NCBI GenBank assembly: GCA_035561515.1
Contig: DATMXP010000040.1
Location: 1 to 64,000, forward strand
From: Terriglobales bacterium
GTDB taxonomy: Bacteria > Acidobacteriota > Terriglobia > Terriglobales > Acidobacteriaceae
Length of the DNA: 64,000 nucleotides
Reading direction: 5' to 3'
The notes under the pieces are model-generated. The model was not told where the DNA came from and ran no database searches. It worked only from the letters and a program-made list of their open reading frames with translations. The translations under genes were made by a program, and so were the position numbers. Positions 1 through 64,000 of the stretch are shown one piece after another. The number at the start of each line of letters is the position of its first letter. The stretch's first letter is position 1.

Positions 1-1
1 C

Positions 2-241
2 CAGAAGGATGTCTTTATCAGCGGCGGGTTTGGGCTCAAGAAAATCACTCAGTTCGGCAATGCCGCTGGCGATCAGGCGCTGGTGTACCAACCGGTACTT
101 TTGCGCCGGAAATACATGTTGCCCGATGGGAAGGTAGTAGCCGTCACTGTAAATCAGTTTGAAGGGCAGCATGCGTTGAACAAGGCCTGCTTGGGCCAGA
201 ACAAGAGAGAATACGCCGCCCGGAGTATCAAGTCAGCATGA
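2..241 (+). CDS. 3' end of an unrecognised gene (partial)
   Basis: An open frame enters from the left edge and ends at a TGA at 239-241, leaving 79 C-terminal residues. The fragment is basic and has a plausible composition: it starts QKDVFISGGFGL and ends YAARSIKSA. Codon third positions are only moderately GC-rich, but this frame is open across the whole stretch, unlike its neighbours. The start and most of the protein lie outside the window. I do not recognise a family and assign no function. Confidence 0.45.
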   Translation, partial: QKDVFISGGFGLKKITQFGNAAGDQALVYQPVLLRRKYMLPDGKVVAVTVNQFEGQHALNKACLGQNKREYAARSIKSA

Positions 242-297
242 GAATGGATATTCAAAACTCGGGAGAGCAACGACCCTGCATCACCCTCCCGATTAGC

Positions 298-603
298 CTA
301 TTTCAGGCTCTTCACGTAATGCGCGACAGCCTTCATCTGTTCATCCGAAAGACCCGCAATAGCTTTCTTGTGAGGCGCTTTCTTCGCTTCGTTGCCTTTG
401 CTGATCATCAGCAACACGTCATCCTCGCTCAGCTTCGTGCCCTTCAAGGCCGGACCGATCTTGCCTTCACCGGCAGGACCATGACACGCAGCGCACTTCT
501 GTTTGAAGATGGCTTGCCCATCGTCTTGTGTCCAGCCGAGACACGAAAACGACAGGACGGCAGAAAGTGTCAGCACACCCCACTTCGCAGTTCTAACTTT
601 CAC
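298..603 (-). CDS. Small exported class I c-type cytochrome
   Basis: A 101-residue protein with an N-terminal signal peptide (hydrophobic residues about 8-24) followed by a single heme-attachment motif, CAACH. After it come the GPAGEGKIGPALKG segment and a C-terminal helix that closes mono-heme cytochrome c folds (MKAVAHYVKSL). The likely sixth ligand is a methionine in the C-terminal half. It should be a periplasmic electron carrier; its partner oxidase or reductase is not encoded nearby. It is monocistronic and runs convergently with the partial gene upstream. The family call is secure, the specific redox partner unknown. Confidence 0.88.
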   Translation of the reverse strand: MKVRTAKWGVLTLSAVLSFSCLGWTQDDGQAIFKQKCAACHGPAGEGKIGPALKGTKLSEDDVLLMISKGNEAKKAPHKKAIAGLSDEQMKAVAHYVKSLK

Positions 604-736
604 GGCGAACCTCCTGAGCCCATAATTGTACGTCTGGTGCGGCTTTTTAGGCCACGGTTGCCTTCTTCCGCCATTCTCAATGAGCAGCAGTTTCCCTTAA
701 CGTCTGTATCTGCATCGAAATGTGGCGGAGGGAATT

Positions 737-973
737 ATGGGCATTAAGGACGTTCTAAACCGCGCCGGCATCCAGGGAAGGGATGCCGCCCGCAAGGGGC
801 TGGAAAAGGTGAACGACTTACTTCACTCGCCAACGAGCGTTGAAGACCGCGTTGTTTGCAACCCCGAAGGAGATGAGCACGAACCCCAGAAGCCGCGCAC
901 AAAGCCCATCGTGTCGGTGAATGGAAAAGATATCGACCGCACGGACGTAAATGAGAACGAACGTGCTGCCTAG
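737..973 (+). CDS. Small hypothetical protein
   Basis: A 78-residue, charged, soluble protein. I chose ATG 737 over an in-frame GTG at 722 because GGAGGG at 727-732 sits five bases upstream. The N-terminal third could form an amphipathic helix (GIKDVLNRAGIQGRD); the rest is polar with many D, E and N residues and no membrane segment. There is one Cys. I recognise no domain. It lies between the cytochrome c gene and tryptophanase and is convergent with the latter. Confidence 0.5.
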   Translation: MGIKDVLNRAGIQGRDAARKGLEKVNDLLHSPTSVEDRVVCNPEGDEHEPQKPRTKPIVSVNGKDIDRTDVNENERAA

Positions 974-997
974 GTAACTCTCCGGACTTCTTGCGTT

Positions 998-2371
998 CTA
1001 CACGCGAGCCGCGACGGCGCTTACCGGTTCCAGCGCGGCTGTGAAGTGGCGCAGGAACGGGGCCTCGCTGGTGATCTTCAATCCCTGGACCTTCTCGCGA
1101 TTCTTCCAAACCTCCAGGATCACTTCGATCACGTAATCGATGTGACTTTGCGTATACACCCTGCGCGGGATCGCGAGCCTGACCAGGTCCCACTTCGCAG
1201 CTTCGCCAAACATCAATCGCCCGATCTCCACGGACCGGATGCCACCCTCGATGTAGAGTTCATTCGCCAGCGCTACGCCGGGAAACTGGTCCAGCGGAAC
1301 GTGCGGAAGGAAATTGCGCGCGTCAATATAGACCGCGTGTCCGCCCGGCGGTTGAACGATTGGGACTCCATGCTGGCTGATGTGATCGCCGAGATATCCG
1401 GTCGACGTAATGCGATACCGTAGATAGTCCTCTTCCAAGGCTTCCTGCAAACCAACCGCAATTGCCTCCAGATCGCGCCCGGCCAAGCCTCCGTACGTCG
1501 GATACCCTTCCGTCAAAATCAGAAGGTTCTTCTCCTGTGCCGCGAGCACATCATTATTGGTGCAGAGGAACCCGCCGATGTTTCCCATTCCGTCTTTTTT
1601 GGCCGACATCGTGCACCCGTCGCCTAGGGCGAACATCTCCTGCGCAATCTGCTTGGGCGTGCGATCGCTATAACCTTTTTCGCGCAGCTTAATGAAGTAA
1701 GAGTTTTCCGCAAAACGGCATGCGTCGAAATAGAGCGGGATCTGGTGTTTGCGGCAGACCTCTGCCACGGCTTTCGCGTTGGCCATCGAAACTGGCTGTC
1801 CGCCGCCGGAGTTGTTTGTGATTGTCAGCATCACCAGTGGAATCCGCTGCCGTCCCACCTTGGCGATTAACTCCTCCAGTGCGGCCACATCCATGTTCCC
1901 TTTGAAGGGGTGATGCGTCCCGGGCTGCTTCGCCTCCGGTGTGGGCAGATCCACTGCCTCTGCGCCGACGAACTCAAGATTCGCTCGGGTCGTGTCGAAG
2001 TGGGTGTTATTCGGCACCACGTCACCCTTTTTGCACATCACCGAGAAAAGAATCCTCTCGGCCGCCCGGCCCTGATGGGTGGGTATCACATGCCGGTAGC
2101 CGAAGATCTCCTGCACCGAACCGCGGAAGTGATCGAACGATCTCGACCCCGCATAGCTTTCGTCGCCTTGCATGACCGCCGCCCACTGATTCGTGGACAT
2201 GGCTCCGGTTCCCGAGTCGGTCAACAAGTCGATCAGGACGTCGTCCGCTGGAAGCAGAAAGAGGTTGTAGTGCGCCGCCTTTAGCAGCTCAATTCTCTGC
2301 TCGCGGGTGGTCCAACGGATCGGCTCAACGGACTTAATGCGGAAGGGCTCAATAATGGTCTTCACTGGCAT
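998..2371 (-). CDS. tnaA: Tryptophanase (tryptophan indole-lyase)
   Basis: A 457-residue PLP enzyme of the beta-eliminating lyase family. It would convert L-tryptophan to indole, pyruvate and ammonia in the cytoplasm. The PLP lysine is in the SAKKD motif (about K259), and the PTHQGR phosphate-loop region is present. The sister enzyme is tyrosine phenol-lyase. Diagnostic positions favour tryptophanase: Asp in FDTTR (Thr in the phenol-lyase), Val and Ile in RSVEIG (Met and Arg in the phenol-lyase), and His in LRHFTA (Phe in the phenol-lyase). No tnaB permease or obvious tnaC leader peptide is next to it, so it appears to stand alone, divergent from an exported hypothetical protein. Confidence 0.9.
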   Translation of the reverse strand: MPVKTIIEPFRIKSVEPIRWTTREQRIELLKAAHYNLFLLPADDVLIDLLTDSGTGAMSTNQWAAVMQGDESYAGSRSFDHFRGSVQEIFGYRHVIPTHQGRAAERILFSVMCKKGDVVPNNTHFDTTRANLEFVGAEAVDLPTPEAKQPGTHHPFKGNMDVAALEELIAKVGRQRIPLVMLTITNNSGGGQPVSMANAKAVAEVCRKHQIPLYFDACRFAENSYFIKLREKGYSDRTPKQIAQEMFALGDGCTMSAKKDGMGNIGGFLCTNNDVLAAQEKNLLILTEGYPTYGGLAGRDLEAIAVGLQEALEEDYLRYRITSTGYLGDHISQHGVPIVQPPGGHAVYIDARNFLPHVPLDQFPGVALANELYIEGGIRSVEIGRLMFGEAAKWDLVRLAIPRRVYTQSHIDYVIEVILEVWKNREKVQGLKITSEAPFLRHFTAALEPVSAVAARV

Positions 2372-2501
2372 AGAGGTAGAGTGTAGGACTGTCCGCGTAC
2401 TGTCCGATGTGACGGATAACCCTTTTTCACTCCGGCGTCATATCACTGAAATCCCGCGAAAAAAGACGGTACCATCTCACTGTTACACCGAAGCAGGCCC
2501 T

Positions 2502-3014
2502 ATGTCTCCCCTCGCCCGCATTGCCCTTCTTCTCGCGCTTTTGCTCCCTTTCGTTTCATTGCTCGCACAACAGAATCCGGACGAACGTGACTACATAGCG
2601 AAAGTACGCCTGCTTGAGACGGACCCAACGAGCAAGGAAGCCGGTAACGCCCGAACGTCCCTGATGCTGTTCACAGTGCTTCCTCCCAGGCGTGAAGAAC
2701 ACCGGCATCCGTGTCTGCACCCTCAGAATCCGCTCCGCGGGAAAGGAAACAAAAAGCATGCGGCGGACCTCCTCATCCAGCCACAGTTCTCAGAACAGGC
2801 GTTTATCTACGAACATCCCGATCAGTCCAACGACGACCTCGCGGTTACTCGAGCCGGAGTGGAGGGCATGCTCCGCGTGTATGAGGCGATCCTGAAGAAA
2901 GAAGCCTTCTCCCATTGGGAGTACCTTGACGACCTCCTGAAGCTTCGCGATGCCGGCAAACTGGACGACCACATCCGCGAAATGCTGACTTCCTGTGCCG
3001 AAGAGAAGAGTTGA
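2502..3014 (+). CDS. Exported hypothetical protein, possibly with a frame slip in the middle
   Basis: A 170-residue protein. I take ATG 2502 as the start because a clean signal peptide follows (hydrophobic LLLALLLPFVSLLA, then AQQ). The C-terminal half (from about FSEQAFIYEHP to the end) looks like an ordinary folded alpha-helical domain. The segment coded by about 2685-2755 is rich in Pro, Arg and His, with poor third-position GC. The +1 frame over the same bases reads better (PGVKNTGIRVCTLRI). Either two compensating frameshifts or a genuinely odd insert is present. Function unknown. Confidence 0.6.
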   Translation: MSPLARIALLLALLLPFVSLLAQQNPDERDYIAKVRLLETDPTSKEAGNARTSLMLFTVLPPRREEHRHPCLHPQNPLRGKGNKKHAADLLIQPQFSEQAFIYEHPDQSNDDLAVTRAGVEGMLRVYEAILKKEAFSHWEYLDDLLKLRDAGKLDDHIREMLTSCAEEKS

Positions 3015-3163
3015 GATTGCAGGCGGCCAGATAATCTACCTTGCCAAGTTAATGATCCTGAATGTGTTAAGAGGTGAGGAAGGATTGTCTTTCGCACTAC
3101 ACCACGTGAATTGAGAATCCAGACGCTCGCCGCGCATATTCGCCCCGATTACGGGAGGTGAAT

Positions 3164-3934
3164 GTGAGCAGTCGAGCGATAGACAGGAACTACTGGAGTT
3201 CCGAGGTCGCGTTCAGCGATATGGGTGGCGCCGCGCTGGAGCAATTCTCGGAACGCGAGAGACAACAGATGGAATTCACAAACGCAACCCGAGTACAGAA
3301 GACAATCGTCACCGGCACCGAAAAGAAAGTTCTGCTCTGGCTGGCCAAGCGCATGCCGCAATGGGTGAATTCCGACCATCTGACCCTGCTCGGATTTGTT
3401 GCACAATTCCTGGTCGGTGTGTCCTACGCCCTCGCGCCACGTAACCCGAGGTGGCTGATCGCTGCAACTGTTTTCCTCGCGATCAATTGGTTTGGAGATA
3501 GCCTCGACGGAACCCTGGCCCGCGTCCGCGATCGCCAGCGCCCACGCTACGGTTTTTACGTTGACCATGTCATCGATAGCTTCGGTGCAGTTTTTCTTTG
3601 CGTTGGCCTGGCGCTCTCCGGATATATGACTCCGATGGTCGCTATCATTCTGCTGGTCGCATTTCTGATGCTCTCGATCGAAACCTATCTCGCGACCTAT
3701 TGCCTGGGACGCTTCAACCTCGGGCATTTCTTCCTTGGCCCCACGGAAATCCGTCTCATTTTGGGAATCGGAAATGTGGCGCTTTTGTACAAACCTCATG
3801 TACACTTCATCGGCGTGCTGTACCCCCTGTTCGATCTTGGGGGTGTGATCGCCTCCATTGGGATGTTTTTAGTACTTGTTGTTTCTGCGATCCGGCACAC
3901 CATGGTTCTATATAGGGAGGAGAGGCTGCCTTGA
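3164..3934 (+). CDS. CDP-alcohol phosphatidyltransferase family membrane enzyme
   Basis: About 256 residues with five to six transmembrane helices. The CDP-alcohol phosphotransferase signature is present: DSLDGTLAR, then a spacer, then GFYVDHVID. It provides the four metal-binding aspartates that transfer a phospho-alcohol from a CDP-linked donor to a second alcohol. The exact lipid or inositol product cannot be read from sequence. I prefer GTG 3164, with GGGAGG five bases upstream, over the in-frame GTG at 3158. Its stop overlaps the start of the next gene by four bases, so the GtrA-like protein is probably cotranslated with it. Confidence 0.85.
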   Translation: MSSRAIDRNYWSSEVAFSDMGGAALEQFSERERQQMEFTNATRVQKTIVTGTEKKVLLWLAKRMPQWVNSDHLTLLGFVAQFLVGVSYALAPRNPRWLIAATVFLAINWFGDSLDGTLARVRDRQRPRYGFYVDHVIDSFGAVFLCVGLALSGYMTPMVAIILLVAFLMLSIETYLATYCLGRFNLGHFFLGPTEIRLILGIGNVALLYKPHVHFIGVLYPLFDLGGVIASIGMFLVLVVSAIRHTMVLYREERLP

Positions 3935-4389
3935 AGGTGGTCATCCGATCCGACGGGTGGATTGACCTTGCGAAACGCTGGCTGAAGTTCCACATGGTCG
4001 GATTCTTAGGGATGGGTGTACAGCTCTGTACGCTTCCCGTACTCAAATCAGGTTTCGGGCTTGACTATCTATGGGCGACAGCCTTGGCAGTCGAGGCCGC
4101 AGTGTTGCATAACTTCGCCTGGCACGAACGGTTTACCTGGAAAGACCGGTGCTCCGTCTGCTTCGGGCAGGTTCTGCGGCGGTTGCTCCGGTTTAACTTC
4201 ACGACCGGGCTGATCTCGATCGTAGGAAACCTGGTCATCATGCGTTACCTGGTCGGGCAGCATCACGTGCCTTACCTGATGGCCAACCTCATTGCCATCG
4301 GCTGCTGCTCAGTTCTGAATTTCCTGGCCAGCGATTTCTTCGTTTTCAGGAAGGCTGCCCCCGACCACGAGATGGCGGGTACCGACTGA
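3931..4389 (+). CDS. GtrA-like four-helix membrane protein
   Basis: 152 residues beginning at TTG 3931, overlapping the upstream stop by four bases. It has four predicted transmembrane segments and the GtrA pattern: an early hydrophobic helix, LHNFAWHERFTW after helix 2, and NFLASDFFVF near the end. GtrA proteins are thought to flip or help move undecaprenyl-phosphate-linked sugars during polysaccharide or O-antigen modification. Its pairing with a CDP-alcohol phosphatidyltransferase suggests a small membrane-lipid or glycolipid unit. Its stop abuts the stop of the convergent cyclophilin gene without a gap. Confidence 0.82.
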   Translation: MKVVIRSDGWIDLAKRWLKFHMVGFLGMGVQLCTLPVLKSGFGLDYLWATALAVEAAVLHNFAWHERFTWKDRCSVCFGQVLRRLLRFNFTTGLISIVGNLVIMRYLVGQHHVPYLMANLIAIGCCSVLNFLASDFFVFRKAAPDHEMAGTD

Positions 4390-4968
4390 TCACTGCACAA
4401 TCGAAGCACTGAGGATTTTGATAGGAGGGGTAAGGCTCTGCCCTTTTGCGGCTGATGCGTGAATCCTTCGGACTACATCCATTCCCTTCACCACTTTCCC
4501 GAAAGCCGCGAAGCCCTGGCCGTCCGGGTTCCGTCTTCCGGCAAAATCCAATTCGGGCTGGCTACCAACGCAGATGAAGAAATCCGACGTGGCGGTATCG
4601 GGCTCCATTCGCGCCATCGAAACCGTCCCATCCAGGTGCTTCAATCCCGTCTGGTTCGTGCGCTCTAAGGCGATGGCTGGAAAACTCTCCTTCTCCCGCG
4701 ACGGGTTGGCGCCCGCCTGCACTACCTCGATCTTCACTCTATTTTCCGGTTGGTTCTGCAATGTAACCGTACGATGAAATACCCCGCCGTTGTAAAAGCC
4801 TGCTTTGACGTACCGGAGGAAGTTCGCGGCGGTTATGGGAGCGTGAGCTGAGTCCACTTCGATCACGATCTCGCCGACTTGCGTTCGCAGCATAACGTTC
4901 GTCTGCTTGGGCTTGTCGGTCGCTAACAGTGGAAGGGTAAGGCTCAGCAGGAGCAGGCAGCGCAGCAT
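4390..4968 (-). CDS. Exported cyclophilin-type peptidyl-prolyl isomerase
   Basis: 192 residues with a short signal peptide (LRCLLLLSLTLPLLA) and then a cyclophilin domain. Visible hallmarks are GEIVIEVDSAHAPITAANF, YNGGVFHRTV, the catalytic arginine region in FHR, GTVSMARMEPDTATSDFFI, and FAAFGKVVKGMDVV near the end. It should accelerate proline isomerisation in proteins folding in the periplasm. The central QPENRV segment is slightly longer than in the minimal bacterial PpiA fold. It is convergent with the gtrA-like gene; no operon partner follows. Confidence 0.9.
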   Translation of the reverse strand: MLRCLLLLSLTLPLLATDKPKQTNVMLRTQVGEIVIEVDSAHAPITAANFLRYVKAGFYNGGVFHRTVTLQNQPENRVKIEVVQAGANPSREKESFPAIALERTNQTGLKHLDGTVSMARMEPDTATSDFFICVGSQPELDFAGRRNPDGQGFAAFGKVVKGMDVVRRIHASAAKGQSLTPPIKILSASIVQ

Positions 4969-5070
4969 GGCCGCATCTTAGCATTGAGGGCTTTAGGCGC
5001 TTTCCAACTCATCACTTCTTTTTTGCGTATGACTCGCCCTCGATCGGACGCGACTGTCAAATGCTGGCAC

Positions 5071-5379
5071 CTAATCCTTGCTCACATAGCGATCGCTGAT
5101 ACTGAGTGCCTCATCCATAAGCGTCCGCACTCCCGCCGACTTGTTCTTCAATTTCAGGTTCCGGGTCTCGCTCTGGCGGTTCAGGTAAACCCAGAGCAGT
5201 GGGCGGATGCGATCAATGGCGCACTTCAGGTCCGCCATGTCATCGTGTGGCGAAAAGGGATTCGGAGTGTTCCGATCGTCCGGGTGTTCGATTGAGACAC
5301 CGAGTGAGCTACTCAGCCACTTCTCGACCCTACGAAGGTCCGTAATCAGGTCATTCAAATACAACGGACGGCTTGACAT
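5071..5379 (-). CDS. Small hypothetical protein, mostly helical
   Basis: 102 residues from ATG 5379, which has GGGGTGG just upstream; an in-frame TTG at 5412 would add 11 residues. It is rich in Arg, Leu and Asp, with likely helices (LYLNDLITDLRRVEKWL, DDMADLKCAIDRIRPLL). There is no signal peptide, membrane helix or recognisable catalytic motif. It stands alone between convergent and divergent neighbours. Function unknown. Confidence 0.55.
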   Translation of the reverse strand: MSSRPLYLNDLITDLRRVEKWLSSSLGVSIEHPDDRNTPNPFSPHDDMADLKCAIDRIRPLLWVYLNRQSETRNLKLKNKSAGVRTLMDEALSISDRYVSKD

Positions 5380-5676
5380 GATCCACCCCGGTTCATTTTC
5401 TATTCCGCTCAACGAAACTAATTTGCGGGTGAATCTGCGGCAAGTTACCGACGTAAGCCGCTACCGCTGCGGCATTTAAAGTCCTCGGTAAATTCTACCG
5501 ATGTTCTTTTGCGTGATGTCCTGAACTTTGGCCTGTGATTGGCGTCACTGAGCGGTTGTTTGGAGTACCTCCACAATGCCTCACCCTGCGATGGGGCTGG
5601 GACAAGACCTGAGGCCCGATTTTCCGCACCACTGCGCCTTTTGCAGGCATACACACTCCTTTGCCGGAGGTCTAAT

Positions 5677-7527
5677 TTGAACCGGCCACTGTTCCTGACC
5701 ATTCTGCTGATATTCGGACTTGTCACTCCGCTGCTGTCCGCCACCGATTCTGCCAATCCCGCAGCCGCTCCCGCGATCGCCGGCGATGCGCCTGCGCTTG
5801 AGTCCTTGCTGAACCTCATGGTCAGCAAGGGCGTGTTATCGGCCACCGAAGTCGCTGCCCTTCGTGCAAAGCCTGGCAACCAGCAACTCACGCCGTTGCT
5901 GGCTTTACTCGCTCAAAAGGGCGTGATCACCCAAACCGAACTGGCGGCAATCAGCCCAGTTGCGACGCCGAGTTCTTCTCCGACACAGACCACCGCACAG
6001 GCCACACCGGTTCAAGCAAGCGTCGTACCGACAGCACCGAAGCCGCCAGACAAGCCCGCGGTAATCGCCGCTGTCGCACCACTACGCGTGCTACCTGTCG
6101 ATCCACCCAAGAAAGACGGCCTCGTCCCCGACTTGAAGCTTGGGCCCGTGAAGGTGAAGCCGTACGGCATGATCAAGGCGAGCGTCATCTACGACACGTC
6201 ATCGCCACGCGGCGACGACATGCCGATCAACTTCTTTGTCTTCGGCGACACCGGCCCCGACAAGTCACCCGAATTCCGTGTCAAGGCACGCTTTCTGCGT
6301 ATCGGCTCGAACTTTGAATGGCCGGACGTCTCGAAGAAGCTAACCCTCACGGGACGTCTTGAATTCGACTTTGAAGGAAACTTCACCAAGACCGACAACC
6401 GGAACATCTCCACGGTTCGCTCGTCGCAGGCTTCCATTCGGCAAGCATGGGGCCGATTCGATTACGCCGTAGATGAAACCAACACGCTGTACGCCTTGGC
6501 TGGACAAGACTGGACCCCATTTGGATCGAGTACCTTGCCTAACTTGATTGAGACCACCGGACTTGGACTCGGCTTCGGAACGCTTTACGAGCGCGCCCCG
6601 CTCGCGAAAGTCGGTTGGGTGCACGATTTTGGCGGTGCACGGAAGTGGAAGTTTATGCCCGAGTTCGCCATCGTCCTGCCCGCGTACGGAAACACTCCGT
6701 CTGCGCCTGACGTGCAGCTTTCGATCGGCGAGCGCCAAGGCACGGACTCAGGACGTCCTGATCTTTCCGGCCGTTTCGTAACTCAATTCCAACTCGATAA
6801 GGCTCCCGCGGTCGCTCCAGCGCAACTGATCGTGAGTTGGGTGCAAGGACGTCGCGAAAGTATCGTAAAAGCCGCCGACGTTCCCGCCGCGTACAAATCC
6901 GCGTTCCCGACCGGCGCTCGTGTCGGCAACGACCGCTGGGGCGTATCCGGCGAAGTACAGTTGCCCACGCGCTACGTCACCATTCTCGGAAAATGGTTCA
7001 GCGGAACCGACCTGCGCTGGTACTTCGTTGGCGAGTTGTTCTCTCACTACAACGTGCCTGCCAGCATCCTGAACGCAACTGGAGTCGCAACCGCACCTTC
7101 CATTGACGGCTCCGACACGGTTGCTTTCGGCATGATCAACGGCGTGCCGACGATACTGCCGCAGAACGGCGTTCGCACAACCGGTGGATTCGTGAACCTC
7201 GGCTTCCCTCTTTCGCGCATTTTCCACGCGAATCCGGCGGGCCGACACGCCGGATGGTCAGCCTACCTGCATTACTCACTTGATGAAGCAAAAGCCCGCG
7301 ACGTCCGCAAATTCAGCAGTGCCACAGGAAATCGCTGGAAGAGCGACATCCTTTCGGCAAACTTGCAGTGGAAGCTCAATCCGTTCGTTACTTTGGCGTT
7401 GGAAGAATCGCAGTACCGCACCTATACGCTTCCGAACGACAACGGCGTCTACCCGCTTTATGGCGGAGTGCCCTCCAGTTCCGCTAAAACCCTGCGGACG
7501 GAGTTCTCCACCATCTTTACCTTCTAA
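5677..7527 (+). CDS. DcaP-like outer-membrane porin
   Basis: 616 residues from TTG 5677, preceded by GGAGGT at a suitable distance. A signal peptide (FLTILLIFGLVTPLLSA) is followed by a short helical segment (about residues 35-60), an Ala/Pro/Thr-rich linker, and a long stretch of alternating polar and aromatic beta-strands ending in Phe (FSTIFTF), typical of outer-membrane barrels. The GQDWTPFGSSTLPN and WGRFDYAVDE patterns resemble the DcaP/porin superfamily that forms trimeric channels for small dicarboxylate-like solutes. The substrate is unknown. A strong hairpin terminator follows. Confidence 0.72.
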   Translation: MNRPLFLTILLIFGLVTPLLSATDSANPAAAPAIAGDAPALESLLNLMVSKGVLSATEVAALRAKPGNQQLTPLLALLAQKGVITQTELAAISPVATPSSSPTQTTAQATPVQASVVPTAPKPPDKPAVIAAVAPLRVLPVDPPKKDGLVPDLKLGPVKVKPYGMIKASVIYDTSSPRGDDMPINFFVFGDTGPDKSPEFRVKARFLRIGSNFEWPDVSKKLTLTGRLEFDFEGNFTKTDNRNISTVRSSQASIRQAWGRFDYAVDETNTLYALAGQDWTPFGSSTLPNLIETTGLGLGFGTLYERAPLAKVGWVHDFGGARKWKFMPEFAIVLPAYGNTPSAPDVQLSIGERQGTDSGRPDLSGRFVTQFQLDKAPAVAPAQLIVSWVQGRRESIVKAADVPAAYKSAFPTGARVGNDRWGVSGEVQLPTRYVTILGKWFSGTDLRWYFVGELFSHYNVPASILNATGVATAPSIDGSDTVAFGMINGVPTILPQNGVRTTGGFVNLGFPLSRIFHANPAGRHAGWSAYLHYSLDEAKARDVRKFSSATGNRWKSDILSANLQWKLNPFVTLALEESQYRTYTLPNDNGVYPLYGGVPSSSAKTLRTEFSTIFTF

Positions 7528-7534
7528 TAGAAAA

Positions 7535-7554
7535 GCCCGGCAAGACTGCCGGGC
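7535..7554. terminator. Bidirectional intrinsic terminator between the porin and the glycine-zipper gene
   Basis: Perfect 8-bp stem GCCCGGCA/TGCCGGGC with an AGAC loop. On the minus strand it is followed by a run of T. It separates two convergent genes and probably serves both. Confidence 0.85.
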
Positions 7555-7570
7555 CATCTTTCCCAACACG

Positions 7571-8458
7571 CTAATAGGAAGCACGAAGTTCCAGGTCCTG
7601 ATCCAGTTTGAAACGCAGCTTGCTTTCGGCGGGCACCTTCACCGTCTTGCCGCGCGTGAGCACCTGGGCTCCGGCGCCGGCTGCCGCACCCGTCACCGCT
7701 CCGATGGCAGCTCCCTTTCCGCCGCCGGCAATCGCGCCGATGAGTGTTCCAAGCACCGCGCCACCGCCGACCATGGTGGCCGTGCGCTTGTTCTTGCCGA
7801 TGCCTTCATTCTTGGCCGCTTGTTCAACGTCTTGGGTACTCACCGTATAGCGGCGTCCGTTCACCTTTACCGACTGCAAATCCAATGCAAGTTCGGGTGT
7901 ACCTGTCACCGTCCCGGCCTGTTGCACTTTGCGCAGGACTAGCTCCGCTTCCGACCCCTTCGGAATCACTACCTTGCCGGCACTGTTCGTTACGTTCTCA
8001 GCCACGTCAGCCGAAAAAGTCTGGCCTTCGTTCGCAGTCGCCGAATCGATATTCTCATTCGTCATGACCAGCAGTTCGGTTCCTGCCGGCAATGTGGCGC
8101 TCTGTCCGATGGCAGCGCGACGCGAAGCGGTCCCAGAAGAAGACCCAAGTGACGTGCGCGACGAAGTGGTCGCATTCGAGCTCGTCGTTGAGTCGGAGCC
8201 GAAGGTCGAAGTTCCAGTGCTGGAGGAAGTCCCAGCCTCAGGCGAAGTGCTGGCGCTCGTTGACTCACCGAACTCGATGAATTCAATGTCCGACCGTAGA
8301 TAACGATGGATTTTGGTACCTTCTTTGAATGTAACTGTACGGGAAGTTGCTGTCTGAAGGGTGCCCTCATGCCTGCTGCCATTCTTTAGGACGAGGGTGT
8401 CGCCGAAGCAAAGGCTGCACGAAGCAACCAGGAACGCAATCAATGTCTTTCGCATCAT
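7571..8458 (-). CDS. Exported glycine-zipper protein with Ser/Thr linker
   Basis: 295 residues. A signal peptide is followed by a small beta-domain ([15 protein letters not shown], resembling short SH3/LSM-like modules), a long Ser/Thr-rich low-complexity linker (about residues 65-115) and a beta-rich domain. A glycine-zipper stretch follows ([19 protein letters not shown] and on), likely to insert in or lie against the outer membrane. The protein ends in a short beta-strand region. Proteins of this layout recur in acidobacterial genomes but have no known role. It is separated by a short gap from the L,D-transpeptidase gene on the same strand. Confidence 0.7.
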
Positions 8459-8520
8459 CCACCTCTGGAAACGTTTGATGCGGCTGTTTCCGTAGGTGCT
8501 GTTCCGGCAACTTGTTGTAA

Positions 8521-9024
8521 CTAAGGCAGGATTCCCACTTCGGTACCAACCGGCACCAGTTTCCAGATCTCCTCAATCTCGGCATTCGTGACCGCAATAC
8601 ACCCGTCTGTCCAGTCCCTCTGCCGGTGAAGCGCTCCCAGGTACGCATACGCGTCGGGAAGCCCATGGATCATGATGTCCCCGCCCGGACTCACCCGCAA
8701 CTTCCTCGCGTGTTCCCGGTCGGCTGCATTCGGATACGAAACATGCAATGCCAGGTGGAATCGGCTACGCGAGTTCTTGCTATCAATCTTGTAGATCCCC
8801 TCAGGTGTGCGATGGTCTCCCTGCCGCGTCTTCTTGCCGATTGGACTCCCACCCAACGCGATCCGGTACGTCTTGATGACCTTCCCGGCGCTGTACAGAA
8901 ACATCCTGCGTTCAGATTTCTTGATGAGGATACGGTCAGCAGTTTGTGCTGGCGATTGAGTTGCGAAGAGGATCGCAATCAGGAAACATAAGCGCCAACT
9001 CCGCGACTCGTGGCAAAGGTCCAT
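8521..9024 (-). CDS. L,D-transpeptidase (YkuD domain), exported
   Basis: 167 residues with an N-terminal hydrophobic export segment (LCFLIAILFA) and a YkuD catalytic domain. The active-site pattern is present: MIHGLP followed after about 20 residues by DWTDGCIAV, giving the catalytic Cys and its His. The family forms 3-3 peptidoglycan cross-links or attaches proteins to the wall. The TDGC form belongs to the YafK-like branch. Its start lies 46 bases inside the 3' end of the sigma-54 regulator gene, suggesting translational coupling. Confidence 0.87.
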   Translation of the reverse strand: MDLCHESRSWRLCFLIAILFATQSPAQTADRILIKKSERRMFLYSAGKVIKTYRIALGGSPIGKKTRQGDHRTPEGIYKIDSKNSRSRFHLALHVSYPNAADREHARKLRVSPGGDIMIHGLPDAYAYLGALHRQRDWTDGCIAVTNAEIEEIWKLVPVGTEVGILP

Positions 9025-10370
9025 CCTTCCTCTTGTAGCCGGTTGTGCAGCCAGCGGTTCAGTTTGATCTGCGCGTCCGCCGGGAAATCAAGGAACATCA
9101 ATCCGGCCTTCTTCTCCGCGTCTGCCCAGGCTACCACCGCCTTTGTTTCGACCGTGAGATCGCCGTCCGGCAACGTAAAGCCTACCTTGATGTTACCGGC
9201 GCACTGGAGCGGATTCTGAATTCCGGTTACGCACATGCCACCAGAAGAGATGTTGACTGTTACGACTTCCGTTTCGTCGCCGCCGCTCGAAGTAATCGTC
9301 ACCGGAATTTCAACTGACGCCCGGAAGTATTGTTGCTGTTCGCGGTTCAGGAACCCGAGGCCGTCATCGCTCCCGCCCTTCGTCGATTCCGTCTGGTACT
9401 GCTTCAGTTTGCGGCTAAGGGTCCGGCGTGATATCCCCAATTTCTCCGCGGCGATTCCCTGATGCCCGCCGGTACTCGCGAGCGTATTGAGGATGGTGTG
9501 CTTCTCAAGTTCGGCCAGATCGGCCACTTCCGAAGCGGCCGTTACATTCGGCCCCGCTCCCATGCTCTTTCTTTTCGGTTCAGCAGCACCTTGTGACTGA
9601 AGGATTTCCGGGGGCAGAGCTGCTGCCTCGATCACGTTTCCGTCGGCAACCATGGAAATCTGGATCACGGCATTCCGCAATTCACGGACATTCCCCATCC
9701 ACGGATGTCGCCGCAGTGCTTCCATCGCCTCCTCGGAAAACTTGCATCCCGGGGCGTGCTGGTTGAGAAAGAATTGCGCCAGCGCGTTGATATCGTCCGG
9801 ACGCTCGCGTAAGGGAGGAATTCGCAACTGCACCTGGCAGAGTCGGTGATACAAATCGCCGCGGAACCGTCCCGCCTTTACGGCGATCTCCAGATCCTGG
9901 TTTGTCGCCGCGATCACCCTCACGTCAACGCTTACCTTTTTGTTCCCGCCCAGGCGGTAATAGGGAACGTTGTCCAACACTCGAAGTAGCTTGACCTGAA
10001 CCTTTGGCTCGAGTTCCCCGATTTCATCCAGGAAGAGCGTTCCGCCATGAGCAAGCTCAAACAAGCCCTGCTTCATGGAATCCGCGCCAGAGAAAGCTCC
10101 CTTCTCGTAGCCGAACAGTTCGCTTTCCACCAGGTGTTCCGGCAGCGCGGCACAGTTCACGTCTACCCAGGGCTTGGCGCATCGCAACGAATGGTGGTGC
10201 AGAGCCCGCGCAATAAACTCTTTCCCGCAGCCAGTCTCGCCGCTGATTAGAACAGAGGCGTTCGCGCGAGCCACCCGTTCCACCATCTGCATGATCTTGC
10301 GCATGGACTCGCTGGCAACCACCGCCTCGAATCCATGAACTTGATACTGTGCTGGCGCAGAACTACCCAC
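8979..10370 (-). CDS. Sigma-54-dependent activator with Fis-type HTH and C-terminal PilZ domain
   Basis: About 463 residues from GTG 10370, with GAGG upstream; an alternative GTG at 10433 adds 21. Domains in order: AAA+ sigma-54 interaction domain (Walker A GETGCGKE, loop GAFSGA in place of GAFTGA, Walker B GGTLFLDEIG, arginine-rich GNVRELRN), a Fis-like helix-turn-helix (GIAAEKLGISRRTLSRKLK), and a C-terminal PilZ-like domain. The PilZ part has the NISSGG form of [D/N]xSxxG but lacks the second Arg of RxxxR (FRASVE). It has no N-terminal receiver or PAS domain. It should open RNA polymerase-sigma-54 promoters, perhaps controlled through PilZ. The overlapping L,D-transpeptidase may be part of the same transcript. 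Confidence 0.88.
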   Translation of the reverse strand: MGSSAPAQYQVHGFEAVVASESMRKIMQMVERVARANASVLISGETGCGKEFIARALHHHSLRCAKPWVDVNCAALPEHLVESELFGYEKGAFSGADSMKQGLFELAHGGTLFLDEIGELEPKVQVKLLRVLDNVPYYRLGGNKKVSVDVRVIAATNQDLEIAVKAGRFRGDLYHRLCQVQLRIPPLRERPDDINALAQFFLNQHAPGCKFSEEAMEALRRHPWMGNVRELRNAVIQISMVADGNVIEAAALPPEILQSQGAAEPKRKSMGAGPNVTAASEVADLAELEKHTILNTLASTGGHQGIAAEKLGISRRTLSRKLKQYQTESTKGGSDDGLGFLNREQQQYFRASVEIPVTITSSGGDETEVVTVNISSGGMCVTGIQNPLQCAGNIKVGFTLPDGDLTVETKAVVAWADAEKKAGLMFLDFPADAQIKLNRWLHNRLQEEGWTFATSRGVGAYVS

Positions 10371-10524
10371 GAACGTTCCTCGACCTCGTCTCTTTTCGAG
10401 ACAAAATTTGAAAATCCCAGATGGGTAATGCACGTTGGCAGCCAGTCAAGGACAAGTGTGGCGCACCATGGAACCGGGGGGAACACTGGGATAAACCTCT
10501 GAAACGACGAGACTTAAAACAGAA

Positions 10525-10548
10525 ATGGGGACTTCTGAAAGTCCCCAT
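10525..10548 (-). terminator. Intrinsic terminator of the pnt operon
   Basis: Perfect 9-bp inverted repeat ATGGGGACT/AGTCCCCAT with a six-base loop. On the minus strand it is followed by TTCTGTTTT. It lies 79 bases past the pntB stop. Confidence 0.75.
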
Positions 10549-10626
10549 CTCATCAGTTCGAAACTGAATAGTTCTTAGCCGTGACGCAATTTGTCTCAAT
10601 CCTGACGCCCGACGCCACCACCCCCG

Positions 10627-12012
10627 TTAATGCCCGTGACCGCCTGAAAGCTCCCTGACGATGTCGCCGACAAAACCTTTCGCATCGCCGAAAAGCATCA
10701 GCGTCTTGTCGTTGTAGTAGAGCGGATTGTCGATTCCGGCGAACCCGGGACTCATGCTTCGCTTGATCACCATCACTGTGCGCGCCTTGTCCACATCCAG
10801 GATTGGCATGCCATAGATCGGGCTGCTCTGGTCAGTCCGCGCTGCCGGATTTGTCACATCGTTTGCACCGATAACCAGCGCCACATCCGTCTGCGCGAAA
10901 TCACCGTTCGCGTCATCCATCTCTTTCAGCTTGTCGTAAGGAATGTCGGCTTCGGCCAGCAGCACATTCATGTGTCCCGGCATTCTTCCAGCCACAGGAT
11001 GAATTGCGAAGCTGACGTCGACTCCCCTCTTCGTCAGGATGTCGTACATCTCCCGAACTTTGTGCTGCGCCTGCGCCACCGCCATTCCGTATCCCGGAAC
11101 CACAACAACCTTGTTCGCGGCCGCAAGGATTCCAGCAGCCTCTTCCGCCGTTGCACTACGAACGGTACGCTCTTCCGTTGCTGCTGCCGTACCCGCCTGA
11201 ACCTGGCCGAAGGCCCCGAATAGCACATTTGTAAACGAGCGGTTCATCGCCTTCGACATGATCACCGAAAGAATGAAGCCCGAAGACCCATCCAGTGCTC
11301 CGGCGACGATCAGAAGTTTACTGTCCAAGACGAAGCCCATCGCTGCAGCCGATAGTCCAGCATAGGAGTTCAACAGCGAGATCACCGTTGGCATGTCCGC
11401 GCCACCGATCGGAATGATCATCATCACCCCGAACACCAGCGGAATCGCGATCAGCAGCGGAAACAGGCTCATCTTGCTCGGGTCCATCACCAACAGGACA
11501 GCAATGACGATCGAAATGCCCAATAGCCCGAGGTTGACGAAGTTCTGTCCTCTATAGGTGATCGGCCTTTGCGGCAGCACCTCCTGCAACTTGCCTGCGG
11601 CCATCAAACTGCCTGTAAACGTCAGCGAGCCCAGGATTACCTCGGCCGCCAGGACGGACATGGTGAACTTTGAAAGGTGCGAGGACTCGAGATAGTAGTG
11701 AGCGGTGCCAACCAGTGTCACGCATAACGCCCCGAACGCGTGACTCAATGCGGTTCGCTGCGGAACCGCGGTCATCGCAACCTTCCCTAGTGGCACGCCG
11801 ATGATGGTGCCCAGTACCAGGCCGATTGCTATCCACCGGTAGGTTAGGCCATGGTGCAACAGCGTGCCCCCGATTGCCAGCACCATGCCGATTTCGCCTG
11901 CAAACAGGCCGCGTCTCGCCGTAGCGGGCGAACTCATCCACTTCAGCGACAGAATGAATAATGCCGACGCAACCAGGTACGTAATCTGAATGACGGTCGT
12001 ATTCAGTTCCAT
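10627..12012 (-). CDS. pntB: NAD(P) transhydrogenase subunit beta
   Basis: 461 residues: about eight to nine transmembrane helices, then a C-terminal NADP(H)-binding domain III starting near VVVPGYGMAVAQAQ. The conserved loops VIGANDVTNPAA and KRSMSPGFAG that hold NADP are present, and the length matches PntB. With the two alpha-part proteins it forms the inner-membrane complex that uses the proton gradient to drive hydride transfer from NADH to NADP. It is the last gene of a three-gene operon and is followed by a hairpin terminator. Confidence 0.96.
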   Translation of the reverse strand: MELNTTVIQITYLVASALFILSLKWMSSPATARRGLFAGEIGMVLAIGGTLLHHGLTYRWIAIGLVLGTIIGVPLGKVAMTAVPQRTALSHAFGALCVTLVGTAHYYLESSHLSKFTMSVLAAEVILGSLTFTGSLMAAGKLQEVLPQRPITYRGQNFVNLGLLGISIVIAVLLVMDPSKMSLFPLLIAIPLVFGVMMIIPIGGADMPTVISLLNSYAGLSAAAMGFVLDSKLLIVAGALDGSSGFILSVIMSKAMNRSFTNVLFGAFGQVQAGTAAATEERTVRSATAEEAAGILAAANKVVVVPGYGMAVAQAQHKVREMYDILTKRGVDVSFAIHPVAGRMPGHMNVLLAEADIPYDKLKEMDDANGDFAQTDVALVIGANDVTNPAARTDQSSPIYGMPILDVDKARTVMVIKRSMSPGFAGIDNPLYYNDKTLMLFGDAKGFVGDIVRELSGGHGH

Positions 12013-12015
12013 GTC

Positions 12016-12306
12016 TTATTTCTGCGTACGGCTGAGTTTGAACATCTTGAGCATTCGGTCGGTGATGATGAATCCGCCCACGATATTGGCTGTCGCCGCA
12101 ACAATGGCGATGGTTCCCAGAATTTGTGCGAGTCGACTTTCTGCATTTCCAGCCAGTACGATCGCACCCACCACCGCAATAGCGTCCAACGCATTCGTGA
12201 TCGACATTAGCGGTGTATGCAGCAGCGGCGATACGCGGCGGATCACCTCGAAGCCAATGAATCCCGCCAGCATAAAGACGAACAGGAGGTTAGTAATCTC
12301 AGACAT
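12016..12306 (-). CDS. pntAb: NAD(P) transhydrogenase subunit alpha part 2 (membrane part)
   Basis: 96 residues with three to four transmembrane helices, corresponding to the C-terminal membrane segment of a single-chain PntA (GFEVIRRVSPLLHTPLMSITNA is the conserved region). It sits three bases before pntB and 17 bases after pntAa. The split of PntA into a soluble and a membrane protein is common in many bacterial phyla and is not a frameshift here. Confidence 0.95.
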   Translation of the reverse strand: MSEITNLLFVFMLAGFIGFEVIRRVSPLLHTPLMSITNALDAIAVVGAIVLAGNAESRLAQILGTIAIVAATANIVGGFIITDRMLKMFKLSRTQK

Positions 12307-12323
12307 AAGTCCTCAGTAGATCG

Positions 12324-13508
12324 TTATCCCTGTGTTCCAGCCGGGGCCAGCGCCGGCAGCGAAAAGAACTGCCGCACCCTCTCGTTCACGATCTCCCCGT
12401 TATGGGTCAGCAGCGTCTCACGGGTAATCTCGTCCCGTAAGTTCAACTGGAGTTTCCCTTCTTTCACCAGGTGTGTGAGAAAGGTCGTCAGGTTGCGCGC
12501 GTACATCTGGCTTGCATGATAAGGAACTGCGGAAGCCACGTTGATCGTGCCGATGATCTCGACTCCGTTGTCCGTAACGATCACCTCTTCCGATTTCGTC
12601 AGTTCGCAGTTACCGCCTCGTTCCGCCGCGAGGTCCACAATCACCGAGCCTCGCGCCATGCGCGCCACCATTTCTTTCGTCACGAGCACCGGAGCTTTCT
12701 TCCCTGGCACAACAGCCGTCGTGATCACCACATCGCTCTCGGCCACCACGTTTCCGAGCAACTCGCGCTGTTTCGCGTAGAACGCCTCGTCCTGTGCCTT
12801 CGCATATCCGCCGGCATCCTGGGCGTCCTTCACCTCGAGCGGAAGTTCCACAAAGCGTCCGCCCAGCGAGTGCACTTGCTCCTTCACCACGGGACGCAAG
12901 TCATACGCTGATACCACCGCACCCAGTCGTCGCGCGGTCGCAATCGCCTGCAGACCGGCCACGCCCGCTCCGATGATCAGCACGCGCGCTGGCGTAATCG
13001 TACCTGCGGCAGTCGTCAGCATCGGAAACAATCTCGGGACGGTGTCGGCGGCCATCAGTACCGCTTTGTAACCGCAGATGGTAGCCATCGATGACAGCGC
13101 GTCCATCGACTGTGCCCTCGTGATACGTGGCATCAGCTCAACGGAAAACGTGGTCACCCCGGTGGCCTTCATCTTGTTCAATATGTCGAGAGATCCCAGC
13201 GGTCGCAGGAAGCCGATCACCACCTGCCCACGCTTCATCAGCGGAAGGTCAAGTTCGCCGTTGCGGTCGTTGGAGCCGTAGCAGAGAACCTGCACGACAA
13301 TATCAGCCTGCGCAAATACGGCAGCGCGGTCCGGAACGATCGTGGCTCCCTTCTCCGAATAATCGGAGTCGCTGTAACCGCTCTCCAGTCCTGCTCCGGA
13401 CTCAATGACCGCATCCAACCCGATCTTCTTCAGGTTGGGTATCACCATGGGTACAAGTGCAACCCGGCGCTCGCCGGGAAAAAGTTCCTTCGGGACACCG
13501 ATTATCAC
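12324..13508 (-). CDS. pntAa: NAD(P) transhydrogenase subunit alpha part 1 (NAD-binding)
   Basis: 394 residues starting at GTG with GGGGTGG upstream. The alanine dehydrogenase/PntA fold is visible: an N-terminal KELFPGERRVALVP block, the Rossmann motif IGAGVAGLQAIATARRLGA, and RGSVIVDLAAERGGNCE, which contributes to the NAD(H) site. It is the first gene of the pntAa-pntAb-pntB operon and supplies domain I of the proton-pumping transhydrogenase. A divergent or regulatory site was not recognised in the 80-base upstream gap. Confidence 0.96.
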   Translation of the reverse strand: MIIGVPKELFPGERRVALVPMVIPNLKKIGLDAVIESGAGLESGYSDSDYSEKGATIVPDRAAVFAQADIVVQVLCYGSNDRNGELDLPLMKRGQVVIGFLRPLGSLDILNKMKATGVTTFSVELMPRITRAQSMDALSSMATICGYKAVLMAADTVPRLFPMLTTAAGTITPARVLIIGAGVAGLQAIATARRLGAVVSAYDLRPVVKEQVHSLGGRFVELPLEVKDAQDAGGYAKAQDEAFYAKQRELLGNVVAESDVVITTAVVPGKKAPVLVTKEMVARMARGSVIVDLAAERGGNCELTKSEEVIVTDNGVEIIGTINVASAVPYHASQMYARNLTTFLTHLVKEGKLQLNLRDEITRETLLTHNGEIVNERVRQFFSLPALAPAGTQG

Positions 13509-13615
13509 GAACCACCCCTATTCACCGGAGACACTCCTTACGGTGATGATGAGCGTTCAAACCCCAACTTCGGAGAGCGCCACATTCTAGCTTATGCATC
13601 CGGCGAGCACAAAAA

Positions 13616-13636
13616 AGCCCGGCGCTCGGCCAGGCT
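13616..13636 (-). terminator. Intrinsic terminator after the DUF2203 gene
   Basis: Stem AGCCCGGC/GCCAGGCT (one G-T wobble) with a five-base loop. On the minus strand it is followed by TTTTTT. It ends the nadA-DUF2203 transcript. Confidence 0.75.
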
Positions 13637-13659
13637 CTTGTTTCCTTTTCTACGTGGAG

Positions 13660-14106
13660 TTACTGCAATTTCCGGCGACTGCGGCCAGCATTTGCGATCT
13701 TGTCGTCGATCGGCTTGCGTCCGGCAAATCCCTCGTCTACGCCGTGCCAATGCGTGATCGTTTCCTCGCCCAGTTTCCAGCACAGCAATACCACGCGTCC
13801 GTCCACCACGCACGGGAAATCCAGCAGGCCGATGTCCAAGTCCTTCACTTGCACCCCCGTTGCCGTGATCTCCGCCAGTGCGTCCGACATGTTCTGCGCC
13901 AGTTTGTCACGCTCAGCCCGTAATTTCGCCAGGGGGACAATGTCCAGCAGGACGCCGCCGTGCATCATCACGCGCGCATTCACGCTCTGGAACTCTGCAT
14001 CGATTTCTTCCATCCTGCGCTTGCCTTCCGCCGCTCGACGGATAAGGCTCTCCAGCACGGGCAGTAGTTCCTGGGCTTCCTTCAGCGTAAACGTCCGATT
14101 TGCCAT
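13660..14106 (-). CDS. DUF2203 family protein
   Basis: 148 residues. An N-terminal helical part (FTLKEAQELLPVLESLIRRA) leads into a long charged coil, then a compact C-terminal domain with GVQVKDLDIGLLDFP, VLLCWKLGEETITHWH and DEGFAGRKPID. These are the typical conserved blocks of DUF2203 proteins, whose function is unknown. It starts three bases after the nadA stop, so the two are co-transcribed. That link does not by itself reveal a role in NAD synthesis. Confidence 0.85.
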   Translation of the reverse strand: MANRTFTLKEAQELLPVLESLIRRAAEGKRRMEEIDAEFQSVNARVMMHGGVLLDIVPLAKLRAERDKLAQNMSDALAEITATGVQVKDLDIGLLDFPCVVDGRVVLLCWKLGEETITHWHGVDEGFAGRKPIDDKIANAGRSRRKLQ

Positions 14107-14109
14107 CGT

Positions 14110-15219
14110 TTATTGAATCTCCAACATCCGGTCCAGGGCCACTCGCGCCCAGTGCTTCACATTGTCCCGAACTTTGATCTGGTTTACGACATTACCTTCG
14201 ACCAGATTCTCCAGCGCCCAGCATAGGTGCTGGGGCGAGATTCGGAACATGGTCGTGCACAAGCACCCCGCATCATCCAACGTGATTACCATTTTATCCG
14301 CAGTTGATTTCGCCAGTCGATTCACCAGGTGAATTTCCGTGCCCACCGCGAATTGAGTCCCCGCCGGCGCATCGTTGACGATCTTAATCAGCCTTTCGGT
14401 CGAGCCGATGGCATCGGCCTTCTGGCACACCTCGAGCCTGCACTCCGGGTGAACAATCACCTGAATACCGGGATATTTAGCACGGACTTTATCCACGTGC
14501 TCCGGCAGGAACCGCTGATGTACCGAGCAATGTCCCTTCCAGAGAATCACCTTGGCCTTGCGCAGGCGGTCCGCCGTCACGCCTCCTTGCAACTGGAACG
14601 GATCCCACACCACCATCTCATCCAGCGGGATTCCCAGCGCGTATCCGGTATTCCGCCCCAGGTGCTGATCGGGGAGGAAGAACAACTTTTCGTTCTTCGA
14701 GAAGCCCCAACGGAAAGCGCCATTCGCGTTACTGCTGGTGCACACCAGCCCCCCGCGTTCGCCGCAGAATGCCTTGATAGCCGCCGTCGAGTTCATGTAG
14801 GTGATCGGCGTAATACCTTGGCCGTCGTCGCTCGTCAGGCCCAGCCGAACAAATTGCTCCCACGCATCCTCAACCTGGGTAATCTCGGCCATGTCAGCCA
14901 TGGAGCATCCGGCGTTCAGGTCGGGCAGCAGAGTAGCCTGCCCCGGACGCGCCAGCACATCCGCGGACTCCGCCATGAAATGCACGCCGCAGAAGACGAT
15001 GTATCGCCCATCAGCTTTCGCAGCTTGCTGCGCAAGTTTGTAGGAATCTCCGGTGAAGTCGGCAAAGCGAATCACTTCATCGCGCTGATAATGGTGGCCC
15101 AGGATAACGACGTCGCGCCCAAGTTGCTCCTTCGCAGCGCGAATCCGCTCATCCATCGTGTGGTCAGGAAGGATAAGATAATTGTCCAGCGTACAAGCTG
15201 TGGTAGTAACTGTTCCCAA
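14110..15219 (-). CDS. nadA: Quinolinate synthase
   Basis: 369 residues from TTG 15219. NadA condenses iminoaspartate with dihydroxyacetone phosphate to quinolinate, the first committed precursor of NAD, using a [4Fe-4S] cluster. Hallmarks: VILGHHYQRDEVIRFAD near the start; the cluster cysteines in FCGVHFMAESA, VHPECRLEV and DDAGCLCTT; and the triplicated-domain length. nadB and nadC are not in the window. A structured, repeat-containing leader lies upstream (15255-15360). DUF2203 follows as the second gene. Confidence 0.95.
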   Translation of the reverse strand: MGTVTTTACTLDNYLILPDHTMDERIRAAKEQLGRDVVILGHHYQRDEVIRFADFTGDSYKLAQQAAKADGRYIVFCGVHFMAESADVLARPGQATLLPDLNAGCSMADMAEITQVEDAWEQFVRLGLTSDDGQGITPITYMNSTAAIKAFCGERGGLVCTSSNANGAFRWGFSKNEKLFFLPDQHLGRNTGYALGIPLDEMVVWDPFQLQGGVTADRLRKAKVILWKGHCSVHQRFLPEHVDKVRAKYPGIQVIVHPECRLEVCQKADAIGSTERLIKIVNDAPAGTQFAVGTEIHLVNRLAKSTADKMVITLDDAGCLCTTMFRISPQHLCWALENLVEGNVVNQIKVRDNVKHWARVALDRMLEIQ

Positions 15220-15260
15220 TTTTACGTCTCGCTTTCAGTCCTGCGGATTCATGCCGCCGG

Positions 15261-15352
15261 ACGGGGTTGTTGAAAGCATCCACTGGCTCCAGTAGGTCCA
15301 CATTCCCTCGTGATTCCTCAGGACCGACCTACGGGGTTGTTGAAGCCCGTAG
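15261..15352. repeat. Direct and inverted repeats upstream of nadA
   Basis: A 14-base sequence (ACGGGGTTGTTGAA) occurs at 15261-15274 and again, exactly, at 15331-15344. The second copy sits in a perfect 7-bp hairpin, CTACGGG (15329-15335)/CCCGTAG (15346-15352). TAGGTC (15293-15298) and GACCTA (15326-15331) form another inverted pair between the copies. It may be a REP-like element or an operator for nadA. The rest of the 15220-15478 gap shows nothing else recognisable. Confidence 0.5.
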
Positions 15353-15478
15353 TTAGCTCTTACTTCTACTACTTAACTGATGCGTAAACTCGCGACAGGA
15401 CGCAATGTTTCGACCTCCGCGAGAAACTCGCAATTGTTATTGTGCACTGTTTCGACAGCAGCGGGCAAGTTACCTCAA

Positions 15479-16105
15479 TCACCGCGCCGCCCGCTGCCTC
15501 GCCGCAAACGCCGCTGCCTTATTGCGATTCCCGCAGAATCTCATGCTGCACCAATGACGCGTGCCTTTCTTGCTGATGTCCAGAAAATGCAGCACACATC
15601 CGCCGCACTGCCGAACCTTCGCTGAATCCTCTTGGGTGAGTAGTTTCGCGGCCTCATAAGCAAGCGGTCCGATGAGTGACTCGGGTCTGCTGGGCCTGAA
15701 CCAGATCTCGAGGTCTGATCGCTCGCGTTCTATGGCAACCCTGTGAAGTAGCGGATAATCCACCATGTGCGAATTCAGTTCCTCCAGGAATCGACGAGGA
15801 ATGCGCTCCCCCGTCTCCCATCCGGCTACCACCTTCCGCAGTTTCTCCCGAAAATCACGAATCGTTTGTACCGCAGCTTTCGCGGAGGCGCTCCCGTCAC
15901 ACTCTTTCAGCAAAGAGTTTGCTTCGTTCTGCGTTAGCAGTCCCGCAGACACAAACCAGCGGAGGATCGAAGCCAAATCCGGCAGAAGCTCCGTAGCTAC
16001 TTCATCCAACACCGGCTTGGTATTCAGGAAATCCAAAGCAAGATGGTTTCCGAGAAAGAAAAACCCATCGCGTTGCTCGGAAGCTTCGTTCTGCATTTTC
16101 GCCAT
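15479..16105 (-). CDS. CGNR zinc-finger / ABATE-domain regulator
   Basis: 208 residues. The N-terminal ABATE-type domain starts LGNHLALDFLNTKPV. The C-terminal zinc finger has CGGCVLHFLDISKKGTRHWC and then FCGNRNK, the CGNR signature: four Cys ligands followed by a basic tail for DNA contact. Such proteins are predicted stress- or substrate-responsive transcription factors. It is divergent from the alpha/beta hydrolase at 16220, with a 114-base AT-rich shared promoter region. It may therefore control that hydrolase and itself. Confidence 0.85.
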   Translation of the reverse strand: MAKMQNEASEQRDGFFFLGNHLALDFLNTKPVLDEVATELLPDLASILRWFVSAGLLTQNEANSLLKECDGSASAKAAVQTIRDFREKLRKVVAGWETGERIPRRFLEELNSHMVDYPLLHRVAIERERSDLEIWFRPSRPESLIGPLAYEAAKLLTQEDSAKVRQCGGCVLHFLDISKKGTRHWCSMRFCGNRNKAAAFAARQRAAR

Positions 16106-16219
16106 AACTCGATCCCAAAATTATTATAACCGATAATGTATCTTTTTACAGGTTAGTGCAATCTACTCCAGAAGTGACGCGCTTTCCTAAACTCTCGTGT
16201 GCGTCGCAAAAGGAGAACC

Positions 16220-17098
16220 ATGATCCGCTATCAGTTCGCGAATGTGAATAACCGCAAGATCTTCTACCGCGAAGCCGGTCCGAAGGACGCCCCTAACATC
16301 CTCCTGCTCCACGGCTTTCCCAGCTCTTCTCACATGTACCGCAATCTGATTCCGGCTCTTGCGGAAAAGTACCACGTCATTGCGCCTGATCTTCCTGGCT
16401 TCGGCTTTTCCGATGCTCCCGAGCGCGTCAACTTCCAATATAACTTCGCCAATCTTACGAAAGAGATCGACGCGTTTACGCAGACGGTTGCGCTTAAGCA
16501 GTTTGCGATCTACGTCTTTGACTATGGTGCTCCCGTCGGCCTGCGCCTCGCCCTGGCTCATCCCGAGCGAATCACGGCTATCATCACGCAAAACGGGAAC
16601 GCCTACCTTGAAGGTCTAAGCGATGCGTGGAATCCCATCCAGAAGTACTGGAGCGATCCGACGCCCGAAAATCGCGCGGCGCTGAAGGACTTCCTCCATT
16701 TCGAAGGTGTGAAATTCCAATACGTATTCGGTGTTAAGGATGAGAGCTTGATTGCTCCTGAAAGCTACGCTCTGGACGCGGCTTTACTCGACCGTCCCGG
16801 CCAGGACGACATCCAACTCGACTTATTCCTTGATTACGCAAGCAACGTTGCTTTGTACCCTGCGTTCCAGGAATACTTCCGGACGAAACGTCCGCCAGTT
16901 CTGGCGGTATGGGGAAAGAACGATCCGCTCTTTATTCCGCCGGGTGCGGAAGCGTTTCTTCGGGACGTGCCTGATGCCGAAATAAGCTTTTTCGACACCG
17001 GCCACTTCGCGCTTGAAACCCATCACCGCGAGATCAGTGGGAAAATCCTTGATTTCCTCGGAAGGAAGTTGTCCCAGAAGGTTTCCACTGCCGCATAA
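16220..17098 (+). CDS. Alpha/beta hydrolase with Asp nucleophile (epoxide hydrolase/haloalkane dehalogenase-like)
   Basis: 292 residues from ATG 16220, with AGGAG a few bases upstream. The oxyanion-hole motif HGFPSSSH and a nucleophile elbow VFDYGAPVG put Asp at the nucleophile position, as in epoxide hydrolases and haloalkane dehalogenases rather than Ser esterases. The catalytic His is in DTGHFALE. The dehalogenase Trp next to the nucleophile is Tyr here, so the substrate is uncertain. It is cytoplasmic, with no signal peptide. It is divergent from the CGNR regulator and ends in a strong terminator. Confidence 0.82.
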   Translation: MIRYQFANVNNRKIFYREAGPKDAPNILLLHGFPSSSHMYRNLIPALAEKYHVIAPDLPGFGFSDAPERVNFQYNFANLTKEIDAFTQTVALKQFAIYVFDYGAPVGLRLALAHPERITAIITQNGNAYLEGLSDAWNPIQKYWSDPTPENRAALKDFLHFEGVKFQYVFGVKDESLIAPESYALDAALLDRPGQDDIQLDLFLDYASNVALYPAFQEYFRTKRPPVLAVWGKNDPLFIPPGAEAFLRDVPDAEISFFDTGHFALETHHREISGKILDFLGRKLSQKVSTAA

Positions 17099-17119
17099 AG
17101 TCAACCGTCAACAGAAAAT

Positions 17120-17140
17120 CCAGGAGCACATAGCTCCTGG
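17120..17140 (+). terminator. Intrinsic terminator after the alpha/beta hydrolase
   Basis: Perfect 8-bp stem CCAGGAGC/GCTCCTGG with a five-base loop, followed by ACTTCTTTTTT. Confidence 0.9.
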
Positions 17141-17163
17141 ACTTCTTTTTTAACGCCTCGGAT

Positions 17164-18189
17164 CTATCCCCCGATGTGTACCATCGTCCTCGACGCCGGC
17201 ACAAAGTCTGGCTCTCCGATATGATGTCGCGCTTCCTTTTGCATCACAACTCCGCGGATGTATTCCGAGAGTTGCTCGTCATCATCTCCCCGCCGCATGC
17301 GCTGATACAGATCGTGCTCGATCACTGAAAACAAACACGTCCGGATCTTGCCATCGCTCGTCAGTCTCACCCGACTGCAATGCCCGCAAAACGGCAAGGA
17401 CACTGGCGCTACAATGCCTATCTCTCCCAGGCCATCGGCAAAACGATAGCGTCTCGCCGTCTCACTGCGACCGCGCTCGATCTCTACCAAAGGCACGAAC
17501 TTCTCCGCCATCGCCCGTACAATCTCATCCAGCGTGACCACCACCTCCGGCGACCACACTCTGTCCTCTTCGAGCGGCATGAACTCGATGAACCGGACGA
17601 CGACTCCCTCTTCCCGCGCGAACTTGCCGAACTCAACGATCTGGTCTTCATTGAAGCCGCGCAGCAACACGCAATTCACCTTCACCGGTTCAAGGCCGAT
17701 GCGCTTGGCTTCGCGGATACCTGCCACCACGTTTTCGTAACCTCGTTCCACTCGCGTGATGCGCGCGAATTTCGCCGGGTCGACCGCATCCATACTGACC
17801 GTCACCCGCCGCAGTCCCGCATCTTTCAGCGGCTTCGCCATTTCCGCCAGCAGATGCCCATTCGTGGTAATGGCAATGTCGAGTTCCCTGCCGTCAATCG
17901 TTCTCAACCGGCTGAGTTCTCGCACAAATTCAATGATCCCGTTCCGTAACAACGGTTCGCCGCCAGTCAGTCGGATCTTCTCGATCCCCTGACGGACGAA
18001 CAGTCGCGCCATGCGCAGGTACTCCGAAAACGGCAGCTCCGGAAATTGCGCTCCATCATTCCCAGTCCGGCAATACACACACCGGTAATTGCACCTGTCT
18101 GTAATGGCGATGCGCAGATCGGTGATCAGGCGCCCGTACTTGTCGATGAGGCGGGACGTTTCCACGCGCGGGATTTCAACAATGCTCAT
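17164..18189 (-). CDS. moaA: GTP 3',8-cyclase MoaA
   Basis: 341 residues from ATG 18189; an in-frame GTG at 18225 would add 12. It is a radical SAM enzyme for the first step of molybdenum cofactor synthesis, turning GTP into 3',8-cyclo-GTP. The N-terminal cluster motif is CNYRCVYC. The C-terminal second cluster is FCGHCSRVRLTSDGKIRTC. The chain ends in the conserved Gly-Gly tail (VHIGG) needed for activity. Other moa genes are not in the window. A Moco riboswitch-like leader precedes it, so expression is probably repressed when cofactor is plentiful. Confidence 0.95.
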   Translation of the reverse strand: MSIVEIPRVETSRLIDKYGRLITDLRIAITDRCNYRCVYCRTGNDGAQFPELPFSEYLRMARLFVRQGIEKIRLTGGEPLLRNGIIEFVRELSRLRTIDGRELDIAITTNGHLLAEMAKPLKDAGLRRVTVSMDAVDPAKFARITRVERGYENVVAGIREAKRIGLEPVKVNCVLLRGFNEDQIVEFGKFAREEGVVVRFIEFMPLEEDRVWSPEVVVTLDEIVRAMAEKFVPLVEIERGRSETARRYRFADGLGEIGIVAPVSLPFCGHCSRVRLTSDGKIRTCLFSVIEHDLYQRMRRGDDDEQLSEYIRGVVMQKEARHHIGEPDFVPASRTMVHIGG

Positions 18190-18256
18190 ACCAGTATGTC
18201 GAACGAAACTGCGCGGAAAAGACACGAGGCGCGGTCGCTACAAAGAAAACCGACGC

Positions 18257-18346
18257 GAAAGGCCAGCGTTTCCTTTCCAAACGGGAGGCGGGAAGGTTTC
18301 CCTTCGCACCCTCGGCCGGATCTCCGGCACCGTCACTGCGCCCATG
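18257..18346 (-). ncRNA. Moco (molybdenum cofactor) riboswitch in the moaA leader
   Basis: Read on the minus strand, the leader contains GCAGTGACGG, a hairpin GCCGG-AGAT-CCGGC, a purine-rich GAGGGTGCGAAGG, a GAAA-capped stem, and GCCTCCCGTTTGGAAAGG ending in CGCTGG. These blocks, in this order and spacing, match the enterobacterial moaA leader, including the near-invariant CCTCCCGT...GGAAAGG core. Established knowledge: this motif senses Moco and controls moaA. Boundaries are approximate. About 67 bases lie between it and ATG 18189. Confidence 0.8.
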
Positions 18347-18530
18347 GCGTTGCTTTAGGCCGCAGCGATCGGAAACTCTTCAATACTGTAGTGGATTCCG
18401 CCGGAAAGTAAAAGTTTCCCCTTTCGTCCCAGAATCGCGAGATGCTGCCGTAAGTTGGCGTGTCCGAAGTACCCAATTAGTCGCTATCGTCACAAAATCC
18501 GGTGCACTATTCTGTTGTGACAAGGACGCC

Positions 18531-19643
18531 ATGGGTCTTTCTTCCCTTATCTTCAGCCATGATGACCGCACTGTTCGGATTCTGAAGCTGTTATTGTCCG
18601 AGTTCGACATTCAATCCGAACATGTAACGGATTTCGCGCAGGCCCAGAAGCGGCTGTGGAGCCGCAAGTACGACGCGTTCTTCAGCGAGTGTGCAGAACC
18701 AGAAGGGGCATCTCTCCTGAAATCGGTTCGGAAATCGAAGCACAACCAGCGTTCCATCGTGTTTGCGCTCAGCGACACCGCCGTCAAAGTGAGTGTCGCT
18801 TTCGATCTTGGCGCCCACTTCGTGCTGCAACGACCGATTGCCGTCGAAAAGGTAAAGCGCACGCTCAAGGCGGCGCATGGCCTCATGATGCGCGAGCAGC
18901 GCTCGCAGTTCCGTCACCCCGCTTTCGCTGAGGTGATCCTCAAGCTCGATACTGGCACGGTGCGGCAGGCCACCCTGCGCGACCTGACCCAGGGTGGAGC
19001 CATGATCGAATCCACGGCGCGGCTCAAACGCGGACAAAACGTCCAGGTCAAGTTCACACTGCCCGATACAACCACCTCCGTGGAAGCAAAGTGTTCAGTA
19101 ACCTGGTATCACCCGACCGGCCGCACCGGACTTCGTTTCGACTTGATGACGGATTCCATGAAGACCGCGTTGCTTGAGTGGGTCGTCGCGCGTTCGATCG
19201 TGCCTGATGAACCGCCTGCGCCACCGCCGCCACCACCTGCTCCGGCTCCAGAAGCAGCACCGGTTCCAGACAACGATAACCCCACGGATCTCGAGGTAGA
19301 AGTCGTCGAACCGGTGGAAGACAACCGTTTACGCGCTACGCTACGCGGTCAGCTTCTCGCGCCTGTAAAGGTTCTGGCGTTCGCGAATTCGCGTCCCATC
19401 ACCGTCAGCGGAAAGTGCTGCAACCTGAGTGAATACGGTCTTGCCGCCGACCTCGACGACGATATTGAAAGTGATCGTAACGTGCTGTTGTCGGTGGGGC
19501 TGCCGGAAACGTCGGACAGCATCGTGGTTCATGCCGAATTGCGCTACAACGAGGGCCGTCGTTACGGCTTCGAGTTCGTCGCACTCTCGGACACCGCACG
19601 CGAGGTTCTGCGCTCCTGCGTTCTCGATCTGCCTGTCGAATAA
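18531..19643 (+). CDS. Degenerate receiver plus two PilZ domains
   Basis: 370 residues, ATG 18531 with AGGA upstream. Residues about 1-120 form a response-regulator-like fold (LSSLIFSHDDRTVRILKLLL) but lack a convincing phospho-acceptor Asp. The first PilZ domain (about 125-225) keeps RSQFR and DLTQGG. A proline-rich linker follows (PPAPPPPPPAPAPE). The second PilZ-like domain (about 275-370) keeps NLSEYG but no RxxxR. Only the first PilZ looks able to bind c-di-GMP. It is cytoplasmic and monocistronic, divergent from moaA. Confidence 0.82.
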   Translation: MGLSSLIFSHDDRTVRILKLLLSEFDIQSEHVTDFAQAQKRLWSRKYDAFFSECAEPEGASLLKSVRKSKHNQRSIVFALSDTAVKVSVAFDLGAHFVLQRPIAVEKVKRTLKAAHGLMMREQRSQFRHPAFAEVILKLDTGTVRQATLRDLTQGGAMIESTARLKRGQNVQVKFTLPDTTTSVEAKCSVTWYHPTGRTGLRFDLMTDSMKTALLEWVVARSIVPDEPPAPPPPPPAPAPEAAPVPDNDNPTDLEVEVVEPVEDNRLRATLRGQLLAPVKVLAFANSRPITVSGKCCNLSEYGLAADLDDDIESDRNVLLSVGLPETSDSIVVHAELRYNEGRRYGFEFVALSDTAREVLRSCVLDLPVE

Positions 19644-19650
19644 GGAAACG

Positions 19651-21132
19651 CTACTGCTTCCGGCCAGGACTGGCGCCCTGCTGCCGCTGCCTCATCATTT
19701 GCTGCTGCTGTTGAATGGCCCGTTGCTGCGCTGCGCGGATTTGGAAGGCCCGCAAGAATTCTCCTTGCGCCTCCTGCTCTTTTCCCGACGCCAGTAATGC
19801 ATTTCCCAGCCACAGATGGATTTCAGCGTCATTGGGACGTAACTGCACCGCCTTTTGCAAGGCCTGTATTCCTTCAGGATTCTTCTTCAGGTTCAGCAGT
19901 GAGATGCCCATCGCAAACCACGCGTCCACGAGGTACGGGTTTTTCGAGACCGCCGTTTGGAACATCTTCACAGCGTCTTCGTGACGGTCACTCTGCCGAT
20001 ACGCGACTCCGCTGTTGTACCAGAAATAACCGTTGTCCTTGGTCAGTTCGGCTGCTCGCTTGAAGGAAGCCGCTGCGTCTTCCCATCGTTGCTGCTTCAT
20101 TTGGACTTCCGCCAGCTTCGCCCAAACCTGGCCGTTCTTCGGCCCAACCTGAAGCGCAGATTTCAACTCCGATTCAGCGCCTTCGAACTGCGACTTGCGT
20201 ATCAGCAGGTCCGCCATCAACATCCGCGGAAAAATCTCTTTCGGCGCCTTCTCGATCACAGGTCTCAACACGGCGATAGCTTCATCATTTTTGTTTGCCG
20301 TCATCAAGACGCGCGCTCTTTCAGCACCGACAACATACCCGTTGTGCTGCAGCGTGATGAAGCCAAATAGAGCCAGCACCAGCACCATTGCCGAATAGAC
20401 CTTCTGCCGTGCCAGATGTTCCTTCGGCCCCGGACCGAGGTGATGTCCCAGCGCATAACCCAGTGCCGCACCCGCAATGAGGCCGCCGACATGCGCCGCG
20501 TTATCGACACCGGTTTTCCAGAATCCGTACGCCAGATCGAGGGCCGCCCAGAACAGCAAGGTCAGCAGTACCGGACGCACCGCCTTCTTCGGCAGTGGCA
20601 ACTTTCCGGCGATCAGCGTTGCAATCAACGCTCCCGCCAATCCGAAGAGCGCTCCCGAGGCTCCGGCGCTTACGCCAATCGGATTCCAGAATGTCGAAGC
20701 GAGGCTACCCGCAATTCCCGACGCCAGGTAGACGAACAGGAAACTCTTGCGCCGGTAAAGTGCTTCCGCCAACCGGCCCAGCACCAGCAACGCCCACATA
20801 TTTGTGATCAGGTGAACGATGCCGAGATGCAGAAATACGTTCGTCAGCAGACGCCACGGCTGGGTGCCTAGCGTCAGTGGGCCGAAATTCGCGCCCCAGT
20901 GGACCACCTGGTCGGCATTGGGCGTCCATACAGGCACACCTCGCAGCACCATCAGGGCGAAGACCCCGATATTGATCCCCAGTAGTATGTTGGTGATTAC
21001 GAACCGTTGTTGTGGTTCCTGCTCAGCCGATTGTTCCGCGTGAACGGCAAAATCCCGCTGCCGGCAGCTTTCGCAAATCGACTCCGTTGTGGTGGAAGTC
21101 AGTTCACGGCCACACTGTGAACATTGGGGCAA
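19651..21132 (-). CDS. Rhomboid intramembrane protease with zinc-ribbon N-terminus and TPR tail
   Basis: 493 residues from TTG 21132. Order: a small zinc ribbon (CSQC at 4-7, CESC at 20-23), a six-helix rhomboid domain (about 45-235) with catalytic Ser159 in GASG and His214 in NAAHVGG plus the HLGIVHLITNMWAL loop, a further helix near 245, then TPR repeats (about 275-460) and a Gln-rich tail. Both dyad residues are present, so it should cleave membrane proteins within the bilayer. The TPR part may recruit substrates. Confidence 0.9.
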   Translation of the reverse strand: MPQCSQCGRELTSTTTESICESCRQRDFAVHAEQSAEQEPQQRFVITNILLGINIGVFALMVLRGVPVWTPNADQVVHWGANFGPLTLGTQPWRLLTNVFLHLGIVHLITNMWALLVLGRLAEALYRRKSFLFVYLASGIAGSLASTFWNPIGVSAGASGALFGLAGALIATLIAGKLPLPKKAVRPVLLTLLFWAALDLAYGFWKTGVDNAAHVGGLIAGAALGYALGHHLGPGPKEHLARQKVYSAMVLVLALFGFITLQHNGYVVGAERARVLMTANKNDEAIAVLRPVIEKAPKEIFPRMLMADLLIRKSQFEGAESELKSALQVGPKNGQVWAKLAEVQMKQQRWEDAAASFKRAAELTKDNGYFWYNSGVAYRQSDRHEDAVKMFQTAVSKNPYLVDAWFAMGISLLNLKKNPEGIQALQKAVQLRPNDAEIHLWLGNALLASGKEQEAQGEFLRAFQIRAAQQRAIQQQQQMMRQRQQGASPGRKQ

Positions 21133-21178
21133 TCAGTTCGAATCCTTGTAGGAAGTCTCTTTTCGGATGCTAGCACAC

Positions 21179-22063
21179 CTAGTCTTCCGCATGACTACTG
21201 CGAACCGTCAGGACCGGACAGGGCGCATTACTAACGACATCGTACGCAGTGGCCCATAGCAGGCGCCGAACGAATGCCTCCGGTTGCCGCACTCCCAGCA
21301 CGATCAGTTGCACCTGCAACTCTGTAGCTGCAGCCACGATCTTCTCCGACGCTGTTCCGAACTGAACCATCGTCTTCGGCGGCGTATCCAGTTTTACGCC
21401 CGCAGGAACGACTGACTGAAGCTTTGCCATCGCGCTCTGCATGTACTCCTGGTTGCTGGCCTCTTCTTCCGGACCAACGTGCAGCAGAATGATCTCCGCC
21501 CTTTGGACTTCAGCGAAACGAACGGCCAACTCACCGGCCTGGAGCGAATGTTTGCTGAACCCTGTGCAAAACAGGATCCGCGCCGGACCTTCGGGACGAG
21601 ACACCTCCAGCGACATACGCGGTCCCACCGTCAGCACCGGACACCGCGCATTGCGAAAGATTGATTCCGCGGTCGAACCCAGGAACAGCTTGCCAATACG
21701 GCTTCGGCCGCGCGTGCCGACAGCCAGCAGATCCGCCTTGCGCTCCTCTACCAATCGCTCCAGCACCGAAACGATACTTCCTTTTTCAACGAGTAGCTTC
21801 GCCTCAATCCCATCCAGCCGTCCCGAGATGAAATGCTCGGTCATCCGCCGGTGCCCTTCACGCCATGCGTCATCGATCGCTCTTTGTTCTGTCTCATCAG
21901 TAAAGAACGTGTCGCTGACCACATGCAGCAGAAGTACCTTCGCGTGATTGCGTCGCGCGATTCCGAGCGAGTACGCGACCGCGGCATCGGATGCGGGTGA
22001 AAAATCAGTGGCGATGACGATGCTTGTTATGACCGAAGGAGCAGCAGGATCGTTGGTTGGCAT
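21179..22063 (-). CDS. Tandem universal stress protein
   Basis: About 294 residues from ATG 22063; earlier in-frame starts at 22093 and 22117 are possible. There are two UspA domains. The first has the ATP-binding signature GTRGRSRIGKLFLGSTAES and ends in CPVLTV. The second starts ILFCTGFSKHS, has a degenerate version of that loop (GVRQPEAFVRRLLWATA) and ends in CPVLTVRSS. Only the first half is likely to bind nucleotide. Such proteins aid survival under energy or oxygen stress. It is upstream of and divergent from the NADH dehydrogenase. Confidence 0.9.
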   Translation of the reverse strand: MPTNDPAAPSVITSIVIATDFSPASDAAVAYSLGIARRNHAKVLLLHVVSDTFFTDETEQRAIDDAWREGHRRMTEHFISGRLDGIEAKLLVEKGSIVSVLERLVEERKADLLAVGTRGRSRIGKLFLGSTAESIFRNARCPVLTVGPRMSLEVSRPEGPARILFCTGFSKHSLQAGELAVRFAEVQRAEIILLHVGPEEEASNQEYMQSAMAKLQSVVPAGVKLDTPPKTMVQFGTASEKIVAAATELQVQLIVLGVRQPEAFVRRLLWATAYDVVSNAPCPVLTVRSSHAED

Positions 22064-22192
22064 AGAGGGCCGATTTGGACGGCTTACGAACATAACACCG
22101 CATCTGGATGTCCTCAAGGGCGGGGGTCACAAATAACGAACCGTCGGGTTACTCCATCTCATCCTAAAGGTGAGAGTGAGGGGGCTATTTGG

Positions 22193-23536
22193 ATGGCAAG
22201 CAGGATTCCTGAGGTCGTCATCATCGGAGGCGGTTTTGGCGGATTGAACGCGGCTGTAAAGCTCGCGAAACTTCCTGTCAACATCACTGTCATCGACCGC
22301 AAGAACCACCATACCTTTCAGCCACTTCTGTACCAGGTCGCAACGGCCGGACTGTCTCCCGGCGAGATTGCTGCTCCCATCCGTGGAATTCTGAAAAATT
22401 GCAAGCGCCTTCGCGTTCTTCTGGGCGAAGTCGTCGGTTTTGATCTCGAGGCGAAACAGGTGCACATCCGCGATGGCGCGCCTGTCACGTACGACTACCT
22501 CGTCGTCGCCACCGGCGCAACGCACTCTTACTTCGCACATCCGGAGTGGGCGGAACTCGCGCCCGGCCTGAAAAGCATTGAAGATGCCACCGAAATCCGT
22601 CGTCGCGTGCTGCTCGCCTTTGAACTCGCGGAACGCAAGGCGGCCATGACCGGACACGCCGAGCCTGTACACTTCGTCATCGTTGGTGGCGGACCCACTG
22701 GTGTTGAACTCGCCGGAACACTTGCTGAGATTGCGCGTAACACCATCGCGTCCGACTTCGACTGGATCAATCCTCGCGACACTCGCATCCTTCTCATCGA
22801 AGGCAACAACCGCATCCTGCCGCATTACCCAGAAGACCTGTCGGCCAGTGCCGAGAAACAATTGCGACATCTCGGCGTCGAAGTTATGGCCGGAGCCGTT
22901 GTCAGCGACATCCAACCGGGTCACGTAAATGTCGGCGACAAGATTTTTCCTTCGACTGTCACGCTGTGGGCCGCGGGCGTGGCCGCGTCTCCATTGGGAA
23001 AAGCTCTCGGCGTACCGCTCGATAAACCAGGCCGCGTCATCGTCAATCAGGACCTTAGCGTCCCCGAACATCCGGAAGTATTCGTGATTGGTGATCTCGC
23101 GAACTTCACGCCCGAAGGCGAGAAATTCCCCTTGCCGGGACTCGCTCCGGTTGCCATGCAGCAGGGCCGACATGTGGCGCGCAATATCGGCCGCGATCTC
23201 GACAACAAGCCGCGCGAGAATTTCCGCTACCACGACAAGGGCACTATGGCGACCATCGGGCGCGGTGCCGCCGTGGCCGATCTCGGCCGCCTGCATTTCT
23301 CCGGCTTTATCGCCTGGCTGATGTGGCTGTTCGTCCACCTCATGTATTTGGTGGGATTCCGGAATCGATTACTGGTGCTGATCGAATGGGGATGGGCTTA
23401 CTTCACCTATCAACGTTCAGCCCGACTGATAACTGGCTCCACACGGCTGCCGGGATGGGCAGAGCAGCAGAAAAAAGCAGCAGCAGATTTACCCAGTGTG
23501 GAAGAGCAGCATCAGCAGGAGACGGCCGCAGACTAG
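22193..23536 (+). CDS. ndh: Type II NADH:quinone oxidoreductase
   Basis: 447 residues. Two dinucleotide-binding motifs are visible: FAD site VVIIGGGFGGLNAAVKL near the start and NADH site FVIVGGGPTGVELAG near 165. The second FAD segment is EVFVIGDLAN, followed by the quinone-side motif APVAMQQGRHVARNI. A C-terminal amphipathic/hydrophobic stretch (GFIAWLMWLFVHLMYLVGF) anchors it to the inner membrane. It oxidises NADH without pumping protons and fits functionally with the transhydrogenase operon in the window. Confidence 0.93.
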   Translation: MASRIPEVVIIGGGFGGLNAAVKLAKLPVNITVIDRKNHHTFQPLLYQVATAGLSPGEIAAPIRGILKNCKRLRVLLGEVVGFDLEAKQVHIRDGAPVTYDYLVVATGATHSYFAHPEWAELAPGLKSIEDATEIRRRVLLAFELAERKAAMTGHAEPVHFVIVGGGPTGVELAGTLAEIARNTIASDFDWINPRDTRILLIEGNNRILPHYPEDLSASAEKQLRHLGVEVMAGAVVSDIQPGHVNVGDKIFPSTVTLWAAGVAASPLGKALGVPLDKPGRVIVNQDLSVPEHPEVFVIGDLANFTPEGEKFPLPGLAPVAMQQGRHVARNIGRDLDNKPRENFRYHDKGTMATIGRGAAVADLGRLHFSGFIAWLMWLFVHLMYLVGFRNRLLVLIEWGWAYFTYQRSARLITGSTRLPGWAEQQKKAAADLPSVEEQHQQETAAD

Positions 23537-23895
23537 CCGTGGTGCTGCGTCCCGGACTTTTGTCCCAGCAAGTACGACAGCGTTAATCCGCCAAGTACCA
23601 TCCACCCGAGGGTGGACCGGGCAGCTTTGTCGGCGACCTCCACGCTTCCCAATGGTTGATATAAAAAGACAGCGAAGATCAGCGCCGAGACAATCGATCC
23701 CAGTACGCCCGCCGAAATTCCACATCGCATCGCCACCAGGATCACCAGGACGAGGAATGCTATCGGCAGCATCGGCAACATCGCCTTCGTGTGTTGAACA
23801 CGGAAGAAGAGGCAAAGCATCACTGCGCCCCAGGCACAGATCACAATGCCGATCAGCGTAGTCAGGTTCGACCGCAGAGAACGATAGGCTTTCAT
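23533..23895 (-). CDS. Small four-helix membrane protein, DUF4118-like
   Basis: 120 residues with four transmembrane helices (about 12-30, 38-56, 58-80 and 92-108) and the MRCGISAGVLGSIVSALIFAVFLYQP stretch similar to the four-helix KdpD/DUF4118 sensor module. It has no kinase part. Its stop overlaps the end of the convergent ndh gene by four bases. It may be a free-standing membrane module; function unknown. Confidence 0.6.
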   Translation of the reverse strand: MKAYRSLRSNLTTLIGIVICAWGAVMLCLFFRVQHTKAMLPMLPIAFLVLVILVAMRCGISAGVLGSIVSALIFAVFLYQPLGSVEVADKAARSTLGWMVLGGLTLSYLLGQKSGTQHHG

Positions 23896-23973
23896 CGCGT
23901 TTAAGTTTAGATGCGAAATCCGGAGCTAAGGTGCAACTCTGATGTTACAAAACGGAAATCTTCCGCAAAAAAA

Positions 23974-23995
23974 CCGGACACCTTTCGGTGTCCGG
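23974..23995 (-). terminator. Intrinsic terminator of the TonB-dependent receptor
   Basis: Perfect 9-bp stem CCGGACACC/GGTGTCCGG with a TTTC loop, followed on the minus strand by seven T residues. It lies 25 bases past the receptor stop. Confidence 0.92.
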
Positions 23996-24019
23996 CACTT
24001 AGCTAAATCAGATTACAGG

Positions 24020-27000
24020 TTAGAAGTTGATGCGGATCAACGCCTGTGCACGGCGGGCGGTAGTTCCGTCCGGCGTGATCTGGGTCGTCGAAATCGCGCC
24101 AAACGATGGACGCGGTGCCAGCACATACAGGCCAGCGTTCGGTCCCGTAGTCGGGCGTGAAACCGCGTACATCGCCGTGTCGCGGCCGCTCGTGATCAGC
24201 GTGTTGAACACGTTGAACGCTTCGAAGCCCATCATTACGTTCACGCGCTCGGTGATCGGGAAGGTCTTCGTGATACGAGCATCCGTGCGGTACACGGGGC
24301 CGATGTTCAGCGAGTCAGCCGAAACAAACGGTACACGGCTGCTGCCACCAAGTCCGTTGATGCTGAACGTGGTCAGCAGTCCCGGCGTGCTGCCGCTGAT
24401 GGTTGGAACCTGCGGCTGCGACGAAGCAAACAGCGTCACACCCGAAAGCTGCCAGCCATTCACCAGGTACTTGGCAACTGCGCTGTCGCCCGACATGAAC
24501 TTCGGGGCGAAAACGTAGTTGAAGACCAGGTTGTGACGGCGGTCCAGCGTGCTCGACGCCTTATCCGCGCGGTAGTCCCGGTTGTAGAACGAAGACGGCG
24601 TAGTGCTTCCGAAAGTCGGAGCAAAACCCACGCCCCAGTCGATGGTGTGACCCCAGGTGTAGGACACATCACCCTGGAACCAGTTCCAGCGACGGAACTT
24701 CACGTTCGTCAGCATGGCGTTGTAGTAGCTGTTGGCAGAGGACTCCAACTCGCTCACGCGGCCGGTGTACTGCGAGCCGTTAAAGGTATAAACCGGGTTG
24801 AATGAGGTGTAGACAGGGATCGTGTAGGTACTTGCAACTGCGCTGGAGGTGCTGCTGTTGCTCAGGATCTGATAAGTCCTGCTCGTCGTCGGCGCCAGCA
24901 CGTTGGTGTCGTAGCTGACCGGAAGGTGCAGCGAACGGCTCCAAACGTAAGACATCGAAATGCTGACGTTCTTTACAAGTTCGTGCTCCAACGCGATGTT
25001 TGCCTGCTGCGAATACGATGGACGGTAGTCGTCACCAGCCCACAAAATTCCGGGGCTCAGGTTCCGGGCGCAGCTTCCACTCGGTTGCCAAGTCTCCGGG
25101 TTTGCTGTCGGGAACGATGGCAAGCACGCCAGTGTCGTCGGATTGATGCTCGTACCGGAGTACGAGTACGAGTACTGGTACGCGCCGTTCGTCACGAACA
25201 GGTTCTGGATTGTGGACGTGATGTACCGGTTGTTGAACAAGCCGTAACCGCCGCGGAGTGCCGTCTTCTCATCCAGCGCGTAGGCAAAGCCTAAACGCGG
25301 TGCGAAGTTCGTGTTGCTGTTCTCGGGAATTCTGCAAGTCTTCGGGAACCTCGGATTGCAGGTTTCCGGTTGCGGAATACCCGTGTGCTCAACGCGGATA
25401 CCAGGGCTCAACGTCAACTTCGGAGTAATGCGCCAGTCATCCTGGGCATAGAACGACGTTTCCCACATCCCGAAGTCAATCACCCGGTTTCCGGTCGTCT
25501 GCGAGTATGCCGAGTATGCCTGGTTACCGACCGTCGTTCCGCCGTTGATGTCCAGCGCCAGGTGGGTCAATGAGTTGTAAGTGTACGAAGGAAACTGCCC
25601 ATAGAGCGCGTCAACGTAATCCGTCAGGTGCGAGATATCAACACCAAACTTAAGCGTGTGCTTGTTGACCGTCCACGAGTAGTTGTCCGCAAACTGCACC
25701 CGGAGTTCGCTGGGGTTCAGGCGCGGATAGTTCGTTGCGTAGCCCAGGTTCGAAACACCGTTCACCGTCAATGCAGCCGGCGAGGGTCCCGCAGAACCGA
25801 ACGTCGGCAACAGGCTCGCCGATGCCGGGTCATACTGCCGATCCTTGAAAATTCCGAACCGGAATTCATTGATTGAGTTCGGAGTCACAATGCGAGTCCA
25901 ACTCGCGCGCCCGGTGCGATCGAAGACGTTCGTGTCGGCGTTGTTGCCGATTCCGTTTCCGTTCGTCAGTGAAAGCTGGGTCTGAATGCCGTTCGGGGAA
26001 CGGAAGTCCAGGTAATTGCCACTGAAGCTGATGGAATCCTTGTCTGTCGGGTGCCAGTCAACCTTGGCGAACAACATGTTGTTGTCCATGGTGCGCGGAA
26101 CCAACTGCGGAACCACGCGGCTCGTGGCGTAAGACGTCGCCGCATCACACTGCGCCTGAGTGGGACCTGGCACTGACACGCCACTCGGCAACGTCACCGT
26201 TCCACCTGGGACGCACCGCTGTGCAGTCTTGACATTTCCTGCGCCGTCAAAAACGTTGTTCCCGGAGCCTGCACCGATGTTCGAAGAAACCAGCGGAGCA
26301 TTGCGGCGGAACAATTCGCCGTTGAAGAAGAAGAACAGCTTGTCCTTCACGATGGGGCCGCCGACGCTCAGGCCGGCCTGGTGACGCCATTCCGGAGGGT
26401 TAATTCCGTTTGGATACAGACCGGTCGAACTGGTCTTGGTCGTGTAGTCCGTCGCGTGCAGCGTGCGGTTGCGGTAGAACTCGTACGCACTGCCATGGAA
26501 GCTATTGCTTCCCGAGCGGGTCACGGTATTCACTACGCCACCCGCGGCCTTGCCGAATTCCGCCGCATAGTTCGCGCTGACTACCTGGAATTCCTGTACC
26601 GCGTCCTGCGAAATGTTATAGGTGCGCGTACGGCCGGCGTTCTCGCCGTAGTACGCGTTCGTCGTGTCGATACCGTCGGTAAGGAATGTATTTCCGCCGG
26701 GGTTTCCGCGGAATGAGAGCAGACCGAAGTTGCCGTCGTTTGAAACACCGGGCGTCAATGCCACAAATGCGTCAACGCGGCGGCCGTTAATGGGAAGCTC
26801 GAGAATTTGGCGGCTGCCCACAACCGTCGATACGCTCGATTTCGCCGTATCAACCACTGGAGCTTCGCCGGTAACCGATATCTCGGTTCCCGCGCTGCCA
26901 ATCTTCAACGTCGGCATCAGGTTTATGTTCTGTCCGACTTGCAGGGTCACGTCCTTCGCAACGTAATCCGCGAATCCCTGCTTGCTGATCTTGATGGTGT

Positions 27001-27265
27001 ATCCGTCCGCGGGAACCAGGTTACCCGCGTTGAACACGCCTGCATCCGTCGTTTCCATCTCGCGGCGGATACCTTTGGATGAATTTTCAACTACCACTTT
27101 CGCGGCGCCTACCACAGCGCCGGTGGAATCTTGTACCACGCCCGAGATGCTGCCAAAACCAGCGGTCTGTGCAAACAATCCCGATGTACTGAGAATTAGA
27201 AAACAGGCAAGCAGGAGAAAACCGCCTGTTCGCGTCGCAATTTGTTTCTGAACTGTAGAGAACAT
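24020..27265 (-). CDS. TonB-dependent receptor, Oar/CarboxypepD-regulatory type
   Basis: 1081 residues from ATG 27265, with GGGAG upstream. A signal peptide (FLLLACFLILSTSGLFA) is followed by a carboxypeptidase-regulatory-like beta domain (GSISGVVQDSTGAVVGAAKV), a plug domain (ILELPINGRRVDAFVALTPGV) and a long 22-strand barrel ending in the terminal Phe of RINF. This large acidobacterial type is thought to import glycans or oligomeric substrates. No SusD-like partner or hydrolase is adjacent, so the ligand is unknown. It is transcribed alone and closed by a strong terminator. Confidence 0.92.
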   Translation of the reverse strand: MFSTVQKQIATRTGGFLLLACFLILSTSGLFAQTAGFGSISGVVQDSTGAVVGAAKVVVENSSKGIRREMETTDAGVFNAGNLVPADGYTIKISKQGFADYVAKDVTLQVGQNINLMPTLKIGSAGTEISVTGEAPVVDTAKSSVSTVVGSRQILELPINGRRVDAFVALTPGVSNDGNFGLLSFRGNPGGNTFLTDGIDTTNAYYGENAGRTRTYNISQDAVQEFQVVSANYAAEFGKAAGGVVNTVTRSGSNSFHGSAYEFYRNRTLHATDYTTKTSSTGLYPNGINPPEWRHQAGLSVGGPIVKDKLFFFFNGELFRRNAPLVSSNIGAGSGNNVFDGAGNVKTAQRCVPGGTVTLPSGVSVPGPTQAQCDAATSYATSRVVPQLVPRTMDNNMLFAKVDWHPTDKDSISFSGNYLDFRSPNGIQTQLSLTNGNGIGNNADTNVFDRTGRASWTRIVTPNSINEFRFGIFKDRQYDPASASLLPTFGSAGPSPAALTVNGVSNLGYATNYPRLNPSELRVQFADNYSWTVNKHTLKFGVDISHLTDYVDALYGQFPSYTYNSLTHLALDINGGTTVGNQAYSAYSQTTGNRVIDFGMWETSFYAQDDWRITPKLTLSPGIRVEHTGIPQPETCNPRFPKTCRIPENSNTNFAPRLGFAYALDEKTALRGGYGLFNNRYITSTIQNLFVTNGAYQYSYSYSGTSINPTTLACLPSFPTANPETWQPSGSCARNLSPGILWAGDDYRPSYSQQANIALEHELVKNVSISMSYVWSRSLHLPVSYDTNVLAPTTSRTYQILSNSSTSSAVASTYTIPVYTSFNPVYTFNGSQYTGRVSELESSANSYYNAMLTNVKFRRWNWFQGDVSYTWGHTIDWGVGFAPTFGSTTPSSFYNRDYRADKASSTLDRRHNLVFNYVFAPKFMSGDSAVAKYLVNGWQLSGVTLFASSQPQVPTISGSTPGLLTTFSINGLGGSSRVPFVSADSLNIGPVYRTDARITKTFPITERVNVMMGFEAFNVFNTLITSGRDTAMYAVSRPTTGPNAGLYVLAPRPSFGAISTTQITPDGTTARRAQALIRINF

Positions 27266-27727
27266 GAAGCGCTCCCGGTGACCTCGCAAATGCAGAACTT
27301 TCCCATTTCCGCAGACCTGGATCCTTAATTTGCCGACAAGTGATCTGGCGCGACTCGGCGCTCAGCGGACCTCAAGCGTCATCACCGGTTTGCTATCTCC
27401 GGGAAAATATCGCTGTTAGTCATGGGAAACAGGGCACCTGAATTAGAACACAGCTGATTTTCAAAGCCAACGGGAGTTACTGGATTTTCATCAACTATTT
27501 ACTTTTATGACCGCCGTCACAGACAAATACCTTACCTTCTGCACAAGCAGTGGTGCTAATTCCTCCCGCCCTACACATCACCTTCGTCGCGTTGTACCAT
27601 CAGTTCCAAAGTGGGACTGGCATGGATCGTCTCTCGTTTTTTCGCATCGCGATCCACGCCAACGCATCTCTTTCACTAGTTGACAAGCGGTTAAGGACAC
27701 AAGCCTTACTCGGAGGAAAGAAAACGA
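27266..27727. other. Divergent intergenic region between the TonB receptor and sodA
   Basis: 462 bases with no credible gene. It contains a CRP-like palindrome at 27506-27521 and a TTGACA at 27681-27686 that could be the -35 element for sodA. The sodA ribosome binding site CGGAGGAAAG lies just before 27728. Nothing else is recognised. Confidence 0.6.
27506..27521. promoter_or_regulatory. CRP/FNR-type palindrome, one mismatch
   Basis: TATGAC-CGCC-GTCACA, matching the TGTGAC-N4-GTCACA arrangement found at 39163 with one base different. It lies about 240 bases upstream of the receptor start and 207 upstream of sodA. The regulator is not identified. Confidence 0.4.
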
Positions 27728-28339
27728 ATGGCTTTTGAAGTACCACCTCTGCCTTATGCCTACAACGCTCTGGAACCCTACATCGACGAGCAGACCATGC
27801 ATCTGCATCACGACAAGCATCACCAGGCGTACGTAGATAACCTGAACAACGCGTTGAAAGATCATGCCGACTGGCAGAAGAAATCCGTAGACGACATCCT
27901 GAAGAACCTAAATTCGGTTCCGGAAGCCGTCCGCACTGCGGTTCGCAACAACGGCGGTGGCCACTACAACCACACCATGTTCTGGGCCATCATGAAGCCC
28001 AATGGCGGCGGTGAACCTACCGGCAAAATTGCCGACGTGATCAAAGGCCTCGGTGGGCTCGCAGCCTTCCAGGAAAAATTCAATGACGCCGGCGTGAAGC
28101 GCTTCGGCAGCGGATGGGCATGGCTGGTTCGCACCAGCGCGGGCAAGTTCGAAATCACCAGCACCGCAAACCAGGACAATCCCCTCTCCGACGGCAACTT
28201 CCCCATCATGGGCAACGATGTCTGGGAGCACGCCTACTATCTCAAGTATCAGAACCGTCGCGCCGAGTACCTCAAGGCGTGGTGGAACGTCGTCAATTGG
28301 GACGAGATCAACAAGCGACTGGAGCAAGCTTCCCGGTAA
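27728..28339 (+). CDS. sodA: Manganese superoxide dismutase
   Basis: 203 residues; converts superoxide to oxygen and peroxide. Metal ligands are H27, H82, D164 and H168 ([15 protein letters not shown]). The active-site glutamine comes from TANQD (Q149) and the position near H82 is Gly in GGGHYNH, the manganese-type arrangement; iron enzymes carry the Gln elsewhere. There is no signal peptide, so it is cytoplasmic. The strong ribosome binding site CGGAGGAAAG precedes ATG. A hairpin terminator follows. Confidence 0.95.
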
Positions 28340-28358
28340 TCCGATCGGGACCTCGCGA

Positions 28359-28377
28359 GGCGGGCCGTGCGCCCGCC
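28359..28377 (+). terminator. Intrinsic terminator after sodA
   Basis: Stem GGCGGGC/GCCCGCC with a five-base loop, followed by TTCTTTATT. Confidence 0.85.
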
Positions 28378-28406
28378 TTCTTTATTGCTTCGAATAAAAT
28401 CAATTC

Positions 28407-29576
28407 ATCGCAAACGATCCTCAACTCTTCGACGCCATCATCATCGGCGCAGGCGCCGCCGGACTCATGTGCGCCATCGAAGCCGGCCAGCGAGGACGTC
28501 GCGTCGCCGTCCTCGACCACGCTGACCGCATCGGCAAGAAGATCCTCATCTCCGGCGGCGGGCGCTGCAACTTCACTAACATCCACTGTCGCCCAGAAAA
28601 CTTCCTGTCCAACAACCCGCATTTCGCGAAGTCAGCCCTCGCGCGCTACACACCGTCGGATTTCATCGATCTCGTCAAGCGTCATCGGGTTCCCTTTCAC
28701 GAGAAGACGCTCGGACAACTGTTTTGCGACCAGTCCGCGCACGACATCCTCACCATGCTGGAGGAAGAGTGTCGCCGTGCTCACGTGCAGATCATCCCGA
28801 AGCAGAAGATCGTCGAAATAACGCGGCCCAGCCTCTACGTCATCCGTACCGACTCCCGGGAATTCCGCGCGCCCGCACTCGTCATCGCAACCGGTGGGCT
28901 TTCCATCCCGAAAATCGGTGCCACCTCGTTCGGCTACGATGTCGCTCGGCAGTTCGATCTTAAGATCGTCCCCACTCGCCCCGCGCTTGTGCCGTTTGTC
29001 CTCAATGCCACCGATCGCAAGCTCTGGTGCGACCTCGCCGGAGTCGCCACCGAAGTCATCGCCTCCGCTGACCACCAGCAGTTTCGCGAAAAGCTCCTCA
29101 TCACCCACCGCGGACTGAGCGGCCCCGCTATGCTCCAGGTCTCCTCATATTGGAAGGAATCGCAGCCGATTACGATCGACCTTCTGCCAAGCCGTCGTAT
29201 CTCCGACGGGCTCAAGTCCGCAAAGCGTGATCTGACTTCACTCAAGTCAGTCCTCCGCTCCGACCTTCCGCATCGCTTCGCCGATCGATTCGTGGACAAC
29301 CACCCACCCGCCAAATTCACCAATCCCGCGCTCGACGACTTCGAGCGCCATCTTCACCACTGGACCATTGTCCCCGAGGGCACCGAAGGGTACGCCAAGG
29401 CCGAAGTCACGGCTGGTGGCGTGAACACCGACGAACTCTCCGCCAGGACCATGGAATCGCGCAAAGTACCCGGCCTTTACTTCATCGGCGAGGTCGTCGA
29501 CGTCACCGGGCACCTCGGTGGATTCAACTTCCAGTGGGCCTGGGCTTCCGGCTTTAGCGCCGGACAGGCGATCTAA
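28407..29576 (+). CDS. HI0933/YhiN-type FAD-dependent flavoprotein, start codon unclear
   Basis: About 389 residues. The FAD-binding motif AIIIGAGAAGLMCAIEAG is coded at 28434-28487, but the first ATG (28467) falls inside it. Upstream, the frame is open only to a TAA at 28395 and has no ATG, GTG or TTG. An ATC at 28407 sits where homologues would be expected to start. Downstream hallmarks are KKILISGGGRCNFTN, ALVIATGGLSIPKIG and the C-terminal TGHLGGFNFQWAWASG. It is a predicted oxidoreductase of unknown substrate. A non-standard start, a start-codon mutation or a sequencing error is possible. Confidence 0.8.
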   Translation: MANDPQLFDAIIIGAGAAGLMCAIEAGQRGRRVAVLDHADRIGKKILISGGGRCNFTNIHCRPENFLSNNPHFAKSALARYTPSDFIDLVKRHRVPFHEKTLGQLFCDQSAHDILTMLEEECRRAHVQIIPKQKIVEITRPSLYVIRTDSREFRAPALVIATGGLSIPKIGATSFGYDVARQFDLKIVPTRPALVPFVLNATDRKLWCDLAGVATEVIASADHQQFREKLLITHRGLSGPAMLQVSSYWKESQPITIDLLPSRRISDGLKSAKRDLTSLKSVLRSDLPHRFADRFVDNHPPAKFTNPALDDFERHLHHWTIVPEGTEGYAKAEVTAGGVNTDELSARTMESRKVPGLYFIGEVVDVTGHLGGFNFQWAWASGFSAGQAI

Positions 29577-29593
29577 TTGATATCCTCGAACTG

Positions 29594-31390
29594 ATGCCGC
29601 CCATCATCAACGCTCAGGGAATCTCCAAAGCCTTTGGCGCCACCACGCTCTTCCGCGACGTCTCCTTCACCGTCTCCGAAGGTGACCGCATTGGTCTCAT
29701 CGGCCCCAACGGCTCCGGAAAATCCACGTTGATGAAGATTCTTGCCGGATCCGTCTCGCCCGATTCCGGCGACGTCGCCGTCCGCAAGCGTACGCGAATG
29801 AGCTATCTCGCTCAGGAATCCGATTTCGCCTCCGGACTCACCCCACGTTCCGTGATGCGCCGCGCCTTGCAGGAGGCCAGCGTTCCCGAATCTGAATGGG
29901 AGAGCCGCACTGCCGAAACGCTTGGCCGCGCCGACTTCGACAACTTCGATGTCGATGCCAGCTCCCTCTCCGGCGGATGGCGTAAGCGTCTCGCGATCGC
30001 CGAAGCGCTCGTCCAGTCGCCCGACATTCTCCTTCTCGACGAGCCCACGAACCATCTCGACCTCGCCGGGATCGAGTGGCTTGAAGAACTCTTGCAGCAG
30101 GCTCAGTTCGCCTCTGTGATTGTCAGCCACGACCGCTACTTCCTCGAGAACGTCGCCACACAGATGGCGGAACTTAATCGGGCCTATCCCGACGGTCTCC
30201 TTCGTGTCGCCGGCAACTACAGCGAGTTCCTTACCCGCAAGGAAGAATTCCTGCACGCACAGGCACGCCATCAGGAAGCGCTCGAAAATCGCGTTCACCG
30301 TGAGATTGAGTGGCTGCGTCGCGGGCCGAAGGCACGCACTACCAAGTCGAAAGCGCGCATTGATAAGGCAAACGAACTCATCACCGAACTTGCCGATCTC
30401 AATGCGCGCACTCGCACTGCCACCGCCGACATCGACTTCAGCGCCACCGAGCGTAAGACCAAACGGCTGATCGAACTTGAAGGCGTGTCCTACGAAATTG
30501 GCGATCGCCCTCTCTTCCGCAACCTGGATTTCGTCATCACCGCGGGAACTCGCGTCGGCCTTGTGGGTCCGAACGGCAGCGGTAAAACAACTCTCCTCCG
30601 CTTGCTCAACGGGGAGCTCTCCCCAAGTTCCGGCACCATCAAAAAAGCGCCAGCGTTGCAGATCGTCTATTTCGACCAGACACGCCAACTTGATCCCGAC
30701 CTTACTCTCCGCCGGTCCCTCGCCCCGGATAGCGACTCTGTCGTTTACCAGGACCGTGTCATTCACGTCGCGTCCTGGGCGTCGCGATTCCTTTTCACGA
30801 GCGAGCAGTTGAACCAGCCGGTCGGACGTCTCTCCGGCGGCGAACGCGCCCGTGTCTTGATCGCCAAGCTGATGCTTCAGCGCGCTGACGTGCTCCTTCT
30901 CGACGAGCCCACGAACGATCTCGACATTCCTACCCTTGAAATTCTGGAAGAAAGCCTGCTCGAATTTCGCGGCGCTCTCGTCCTTGTTACGCACGACCGA
31001 TATCTGCTCGACCGCGTGTCCACCACCGTGATCGGCCTTGACGGTCAAGGTGGTACTGGACACTTCGCCGACTACCAGCAGTGGGAACAATGGATCCGCG
31101 AGTCCCGCGAAGCAAAGACTCCACGCAAAGCGAAGGAGCCGACACCCGAAACTGCTGGTCCCGCGAAGAAGAAACTCTCGTATCTCGAAGCTCGCGAGTA
31201 CTCCACCATCGAGCAGCGCATCGCGGAAGCCGAAGCTCTCCTCGCTCAAAAGCGCGCTGCTTTCGAGGATCCCGCCATTCAGACCGATGCTGCTCGCCTG
31301 ATCACCGCGCAAGCGGAACTCGACGAGGCCCAACTCGCCGTCGACAACCTCATCGCCCGTTGGACCGAACTGGAAGAGAAAAAAGGTTAG
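29594..31390 (+). CDS. uup: ABC-F ATPase Uup
   Basis: 598 residues with two ATP-binding cassettes and no membrane helices. Walker A GPNGSGKST and GPNGSGKTT; signature motifs LSGGWRKRLAI and LSGGERARVLI; Walker B LLLDEPTNHLD and LLLDEPTNDLD. The linker between them is short and basic (RRGPKARTTKSKARID). The C-terminal part after about 510 is a charged coiled coil (LEAREYSTIEQRIAEAEALL), the mark of the Uup branch, which binds DNA or ribosomes. It acts on ribosomes or branched DNA rather than in transport. It follows the flavoprotein gene with a 17-base gap. Confidence 0.93.
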   Translation: MPPIINAQGISKAFGATTLFRDVSFTVSEGDRIGLIGPNGSGKSTLMKILAGSVSPDSGDVAVRKRTRMSYLAQESDFASGLTPRSVMRRALQEASVPESEWESRTAETLGRADFDNFDVDASSLSGGWRKRLAIAEALVQSPDILLLDEPTNHLDLAGIEWLEELLQQAQFASVIVSHDRYFLENVATQMAELNRAYPDGLLRVAGNYSEFLTRKEEFLHAQARHQEALENRVHREIEWLRRGPKARTTKSKARIDKANELITELADLNARTRTATADIDFSATERKTKRLIELEGVSYEIGDRPLFRNLDFVITAGTRVGLVGPNGSGKTTLLRLLNGELSPSSGTIKKAPALQIVYFDQTRQLDPDLTLRRSLAPDSDSVVYQDRVIHVASWASRFLFTSEQLNQPVGRLSGGERARVLIAKLMLQRADVLLLDEPTNDLDIPTLEILEESLLEFRGALVLVTHDRYLLDRVSTTVIGLDGQGGTGHFADYQQWEQWIRESREAKTPRKAKEPTPETAGPAKKKLSYLEAREYSTIEQRIAEAEALLAQKRAAFEDPAIQTDAARLITAQAELDEAQLAVDNLIARWTELEEKKG

Positions 31391-31570
31391 CTTTCGGGCA
31401 ATTCTTACCCGCCCGAAAAGTTGCCCGAACCCGCATTTTTACAGCCTTAGACGCGACGCAACTAGTCATCCGCCAGCGTGTTCCAATTACTAGCCACTTC
31501 GTAAAAGTTAGAGAAGATGACGCTCACCTGAACCGGATATCAAAGGGTGGTGAAGCGGGGGAGTCCAAGG

Positions 31571-32302
31571 ATGAAGGCAACGAACAAGTTAGTGATGGCA
31601 GCGGCTTTCGGGCTTGCGGGATTAGTGGCAGTCCCCGCCGCCTCGGCCCAGTGGTATCCGCAGAACGATCGCGGCGTTTACCAAAACGACAACTCCGGCA
31701 ACTACAGCCGCGATTCTGAGCGGCAGGCTTACCAGCAGGGCTACAACGACGGCATCTCCGATCGCCAGAACGGACCGCAGCGTCGCTCCCTGAACTGGAA
31801 GCACGACTACGACGCCCAGGCCTATCGCGATGGTTACAACGACGGGTACCGAGGCTCATACACGAACAATCGCGGCGGCAACGGCAACGGCCGCTGGGGC
31901 ACTCGCGACAACAATGGTCGCTGGGGAGATCGTGACCGTGATCGCGATCATGACCGCGACAACGATAACGGTCGTTGGGGACGTCATCGTCGTGGCGACT
32001 ACGGGAACAGCAACGGTCCTTACGCAAACGGTCCCTGGGGCAACGGCTCTTACGGCAACGGACGTTACGGCTACAACAACTACGGCTCCCAGATGGGTTT
32101 CCAGGACGGCCAGTACACCGGCCGACTCGACGCTCAGAATGGCCAGCGCTATCGGCCGACCGAGTGGAAGGGTTATAAGGAAGCCGATCACGGGATGAGC
32201 CAGAGCGGAATGAACAAGCAGGACTTCCAGAACGCTTATCGGCAGGCTTACGTCCAAGGCTACGAACAGGCGTACTACCAATATCGGGGTAGCCGTTACT
32301 AA
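31571..32302 (+). CDS. Secreted Asn/Gly/Tyr-rich repeat protein
   Basis: 243 residues from ATG 31571, with GGGGGAG upstream. A clear signal peptide (LVMAAAFGLAGLVAVPAASA) is followed by a low-complexity chain. It contains repeated YxxGYxDG units (YQQGYNDG, YRDGYNDG, then QMGFQDGQYTG and YVQGYEQAYYQ) flanking a central Asp/Arg and Gly/Asn/Tyr-rich stretch. It is probably a surface or envelope protein of disordered or fibrous nature. The family is common in Acidobacteriota with no defined role. A terminator follows. Confidence 0.75.
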   Translation: MKATNKLVMAAAFGLAGLVAVPAASAQWYPQNDRGVYQNDNSGNYSRDSERQAYQQGYNDGISDRQNGPQRRSLNWKHDYDAQAYRDGYNDGYRGSYTNNRGGNGNGRWGTRDNNGRWGDRDRDRDHDRDNDNGRWGRHRRGDYGNSNGPYANGPWGNGSYGNGRYGYNNYGSQMGFQDGQYTGRLDAQNGQRYRPTEWKGYKEADHGMSQSGMNKQDFQNAYRQAYVQGYEQAYYQYRGSRY

Positions 32303-32349
32303 GCATGGAACGACGTTAGAAGGCGCAGAAACAGTGCGTCATTGAGGAA

Positions 32350-32371
32350 GGCGGCTCGAATCTGGGCCGCC
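32350..32371 (+). terminator. Intrinsic terminator after the repeat protein
   Basis: Stem GGCGGC/GCCGCC with a ten-base loop, followed by TTTCTTATT. Confidence 0.7.
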
Positions 32372-32375
32372 TTTC

Positions 32376-32714
32376 TTATTCTCCATGAATGTCCCGCAGG
32401 TAAGCGAGGATCAGCCGCACATCCTGCTCCGAGACCTTCACCTTTGGCATGAGCATGTATCCCGCGTTCAACGGTCTCATGTCGCGCTCGCGGTAAAACG
32501 CCGGCGGATCCAGGATGAACCGCTCCAGCATCTTCGGATCGTGCTTCGACACCACGTGGGTCAGCGTCGGTCCTGCGCCGCTGAAGTGGCACCCCGTACA
32601 GCCGCGCTCAACAAACACGCGTTCGCCACGACGTTCTGGCGAAAACTGCTGTCCCACCAATACCGCCAACACCGCTACGCCTGCGCAAACCAACAGGATG
32701 ACTTTCTTTTTCAA
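32376..32714 (-). CDS. Small membrane-anchored cytochrome c
   Basis: 112 residues from a TTG start. An N-terminal hydrophobic segment (VILLVCAGVAVLAVLVG) is either a signal peptide or an uncleaved anchor. There is one heme motif, CTGCH (about residues 39-43), and a candidate axial Met in GYMLMPKVKVSEQDV. The rest resembles cytochrome c subunits that accept electrons at the periplasmic face. It has no oxidase partner beside it and is divergent from the 5'-nucleotidase gene. Confidence 0.85.
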   Translation of the reverse strand: MKKKVILLVCAGVAVLAVLVGQQFSPERRGERVFVERGCTGCHFSGAGPTLTHVVSKHDPKMLERFILDPPAFYRERDMRPLNAGYMLMPKVKVSEQDVRLILAYLRDIHGE

Positions 32715-32827
32715 CTCTTAGCCTCGAAGACGAGTTTCCGGTCCGGTTCACGAGTTGTCACGGTCATACGTCACAATGCGGCCCCCGTCATTGACATGCC
32801 CTGCCGCGCTTCTATACGTTTTCCCGC

Positions 32828-34393
32828 ATGCTCCGCAAAACCCGCCGCATTGTTTTATTACTCCTTATCTCGCTTTCTGCACTTGCGGCGGACCAGCGTA
32901 AAGTCACCCTTCTCTATAGCAACGATTTCCACGCCGCCATCGAACCGACCCGCGCCACCTGGTTGGTCGATCAACCGATGATCGGTGGCGTCCGCGACTT
33001 CGCAGCCTGGGCGGCCATGCTCCGCAGGACCTTGCCCAACGCTTTCTTTTTCGACGCCGGTGACGTCTACACCGGACAGGCGATCTCTTCCATTAGCCGA
33101 GGACAAGCTCTCATCGACATCTGGAAGACGCTCGGCTACGACGCCGGCACTTTTGGCAACCACGAGTTCGACTACGGCGTTGACCGCGCGGTCGCATACG
33201 CGCAGCAGGAATCGTTCCCCGTACTCTCCGCCAACCTCTTTTATCGCGACAGCGGCAAACATTTTGCCAAGCCTTACGCCATCATCCAACGCAACGGCAT
33301 TCGGATCGCGGTAACCGGCGTGTTCGGACTCGATGCCATTCCTTCCACCGGACCGGCAATCTGGAAGACGCTCGAAGCTCGCGATCCAGTTCCAATTCTC
33401 CGCGAACTTGTTCCGAAGCTTCGCAAGCAGGCCGACCTCGTCATCGTTCTGGCGCACGAAGGCGAGAACGGATCCATGCAGTCTGACGCTGAAGCTCATC
33501 CTGAAGTGCAGAAAGGCTTCGAAGCCGATAAGGCCCTCGCCGCTGCGGTGCCTGGCATCGACGTAATCATCGGGGGACACGCTCATCGTGGCATCGAAGT
33601 CCCCTGGGTAAGCCCGAAAAACGGCACCATCATCGTGCAGACGTACGGACGTGGAACCACCATCGGCGTCCTCCAACTCAGCCTCGATTCCGCGAACAGG
33701 ATCTCCACTCATCAGGGGAGCCTCGTCCGCATCCTGCCCGGCGTTTTCCCCGTTCCTGAGCAGGTCGACAAGGTTGTGACTCGTTGGGTGAAGGAAGCCG
33801 ACCAGATCGGTCGTGAAGTCATCGGCACCCTTCCCGCCGCATTGATCCGCAACTACAACGGCGAATCGAATCTCGGGAACCTCATCGCTGACGCCATGCT
33901 CTGGAAGACCGGCGCCGACATCGCGTTCGAGAATGCAGGCGGCATTCGCGCCGACCTGAAGGCCGGCACCGTAACTCGTTACGATCTCATCTCCGTACTG
34001 CCTTTCATCAACACCGTCACTACCATCAAGCTCACTGGCAAGCAGATCCGGCAGATTCTCGAGCAATCGCTCACTCTGAAAGTCGGCATGATGCAGGTTG
34101 CCAACTTGCGCGTTACCTACGACCCCAAGCGCTCCGAATCTCAGCGCGTTGTTACCGTTACAGTCGGCGACACGCCTCTCGACGACTCCAAAACCTACCT
34201 CGTCGCCACCAACAGCTTCATCTCCGCCGGCGGTGACCGCTACTCCACCTTCCTCGACGGCGCCGATCTCAACGACACCGGCCAGAACCTCGTCGACGCG
34301 GTAATCGACTACGTCCGCCATCCCGGTGTGCACTTGCAACCCCAGTCAGGAAGACTTGTCGCAATCCCCACCGAACCCCCGGTTACTCCGTAG
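32828..34393 (+). CDS. Exported 5'-nucleotidase / 2',3'-cyclic phosphodiesterase (UshA family)
   Basis: 521 residues with a signal peptide (IVLLLLISLSALAA). The N-terminal metallophosphatase domain has YSNDFHAAIEP, DAGDVYTGQ, GNHEFDYGVD, VLAHEG and GGHAHRGIE, supplying the two-metal site. The C-terminal 5'-nucleotidase domain has NLIADAMLW, FENAGGIRADL and SFISAGGDRYSTF, which bind the nucleotide. It would dephosphorylate nucleotides in the periplasm for salvage. The exact substrate range is unknown. It ends before a hairpin terminator shared with the convergent gene. Confidence 0.92.
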   Translation: MLRKTRRIVLLLLISLSALAADQRKVTLLYSNDFHAAIEPTRATWLVDQPMIGGVRDFAAWAAMLRRTLPNAFFFDAGDVYTGQAISSISRGQALIDIWKTLGYDAGTFGNHEFDYGVDRAVAYAQQESFPVLSANLFYRDSGKHFAKPYAIIQRNGIRIAVTGVFGLDAIPSTGPAIWKTLEARDPVPILRELVPKLRKQADLVIVLAHEGENGSMQSDAEAHPEVQKGFEADKALAAAVPGIDVIIGGHAHRGIEVPWVSPKNGTIIVQTYGRGTTIGVLQLSLDSANRISTHQGSLVRILPGVFPVPEQVDKVVTRWVKEADQIGREVIGTLPAALIRNYNGESNLGNLIADAMLWKTGADIAFENAGGIRADLKAGTVTRYDLISVLPFINTVTTIKLTGKQIRQILEQSLTLKVGMMQVANLRVTYDPKRSESQRVVTVTVGDTPLDDSKTYLVATNSFISAGGDRYSTFLDGADLNDTGQNLVDAVIDYVRHPGVHLQPQSGRLVAIPTEPPVTP

Positions 34394-34402
34394 AAAGATA
34401 AA

Positions 34403-34423
34403 GGCCCGGCTTCATGCCGGGCC
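34403..34423. terminator. Hairpin terminator between convergent genes
   Basis: Perfect 8-bp stem GGCCCGGC/GCCGGGCC with a five-base loop. T-rich sequence follows on the minus strand (TTTATCTTTC), so it best serves the GH99-like gene. Confidence 0.8.
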
Positions 34424-34442
34424 CAGAGTTCCGCCGCTAGCT

Positions 34443-36275
34443 TTAGCGGATCGTTATTGTTGCCGAGGTTGATTTCTGCCACGAACCTGATTGCGCTACC
34501 ACATTGACCGTGTATGTTCCGGGCTGGCTGGGAGCGCTCGCAAGGGCCTCATCGGAAGCAAACTTCGCCGCACCGCCACAACCGGTCATTCCCATAGCAA
34601 AAAGAAGGATGGTCGCGAGCCCAAGCGCAACCAGCAACCTCTTTCCGCGTCGTCTATCGGACGCCATCACCATGCAGACGGCAAGGCCCGGCATCCAGAT
34701 GGCGAACGTACCGATGCTTTTGCCCGCCGTCGCGAGGTGATCCCCATTGGCCTTTATCGTCAGCTTCGTCGAGATGGTGCTCTTTCCCGGTACGATCTCA
34801 CTTGCCTCGAACGAGCAGTTCACGCCCGCAGGCAAATTGCCGCAATTCAGCTTGACCTTCGATCTGAAATCTCCTGAGGGTTTCATCACCACCGTCGTAC
34901 TCGCACTGCTTCCTCGCGACACTTCCATTGACGTCTGCGTCAGCGACATTGCCAGGTCGGCCGCACCCGAAGGCACGCCAGGCTCAGCGGGTGGTAAAAC
35001 TGCCGTCGCCGCCTTCGACGTGTATCCAATCGGCCCCGACATCTTGTTCAGCATCGATGGCTTCCCTACCGCTTTCACGTACACCGTGTACGCGCCACTC
35101 GCCATGTCGAATTTCCGCATGTCCACCGAGCGTGTGTCGCTGGAAAAAGCACCCAGCGACATCAGGTTCTTCCCGTCTTGTGAAATGAAGACCGTAAAGT
35201 GATGGATCGTCTTCTGGTCGCCGCTGATGTTCCACGAAAGCGTATCGCCGGATGCCGACCCGCTCACCGAAACACAATTGTCGATTCCCATCTCAATCGC
35301 GGTTCCTTCTTCGTAGTCGTTCCAGGTCACGATCTGCAACGTTTCCAGTTGTTGTCCCGCGTGAAAGTTTCGGTTCACTTCAGCGAATGTCTCCAGCCAG
35401 GTAGTACCGCACCGCTGATTGATGACTCGGTTCTGGCCCCAACCGGCAAGCCGGTCGTCGAAACCTTTCTTCACCGACCCGACGGCTCGCTTCGGGGAGT
35501 TCTTCGCTGTCTTATAGAAATTCGAAAGGTACGCCTGTCCCCAGTCGTTTGCGTTCCCGAAGGACCCCACCCAACTGAACGCGCCGTCCGCATAAGATTT
35601 TGCGAACATCACGGAATTCTGGAAGACGAACAGCGGGTTGCCGGGCACCTGATTGCGAACGGCATCCCAGTCGATCGGGAGGGCCTCCACGCCAAAGAAG
35701 AACACGACCGGCCTACCGTTGATGCGCATGTAATTCGACGATTGCTGGAACTTCTGGTTCGCGTAAATGAGGTCCGCGATCAGTTCGCCCGTTTTGTTGT
35801 CGGCTTTCAAAGCTCCCGCGTCTTCCATGATCGCGAACTTGAACCCGCGCTTCTGGGCCTCCTGGAAGATCGCGATCGTGCTCTGGTCTTCATGGGTACG
35901 GTTGCGCCCGTACCAGTCGACAATCACGCCCTGAATGCCCCGGCTCATCATGTCATCTACAGTCTTGGCTGCCTGGTTGGGGTTAGCCGTCGAATAACCT
36001 ACGTCTGCATGATTCGCTTTCCCAAACCACGGCATAAAGTGGGCGTAGATGGCTGTAGTGCTTCCCGGATAAAGAAGAGTGCGGATATCTACCTTGCTGA
36101 CGTTGCCTGCCGTCGCATTTCCGTTTGACTGCCCCTGGAATGAGTCTGCCGTACTTGTGTTGTTGCCAGTCTCCATGGCCATCGTCGTGGTTGGGATCAC
36201 CGCTCTTTGGGCAAATCCGAAAGCTGAACTAAAAAGGACAAAAGCTACTACGGTGAAGACTCCGGTCTTTCGCAC
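34443..36275 (-). CDS. Secreted GH71/GH99-like glycosidase with Ig-like module and membrane tail
   Basis: 610 residues from GTG 36275, with GGGAGA upstream. A signal peptide (VFTVVAFVLFSSAFGFA) precedes a glycosidase-like domain (about 65-330): IYAHFMPWFGKANHADVGY, GVIVDWYGRNR and IVTWNDYEEGTAIE, resembling families 71/99. A fibronectin/Ig-like region follows, then a hydrophobic segment around residues 528-575 (LLVALGLATILLFAMGMTGCGG) and a terminal TYTVNVVAQSGSWQKS beta unit. This tail layout is characteristic of acidobacterial secreted proteins. Substrate not determined. Confidence 0.75.
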   Translation of the reverse strand: MRKTGVFTVVAFVLFSSAFGFAQRAVIPTTTMAMETGNNTSTADSFQGQSNGNATAGNVSKVDIRTLLYPGSTTAIYAHFMPWFGKANHADVGYSTANPNQAAKTVDDMMSRGIQGVIVDWYGRNRTHEDQSTIAIFQEAQKRGFKFAIMEDAGALKADNKTGELIADLIYANQKFQQSSNYMRINGRPVVFFFGVEALPIDWDAVRNQVPGNPLFVFQNSVMFAKSYADGAFSWVGSFGNANDWGQAYLSNFYKTAKNSPKRAVGSVKKGFDDRLAGWGQNRVINQRCGTTWLETFAEVNRNFHAGQQLETLQIVTWNDYEEGTAIEMGIDNCVSVSGSASGDTLSWNISGDQKTIHHFTVFISQDGKNLMSLGAFSSDTRSVDMRKFDMASGAYTVYVKAVGKPSMLNKMSGPIGYTSKAATAVLPPAEPGVPSGAADLAMSLTQTSMEVSRGSSASTTVVMKPSGDFRSKVKLNCGNLPAGVNCSFEASEIVPGKSTISTKLTIKANGDHLATAGKSIGTFAIWMPGLAVCMVMASDRRRGKRLLVALGLATILLFAMGMTGCGGAAKFASDEALASAPSQPGTYTVNVVAQSGSWQKSTSATITIR

Positions 36276-36696
36276 GCGTATCTCCCGTTCCCGTGTTTCT
36301 GGGTTACGCTCGCGGTGCGGATTCGCCGTCGCCGGACAGACCACACTCACGAACACAAAACGTGCTCTGATTCTGGTCTGTCCAGGTATTACTTAGTACT
36401 GATTAAAGTCCGTAGCTGGGTTAGCAGATTCGCCTTAGGCTATTTCAGATTTTTCGGGATGAGCTGTGTAGTCGAGCTGCGGCAACCTTCTAATAACAAA
36501 GGAGATATTCTGGATTAATTGGAGAACCGAGCGAGATTAGCGCCGGAAGGCCAAGCACCTTGGTTCCGTCGAGTCTAAGTTGCTGAACAACGTTTTTGCC
36601 GGCTCGTGCGTCCAACCCAAGTACATCCGGGACTTGGTGTATCTAGCACGGTTTCAGGTTTCATAGACTCGGATTACACTAGGGGGGAAGCCTCCG
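36276..36696. other. Intergenic region without a recognised gene
   Basis: 421 bases between divergent genes. I see only short ORFs, and a ribosome binding site (GGGGGGA) before ATG 36697. A G/A-rich stretch around 36520-36640 could fold but matches no RNA family I recognise. Confidence 0.5.
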
Positions 36697-36981
36697 ATGC
36701 CTTCATCCAAACACGTCATGGCTACCGAAAAGAGTCCCGCTGAAAAGTCGCCCGCAGAAATAAACGCTCAGCTCAGAACCCTGGCCCATGACCTCAGCAA
36801 TTCCATCGAGACCATCATGCAAGCCACATACCTTCTTGCTCAGGCGGAGATGGATGACAATGGCAAGAAGTGGCTGGAACTTATCGACAAGGCTTCCCGT
36901 GACGCCGCCCGTATCAATCGCGACATCCGCGAGCACCTTCGTGCCCAGACTGCCCAGATGCAGGCCGGCGGAAGCACATAA
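36697..36981 (+). CDS. Free-standing HisKA-like (dimerisation/phosphoacceptor) protein
   Basis: 94 residues. After a short charged lead-in, LRTLAHDLSNSIETIMQATYLLAQ resembles the histidine kinase dimerisation helix with its phosphoacceptor His. A second helix (GKKWLELIDKASRDAARINRDIREHL) completes a two-helix hairpin. There is no ATPase domain. It could be a phosphotransfer or dimer-competing module; a role in signalling is inference. GGGGGGA precedes the start. Its stop abuts the stop of the convergent nucleotidyltransferase gene. Confidence 0.65.
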   Translation: MPSSKHVMATEKSPAEKSPAEINAQLRTLAHDLSNSIETIMQATYLLAQAEMDDNGKKWLELIDKASRDAARINRDIREHLRAQTAQMQAGGST

Positions 36982-37746
36982 TCACGCAACTCTTTTCGGT
37001 TCTATCGATTTCCTGATTCCTCTCAGGAAATCCTGCGCATGGTGATATCCCTGCAGTGTGCCCACATCCATGTAGGTTTCCCCAATGTGCATCGCTCGCA
37101 CCACGTTCCCCGCATCAATGAATGCATTCAGCAAGTGCCCGAGGTACTCGTCTTCTCTGTGCCGCGACTCCCACAGTAACTTCAGCGCATGAAACGCCTG
37201 CCCGGTCGTGGTCACTGCGCCCCAAATCCAGTGCGACTGTGGCACCGGCACTTTTACCTGCACTTCCTCCACGTACCCATGCTCATCGCTCACCACGGCA
37301 TCGAACTGTGAAGGATCCAGCACCGGAAAGCAGATCAGGTTCACATCCGCCATGCGATCTCGGTCCAGTGCCGCCCGATACGCATTCTCTGGAAACCATA
37401 TGGTGTCTGGCAGTCCCAGTAGCACGTGGTCGTGGCTCCGGGCAAACTGTTCAGCGCGGAACAGCGCGTCGCATAGACCCTGCGGCCTCTGCTGCACCAC
37501 GTAGAAGATCTCCGCCGCATACTCGCGCTCGGCGAAATACTTCATGATGTCGGTCTTCTCGCCCGAGATCACCATGCATATCTCGGTCGCACCCGCCGCA
37601 ATCATCCTTTCGACCAAGTATTCCGTCACCGCTTTCGGTCGCTCCACTCCGTCCACTACCCTGGCGCCTACCGGCAACAGTTCCTTCGAACAGCCGAGCG
37701 GCTGAATCCTCTGTCCCGCACCCGCGGCTGGAATAATCCCGATCAC
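36982..37746 (-). CDS. Sugar-1-phosphate nucleotidyltransferase
   Basis: 254 residues from GTG 37746, overlapping the upstream glycosyltransferase stop by four bases. The N-terminal activation loop IIPAAGAGQRIQPLGCSKELLPV is the classic NTP-transferase signature, with Lys in SKELLP. The rest has GLPDTIWFP (metal-binding Asp region), FPVLDPSQFDAVV and a C-terminal ETYMDVGTLQGYHHAQDF, as in glucose-1-phosphate thymidylyl/uridylyl transferases. It makes an activated nucleotide sugar; which one is not clear. It likely acts with the glycosyltransferase. Confidence 0.85.
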   Translation of the reverse strand: MIGIIPAAGAGQRIQPLGCSKELLPVGARVVDGVERPKAVTEYLVERMIAAGATEICMVISGEKTDIMKYFAEREYAAEIFYVVQQRPQGLCDALFRAEQFARSHDHVLLGLPDTIWFPENAYRAALDRDRMADVNLICFPVLDPSQFDAVVSDEHGYVEEVQVKVPVPQSHWIWGAVTTTGQAFHALKLLWESRHREDEYLGHLLNAFIDAGNVVRAMHIGETYMDVGTLQGYHHAQDFLRGIRKSIEPKRVA

Positions 37747-38837
37747 CTTCCCACCTCCGCCGAAACCCTTTTCCCTGCAAACGCCGCTTCCAGATAAGAA
37801 AGCAACTCGCGCGCTCGACGTTCACCCGTATGTTCCGCCAAGGTCCTCTCGCGTGCTCGCGCCGCCACCAGCGCCACCTCATCGTCTGAAAGCGCCAGCG
37901 CACTCATCACGTCGTCGGAATTCTTGGCGATGAAAATCTCCTCCCCCGGAGTAAAGAAGGTATCCAAGCCCTCGAACCAATCCGAAATAATCGGAGTTCC
38001 ACACGCGGCCGCCTCGAAGAACCGCCCCGACGGGCAATATCCGCTTACTGCCATGCTGTCCCGCGTGAGGTTCAGTGTGAACCGCGAACTTGAATACAGC
38101 GCCGGATGATCGCCCGGCCCCACATGCTCAAATCTGCGCAGGTTCGACGGCCACTGCCAGTGCGCCGGATACATTGACCCCGCCAGTACAAACACGTCCT
38201 CCGGACGCCTCCGTACCGGCTCGAGGAACAGGGTATCTAGTTTCGCCTGTCGGTCCGCCGCGTACGTTCCCATGTAGCTCATCAGGCATCGATACTGTTC
38301 CGGAACCTCCACCCGCCGGTGAACCTCCGGATCGACGCACCCATACAGCGGCAGCGCCTTCTTCGCATGCCACTTCGTACGCAACTCATGCAACGTCATT
38401 CCACCTGTGAAGGAAAGATAAAGATCAATCTCCGGGATTTGATCGGACCTGAGGTAGTCGCACATTCCCGCCGCGAGTGCTGCCACCGTAACTGGCGTAT
38501 CCAGGTCATAAAAGACCTTCAGCGGACCATCCGTCTCCAGTACCTCATCGCAAATCTGCTTCCCGTCCGGACAATAGCTCGCATTCACCACCACATCAGA
38601 CTCGCGTACATCCGCCAGCGCTCGCGTCCGGACCGACGCCCAGCCGGAATACAGCACTAGCTCACAGAACTCGGCCGATGCAAAATCTCTGCGCTTTGCG
38701 TAATACGGCACGTCTTTCTCGTAGAACACCACCTCGTGCCCGAGCCGCTTCAGCGCCCGCACGATCGCCCTGTACGGCGTCGCATGACCATTTCCCCATG
38801 ACGAAGAAATCGTCAGTCCAAATATTGTGATCTTCAA
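37743..38837 (-). CDS. CgeB-like family glycosyltransferase
   Basis: 364 residues from TTG 38837. Rossmann-like N-terminus MKITIFGLTISSSWGNGHATPYR, then a GT-B style C-terminal half with YLSFTGG, SFTLN-like SSRFTLNLTRDSMAVSGYCPSGRFFEAAACGTPIIS (read in two pieces around residues 255-290) and DWFEGLDTFF. That C-terminal block is the conserved nucleotide-sugar binding region of CgeB/Glyco_trans_1_2 proteins. It is coupled to the nucleotidyltransferase by a four-base overlap. Product unknown; a surface glycan is the simple inference. Confidence 0.85.
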   Translation of the reverse strand: MKITIFGLTISSSWGNGHATPYRAIVRALKRLGHEVVFYEKDVPYYAKRRDFASAEFCELVLYSGWASVRTRALADVRESDVVVNASYCPDGKQICDEVLETDGPLKVFYDLDTPVTVAALAAGMCDYLRSDQIPEIDLYLSFTGGMTLHELRTKWHAKKALPLYGCVDPEVHRRVEVPEQYRCLMSYMGTYAADRQAKLDTLFLEPVRRRPEDVFVLAGSMYPAHWQWPSNLRRFEHVGPGDHPALYSSSRFTLNLTRDSMAVSGYCPSGRFFEAAACGTPIISDWFEGLDTFFTPGEEIFIAKNSDDVMSALALSDDEVALVAARARERTLAEHTGERRARELLSYLEAAFAGKRVSAEVGR

Positions 38838-39236
38838 CAGAGTCCCCGCACCTGAATCCTACTTACCTTTCTGATGGCAAATGCCGAAACCCCGTTGCCG
38901 TGTAAGGAATCCAGAGTTGCTGGTTCGGAATGTTCCTTCCGATACAGGACCGAGACATTCCCGAGTCTCAGTTCTGTTTCGGAATACTCCAGGTAGGGGG
39001 GGTCAACCCTTTCTTTTTCACGTAAGTTGCTGATCTAACGGCAAATATAAAGATTGAGACTGTTGGTATGTTTTCAAATGTGGAGATGCGTGCGTCCTTA
39101 ACTTCTTTGTTTTCAGATATGGAATACCTGGGGGGTTACCAAAGGCCATCAAACTTATAAGGTGTGACCTTCGTCACAGCCGCAAACTGCGGCGTTAGCC
39201 GACTATAGACAGCCATAGAAGCGAGGTTCCCCCTAA
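38838..39236. other. AT-richer intergenic region with a CRP-type site
   Basis: 399 bases, lower in GC than the neighbours. No gene longer than a few dozen codons is visible. It contains the palindrome at 39163-39178 described separately, about 60 bases before the small ORF at 39237. Confidence 0.55.
39163..39178. promoter_or_regulatory. Perfect CRP-type palindrome
   Basis: TGTGAC-CTTC-GTCACA, i.e. TGTGA-N6-TCACA, the full CRP/FNR-family consensus with perfect dyad symmetry. It lies 59 bases before the start of the 58-residue ORF at 39237. The regulator is not in the window. Confidence 0.6.
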
Positions 39237-39413
39237 ATGGACGAGCGTACTTTCGAACTTTCCGAGCTCTATACGCGCATCCTTCAGCTCGAACACTTGC
39301 AGGACCTTCGCGGTCAACACGACTCTACGGCCGCAATTCAGGACCACATCGAAGTTCTCCGTAAACGGTTCCTGGAACTCAAAAGCGCGAGCATTCCCCG
39401 CACAAATGGGTAA
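39237..39413 (+). CDS. 58-residue small helical protein
   Basis: An ATG 39237 ORF ending at TAA 39411-39413, too short for most gene callers. The product is acidic to neutral and looks like an almost continuous amphipathic coil: heptad-like leucines in LSELYTRILQLEHLQDL and IEVLRKRFLELK. Third codon positions are fairly GC-rich. No clear ribosome binding site is visible, but the CRP-type palindrome lies upstream and a hairpin terminator follows (39426-39453). It could be a small regulator or an adaptor. Function unknown. Confidence 0.55.
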   Translation: MDERTFELSELYTRILQLEHLQDLRGQHDSTAAIQDHIEVLRKRFLELKSASIPRTNG

Positions 39414-39425
39414 CGGCAAAAAACA

Positions 39426-39453
39426 AAAGGTCGGCCCATTGCGACCGACCTTT
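39426..39453. terminator. Bidirectional terminator between the small ORF and osmC
   Basis: Perfect 9-bp inverted repeat AAAGGTCGG/CCGACCTTT with a ten-base loop. A-rich on one side and T-rich on the other, so it can serve both convergent genes. Confidence 0.75.
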
Positions 39454-39470
39454 ACAACCAGGAATCCTGA

Positions 39471-39893
39471 TTACTGCAGTTTGGCATCCAGCGTGATCTT
39501 GGCGTTAAGCACCCTCGAGACCGGGCATCCTGCCTTGGCTTCGTCGGCCGCTTTCTGGAACTGCTCTTGCGACGCACCGGGGATCTTCGCCGTCATCGTA
39601 AGATGAACGGCTGTAATCGCGAACCCCGCGTCCTGCTTCTCGAGCGACACGGCTGCTTCCGTCGCGATCCGCTCGGCCTTCAATCCCGCCTTCTCGAGCT
39701 GCGCCGAGAATGCCATGGAGAAGCATCCCGCATGCGCCGCGCCGATCAGTTCCTCGGGATTTGTCCCGATACCATTTTCAAATCGTGTGGCAAAAGAATA
39801 CTGCGTATCTTTAAGCACGCCGCTTGCGGTCGAAACAGTTCCCTTCCCGTCCCGCAAACCGCCTGTCCAGACGGCACTTCCTTTACGTTGCAT
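39471..39893 (-). CDS. OsmC-family peroxiredoxin-like protein
   Basis: 140 residues. The two conserved cysteines are in AAHAGCFSMAF and AGCPVSRVL, the pair that forms the thiol/disulfide active site reducing organic hydroperoxides. The chain starts with RKGSAVWTGGLRDGKGTVS, the usual OsmC entry. Cytoplasmic. No linked sensor or Ohr regulator is seen. It is monocistronic, closed by the shared hairpin terminator, and belongs with MnSOD to the window's oxidative-stress set. Confidence 0.9.
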   Translation of the reverse strand: MQRKGSAVWTGGLRDGKGTVSTASGVLKDTQYSFATRFENGIGTNPEELIGAAHAGCFSMAFSAQLEKAGLKAERIATEAAVSLEKQDAGFAITAVHLTMTAKIPGASQEQFQKAADEAKAGCPVSRVLNAKITLDAKLQ

Positions 39894-39979
39894 AGCTTCC
39901 TCGGTAGTCAGTCGTTCACCGGCACACGGCCGGAATTCCTAATCTACGCCGTCCACGCATCGCTGACAAACGCAGCAAC

Positions 39980-40390
39980 CTAGATCATCGGTGGCAAATC
40001 GCTTGACCAGCAATCCGCTACGATCTTCCACTCGCCATCCGGTTGCCGACGCCACACCGTCAGGTACTTGCCGCGATCGCGTCGGTCGTGCCCATCCACC
40101 GTCGGAATAGTCATGCTGTAAACACCAACGTCATATGCGAGATCGCCCGAGTGCTTCACGAACGTGACTAGATATTGAAGATCGCGGATGCTCCGCTTCT
40201 TCATCGGTCCCTTCAGATACTCGTGGATTTCGTAACGCCCGTGCAGCGTCGCATGGTGCGGCGGCTGATAAACCGCGTCGTCCGCGTAGTGGTCGACTAC
40301 CTTTTCAAGATTGCCGGCGTTCCAGTTTTCAGCCCAATGATCGCCCAGTTGCGTGATGAGAGATTCGACTTCATCGGTTACCGAAAGCAT
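39980..40390 (-). CDS. SnoaL/NTF2-like small protein
   Basis: 136 residues from ATG 40390, with AGGAGG seven bases upstream; longer in-frame starts at 40561 look artefactual. An NTF2-like fold is suggested by the helix-rich start (LGDHWAENWNAGNLEKVVDHYADDAVY) and then beta strands with FVKHSGDLAYDVGVYSM, KYLTVWRRQPDGEWKIVADCW. This fold appears in isomerases, nuclear transport factors and DUF4440-type proteins; no catalytic site can be assigned. It is divergent from the DUF1684 gene. Confidence 0.75.
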   Translation of the reverse strand: MLSVTDEVESLITQLGDHWAENWNAGNLEKVVDHYADDAVYQPPHHATLHGRYEIHEYLKGPMKKRSIRDLQYLVTFVKHSGDLAYDVGVYSMTIPTVDGHDRRDRGKYLTVWRRQPDGEWKIVADCWSSDLPPMI

Positions 40391-40505
40391 AAGAGCCTCC
40401 TTGAAGCCGGAAACATTGTATCCCCGTTCCAGATCGGTGCGTCTGATCAGCAATGGACTTTCCCGTGAATGTCCATTTAACCTGAGCTGCTGTTCAGGAG
40501 CCCGC

Positions 40506-41390
40506 ATGCGCTTAATACCTGCACTTCTATTACTTCTCGTGTCCGTTCCGGCCTTTGCCACCGAAGTAAACTCTGCCGCCTACAAGAAGGACTACGCCGA
40601 ATGGACCAGAGACTACTCCGAGCACCTGAAGAAGAACTGGCTTGTGGTGGTTGGATTGTCGTGGCTCCGAGAAGGCACGAACCGCGTCGGCGGCGACCCG
40701 AAAACCGACGTACCGCTGCCCGCCGGCAAAGTCCCGGCACAGGCCGCGAAGATCGACTTTCGTGCCGGTAAAGCAACGTTTACAGCACTTCCCGGAGCGA
40801 AGTTCACCAGCGACGGCAAACCGGTCACCACCATCGAAATGAAGCCCGACGTGAGTGGCAAGCCGACAATCATCGAGACTGCCGGTAGCGTGCGGTTCTA
40901 CCTGATCCAGCGGGGCCAGCGTTACGGCATCCGCGTGAAGGATTCCAAGAGCAAGCTGCTGGCGGATTTCAAAGGCGCGCAGTTCTATCCGGTGAGCCAG
41001 AAGTACGTTGTGGAAGCAAAGTTCGTCCCGTATGACAAGCCAAAGAAGGTGATGGTACCCACCGTCATCGGGCAGGACGCGGAAATGGACAGTCCGGGCT
41101 ACGTCGAGTTCACGCTGCTCGGACAAAGACAGCATCTTCAGGCGCTCGACGAAGGAGCGAAAGAACTGTTTTTTATTATCAAAGACCAGACGAGCGGAAA
41201 AGCCACCTACGGCGCGGGTCGATTCCTGTATTCCGAATTGCCGAAGAACGGCAAAGTTGAACTGGATTTCAATCGTGCACAAAATCCACCGTGCGCCTGG
41301 ACACCGTACGCGACCTGCCCTCTACCGCCAAAAGAGAACCGCATGAACGTCGCGGTCGAAGCCGGCGAGAAGTATTCAGGACATCATTGA
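40506..41390 (+). CDS. Exported DUF1684 protein
   Basis: 294 residues from ATG 40506, with AGGAG upstream. A signal peptide (LIPALLLLLVSVPAFA) is followed by the DUF1684 domain. It contains LSWLREGTNRVGGD near the start and the strongly conserved NPPCAWTPYATCPLPPKENR near the end, typical of the family. Function unknown; proteins of this family are found in secreted or periplasmic form in many soil bacteria. A perfect hairpin terminator follows. Confidence 0.88.
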   Translation: MRLIPALLLLLVSVPAFATEVNSAAYKKDYAEWTRDYSEHLKKNWLVVVGLSWLREGTNRVGGDPKTDVPLPAGKVPAQAAKIDFRAGKATFTALPGAKFTSDGKPVTTIEMKPDVSGKPTIIETAGSVRFYLIQRGQRYGIRVKDSKSKLLADFKGAQFYPVSQKYVVEAKFVPYDKPKKVMVPTVIGQDAEMDSPGYVEFTLLGQRQHLQALDEGAKELFFIIKDQTSGKATYGAGRFLYSELPKNGKVELDFNRAQNPPCAWTPYATCPLPPKENRMNVAVEAGEKYSGHH

Positions 41391-41410
41391 TCCCAAAATT
41401 AGGAACGAAG

Positions 41411-41434
41411 AAGGCGTGCTCTCAGGCACGCCTT
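41411..41434. terminator. Terminator between DUF1684 and the metallopeptidase-like gene
   Basis: Perfect 9-bp stem AAGGCGTGC/GCACGCCTT with a six-base loop, then TTT. Suitable for both convergent transcripts. Confidence 0.85.
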
Positions 41435-41451
41435 TTTGCTGAACGAACGAC

Positions 41452-42798
41452 TCAGCGATGTGCGGCAAGAACGTCGTCTACCGTGACTATGTCCACCATG
41501 CCAAAGCAGCCGTAGATTGCCGGCAGCACAACTTCGGGTTTGTACTTCCGGCGTAGCTCGGCAACCTTCACTGTGCCGGCGCGATATGCCGGCAAGTACA
41601 TGCGCCCAAGCAGCGGATGCTGTCCCCACGCTCCCGAGAGCTTGTCAGCACGCTCATCACTTACTAGGAATTCGCGGCGGAGGACCTTCGCGACCTCTTC
41701 ACGTTTCCGGCCCTCTCCCCAGGTCAGATAAGAAGATTGGTTCTTTGCGTCGTCTTGAAGCAGCGCAAGAAGCACGCCAACTTGAAGGTCTTCGTCGGGG
41801 AGTTGGTCGATCTCGGTGATGCCGTGCGCGATCAGGATCGCGTTATTCGCAATGCCTTCCGACAGCGTCGCGCAACGAGTGTTCATCGTAAGCACACTCG
41901 CTTCGAATCCGGCCTTTCCGCGCACGTAGAGGTTCTGTAGATAGGCAAACGTGGTCACGTGCCCGGGAACCACTTCGTGACTGACGAGCTGCTCGAATTC
42001 CGGATACGAGATCGTCAAGGATGCGTTGACCTCGTATGTCGCTTCGTACTTCGGCGTACGATCGGCGTTTCGCGCTCGGCCAACGTAGTTCATGGAGCCG
42101 GAGAACCAGGCGTCCTTAATTGGAAGAAATTCGATATTTGCGCGCGGAACCGCGTGCAGTTCCTTCGGCATAAACGGCAGCAGGTTCTTAACCGTGAGCT
42201 GGTCGAAGAGGGCAATGACTGCCGCTCCAAGCGGACGGACACTGGCCATTGGCGAATTGCGCTCGCGACGCCATGCATCTACCGCCTGCAGAAGTTCGTC
42301 AGGTGCCGAAGTCTTATGTCCGGCGCGTGCGAGCAGTTCCGCCACGCGCTCGCGTTTCGATTGCGGCTGTGAAGGCTCGGGTGGTCTTCCGGTGGAAGCG
42401 ATAACGCAACGCTCGTACGGAACCGCAGCGCCTCTTCTGAGGATTTCCTGTGCGAGATCCCACATTGCACTCAAGGATTCGGCAAGTCCAGCGAGATACT
42501 TTCCGCGCAGTCCTCCAATTTTTTCCGCTTCACCCTTCACGCCCGCGATCGCAGTGGGGATGTCCACGTCGCGCAGGTAAGCGTCAATGATGGCGGCATC
42601 CAGATTCTTCGCGGTTACGCCGCCGGTTTCGCGAACCTTCGCCGCGGAAGGCGTGGTGTAAGCGTTCGGCAAAGGTTCATCGGCAAACCATGAGTCGGCG
42701 ATGAAGCGTCCTGTGCCGGAAGGGCACATTACGTCGCCGCCCCAAAGCGTATCGATACCAAGAACTGCGTCTGCTACGAAACGTCCTGCTTGGTCCAT
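41452..42798 (-). CDS. DUF885-like putative zinc metallopeptidase
   Basis: 448 residues. The metal-binding motif HEVVPGH in LVSHEVVPGHVTTFAYL fits the HExxPGH pattern of the DUF885 gluzincin group, with a third ligand probably further on (NTRCATLSEGIANN region). No signal peptide is visible. Its start overlaps the end of the OPT transporter gene by 25 bases and has GGAG before it, indicating coupling. A transporter for peptides plus a cytoplasmic peptidase is a sensible pair. Confidence 0.75.
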   Translation of the reverse strand: MDQAGRFVADAVLGIDTLWGGDVMCPSGTGRFIADSWFADEPLPNAYTTPSAAKVRETGGVTAKNLDAAIIDAYLRDVDIPTAIAGVKGEAEKIGGLRGKYLAGLAESLSAMWDLAQEILRRGAAVPYERCVIASTGRPPEPSQPQSKRERVAELLARAGHKTSAPDELLQAVDAWRRERNSPMASVRPLGAAVIALFDQLTVKNLLPFMPKELHAVPRANIEFLPIKDAWFSGSMNYVGRARNADRTPKYEATYEVNASLTISYPEFEQLVSHEVVPGHVTTFAYLQNLYVRGKAGFEASVLTMNTRCATLSEGIANNAILIAHGITEIDQLPDEDLQVGVLLALLQDDAKNQSSYLTWGEGRKREEVAKVLRREFLVSDERADKLSGAWGQHPLLGRMYLPAYRAGTVKVAELRRKYKPEVVLPAIYGCFGMVDIVTVDDVLAAHR

Positions 42799-44798
42799 CG
42801 GATCTCCTTTGGCTTACGCAACGACCAGAACCACACGTAACAGCATAGAGCAATGAACGCAATCGCCGATACCGACTGCGAAATCGTTTCGTTTGCGTAG
42901 AACGGTGTATGGACGAGGTCCTCTCGATAGAACGGGAACAATCGCAAGGCCGCACCGAGCACACCGCCGAGAGCGCCTCCTGCCATCAGGCCTGAAGCAA
43001 TAATCACGCCGCGCTCACGGATCGTGCGTCCGGATTCTCCGCCCTTTTGTTCAGCGCGCTTGTTGAGGAAATGCGAAAGGAATCCGCCGACAAGCGCTGG
43101 TGTATTCAGTTCCAGCGGCAGATACATCCCCAGCGCGAAGATGAGCGACGGTTGGCCGAGCATCTCCATGATCAGGGTAACGAAGGCTCCCACTCCAAAC
43201 AGCAAGTACGCAACCGGCTGTTGGCTCATGAAGCCTTCCACAAGGGCTTTCATGATCGAGGCCTGCGGCGAAGGCAACACCGGCCGGATGTCGCCGGGAA
43301 GAGCTTCCCCGAACTGGAACGTTCGGTCGAGCATAACGATGGTCAAGCCAGCGGCAATGGCTGCAGCGGCTACCCCAATGATCTTTACTTTCTGCTGAGC
43401 TGCTGGCGTCGAGCCGAGCCAGTATCCCGTTTTGAAATCGGTGATCGTTTGGCCCGAAATTGAAAGCGCGGTACACACCATGCCCGCGATGGCCATCACG
43501 AAGAACATGCCCGTCGTCCCGGAGAGTCCGAACCGGAGAAGTACGACGGATGAAATGATGATCGTGAGCATCGTCATACCGGATACCGGATTGCGTGCCG
43601 TGGTGGCGATGGCGTTGGCGGCAACGGAAGTGAAGAAGAAAGAGAAGAGCAGAGTCAATAGCAGCCCAAGCCCGACGATGCCCCACGAAACGGGCAGGTG
43701 TCCGAGAAAAGCCGCCACACCAATCGCTCCAACTATCACTCCGGCGAAGACACCGATAATTGGCAGATCGCGGTCAGTGCGTTCCGAATCAACCTTTTCA
43801 CCGGAGCGGAACACCCGAAGTGCAATCCCGAACGAACCAGCCACGATCCGAAGCGACTTGATGATGCCGAAGATTCCTGCCGTGGCGATCGCGCCGACGC
43901 CGATAAAGCGAACGTAGTTGCGGTAGATCTGTGCGGCGGTCATGTCGGAGATTGGCATTGCCGCCGGATAAATGGCTGTTCCAACGTGGCTGCCAATAAA
44001 CCAGATCAGCGGTACCAGCACGAAATTGGAAAGCACACCGCCGGAGCAGAGAATCATGGAACTGCGCAGCCCCATGACGTAGCCCAGCCCCAGGATGAAG
44101 CCAATCGCGTCGAAGCTGAAAACCATCCGCGTACGCTCGGTCAGATGGCGCATCGCGGGAACAAACTGGAAATCAACAAATTCCTTCCAAACCTGGAAGG
44201 TGGTGACAAAGAAGTCATAAACGCCGGAGATCGCCGTGGCCTGCAACAGCAACTTGGCCTGCGAGCCGCCCTTCTCGCCGGTGACAAGTACCTCTGTGAT
44301 CGCCGTCGCTTCGGGATACGGAAGCATGCCATGCATGTCGCGAACAAAATAACGGCGAAGCGGAATCAGGAAGAGAACGCCGAGGCATCCTCCAGCGAGG
44401 CAAATGAAAATCGTCTGAACCGGATGAGGATCGAGCTTAAGAATGTAGAGCGCTGGCAGCGTGAAAATCGCCCCGGCAACCACGGCGCCGGCACTGCCGC
44501 CGATGCTGGTCATGATGACGTTCTCCAGCACGCTTGAGCGGCGGCGGTATACACGAGCCAAGCCAATCGCCAGGATTGAGATCGGGATCGCGGATTCCAT
44601 CACCTGCCCGACCTTCAGCCCCGAATAGGCCGAGGCTACCGCAAAGATCACGCAAAGAAACGTACCCCACGCGATGGAACGGACGGTCAGTTCCGGGATC
44701 TGGGCGCCAGCGGGAACCAGTGGTTCGTACTTTTCTGTCTGCGCTAGCGGCTTGTAGGCATTAGAGGGCAGGGATTTTGTTTCGACTTCGGTAGCCAA
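42774..44798 (-). CDS. Oligopeptide transporter, OPT family
   Basis: 674 residues from TTG 44798, preceded by GGAGG five bases away. It has about 14-16 transmembrane helices. N-terminal KYEPLVPAGAQIPELTVRSI, then FAVASAYSGLKVGQVMESAIPISI and MHGMLPYPEATAITEVL, as in prokaryotic OPT/YSL-type proteins that import small peptides or metal-chelate substrates by proton symport. The following metallopeptidase gene overlaps it, suggesting that imported peptides are hydrolysed inside. Nothing in the sequence pins the substrate. Confidence 0.9.
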   Translation of the reverse strand: MATEVETKSLPSNAYKPLAQTEKYEPLVPAGAQIPELTVRSIAWGTFLCVIFAVASAYSGLKVGQVMESAIPISILAIGLARVYRRRSSVLENVIMTSIGGSAGAVVAGAIFTLPALYILKLDPHPVQTIFICLAGGCLGVLFLIPLRRYFVRDMHGMLPYPEATAITEVLVTGEKGGSQAKLLLQATAISGVYDFFVTTFQVWKEFVDFQFVPAMRHLTERTRMVFSFDAIGFILGLGYVMGLRSSMILCSGGVLSNFVLVPLIWFIGSHVGTAIYPAAMPISDMTAAQIYRNYVRFIGVGAIATAGIFGIIKSLRIVAGSFGIALRVFRSGEKVDSERTDRDLPIIGVFAGVIVGAIGVAAFLGHLPVSWGIVGLGLLLTLLFSFFFTSVAANAIATTARNPVSGMTMLTIIISSVVLLRFGLSGTTGMFFVMAIAGMVCTALSISGQTITDFKTGYWLGSTPAAQQKVKIIGVAAAAIAAGLTIVMLDRTFQFGEALPGDIRPVLPSPQASIMKALVEGFMSQQPVAYLLFGVGAFVTLIMEMLGQPSLIFALGMYLPLELNTPALVGGFLSHFLNKRAEQKGGESGRTIRERGVIIASGLMAGGALGGVLGAALRLFPFYREDLVHTPFYANETISQSVSAIAFIALCCYVWFWSLRKPKEIRWTKQDVS

Positions 44799-44930
44799 AG
44801 GAACCTCCGCATGGGAAAGGCTGCGGCGGCATTCTAACCGCGGGTCGTCCCAGCTTCGTGTGACGAAGTTACCTGCTGCGCGTGACACATAAACCGAGTG
44901 AGTTCAGCGGAATTCCTGCGAAGGGTTGGA

Positions 44931-46562
44931 TTAAGCCGTGCTGCTGAGCATGCCCACACCGCTTCCACGAGTGGGAAGGAAGATCGAGAAGACCGTTCCG
45001 CTGTGACGTGGATGCGTGCTGCTCTTCATGCGGATGTAGCCGCCGTGCTTGTGGATGATTCCCTGGCACACCCACAGCCCCAGGCCGGTTCCCTTCTCGC
45101 CCTTCGTGGTAAAGAATGGCTCGAAGATTTTCTGCGCGTTCTCGTGGCGGATACCCGGGCCGTCATCGGCGACGACAATGCGAACACCGGGTTTGTGCGA
45201 GTTCATATATTCTCGGCTGGTGTAAACGCGGAGGCGCACCTTTCCGGCTTCCGGTGCTGCCTCGATAGCGTTCTCGAAAATATTTGAGATGACCTGTCGC
45301 AATTCGTTTGGAAAGCCGATTACGTCCCCATTAAAGTCCATTTCTTTGTGCACGCGGATGCTCTTTACCCTGAGTTGCTGCGAGAACAGATAGAGGACGG
45401 ACTCCATGATGTCGTTGAGGTTTACGCGCACCGGCATGTTGGTATCGCGGTGAAATGCCAGCGTCTGCTTGGTAATGTGCGCAACGCGGGAGATTTCAGC
45501 CTGGGCGACCTGCGCATATTCCTTGAGAGACCCATCGAGTTTCGGATCCGAGGACAACAGATAAAGCAGGTTCGTGACCGCCGCCAGTGGATTATTGATT
45601 TCATGCGCGATGGTCGCTGCCAGGCGCCCGGTAGCAGCTAAACGCTCGGAGCGCCGGAGATACTCCTCCGTCCTCTTGCGCTCTTCGATGTCGAAGAGTG
45701 TGATTACCGCCCCGGAGGTCGCATCGCTCGGCAGTTTTAAGCGGGCTGCACTCATCAGCAGGTGTGTTGGTTCTCCGTCCTCCTGGCGAAAGACCACCTC
45801 GGCGCCCCGGTAGGCTTTTCCTTCGAGCACCGACCGGAGCGAAAAGGATTCCGCGCTGAGCTGATCTCCGTCGGAGAACTGCAGAGGCAGCACCATTTCG
45901 AATGGGAGCAGTAGTGTGTTCTTTCCGCAGAGATTATGGAACGCCTGACTGGCGAGCACCACGCGACCGGTGTTATCGCAAACGGCAATCGCTTCGGCGG
46001 CCTGTTGCACAATGAGGTGAGCGAGCCTTCCAGCGGAGACAATCTCATCCTGCATCTTCTGCTCGGTTAAATCGGTGATAACCATGCACACCGAGGTAGA
46101 GCTTTCCTGGAATATGTTGGCCGAGACAAAAACAGGAACTCGGTCTCCATTGGACTTCAATAGCTGAAGTTCAATCTTCGGGGGACCGTCGAGCGGATGT
46201 TGATAAACGGAGTCGAACCTGGCGCGTTCGGGTTTCGGAACGAAGTCGTAAATAGAGCGTCCGATGACGTGGTCGAGTGGATAGTCGACGATATCCGCAA
46301 AGGCGTGATTGCAGTAGAAGACTGTTCCATCGGCACCAATGGTGACCGCCCCTTCCTTCATGCGTTCGACGAACACGCGATATGCAGCATCGGATCCGGC
46401 GAGCGTGAAGACCTGAGCGCCATGCGGGCCGGGGACAACGATCGCATCCACGTGGCCGTCGCGCACGGCTGCCAAGGCCTCTTCGGCAGCGGATAGCCTC
46501 AACTTCAGTTGTTGAATTTCCTCCAGGACCTTCTTACTGGCCCGAGGATTTGCTTCTCGCAT
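44931..46562 (-). CDS. PAS-domain histidine kinase of the kai locus
   Basis: 543 residues. An N-terminal coil (LEEIQQLKLRLSAAEEALAAV) leads to a first PAS domain (about 65-170, AYRVFVERMKEGAVTIGADG), a second PAS-like domain (about 180-300), a HisKA helix with phospho-His in LAATIAHEINNPLAA, and an HATPase domain (NIFENAIEAA, VADDGPGIRHEN, GTGLGLWVCQG). There are no membrane helices, so it is a cytoplasmic kinase. Its start lies 29 bases inside the kaiB2 gene, so it is translated with it. It is the likely output kinase of the Kai-like timer; a kinase with a KaiB-like sensor, as in SasA, is not seen. Confidence 0.92.
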   Translation of the reverse strand: MREANPRASKKVLEEIQQLKLRLSAAEEALAAVRDGHVDAIVVPGPHGAQVFTLAGSDAAYRVFVERMKEGAVTIGADGTVFYCNHAFADIVDYPLDHVIGRSIYDFVPKPERARFDSVYQHPLDGPPKIELQLLKSNGDRVPVFVSANIFQESSTSVCMVITDLTEQKMQDEIVSAGRLAHLIVQQAAEAIAVCDNTGRVVLASQAFHNLCGKNTLLLPFEMVLPLQFSDGDQLSAESFSLRSVLEGKAYRGAEVVFRQEDGEPTHLLMSAARLKLPSDATSGAVITLFDIEERKRTEEYLRRSERLAATGRLAATIAHEINNPLAAVTNLLYLLSSDPKLDGSLKEYAQVAQAEISRVAHITKQTLAFHRDTNMPVRVNLNDIMESVLYLFSQQLRVKSIRVHKEMDFNGDVIGFPNELRQVISNIFENAIEAAPEAGKVRLRVYTSREYMNSHKPGVRIVVADDGPGIRHENAQKIFEPFFTTKGEKGTGLGLWVCQGIIHKHGGYIRMKSSTHPRHSGTVFSIFLPTRGSGVGMLSSTA

Positions 46563-46929
46563 TCAAACTACTCACCGAAATTCCAAGCCCAGCCAGAACT
46601 TTGCCAGCATCGGACATATCGCCAATGAAGGTCCTGTTCGGCAGCGGAAGAATTTTGATTAACGCGGGAGCGGCGACCACATGGTCGCGCTTCGCCAGCG
46701 ATGGCTGTTGATACAGGTCAATGATCTCCAAGTCGCAAACCGCTGGAGAAAGTGACCTACACAGCTCGCGAATAGATTTGATGGCACGCATGGAATTAAG
46801 GTTTGATCCTGCGACGTACAGCCTGAATTGATATCGGGGGGCGGGTTTTCCGCGGAGGTTCTCGAGAACGTTATCCGGATTCGCTCCGCGGACAATCACT
46901 TTGTTCTTGGATCCCGCAGGGCGTTTCAT
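46534..46929 (-). CDS. Divergent KaiB-like protein (second copy)
   Basis: 131 residues with an N-terminal extension of about 30 residues, then a KaiB domain: YQFRLYVAGSNLNSMRA in place of the canonical [33 protein letters not shown], and FIGDMSDAGKVLAGLGI. The cis-proline and GD-S core of the thioredoxin-like fold-switching region is retained, but several surface residues differ from the adjacent kaiB1. It lies between kaiB1 and the kinase and overlaps the kinase start. Divergence suggests a different partner, for example the kinase. Confidence 0.85.
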   Translation of the reverse strand: MKRPAGSKNKVIVRGANPDNVLENLRGKPAPRYQFRLYVAGSNLNSMRAIKSIRELCRSLSPAVCDLEIIDLYQQPSLAKRDHVVAAPALIKILPLPNRTFIGDMSDAGKVLAGLGISVSSLNARSKSSGQ

Positions 46930-46944
46930 GTCAGTCTTCGGACA

Positions 46945-47304
46945 TCACGCCCGAGTTGGTGCAGCCGGCTTCAGATCGAGGCCAACCAGTACCCGTTCGC
47001 GATTCGAAAGATCTCCAATAATTTTCTTTACAGGAAAAGGTAGTCTCCTGACGAGAGTTGGAATCGCGACGATCTGGTCTCCCTTCGCGAGCATTGGGTT
47101 CTCAAGCAAGTCAACAATTTCGATCTGATAACGGCCCCCAAGATGGACTTCGCAAATTTCCTTCAGGTTCGCGAAGGCAGCAATCGAATTCGGAGTATTG
47201 CCGGCGACATACAACCGGAGTCGCCACTTCGATGGCACCCTGAGAGATGATTCGCTCGACTTCCCGGTTTGCTTCTTCTTTGCCGTAGTGTTCTTGCTGA
47301 CCAT
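46945..47304 (-). CDS. kaiB: KaiB-like protein (canonical copy)
   Basis: 119 residues: a basic N-terminal extension and then a KaiB domain close to the cyanobacterial protein ([60 protein letters not shown]). KaiB binds the KaiC ring and lowers its autophosphorylation after switching fold. Here it starts two bases after the kaiC stop, so the two are translated together. Interaction with this KaiC is inferred from position and similarity. Confidence 0.93.
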
Positions 47305-47306
47305 CT

Positions 47307-48764
47307 TTAACTCTGCCTTGTGCGGAAAGGTTTGTCCTCGACGCCTTGGACCTGGACACCCTTGCTGCTGATGGTGAACTCACGCATATCGGATGAATGT
47401 TCCATCCCGCGCGATTTCAAAACGTAGATCACACGTTTGCGTGAGCCGTCGAATTGGATCTCCTTCACCATGATCCAGGTGTCCATGAGCGACGAAATTT
47501 CCGTGCTGGTCTGCTCCAACTCGCCGGTCGACAGATTCGTGAACAGAGCAGTGACCTGGCGGCTCTTCAGCAGGTCGATGAGGCGAGTCAGCATCGACTT
47601 CACCGAAGACGTACTTCCCACCGAAATGAGATTTGTGATTGGATCGACCGCAACCACAGTTGGCTGGAACCGGTCGATTTCCTGGCACATCGCCGCAAGA
47701 TGATTCTCCAGGCCCATGCTCGTCGGCCGAACCGAAATGATCTTGAGAAGGCCTTTCTTGATCCAGCGATCAAGCGTCAGGCTCAAGGAACTCATGTTGC
47801 GGAGTATCTGGCTGGGCGATTCTTCGAAGGCGAAGTAGAGGGCCCGTTCGCCGCGTTGGCAAGCCGCACTCACGAAACTCGCTGCGATACTCGATTTACC
47901 TGTACCAGCGGTTCCCGTCACAAGAATGCTGCTGCCGCGGAAGAAACCCAGGCCGCCCATCATGGCATCGAGTCCGGGCACGCCGGCACTGACGCGGTCG
48001 GTGGAGGCTTCGTGGTTGAGTTCCAACGCCGTGATCGGCAGCACGGACACGCCATTCTGGTTCAGCAGGAATGGGTACTCATTTGTGCCGTGTGTGGATC
48101 CGCGATACTTCACGACACGAATGCGGCGGGTGGAGATTTGTTCGCTGACCCGGTGATCGAGGAAGACGACGCAATCTGCGACGTACTCCTCAAGTCCGTG
48201 ACGTGTCAGGGTGGACCCGTCGCCAGCCTCGGCAGTGATCACGGCAGTTACGCCACGCTCTTTAAGCCAGCGAAACAGTCGGCGTAGTTCGGAGCGGACG
48301 ATGCCTTCGTTCCGTAGCCCGGCGAACAGAACCTCAATTGTGTCGAGCAGGATCCGCTTCGCTTTGACCGACTTGATCGCGTGGTCCAAACGGATGAACA
48401 GTCCTTCGAGATCGTACTCGCCGGTTTCCTCAATCTGACGACGCTCGACATGAACGTAGTCGATCAAAAGCATATTCCGGCGAATCATCTCGTCTAGCTC
48501 GTAACCTAGCGACGCAACATTGGAACTGAGTTCCTCCGCCGTCTCCTCGAACGTCATGGCGACGGCGGGTTCGCCGTATTGAAGGATCCCCTGGACAAGG
48601 AACTCCATGCCCAGCAGGGTCTTTCCTGATCCGGCACCACCAGCGATCAGGGTGGTGCGCCCTTTCGGGAACCCGCCATACGTGATGTTGTCCAGGCCGG
48701 GAATTCCGGTCGGAATCTTCTGGAGAGAAAATTTCGATTTCGCTGTACGAGATTTCTTCGCCAT
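47307..48764 (-). CDS. kaiC: KaiC-like double RecA-fold ATPase/kinase
   Basis: 485 residues with two RecA-like domains. CI: Walker A GGAGSGKT (42-49), catalytic pair FEETAEEL (E73/E74), Walker [12 protein letters not shown]: Walker A GTAGTGKS (284-291), FEESPSQI (E314/E315), [11 protein letters not shown]. The phosphorylation sites of cyanobacterial KaiC (Ser-Thr) correspond to Ser424-Ser425 in TEISSLMD. KaiC hydrolyses ATP slowly and switches phosphorylation to mark time. It heads the kaiC-kaiB-kaiB2-kinase run; there is no kaiA in the window. Confidence 0.95.
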
Positions 48765-48799
48765 AAGCTAAGCGAACAACTTGGCTCACGATCGCTGCT

Positions 48800-49654
48800 T
48801 TACTTCTGTTGCTGTCGCTTTACTTCAGCTTCAAATTCAACTTTTGACTTTTGAACGAAAGCGCTCAGTTCCTGCCGATCGACAAAAGGATTTGTCTTCG
48901 ATTTGGCCAGTAGCTCGCGTTTCTTATTCAGCTGAAAGAAGGACCCGTGCGCACCGAGCATGACATCGCAAGACATACTGTGCAGCAACTGAAAGGTTTT
49001 ACGGAAATCTTCGATGATAGTCGGGTACTCTCGGTTGCCTACAAGGTTGTAACCGGGAGCGGTAGTGCTGCAAAGGAATACGACGTTGTAACGCTTGCCC
49101 TTTTCTTCAGCGACGGTGGTCCAGGTCGTGCAGCCCTTCGTATGACCGGGGGTGATGCGGGCGACCATGCGGTTGCCGCCAAGTTCCAGCGTGTCTCCAT
49201 CCTGAATGAACTGATCTGTCGTGACCGGCTCGAAGGAAACTTCATCGCCCCACTGAAAATCGCCTTTGCCGCCACGCGCGACCTGGCCCCCGTCTTCGCG
49301 GCTGGCGACAAACTTGGCTCCCGACCAGCGTTTCAATGCCGCAAGCCCGGCTGCGTGGTCGAAATGCGACTGCGTCAGCAGGAGATACTTCACATCTTCG
49401 ACTTTGAATCCGAGCTTGCGGATGTTGTCGCGAATCTGCGGCGCCGTCTCAGCAAAGCCGCCATCGAGGAGGATGTGTCCCTTCGGGCTGGCGATCAGGA
49501 ACGAAGTGATGTCGCTCGCTCCGACGTAATAGATGTTGCCGATAATCCGAAACGGTTCGACCGGTTGATTCCATTCACGCCACTCCGGCCGAGTTTGTGC
49601 TCCGGCCATGGAAACGAATAGGCAGACGACGGCGAAAACATACTTAACATTCAT
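48800..49654 (-). CDS. Exported metallo-beta-lactamase, subclass B3-like with Gln in the zinc site
   Basis: 284 residues with a signal peptide (FAVVCLFVSMAGA). The zinc motif reads QSHFDH (residues 95-100), then H171 in PGHTKG and H236 in LGAHGSF: subclass B3 order, with the first His replaced by Gln as in GOB-type enzymes. The STTAPGYNLVGNREYP loop is also B3-like. It would hydrolyse beta-lactams, or may be a related hydrolase. It is 35 bases upstream of kaiC on the same strand and may share its transcript. I see no resistance-associated mobility signs. Confidence 0.85.
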   Translation of the reverse strand: MNVKYVFAVVCLFVSMAGAQTRPEWREWNQPVEPFRIIGNIYYVGASDITSFLIASPKGHILLDGGFAETAPQIRDNIRKLGFKVEDVKYLLLTQSHFDHAAGLAALKRWSGAKFVASREDGGQVARGGKGDFQWGDEVSFEPVTTDQFIQDGDTLELGGNRMVARITPGHTKGCTTWTTVAEEKGKRYNVVFLCSTTAPGYNLVGNREYPTIIEDFRKTFQLLHSMSCDVMLGAHGSFFQLNKKRELLAKSKTNPFVDRQELSAFVQKSKVEFEAEVKRQQQK

Positions 49655-49756
49655 GCTTAGGTGGGGAGATATGCCGATGAGCCAACGCAGTCTAAGGGAT
49701 CGTCGTCCGGGTGCAAAGAGAAAAATCGGCTGCGTCGAATAATCTTCGGGACGAAC

Positions 49757-50146
49757 TCAGGAAACCCGAAGAGACTGGCGGACCAGTTCAATCAACTCCG
49801 GAGGTGGACAGGGCTTCGTACGGAACCGCACGCCGAGTCCTTCATACTCGTCCTCGGCTTCCGCCATTCCGCTGATAACGATGACCGGCACGTCCGGCTT
49901 AAGTTCGCGAAGCGCGCGGACGAAAACGGCGCCACTCGCTCCTGGCATGATGTGATCGGTGACGATGGTACCGATCCGCGAACCAGCCTCAGTCCGCAGG
50001 AAGGCAAGCGCACTTTCGGCGGTGGTAGCGACGTCGATCTCGATGCCGGCGTCGCGCAGCACGGCCTCACGAACCCGTAACTGGAGCGGGTCGTCGTCGA
50101 TCAGGAGCACACGACTTTTCTGGCTGGTGGTCGTCTCGGACTTCAC
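49757..50146 (-). CDS. Single-domain response regulator
   Basis: 129 residues consisting only of a receiver domain: the acidic pair in VLLIDDDPLQLR, the phospho-Asp in TIVTDHIMPG, the conserved Ser in VIVISGMA and Lys in RFRTKPCPPPE. GTG start. There is no DNA-binding or enzymatic output domain, so it acts by protein contact or phosphotransfer. It is about 100 bases upstream of the metallo-beta-lactamase and on the same strand as the kai operon; the PAS kinase is its nearest possible partner in the window. Confidence 0.9.
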   Translation of the reverse strand: MKSETTTSQKSRVLLIDDDPLQLRVREAVLRDAGIEIDVATTAESALAFLRTEAGSRIGTIVTDHIMPGASGAVFVRALRELKPDVPVIVISGMAEAEDEYEGLGVRFRTKPCPPPELIELVRQSLRVS

Positions 50147-50176
50147 GTAAGACCAGGTCTCAGTAGCAAACGTCGT

Positions 50177-50413
50177 TTAAGCTGAACGGCGTAGAGAAGA
50201 AAGTTCCGTTTCTGCGCGCAACCAGTCTTCCATATCGAATCCGTGAGTACGTCCACGCTGCTCGAAGAGTTGATAGGCACGAACACGGATCTCTTCTTCG
50301 ACGTTGCCATTGCCCTTTGTGAGCACAGGCCCTTCGGGAGCGGCAATGGACGCCGAAACCTTCTTGCTCCGAGTGGTCGAGGATGTTGTACGTGCACGCT
50401 TTGCTGTTGCCAT
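50177..50413 (-). CDS. DUF2934 protein
   Basis: 78 residues with a basic low-complexity N-terminus and the DUF2934 core near the C-terminus: VEEEIRVRAYQLFEQRGRTHGFDMEDWLRAE, read as two adjacent pieces around residues 38-68. Short proteins of this domain are numerous in Acidobacteriota and have no assigned function. AGGAG lies upstream of the ATG. It is the first gene on this strand before the response regulator, and an AT-rich gap of about 200 bases separates it from dnaE2. Confidence 0.85.
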   Translation of the reverse strand: MATAKRARTTSSTTRSKKVSASIAAPEGPVLTKGNGNVEEEIRVRAYQLFEQRGRTHGFDMEDWLRAETELSSLRRSA

Positions 50414-50613
50414 TACGAATTACTCCTGGAAGATATGAATCAAGAACTCGACGCGGGAGCAAAGCTCCACGCGAGTCACTGTTGTTTCAAATATACCGCT
50501 TTTAAATGTGGATTTTGGGTGTATCGGCCAAAAAAATGCAGATACTACTGAGAAGAAAATCCTATGATGAATTTTCCCTCTCAGGCGAACTAAGGTAAGC
50601 GTCGTGGTACGTG

Positions 50614-53600
50614 TTAGTGAAAGTCGTGCGAAGACGTTTTCGCACTCGTCACTTGCAGCGGTGAGATACGGTCGGCCTTCACGGAAACCACGTTGTCCAC
50701 GTTCTGCAACATCCCTTCTATCATCAAAAAACGCTCGCTCACCAGCAGTACCCGGTTCTTCTCAAACAGGTTCGGCGTGACGATCGCATTCGATATCCCC
50801 GTTTCATCTTCAAGGCTGAGGAACACGAATCCATGAGCCGTGCCGGGGCGCTGGCGGGCGATGACACAGCCTGCGGTTTTGACTCGAATTCCGTCGCCTA
50901 TCTTCGGCAACTCGACTGCCGGAATCACTCCGAGCCGCTTCATTTCGTTCCGCTGATACGCCATCGGGTGCAGTCCCACGGTCAATCCGGTACCACGGAA
51001 GTCTGCGACCAGGCGCTCCTCGTGGGTCATCTGCTCCAGCGGAGAAGCCTGGTCGAATTCCTGAATGCCTTCCAACAGCGGGCCAGGGTTGCGCACAGCA
51101 CGTTCAACCTGCCAAAGCGCATCGCGACGGTGGAGTTTGAGATTGCGATCGCCACTGGTTCCAATGGAGTTCAACGCACCGACGTCGGCCAGTTTCACCA
51201 GTTCATCTTTACGAAGCGATGGCACACGACGGGTGAGGTCGGCAATGGACCCGAACGGGCCGCGGGCACGCTCGGCGACGATGGCTTTGGCCGTCTCAGC
51301 GCGAAGCCCACGGACATAGTTGAGACCGATGCGGACGACGGATTCGTCATAGTGCTCAATCGTGCATTCGTATTCAGACTTCGTAATGTCGATGGGCTTG
51401 AGCTTCAGTCCGTGGCGCTGCGCGTCTTTCACGAGCGTGGATGGGTGGTAAAACCCCATCGGCTGATTATTGAGCATGGCTGCCGTAAACGCCGCGAGAT
51501 AGTGGCACTTCAAGTAAGCACTTGCGTAAGCGATCAGGGCGAAGCTGGCGGCGTGAGACTCGGGAAAACCGTAGAGCGCGAACGAGGTAATGGACTGGAT
51601 GATCTCGTCCTGTGTGACACCACTGATGCCATTGCGTGCCATGCCCGCGCGAAGTTCGACTTCAATGTCGCGCATGCGGGCCTCGGACCGTTTGAACCCG
51701 AAGGCGCGGCGCAACTCTTCCGCTTGCCCCCCAGTGAACCCGGCCGCCACCATGGCAATGCGAATCAACTGTTCCTGAAACAGCGGAACCCCGAGTGTGC
51801 GCTCAAGAATGGGCTCGAGCGATGGATGCGCATACTGCACCGGTTCCCTGCCCTGCCGTCGCTTGATATATGGGTTCACCATCTGGCCGACGATCGGGCC
51901 TGGGCGGATGAGCGCAACCTGCACGACGATATCGTAGAAGTTAACCGGATGCAGACGCGGCAGACATGACATCTGCGCGCGGCTTTCCACCTGGAACATG
52001 CCAACCGTGTCTGCCTTCTGTAAGACAGCAAACACTTCGGGATCATTCGCGGGAAGCTGCGCTAGATCCACGGTTTCGCCATAGTGCTGCGGGATAAGAT
52101 CGAGACAGTCTTCCAGCACAGCCATCATGCCCAGGCCGAGCAGGTCCACTTTGATGATGCCCATATCCGCGCAATCTTCCTTGTCCCATTGCACGACGAC
52201 TCGGCCGGGCATGCTTGCCGGCTCAAGCGGGACGACGGAATCGAGTTGTCCCTGGCAGATGACCATGCCTCCGGAATGCTGACCAAGGTGGCGCGGCAGA
52301 TCCTGCACGGCAACGGCGAGTTCGAAAAACTTGCGTAGGCGCGGATGCCGAAGGTCGAAGCCGGCATCACGAAACTGCTGTTCAAGCGTGTCGCGCGGGC
52401 CCTTGTATTCCCACGTGCCGACAACCGCGGCAAGGCGTGCAAGCGTCTCGCTGTCGAAGCCCATCGTCTTGCCGATCTCGCGTGCGGCAAGACGTCCGCG
52501 ATAGGTGATGACATTGGCCGTCATCGCTGCCCCGAGCTTTCCGTAACGCTGGTAGACATACTGGATGACGCGCTCGCGCTGGTCTCCGCTGGGAAGATCG
52601 AGATCGATGTCGGGCCACTCGCCACGTTCTTCGGAGAGGAAACGCTCGAACAGAAGATCCATCTTCACTGGATCGACAGCAGTGATCCCCAGTGCATAGC
52701 AGACAACACTGTTCGCAGCGGAACCGCGCCCCTGCACGAGAACTTCCTGCTCGCGGCAGAAGCGAATGATGTCCCAAACGATGATGAAATATCCGGCGAG
52801 ATTGAGCTTTTCGATCAGCGCCAGTTCGCGATCAGCCTGACGGCGTGCGCGTTTGCGCAGGTCGAGCGAAGCATGCCCATATCGTTCCTGGATTCCTTTA
52901 TCCGCGAGTTCGCGCAGGAACGAATTCATGGTGTGCCCTTCAGGAACCGGGTACTTTGGAAACTCGTAACCGAGATCGTTCAGCGTGAACTCAACGCGAG
53001 AGGAAAGCGCGATGGTGTTCTCGATCGCTTCGGGCAGATCGGCAAAGAGTTGTGCCATCTCCCGCGCCGATTTCAGGTGACGCTCGGAGTTATGGCAGAG
53101 CAGGCGTCCGGCTTCGTCGAGCGTGGTGTGATGGCGGATACAGGTGAGGACGTCCAGCACCTGGCGGCGTTCCGGCACTGCATAAGCGACTCCGTTGGTC
53201 GCCAGCAGCGGAAGATTCAGTTCTCGCGCGATAGCGATGGCTGCCTGGTTACGCGCTTCTTCCTCACGATCGAAGTGTCGCTGAAGTTCAACGTAAACAT
53301 TCTCGTGTCCGAAGATTTCGACCAGGGCTTCGACGATGGTTTTTGCGGCGACATATCCATCCTGGCGGAGCGCGATTGCCAAAGGACCACGCTCATCTCC
53401 TGTGAGACAAATGAGCCCTCCGGAATAATGTCGAAGATCTTCGAGCGTGGCGGCCGTAACAGCAGGATCGCAATTCTTCGGGCCGCGAGCCTTCATCTTC
53501 GTGATAAGCCGGCAGAGATTCTGGTAACCAATGCGCTCGCGGACAATCAGCGGAATGTGTACGAGTTGCGGCGCGCGCACGGTGATCTCGGCCCCGATAT

Positions 53601-53781
53601 GCGCTTTCATGCCGACCTTCTTGGCCGAGAGATGGAAGCGGGCTGCTCCGTAAACACCGTCGCGGTCGAGCATAGCCATGGAACCCATGCCGAGTTTGGC
53701 GGCGATATCCACCAGTTCCTCGGGAATGGAGCCCCCTTCGAGGAAGGTGAACGCGGAGCGCGCATGGAGTTCCACGTACAT
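50614..53781 (-). CDS. dnaE2: Error-prone DNA polymerase DnaE2 (ImuC)
   Basis: 1055 residues from ATG 53781, which overlaps the imuB stop (TGATG). An N-terminal PHP domain (YVELHARSAFTFLEGGS) and the C-family polymerase palm with PDIDLDLPSGDQRE are present, followed by helix-hairpin-helix and OB parts near the C-terminus. It is shorter than the replicative DnaE1, as expected. With ImuA and ImuB it forms the mutasome that copies damaged DNA with low fidelity. The gene order imuA-imuB-dnaE2 on one strand matches the well-known cassette. Confidence 0.95.
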   Translation of the reverse strand: MYVELHARSAFTFLEGGSIPEELVDIAAKLGMGSMAMLDRDGVYGAARFHLSAKKVGMKAHIGAEITVRAPQLVHIPLIVRERIGYQNLCRLITKMKARGPKNCDPAVTAATLEDLRHYSGGLICLTGDERGPLAIALRQDGYVAAKTIVEALVEIFGHENVYVELQRHFDREEEARNQAAIAIARELNLPLLATNGVAYAVPERRQVLDVLTCIRHHTTLDEAGRLLCHNSERHLKSAREMAQLFADLPEAIENTIALSSRVEFTLNDLGYEFPKYPVPEGHTMNSFLRELADKGIQERYGHASLDLRKRARRQADRELALIEKLNLAGYFIIVWDIIRFCREQEVLVQGRGSAANSVVCYALGITAVDPVKMDLLFERFLSEERGEWPDIDLDLPSGDQRERVIQYVYQRYGKLGAAMTANVITYRGRLAAREIGKTMGFDSETLARLAAVVGTWEYKGPRDTLEQQFRDAGFDLRHPRLRKFFELAVAVQDLPRHLGQHSGGMVICQGQLDSVVPLEPASMPGRVVVQWDKEDCADMGIIKVDLLGLGMMAVLEDCLDLIPQHYGETVDLAQLPANDPEVFAVLQKADTVGMFQVESRAQMSCLPRLHPVNFYDIVVQVALIRPGPIVGQMVNPYIKRRQGREPVQYAHPSLEPILERTLGVPLFQEQLIRIAMVAAGFTGGQAEELRRAFGFKRSEARMRDIEVELRAGMARNGISGVTQDEIIQSITSFALYGFPESHAASFALIAYASAYLKCHYLAAFTAAMLNNQPMGFYHPSTLVKDAQRHGLKLKPIDITKSEYECTIEHYDESVVRIGLNYVRGLRAETAKAIVAERARGPFGSIADLTRRVPSLRKDELVKLADVGALNSIGTSGDRNLKLHRRDALWQVERAVRNPGPLLEGIQEFDQASPLEQMTHEERLVADFRGTGLTVGLHPMAYQRNEMKRLGVIPAVELPKIGDGIRVKTAGCVIARQRPGTAHGFVFLSLEDETGISNAIVTPNLFEKNRVLLVSERFLMIEGMLQNVDNVVSVKADRISPLQVTSAKTSSHDFH

Positions 53782-55472
53782 CAGTCGTACTCTCCCTCCA
53801 CGAACCATGTGCCGGAGAGCAAGTCACGGTAAACGCGGTAGAGCAGGGCGTAAGAAGCAGTCATCGATGATGCCAACCGGCTGCTACCGTCCGCGGACTG
53901 ACTTTTGATGGCGACATCCCACTCTTCGCGCTCCCATGGTTCCTTATTCCACCACTCGCCCGAGGTGCGCCATGGCCCGGCACACCAGACGACTTCTCCA
54001 TACGCCGCTTTCGACAACGATTGCGGTCCGGCAATGGCGCGTGGCGGGCTTATGACAATGGGCTTTTGTTCCATCAACTGCACACTGATGGGTTGCGGCG
54101 GACGAAACCGTCGCAACGACGAAACTGGCCTGCTGGTTTCCGCCGCGGCATTCGATTGCTCGTAGCTCGGCGTGGGAGGCGCAAAGCGGTTCATGCGAAA
54201 CGCATCTGGACGGTGTGTATCCAGGACTTCGGCGGATCCGACATTTCCCTGCCCGCCTGTAACTCCCGCAAGACGCGCCAGCGTGATCTCAAGCTTCTGC
54301 GGTTCCGGCGTAAGCGGCAGAAACAAGCCGCGTTGATCGAATTTCGGACGCACTGGCTCCGCTCGCAACCACAACTTGAGGACCGGCGCTCCCGGAGGAT
54401 TCGCCTTCAAATCGAGCTGCAGCAATTTCAGAAACGTCTTCGCGTCGAGCATGGGCACCGGAAGCTTTATGGTGCGCTCCATGAAGGGCTCGCATCTCTT
54501 CTCCGTCGTGGGTATTCCCTCACGGTCAACCGTTACGTCGGGATCGAGTTGCAATCGCAGTTGCAGTTCGTGCGTCGCGAGCGCGCGCGACTGCAACCGC
54601 GCACAGAGTTGCTCGATCATTCGCGACAGGATGAACGCCAGCGGTTCCAGCAGGTCGACCGCATATTCGAGTTCAAAAACTTCCTCGAACTGCAATGGCG
54701 CTTCCGCCAGCACGATTTCGCGGGTAGTTGCGCCGCAGGCGAAGCGCTGCCATTGCAATCCGGCCTGTCCTAGGCGCTCCACGACGGCAACCTCCGGCAG
54801 CACGGCTAATCCACGCAGTGTCCGGACACCCCAGCGATCGAGTGTGTCGAGCATGGCGAGAGCGTTGTCGCGCGACTGTTTTGCCTGCTTGTTCTTCGGT
54901 ATTGCTCTCCCATACTCCGGCGCGAGCAGAACTTCGAGCGGTAACGGACCAAGCCGTTCCGCCTCTTCGCCTTCAGGGATGACGGTGATGCCGGAGTATC
55001 CGCGTGCCGCATGAAGCGCGGCGTCAGCATTCGTTGCAGCGGCGACATGGACTTCGAGTCCGGCATCCGAGCACCGTCTTGCAAGATCACGTGCGATCTT
55101 CGCCGCGGTGCCGAAGAGTTGTTCGAGGCCGGAGATGTCGGCGATCACCGTATCCGGCGCGGTAGCTTCCACGCGCGGCGAAAACGACGACGCGCAATCC
55201 AGCAATGCTGCCTGCGCGGCAGTTTCACGGTCCAGCGAGCGTTGACGTATATGCCAGCGCTTGTGCTCACAACCAAGCCGCAGGCGCTCTTCGGCCTGCA
55301 TCTGCGTCATACCGGACTCCACGCCGGCAGCACGCGCGCGGTCATTGATTGCAACCACAGTAACCATCGGCGGTGCACCCTGCACGACGGCAACCGCTTC
55401 ATAACGCAGGTCAGGTTCCAGTCGCACCAGCGCTTCGGCGGGAAAATCCGGGATGTGTGCGCAAAGAAACAT
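53781..55472 (-). CDS. imuB: ImuB, catalytically inactive Y-family polymerase relative
   Basis: 563 residues from ATG 55472, starting five bases after the imuA stop; an alternative GTG 55496 is upstream. A Y-polymerase fold is visible (LIGRWGVRTLRG-like DTLDRWGVRTLRGLA in the finger-thumb region, DISGLEQLFG in the palm). Where active enzymes have the first catalytic Asp, this reads CAHIPDFPAEAL, so it cannot polymerise. ImuB links DnaE2 to the sliding clamp and to ImuA. The C-terminal part is proline-rich and variable. No LexA box could be verified. Confidence 0.92.
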   Translation of the reverse strand: MFLCAHIPDFPAEALVRLEPDLRYEAVAVVQGAPPMVTVVAINDRARAAGVESGMTQMQAEERLRLGCEHKRWHIRQRSLDRETAAQAALLDCASSFSPRVEATAPDTVIADISGLEQLFGTAAKIARDLARRCSDAGLEVHVAAATNADAALHAARGYSGITVIPEGEEAERLGPLPLEVLLAPEYGRAIPKNKQAKQSRDNALAMLDTLDRWGVRTLRGLAVLPEVAVVERLGQAGLQWQRFACGATTREIVLAEAPLQFEEVFELEYAVDLLEPLAFILSRMIEQLCARLQSRALATHELQLRLQLDPDVTVDREGIPTTEKRCEPFMERTIKLPVPMLDAKTFLKLLQLDLKANPPGAPVLKLWLRAEPVRPKFDQRGLFLPLTPEPQKLEITLARLAGVTGGQGNVGSAEVLDTHRPDAFRMNRFAPPTPSYEQSNAAAETSRPVSSLRRFRPPQPISVQLMEQKPIVISPPRAIAGPQSLSKAAYGEVVWCAGPWRTSGEWWNKEPWEREEWDVAIKSQSADGSSRLASSMTASYALLYRVYRDLLSGTWFVEGEYD

Positions 55473-55477
55473 CTCGG

Positions 55478-56629
55478 CTATCCCATCTTCTTCCACGAGG
55501 TCTGCGTCTGAAGGTGCGCTGTCGCGGAACGTACCGGCTTTCGCTCCAGGCGCGTGCGGGCCAGATCCACGCCGACGTTAAGCCCGTCGAGAAGAGAAAT
55601 ATGCGGCAGCGATTTCTGAACGGACTCGACTTTCGGGTGTCCGCTTTGCCGCGCTTCCGCACTCAACTGCATCACCAGCGACGCGCAGGTCTTCGCGCAC
55701 GAGTCGCGGGCAATCACCAGCAGGATGGTCGGCGTGTTCTCCACCACGCGTCGAAACCGGAACCACGAGGTCAGCGGGATACGTCGCGACTGGTCTGCCG
55801 TGATGTCGCCCAGGTCAATGACGATGAGCCCAAATCCGCCGCTTTGCAGCAGCAGGTCCGTTGCTTTCAGCGCCTGGTCAAGGCGATTCCAGCGCGCGCG
55901 ACGCGCATCTGCAACATTCTGGAGGGCGGCCTTCAGATTTTTTTCGGGCGAAAACTTCGGCCTGGCCACTGCACGCCTCATGTTCCAGGCGGCACGCGGT
56001 TCGCCGTTGCCATTCAGCATCGCGTGACGCAGACGCGAATCGTAGTTCTCATGAATGGACCACGAGATATTCTTCGCCGGAGGCGCAACCTGCCTCATGG
56101 TGACCGCCTCCTTGCGCCCACGCGCTGCTTCAAAGCAACCGCCGGTAATCGCCTGGTGTACGCTTCGGGCGTTTTCATCCTGTGGCGTGCGGTTTGCGAC
56201 CGGCAACGGCGCAGCGAACTTCTGCTTCGTTTCTGCCGCCGCGTGTTCCTCTTTCCCGCACCTTACCCAGAGCAATCGGCGCAGATCCACACCGGCGGCT
56301 TCAGCGGAAGCGGGATCAAAACTGTCGGTCACATCGATGAGCGCACAGACTTCCTGCCGGCGCGTGATCTCCGCCATCAGCGACATGGTGATGCTGGTCC
56401 GACCCGACGATGCGGCTCCGACAATTTCCGTGAGCCCGCCGCGTGGCACGCCTCCGGTGAGCGCATCGAGCGAAGCAATACCGAATGGCACCATGTCCGG
56501 TGCAGGACGCACCTCAAGCGCCGACGCCGGCTTCACGCCGGGGATGACAATGCCGTCTGCCCGCAGTCGGGCGCCCGGGGTTACGGCAGGTGAAAAAGGA
56601 GTGGCGAAAGCGGTAGCAACGGAACTCAT
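55478..56629 (-). CDS. imuA: ImuA, RecA-like mutasome component
   Basis: 383 residues. A RecA-like core: IASLDALTGGVPRGGLTEIVG, Walker A-like GAASSGRTS, CALIDVTDSFDPASAEAAG and GLIVIDLGDITADQSRR. It is somewhat shorter and more divergent than RecA and has a basic insertion in the middle (about 150-230). In the imuABC cassette it assists the translesion complex. It is the first gene, with imuB following five bases after the stop. The 250-base upstream region shared with the divergent hydrolase shows no site I can name with confidence. Confidence 0.88.
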   Translation of the reverse strand: MSSVATAFATPFSPAVTPGARLRADGIVIPGVKPASALEVRPAPDMVPFGIASLDALTGGVPRGGLTEIVGAASSGRTSITMSLMAEITRRQEVCALIDVTDSFDPASAEAAGVDLRRLLWVRCGKEEHAAAETKQKFAAPLPVANRTPQDENARSVHQAITGGCFEAARGRKEAVTMRQVAPPAKNISWSIHENYDSRLRHAMLNGNGEPRAAWNMRRAVARPKFSPEKNLKAALQNVADARRARWNRLDQALKATDLLLQSGGFGLIVIDLGDITADQSRRIPLTSWFRFRRVVENTPTILLVIARDSCAKTCASLVMQLSAEARQSGHPKVESVQKSLPHISLLDGLNVGVDLARTRLERKPVRSATAHLQTQTSWKKMG

Positions 56630-56881
56630 GGTTATCCTCGGGGCAGGGGCGCGGAAAGGAAAACAGTTCCCTCTGCCGCCAAAGGACTACCTTGCGTGGC
56701 AGGCATACCGTCGGGCGGAACTGGTCAGAGGGTCGGGCTATTTTCGCTTTTTGTTCGCCTTTCAAATGGGATTCTGCGCCTGCCCGGGCGGGTTGTCAAG
56801 ATGGGGAAAATACCTGATTTTTCGCTATCTTTTTGCGATTTCCTCCGTCTGATGCTGAACGCCTTACCGGAGGACACTCGT

Positions 56882-57883
56882 ATGCCTCACCTTCGCCCTT
56901 TCGCCCTGCTGACCACCTTTGTGCTGCTTACCTTGGCCCTGACGGCCAACGCCGCCAACAAGAAGATCGCGTCGCAGGAAGGCTTCATCACTACGCCCGA
57001 TGGCGCCAGACTTTATTTTCAAAAGCTCGGCTCCGGCAAACCCGAGGTCATCGTGCCGCTGCATCAGTTTCTGTACGACGACTTCAAGTCTCTCGGCGAG
57101 AAACGCACCATCGTCTTCTATGACGTGCGCGACCGCGGACGCTCCTCGCACGTAAAAGATCTTTCGACCATCACGTTGCAACAGGACGTGAAAGATCTGG
57201 AAACCGTCCGACAGCACTTCCAGTCGGACAAGGTCAGCCTCATCGGCTACTCGTATGTCGGCATGATGGTGATGGTGTACACGCTGGAGCACCCCGAGCG
57301 CGTCAATCGGGTCGTGCAACTGGGCCCAGTTGCTATGAAGTGGGACACGGAATTTCCTCCCGAAGACGATAACCGCAAAGATAATGACGTCGTCGACGGC
57401 AAGGCCTGGAATCAATTGCAGGAACTGAAGAAGACCGGCTGGGACAAGCAACATCCAAAAGACTTTTGCGAGAAAGAATTCGCGGTGTTGCGTGTGCGAC
57501 TGGTGGGCGATCAGGCGAAGGCATCGCAATTGAAGTCCCAGTGCGACTTCGAGAACGAGTGGCCAACGTCGCTCGAACCTCACTTCGGTTCCCTTTTCGG
57601 GTCGATCAGAAAGCTGTCGATCTCGCGCGATGCGGTCGCGAAACTGCAGCAACCGGTGCTGACCGTCCACGGGCGTAAGGACCGGAATGCTCCTTATGGT
57701 GCGGGAAAAGAATGGGCGACGGTGCTCCCAAACGCACGCCTTGTGACGCTCCCGAATGCGGCACATCAGTCCTGGATTGACGAACCGCGCGTCGTCGAAA
57801 TGGCCGATCGGTTCCTGTCTGGAGATTGGCCCGCCGAAGCGGTGAAGCCATCTTCCGTAGCAGCCAAAACCGCGGCAAATTGA
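56882..57883 (+). CDS. Exported alpha/beta hydrolase (serine nucleophile)
   Basis: 333 residues from ATG 56882, with GGAGG upstream. A signal peptide (LLTTFVLLTLALTANA) precedes an alpha/beta-hydrolase domain. The nucleophile elbow GYSYVGM gives Ser; the Asp is likely in VHGRKDRNAPYG and the His in PNAAHQSWI. The FYDVRDRGRSS block resembles prolyl iminopeptidase and related amidases/esterases. It has an unusual DDNRKDNDVVDGKAWNQL insertion in the cap region. Divergent from imuA. Substrate unknown; location periplasmic. Confidence 0.82.
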   Translation: MPHLRPFALLTTFVLLTLALTANAANKKIASQEGFITTPDGARLYFQKLGSGKPEVIVPLHQFLYDDFKSLGEKRTIVFYDVRDRGRSSHVKDLSTITLQQDVKDLETVRQHFQSDKVSLIGYSYVGMMVMVYTLEHPERVNRVVQLGPVAMKWDTEFPPEDDNRKDNDVVDGKAWNQLQELKKTGWDKQHPKDFCEKEFAVLRVRLVGDQAKASQLKSQCDFENEWPTSLEPHFGSLFGSIRKLSISRDAVAKLQQPVLTVHGRKDRNAPYGAGKEWATVLPNARLVTLPNAAHQSWIDEPRVVEMADRFLSGDWPAEAVKPSSVAAKTAAN

Positions 57884-57903
57884 GCAGAAGCGTGAGGCGG
57901 TTT

Positions 57904-57912
57904 TGCTATAAT
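57904..57912 (+). promoter_or_regulatory. Extended -10 promoter of tRNA-Glu
   Basis: TGCTATAAT, a perfect extended -10 (TGnTATAAT), 20 bases before the tRNA 5' end. No convincing -35 hexamer is at the usual spacing; the extended -10 may suffice. Confidence 0.65.
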
Positions 57913-57932
57913 CGAAATGTCCTCACGCGAGT

Positions 57933-58007
57933 GGCGCTATCGTCTAGGGGTTAGGACGGAAGATTCTCAATCTTCAAACCCGGGTTCGATTCCCGGTAGC
58001 GCTACCA
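57933..58007 (+). tRNA. tRNA-Glu (anticodon CUC)
   Basis: 75 nucleotides with the encoded CCA end. Acceptor stem GGCGCTA/TAGCGCT (first pair G-U), a D arm with CTAGGGGTTAG, anticodon stem GAAGA/TCTTC around loop TTCTCAA (anticodon CTC), T arm CCGGG-TTCGATT-CCCGG. The overall form is that of bacterial tRNA-Glu. Confidence 0.95.
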
Positions 58008-58123
58008 AACATTCCTTTTCTTCGATTCCCAAGGAACCATCAACGTAGGCCACTCCCTCAGGAGAAAGAACCTGCTGGGAACAGCCGAACACGGTAGGAT
58101 TTTCGCGATCTTCCCGTGGGCGT

Positions 58124-58717
58124 TTAGGATTGCGGTGCAACCACGCTTTCGTTAACTGTCACGCTTGCTTGCAAACGCTTTCGGATTAGCGCACCAACGG
58201 CAAACGACGCAGACGCGTACAGAGGAAACATCACTCGCCATTGCGGTAGGGAGGCAGAGCAGCCACACTCCCAGTTGAAGAAAGTCTGCCAGACATCGCT
58301 CCAATCTGTCGGATGATAGCGATGAACATACACAAACGCTGCTACAACGGCCTGAGCGACTGGTAACAGAAGCACAAGTTGAGGCCGCCCTTCTTTCAGC
58401 CATCTGAAAGTGAAGTAGCCCAGTGCTCCAGCAACAGCGATCTGCAACGGGAAGTATGGTCTGTCGAGCAGAGCCGAGAATAAATCTTCTGCCACGGGGC
58501 TATGGGCTAGTCGGGAGTACAAAAAGAGCGGAGTCGAAAACAAAAGAGCAACTCCTGCGGTACCGAATACGCTAACGAACACGGCAATGATGTACTTTGA
58601 AACTGCGACGCCTCTCCTCGCCATGGCTGACAATGGCCGTGTCTCTAAAGACCTGACGTAATACAAGTAGAAGACTGCACCGCCGAAGAAAAGAAGAATT
58701 GCGATGCTCTCGTCCAT
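58124..58717 (-). CDS. Hypothetical membrane protein
   Basis: 197 residues with five likely transmembrane helices (about 4-22, 40-65, 90-104, 114-130 and 158-176). No recognised family motif; Cys residues are in NWECGCSAS near the C-terminal third. The start is followed immediately by a hydrophobic segment, so the N-terminus may be in the periplasm. It is alone on its strand. Function unknown. Confidence 0.7.
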   Translation of the reverse strand: MDESIAILLFFGGAVFYLYYVRSLETRPLSAMARRGVAVSKYIIAVFVSVFGTAGVALLFSTPLFLYSRLAHSPVAEDLFSALLDRPYFPLQIAVAGALGYFTFRWLKEGRPQLVLLLPVAQAVVAAFVYVHRYHPTDWSDVWQTFFNWECGCSASLPQWRVMFPLYASASFAVGALIRKRLQASVTVNESVVAPQS

Positions 58718-58959
58718 TCAATGCTCCGCACCGCCGCAAAGTAACGAGGCAGTCTATCACACATTCAGCCAGAGAACGGCACGAAACCAGCACTTGGTCC
58801 AAAACTGGAAAATTCTAGGCGAGGGCCTAAAAACACAAAAACTTGTGCGCACCCTGCGCGATAAGCGTGAGAAAACATCCCCGCTCTGCGAGTACTTCGG
58901 GGTTAATTCGTCCTCTTTTGAGATAGTGAGTGGCAACGTTCGTTACCAACACTTAACGG

Positions 58960-58965
58960 TATAAT
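58960..58965 (+). promoter_or_regulatory. Putative -10 element of the ACP-like gene
   Basis: TATAAT 13 bases before ATG 58978. Transcription would begin about six bases before the start codon, giving an almost leaderless message without a ribosome binding site. No good -35 is visible. Confidence 0.4.
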
Positions 58966-58977
58966 CCGATTCCTGCT

Positions 58978-59382
58978 ATGTCTGACATTACGCCGAAAAC
59001 GAACATCATTGCGAGGGCCTGGAAAAGCATAAATAGTTCAATGAAAGCGATGGATAGCCTTGATGCGGTCGAAGTTGTCATGGCTATCGAGGAGACCTTC
59101 GACGTGACCATTCCAGATGGTGATGTCGAAGCAATGCAGACGCCCCGTTCCGTGTCTAATTGGCTGCTGCCCCGCGTTGAAGTTCACGCACCGAACAAGT
59201 CCGCCAGAAGATGTTTGCTCAAAATATCTATGCGCGACTCGCGACCCGATCTAGTGAAGGACGTCGGCGAACCGTGGAACCAGGAGCAGGTCATTGCCGT
59301 TCTTCGCAACATAATAGTCGAACAAACTGGGGCTAAGGACTTCACCGAAGACAGCACGTTCAAGGACGATATCTTTTCGTAA
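58978..59382 (+). CDS. ACP-like protein with its two ACP halves in swapped order
   Basis: 134 residues. Residues about 24-66 resemble the C-terminal half of an acyl carrier protein, with the phosphopantetheine-type Ser27 in MDSLDAVEVVMAIEETF. Residues about 100-134 resemble the N-terminal half of an ACP (EQVIAVLRNIIVEQTGAKDF, then EDSTFKDD), which normally comes before the DSL serine. The whole therefore looks like a circularly permuted carrier protein. Whether Ser27 is modified is unknown. No polyketide or fatty-acid gene is next to it; a split membrane gene follows. Confidence 0.6.
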   Translation: MSDITPKTNIIARAWKSINSSMKAMDSLDAVEVVMAIEETFDVTIPDGDVEAMQTPRSVSNWLLPRVEVHAPNKSARRCLLKISMRDSRPDLVKDVGEPWNQEQVIAVLRNIIVEQTGAKDFTEDSTFKDDIFS

Positions 59383-59476
59383 CCGTGTTCCAAGATAGAT
59401 TCCGGAAATCGCCTTGACCACAATCTCGACAGCTATCAACCTTCACTGTATCGTTCCGCATTCGTGGGGGCGCAGG

Positions 59477-59782
59477 ATGTCTATTTCAAAGTCGCACTGG
59501 GCTTGGTCTTGCGCGACTGGATTTTCACTAACGACAGTTCTGAGTGTGTTTGCATTCCGAGCCTACCCAAATGCCAACATATTCCCGCACGCTTGGGAGG
59601 CAATGGCACCGGGGATTGCTATCGCGCAAATTCTGTAGCCGATGTTCGGATTCTCACAATCATCACACCTGCTCTGGGCTGTGATCTTTATCGCCAATAG
59701 CCTTGTCTACACGTTCCTGACCCTTTTGCTCGTAGAACTGATCATGTTATTCGTGCGCCGTTTCCGAAGCTCGACCGATTAG
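59477..59782 (+). pseudogene. Small membrane protein split by an in-frame amber stop
   Basis: From ATG 59477 the frame runs to TAG at 59636-59638 (AIAQIL then stop) and continues in the same frame, from ATG 59642, as FGFSQSSHLLWAVIFIANSLVYTF and on to TAG 59780-59782. Across the stop, the pieces join into a plausible protein with three or four hydrophobic segments. The family is not recognised. Either the stop is a real mutation, making this a pseudogene, or it is a sequencing error or read-through. Confidence 0.5.
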
Positions 59783-60146
59783 CTGTCGAAAAATCCCCTT
59801 CCCACAAGGAATCTCACGGTGAGGTAGTGAGCGGAAACGGCTGTTCCCGACAGTTATCTGCATCCCGAGCCGGAAGCTTGTCACCAACTGACAAAAATAG
59901 CTTCCTCGCGCTCGTAACTGTCAAGAACTGAGCCAACACTAATCCGCGTGGGAACTTGCTCCTCCTTTAGCTGCAATTTGCTGCACATCCGTCGCTCTCG
60001 CCATACGACAAACTACGTCGTTTATCTCTGATAACAAATGAATTTACATCTCCTTGGCCGGTTGGCAGCCAAGTTGCAAGTAGCTCTCTCACCCGCAGTA
60101 AGTCTGATTTGCAAACACCGTTTCAAAATTTCAGGAGAGTGGTTGC
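59783..60146. other. Intergenic region, nothing recognised
   Basis: 364 bases between the split membrane gene and the PEP-CTERM gene. No ORF with good codon use and no obvious RNA motif. A moderate ribosome binding site (AGGAGAG) precedes ATG 60147. Confidence 0.5.
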
Positions 60147-60797
60147 ATGAAAATTCGTTTGGCAGTCCTTGTGGTACTGCTTGTGACATTTGCCGCCTCA
60201 TCTGCCATGGCCGATGTTGTGGATTTCAATGGCATTCCGAACGGAACCGTTATCAACAATTACTACACCGGGGTGACATTCTCGTGTGTAGGCTGTGGAT
60301 TGGACGGTACCGGACCGAACATTTACGCCCGTGGAGACGGCACGAGCAATGTGGTTTCGTTGTTCGGCACGGGTCTGCCCTTCTTTGATGCTCGCTGGGG
60401 AGGAATCAGGGCCACCTTTGACACGGCCCAGAGCGTAGTTGCCATTAACGCCCAGGCTGTGCTTCCGCCGGAATACCTCGGAACTCCGACAAATAAGCCC
60501 TGGCTTCAGGCATTCGATGCAAGCAACAACTTGCTCGGTACCGTCTATTACCCAATCAACTATGGCGATGCCGGTTTTGGCACTTTCCAAACGCTTACCT
60601 TCGATGCCGGAAGCAACGTGATCGCGTATGTTCAATTCTCCAGCCAGCATACGTCTGGGCCGGCTGTGTACGGTAATTTCGACGATTTGACTTTTAGGAC
60701 TCAGGGGACCGTTCCAACGGTTCCGGAGCCTGCTGCGATCATTCTTTTCGGTACCGGTGCATCCGCACTGTTGCTGAGGAAACGTGCGCGCAAATAA
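60147..60797 (+). CDS. PEP-CTERM exported protein
   Basis: 216 residues: a signal peptide (LVVLLVTFAASSAMA), a beta-rich extracellular domain (about 25-185), and a C-terminal sorting tail with PEP in TVPEPAAIILF, a transmembrane helix and basic end (LLLRKRARK). The tail marks the protein for processing by an exosortase, which is not in the window. Its role, probably in exopolysaccharide or surface association, is unknown. It ends before a good hairpin terminator. The second PEP-CTERM gene lies 0.9 kb further on, oppositely oriented. Confidence 0.88.
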   Translation: MKIRLAVLVVLLVTFAASSAMADVVDFNGIPNGTVINNYYTGVTFSCVGCGLDGTGPNIYARGDGTSNVVSLFGTGLPFFDARWGGIRATFDTAQSVVAINAQAVLPPEYLGTPTNKPWLQAFDASNNLLGTVYYPINYGDAGFGTFQTLTFDAGSNVIAYVQFSSQHTSGPAVYGNFDDLTFRTQGTVPTVPEPAAIILFGTGASALLLRKRARK

Positions 60798-60818
60798 GGA
60801 CGTGGGGAATCTCGCAGA

Positions 60819-60841
60819 GGGTCGCGCAAAGCGACCCTTTT
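60819..60841 (+). terminator. Intrinsic terminator after the first PEP-CTERM gene
   Basis: Perfect 7-bp stem GGGTCGC/GCGACCC with a five-base loop, then TTTTCGCTT. Confidence 0.88.
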
Positions 60842-60916
60842 CGCTTGTTCAGAGTGTCACTTGAACCGAGTGCATTGGTGTGAGAGGAATGACGTCTGGG
60901 CCCGATGTTCTGATTC

Positions 60917-61489
60917 TCAATTTTTCGGAGCCGTCACAAGCGCTTCCTGTTGTCTGATGAGTTCTTCTCTTTTACTCGTAATGTCCTGCGCCAGATCGGT
61001 GGGGAATGGTCGAAGGGCGTTTTTCTTCGCTCGTATGGAATCGAAAACGTTCAGTGCCTGCCGTGCATGGATCTGAGCGCTCTGCAACTGCTCCTGTTTG
61101 TCTGACTGCATCTCAAGTACCGCATCTTCCAGCATCCCGAGAGCGGCGCCATATTCCGTTGCCAGTGGCGCGGCTTTGATCGCGCATTCACCGTAGCCTC
61201 TCACCTTGGGAATCACCGAAACCGCCGCTGCGGCAAACGCCATCACTCCGACCAGCGCCTGTGCCCACCATCCGGTTTTCGCCGCAATTGCTCCCCATGC
61301 ACTCAACCCGGTAACAACGCTGATGAGGCTGGCGACGATCGTGTATCGGTCCGCCCGCACCTGCATCTTTTCCGCGTAAAGGTTGAGATGATTCGCCCAA
61401 TACCCCGCGCTCACAATGCACTCGATCATTCGCCGTTGCGATATGTTCGCAGTCGCGGGCGTTGCTGCTGCATTTCCGCCGTTGGACAT
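60917..61489 (-). CDS. SLATT-like two-helix membrane protein
   Basis: 190 residues from ATG 61489, with AGGAGG upstream; the ORF extends further in frame to 61531 but that part looks untranslated. A pattern typical of SLATT/DUF4231-type proteins is visible: a YWANHLNLYAEKMQVRADRY helix, two transmembrane helices (IVASLISVVTGLSAWGAIAA and AQALVGVMAFAAAAVSVI), then a helical cytoplasmic tail. The family is predicted to form pores in nucleotide-dependent conflict systems. No SMODS, SLOG or nucleotidyltransferase partner is seen. It is monocistronic between two PEP-CTERM genes. Confidence 0.6.
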   Translation of the reverse strand: MSNGGNAAATPATANISQRRMIECIVSAGYWANHLNLYAEKMQVRADRYTIVASLISVVTGLSAWGAIAAKTGWWAQALVGVMAFAAAAVSVIPKVRGYGECAIKAAPLATEYGAALGMLEDAVLEMQSDKQEQLQSAQIHARQALNVFDSIRAKKNALRPFPTDLAQDITSKREELIRQQEALVTAPKN

Positions 61490-61685
61490 CGTTACCTCCT
61501 GGCTAAATCGAGCCCTGACACGGCGAATCATAGTCCGGAATAGACGGATGGAACGGAACCGCTGCAGTTATTCCGCGCGAAGATTTCCCGAATTGGCACC
61601 GGGCCGAATCCCATGCGACGTACGAAGCCTCGCGACGTTTCGTTGCCTGACCATTTGCGCGCATCATTCTGGCGATGCGTTCACG

Positions 61686-62339
61686 TCAATGAACTATCCT
61701 TCTCACCCGAACCGCAAACACAAGCAGTCCCCCTCCGAATATCACGAACGACGCTGGTTCCGGGATTCCAAAGTGGTCGAGATGGGCATCTATTTCAAAC
61801 TGGTAAAACACGCCATTCTTTGTCTGTTGCCCGATAATAGCGAACCCATGCGTACTCAGACCGCTCTCGAAATAACTGAGCGCCGGCGGCATTAAAGGAA
61901 GGCTGTCATCCTTAAATACGGTGCCTCCGTCGTTATCGAGATAGAGTTCCAGCAAAAGATAATCCTGCTGGTCCGCCTGATTTCCGGCTTCTGCACTCGC
62001 GCTGTACCAGTCGTGCCCATTCGAGTCGTTCTCCACATAAATGGCCACCGTCGGTATGGCTAACATCATTCCGCCGATATTCACCATCATCCCGTAAGGT
62101 CCGCCGGATGAGACGTAAGTGCCCGTGTTGGGATCTGGATAGGGAAAGGTATCAGGTGACTGCGAGTCGAAAATGAAGTTGCCTGTAAGCTGCGTTCCGT
62201 TCTGTATCGCCGTTTCGAAAGGATTATCTGGACTGAACATCGTGTACCGAACCGTTCCCGAGAATGTGAACTTCACTGGAGCGGCATACATCTGTAGGTA
62301 ACACGCAAACACGAACAGCAGTACGAGGAACTTTCTCAT
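61686..62339 (-). CDS. PEP-CTERM exported protein (second)
   Basis: 217 residues. Signal peptide LVLLFVFACYLQMYA, a beta-sandwich-like extracellular domain (FTFSGTVRYTMFSPDNPFETA, NFIFDSQSPDTFPYP), and a C-terminal tail GIPEPASFVIFGGGLLVFAVRVRR: PEP, transmembrane helix, basic end. It would need an exosortase elsewhere in the genome. The domain is often found in secreted surface proteins of unknown role. A 332-base intergenic region lies upstream on this strand. Confidence 0.88.
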   Translation of the reverse strand: MRKFLVLLFVFACYLQMYAAPVKFTFSGTVRYTMFSPDNPFETAIQNGTQLTGNFIFDSQSPDTFPYPDPNTGTYVSSGGPYGMMVNIGGMMLAIPTVAIYVENDSNGHDWYSASAEAGNQADQQDYLLLELYLDNDGGTVFKDDSLPLMPPALSYFESGLSTHGFAIIGQQTKNGVFYQFEIDAHLDHFGIPEPASFVIFGGGLLVFAVRVRRIVH

Positions 62340-62671
62340 AGCATTCCCTCCGTTCAGTTAGGAAAGGGCGACTCCCTTGGGAGGGACGACGAGTTTGCAA
62401 GAAAGGGGAGTATCCCGGGCCGTACTACTGCATGAACAACCCGGGATCAACGCATCGCCTCTGGCCAGAAGAGATTCGCGATGTATTCCCAGGTTCGGTC
62501 GGCCTGCCAGTGTTTTGAACCGATGGCTGGATTCTGTTACCACGGCAGGGCGGGGTCAATGGGAATCTGAGGTCGGCTAGGCAGCCTAGTTCCAAATTGG
62601 TCTCATACGATCCCGTCCATTTAGGCGCTTGAGAACGATTTGTGTCTCGTTCACCGCTCGGACGGCACCGC
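62340..62671. other. Intergenic region with an inverted repeat
   Basis: 332 bases with no credible gene. ATCCCGGG at 62412-62419 and CCCGGGAT at 62440-62447 form a perfect 8-bp inverted repeat around a 20-base loop. It lies upstream of the second PEP-CTERM gene and downstream of the DehI-like gene. No function assigned. Confidence 0.5.
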
Positions 62672-63523
62672 CTACGCTGCCACGTTCTGTGAGGCGTACT
62701 GCGGGAAGCTTCTTTGCCAGACGGCCGCAACCAGCGCGAACTGCGGCGCTAGCCGCGCGAAGTTGTCCACCATCTCCTCGACATCGCGCCACTGATCGGG
62801 GGACATATCTTTCAAATGCTTCCGGTGGTCGCGCACTGGCAATCCTGCAACCAACCCAAGCGAACGCCGCGAGACCTCGTCTTTTGCACGCACGAATGTC
62901 GGTTGGCTCATCAATTTTTTGGAATCCATCCAGACTGAGGCGAGGTACCCCGGGTAAGGCGAGATCACCCGGAAGAGAGTCGATACATTTTTCATGCCGA
63001 AGGCTTTGCGGATGTCGTTGTAGATGAGCCATGTTCGGATGCCAGCTTCTCGTTCGTTCGGCACGTTCAGTGTCATCATGCGTGCGAGTGCCGAAGCCTG
63101 TTTCCCCGCGGAGACTCTTCCACTTTGGCCGCCGGAATATCCACGCTGCATCAGCCGGGAAAAAAGGACGAGCTTCGGGATGGACCGCAGAAACACGCTC
63201 AGGATTCCGCCTAGTTGTTCAATGTCCCCAATGGAAAACTTCTGCGCTGCCAGAAGCCGAGCCTGAGAGGAAAAATGCCATCCATCGCTCACTGCAAGCG
63301 AGCGCACGAACTCCTCGAGTGCGCGAGATGCCGTCTGGAACTCTTTCGATCGTGCCACCGGCCCTAGGTCATCCCACATTGTCTTCAGGTACGCGGGACA
63401 TCCGGCGGCTAGTTTGAAGGTGCTGGGAACCCAGGGAACGTCGAAACTTGCTCGGATATCGCCGTAAACGCGCTGGAGGTCGGAGGAAACTTCCGTTTCT
63501 TCATACATCCGGGTAAGGGGCAT
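62672..63523 (-). CDS. DehI-like (group I haloacid dehalogenase family) protein
   Basis: About 283 residues from ATG 63523; an in-frame GTG at 63586 would add 21. The chain consists of two similar halves, each with a P-F-L-type helix pattern: FDVPWVPSTFKLAAGCPAYL and FGMKNVSTLFRVISPYPGYLASVW. This duplicated all-helical layout matches the DehI/PF10778 family, which includes 2-haloacid dehalogenases with an active-site Asp. Whether the catalytic residue is retained needs alignment. Next to the ribosomal gene rplS, with its own promoter region. Confidence 0.75.
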   Translation of the reverse strand: MPLTRMYEETEVSSDLQRVYGDIRASFDVPWVPSTFKLAAGCPAYLKTMWDDLGPVARSKEFQTASRALEEFVRSLAVSDGWHFSSQARLLAAQKFSIGDIEQLGGILSVFLRSIPKLVLFSRLMQRGYSGGQSGRVSAGKQASALARMMTLNVPNEREAGIRTWLIYNDIRKAFGMKNVSTLFRVISPYPGYLASVWMDSKKLMSQPTFVRAKDEVSRRSLGLVAGLPVRDHRKHLKDMSPDQWRDVEEMVDNFARLAPQFALVAAVWQRSFPQYASQNVAA

Positions 63524-63601
63524 CGCAGAGCTCTCAACAACTATGACGTCCAGAGACGCTGGCCGGTTGTGCGCAATACTCTGCACACCCTGCGAACAAA
63601 A

Positions 63602-63631
63602 ACCCCGAGCACACGCACGTGTACTCGGGGT
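63602..63631 (-). terminator. Intrinsic terminator of rplS
   Basis: A long, nearly perfect hairpin beginning ACCCCGAG/CTCGGGGT (14 bp, one G-T wobble), followed by TTTTT on the minus strand. Confidence 0.9.
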
Positions 63632-63658
63632 TCAATCTTCCAGCCAGAGCTGCTGCCG

Positions 63659-64000
63659 TTAGGCTTTCGCTGCGGTCTGGCGGGTATCCAGTTCCTTCAG
63701 GCGGGCAGCCTTGCCACGCAGTCCGCGCAGATAGTACAGCTTCGCGCGGCGAACCTTCGCCTGGCGGGTGACTTCAATCTTGTCGATGACGCGGGTGTTC
63801 ATCGGGAAGATACGCTCCACGCCGTGTCCGAAGCTCATCTTGCGGACCGTGAAGCTGGCCTGCGCGCCCGACGTCTTCTTGATCACAACGCCTTCGAACG
63901 CCTGCAGACGTTCCTTGTCGCCTTCCTTGATCTTGACCTGTACGCGTACGGTGTCGCCCGGCTTGAAGTTCGGCAGATCGGTGCGCTGCGCCTTGGCGAT
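63659..64000 (-). CDS. rplS: Ribosomal protein L19 (5' end beyond the window)
   Basis: The minus-strand frame reads [18 protein letters not shown] and on, then [58 protein letters not shown], the standard L19 sequence. 113 residues are visible and the N-terminal few are missing. L19 lies at the 30S-50S interface of the ribosome. A strong terminator follows; trmD and rimM, its usual partners, would lie outside the window. Confidence 0.96.

Follow-up and report, generated by a model that had tools for sequence, protein, structure and literature searches.

Genomic context of moaA and its upstream RNA element

The DNA analysed here, referred to as the window, is a 64,000-nt stretch of a Terriglobales bacterium genome (GCA_035561515.1, contig DATMXP010000040.1), and the features considered below are collected in Table 1. 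The moaA product was identified as a MoaA equivalog by TIGR02666 (344.5 bits, cut-off 284.05) and is the only close MoaA in the genome, the next-best match having 28% identity. The organism is one of the Acidobacteriota, the best protein relatives coming from MAGs named Acidobacteriaceae, Sulfotelmatobacter and Angelobacter. An alpha/beta-hydrolase gene (16199-17098) is convergent with moaA, and moaA thus looks like a single-gene unit. Elsewhere in the window, nadA (14110-15219) is directly preceded by two tandem matches to RF03013, the nadA riboswitch (15231-15347, minus strand, 50.5 and 40.0 bits), and a second tandem RF03013 pair is present in locus L101.

Table 1. Features of the moaA leader region of the window
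Feature	Position	Strand	Basis
Moco riboswitch aptamer	18254..18386	-	full-length RF01055 match; also whole-genome search
P1 5' strand, GUUUCC	18371..18376	-	pairs with 18268-18273 in cmscan alignment
GGAAAGGAAAC, junction and P1 3' strand (GGAAAC, 18268-18273); same letters enter P1alt	18268..18278	-	alignment, folds
GUGUCUUUUCC, pyrimidine-rich P1alt 3' strand, complementary to 18268-18278; putative switch strand	18215..18225	-	duplex energy, fold
P1-to-moaA leader, 78 nt, no Shine-Dalgarno core before ATG; putative expression platform	18190..18267	-	
moaA, GTP 3',8-cyclase, 341 aa, ATG start	17164..18189	-	TIGR02666; next gene downstream of aptamer

A covariance-model search of the whole window returned RF01055 (Moco) with a score of 70.8 bits (E 4.5e-15), against a gathering cut-off of 36 bits, and with complete coverage of the model (positions 1-135 of 135). 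A whole-genome search found a single RF01055 copy, at the same site, and a search confined to 18150-18420, run at a lax threshold, detected no other family. The initial annotation, made from the sequence alone, had described a Moco riboswitch upstream of moaA with its conserved blocks in order, and these blocks are indeed found on the minus strand (GTGACGG, the CGAAGG-GAAA-CCTTC hairpin and CCTCCCGTTTGGAAAGG); the covariance-model search that it proposed bears out the assignment, and the wrong pairing of helices that it named as a refuting sign was not seen, the model helices being formed, with four non-standard pairs (eight marks in the alignment). The interval given there, 18257-18346, lies inside the true match of 18254-18386 but misses its 5' third, including the P1 5' strand (18371-18376) and the 5' part of P2. 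In the RF01055 alignment, a GAAA loop of the GNRA type caps P4, CCUAA...AUGG in P2 has the appearance of a receptor-like bulge, and P3 (GCCGGAGAUCCGGC) is present. The association with moaA also stands, as the match adjoins the MoaA equivalog and a MoaA-like reading frame lies downstream in 117 of the 118 RF01055 matches that were oriented and read in the searches of the same family and of close relatives. The window element is almost certainly a genuine Moco-family aptamer and, as an aptamer, is ordinary, being one more member of the known family RF01055.

The presence or absence of P3 bears on the identity of the ligand: P3-containing Moco RNAs have been described as going with Moco genes and P3-lacking ones with tungsten-cofactor genes, which is a correlation (Regulski et al. 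2008, PMC2408646). Profile searches of the genome recorded PF00384 seven times, PF02738 once and PF01314 (aldehyde ferredoxin oxidoreductase) not at all; the control search for this last profile was positive in 5 of 14 known genomes. With P3 in the RNA and no tungsten aldehyde oxidoreductase found in the genome, Moco is the likely ligand, an assignment that draws on family membership, P3 and gene context and is correlative.

Distribution among relatives

RF01055 scored above the cut-off in 105 of 300 genomes from the same family, in 19 of 61 close relatives (a set that overlaps the 300 family genomes) and in 55 of a sample of 396 genomes from across the phylum. In ten named isolates (L097, L100, L102, L104, L108, L109, L116, L117, L121 and L124) no RF01055 element was found within 3 kb of moaA. 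From the 118 matches, 106 were kept, after removal of eight with a MoaA identity below 60% or no MoaA, three with a late-beginning MoaA match and one without the TGGAAAG anchor; 102 of these leaders passed a filter for N, length and near-identity. Subsets of the 102 served for two-state energies (85 leaders), start openness (73) and motif tests (93), and a simple rule was used to place the moaA starts in the relatives. From the phylum matches no more than 30 loci were made, and the 29 beside the window's own were read.

A predicted alternative helix in competition with P1

In the minimum-energy fold of 18176-18386, P1 is absent and GGAAAGGAAAC pairs with GUGUCUUUUCC instead, forming a helix here called P1alt, with a pairing probability of 0.88-1.0 at 10 of its 11 positions in the window fold. 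Taken by itself, the duplex has an energy of -13.0 kcal/mol, which 100 dinucleotide shuffles place at p 0.03. A fold made to keep P1 is less favourable by 8.8 kcal/mol (-69.9 vs -78.7), a figure that precedes any gain from ligand or tertiary contact, the folds leaving out the tertiary contact that steadies the aptamer. The stability of the whole window leader is not unusual (z -0.74).

The same pairing recurs across the family. At least 6 of the 11 nt are paired downstream in the minimum-energy fold of 92 of 102 leaders, compared with 38% of shuffled leaders, and when one leader per MoaA cluster is taken the counts are 66/76 at 90% identity (shuffles 45%), 38/43 at 85% (shuffles 42%) and 20/23 at 80% (shuffles 37%). 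Duplex energy reaches p<=0.05 in 38 of 102 leaders where about five are expected, the other 64 being individually non-significant. The control leaders numbered 37, of which 29 came from the phylum search and eight had been excluded from the test set; in most of them the ribosome site is in P1. Among these 37, P1alt-type pairing was seen in 18, which is no excess over shuffles (50%), and six were positive by duplex energy. In three of these six (L199, L201 and L202) moaA or another frame starts later and a CCTTTCC or CTCCTTCC strand is present, so that a P1-competing strand is found elsewhere as well, in those cases near a Shine-Dalgarno.

In the family leaders, the YTTYC motif is concentrated 35-50 nt after TGGAAAG; counted per 5 nt, it peaks at 61 at 40-44 nt and amounts to 9 or fewer beyond 55 nt, while A drops to 4-5% at +25 to +45. 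Covariation of P1alt is weak, the strands of a leader pairing only slightly better with each other than after swapping (whole helix, p 0.065; outer part, p 0.017), as is expected with an aptamer strand that is nearly invariant, being held by the aptamer. The consensus fold of an unanchored MAFFT alignment of the leaders yielded no structure (RNAalifold energy 0.0); the leaders are too variable in length for plain alignment, and anchored tests were therefore used. A blunt count in 80 named loci, which carries little weight, gave 2.0 YTTYC motifs per 150 nt before moaA in the 39 with an aptamer-like string and 1.1 in the 41 without, and perfect CCTTTCC in 4 of the 39 and 3 of the 41. P1alt very probably represents a real, selected feature.

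Genome G092 holds both kinds of leader, with a start codon next to P1 in L026 and P1alt in L128. In four Moco RNA copies (L037, L129, L184 and L026), P1 letters of the GGAAGG type are soon followed by a start codon; three of the copies precede a divergent MoaA (33-40% identity) and the fourth no MoaA. In many long-leader relatives (including L038, L046, L134, L143, L170, L182 and L190), long inverted repeats of short degenerate units (e.g., GCTAAATGC or CGACTAACGAC) end at the moaA start codon, the unit varying by genome.

Output of the switch

Several arrangements were considered for what P1alt acts upon. The classic three-strand switch is rejected, as a third strand competing for the pyrimidine motif was found in 0 of 93 leaders at p<=0.05 (median z +0.57). 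CsrA control is likewise rejected, a search of the genome with PF02599 (CsrA) having given no match. What does change between the two states is the leader itself: averaged over 73 leaders, positions +25 to +50 have an unpaired probability of 0.45 if P1 is held and of 0.32 if it is not. Taken alone, the window reverses this trend over the same interval (0.42 with P1 held, 0.49 without), and its P1-to-start-region stretch as a whole follows it (0.47 and 0.39). C exceeds G in 90 of 102 leaders, and also in the 60 nt upstream of the aptamer in 70 of 102. A rut-like pattern is present in 69 of 102 sense leaders vs 24 of 102 antisense; this pattern is a rough one, and the C-over-G excess in itself biases the antisense control. 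The genome encodes a rho gene (725 bits). A leader that is freer with P1 held, the excess of C over G and the rho gene, with no other target found, point to Rho loading as the likeliest output.

The following sequence of events is proposed. Without ligand, GGAAAGGAAAC would leave P1 and pair with the conserved pyrimidine strand about 40 nt on, so that P1alt conceals the latter. Binding of Moco would hold P1 (GUUUCC/GGAAAC) in place and leave the pyrimidine-rich, G-poor leader more single-stranded. The freed pyrimidine strand would itself be the output, most likely by loading Rho, which would then stop transcription before or early in moaA; the net effect, with a direction of control predicted from this model, would be that plentiful cofactor lowers MoaA synthesis. 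The control of moaA is probably not of the E. coli kind, a point absent from the initial annotation. The whole explanation, a P3-containing Moco-type riboswitch that switches through P1alt and lowers MoaA by a Rho-type output, has in our judgement about an even chance of being correct, and output through Rho, taken by itself, a chance slightly short of even. It is possible, and suggested here tentatively, that one Acidobacteriota family uses a two-strand Moco riboswitch in which an alternative P1 helix replaces ribosome-site masking and the ligand exposes a pyrimidine strand on which Rho would load, neither a terminator nor an anti-Shine-Dalgarno being involved.

A translational output, in which the pyrimidine strand alters ribosome loading at a moaA start lacking a Shine-Dalgarno, e.g., through ribosomal protein S1 or a standby site, is unlikely but is the best of the alternatives. 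Of 94 leaders, 89 lack a Shine-Dalgarno core in the 4-18 nt ahead of the nearest start and five have one, several genes of the window also being without such cores, and the motif lies 26-159 nt before the start (5th-95th percentile; median 84; window 25 nt). This distance varies widely, however, and the predicted openness of the start region shows no net change between the two states (17 leaders more open and 17 less, n=73), so that masking of the moaA start is rejected. If the free strand aided ribosomes, moreover, MoaA would increase with Moco, contrary to what happens in E. coli.

Intrinsic termination, in which a small GC-rich hairpin lying between the two strands and leading into a U-rich tract would act in the ligand-bound state, is less probable still as a general output. 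Terminator-like sites occur in 16 of 102 leaders where 7.1 are expected from shuffles, and the inner loop is modestly more stable than its shuffled versions (median z -1.0; z below -1.5 in 29 of 90), but 86 of 102 leaders have no site and the window is at chance level (one site found, mean of 1.0 expected). Pairing of a U-tract with upstream RNA, moreover, is possible only once the polymerase has passed. As the sites are twice as frequent as in shuffles, some members may use intrinsic termination.

A leader reading frame coupling moaA translation to the riboswitch is very improbable: in the window, a CUG frame at 18266, after the aptamer GGAAAGGA, can be seen by eye to run to the ATGA of moaA, its UGA overlapping the moaA AUG, and an NTG frame ends at the moaA start in 49 of 94 leaders, but with 37.3 expected the excess over shuffles is small, a CUG start is required and a start codon at that place is not conserved in relatives. 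Least probable is control in which P1 hides the moaA ribosome binding site (GGAAAGGA), as described for E. coli (PMC2408646) and as the start codon just after GGAAAGGAG would allow in most of the 29 phylum-level loci, since in the window no ATG, GTG or TTG lies at ribosome distance from GGAAAGGA and masking of the E. coli type in P1 is ruled out by a moaA start 78 nt past P1 and an in-frame TAG (18238-18240) that bars a longer protein.

Other Moco RNAs of the phylum

In 13 of the 29 phylum loci judged by eye (L204, L207, L208, L210, L212-L214, L217, L218, L220, L222, L223 and L227), a Moco RNA precedes a long frame with a TonB-dependent receptor plug; most of these RNAs appear to be without P3, and most have a start codon just after P1. 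The plug was confirmed by Pfam in all three that were tested (L220, L223 and L227). This arrangement of genes suggests that outer-membrane uptake of molybdate or tungstate may be under cofactor control in other Acidobacteriota. TonB does not appear in the 2008 Moco RNA description (PMC2408646). In L199-L202, L206 and L211, Moco RNAs stand before frames resembling ModA/TupA-type binding proteins, and in L206 and L211 a plain terminator hairpin has a 5' arm, CTTTCCT, able to pair with the aptamer AGGAAAG (both by eye).

The string Acidobacter is absent from the main text of the 2008 description (PMC2408646), and no paper combining Moco riboswitch names with Acidobacteri was found in the open-licence literature. 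The output stage is a variant that was not found described in either. The aptamer itself adds to a known family and no more. The value lies in the platform: a single ligand class is coupled to different outputs in sister lineages, and within genome G092 as well, which makes it possible to ask how the output of a riboswitch changes around a constant sensor.

Comparison with known systems

The window RNA is like the E. coli moaA Moco RNA in belonging to the same aptamer family, in having P3 and a GNRA loop and in standing before moaA, as far as the E. coli element is set out in its 2008 description, which places the ribosome site within P1 (Regulski et al. 2008, PMC2408646). It differs in that the E. 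coli moaA starts at once, whereas in the window 78 nt separate P1 from the start and P1 appears to be taken apart by an alternative helix. According to a review (PMC7652899), CsrA acts on the E. coli leader, whereas the window genome has no match to this regulator. The P3-lacking Moco RNAs, proposed in the 2008 account to respond to the tungsten cofactor (PMC2408646), fall under the same family model as the window RNA, which in contrast has P3 and resides in a genome with no PF01314 enzyme. A likeness is proposed to the pe20 Mbox of M. tuberculosis, in which, as reported (PMC12810186), the ligand state decides a Rho stop in the leader; the Mbox senses Mg2+, acts via a small ORF and has been tested at the bench, whereas in the window system we infer the action of Rho.
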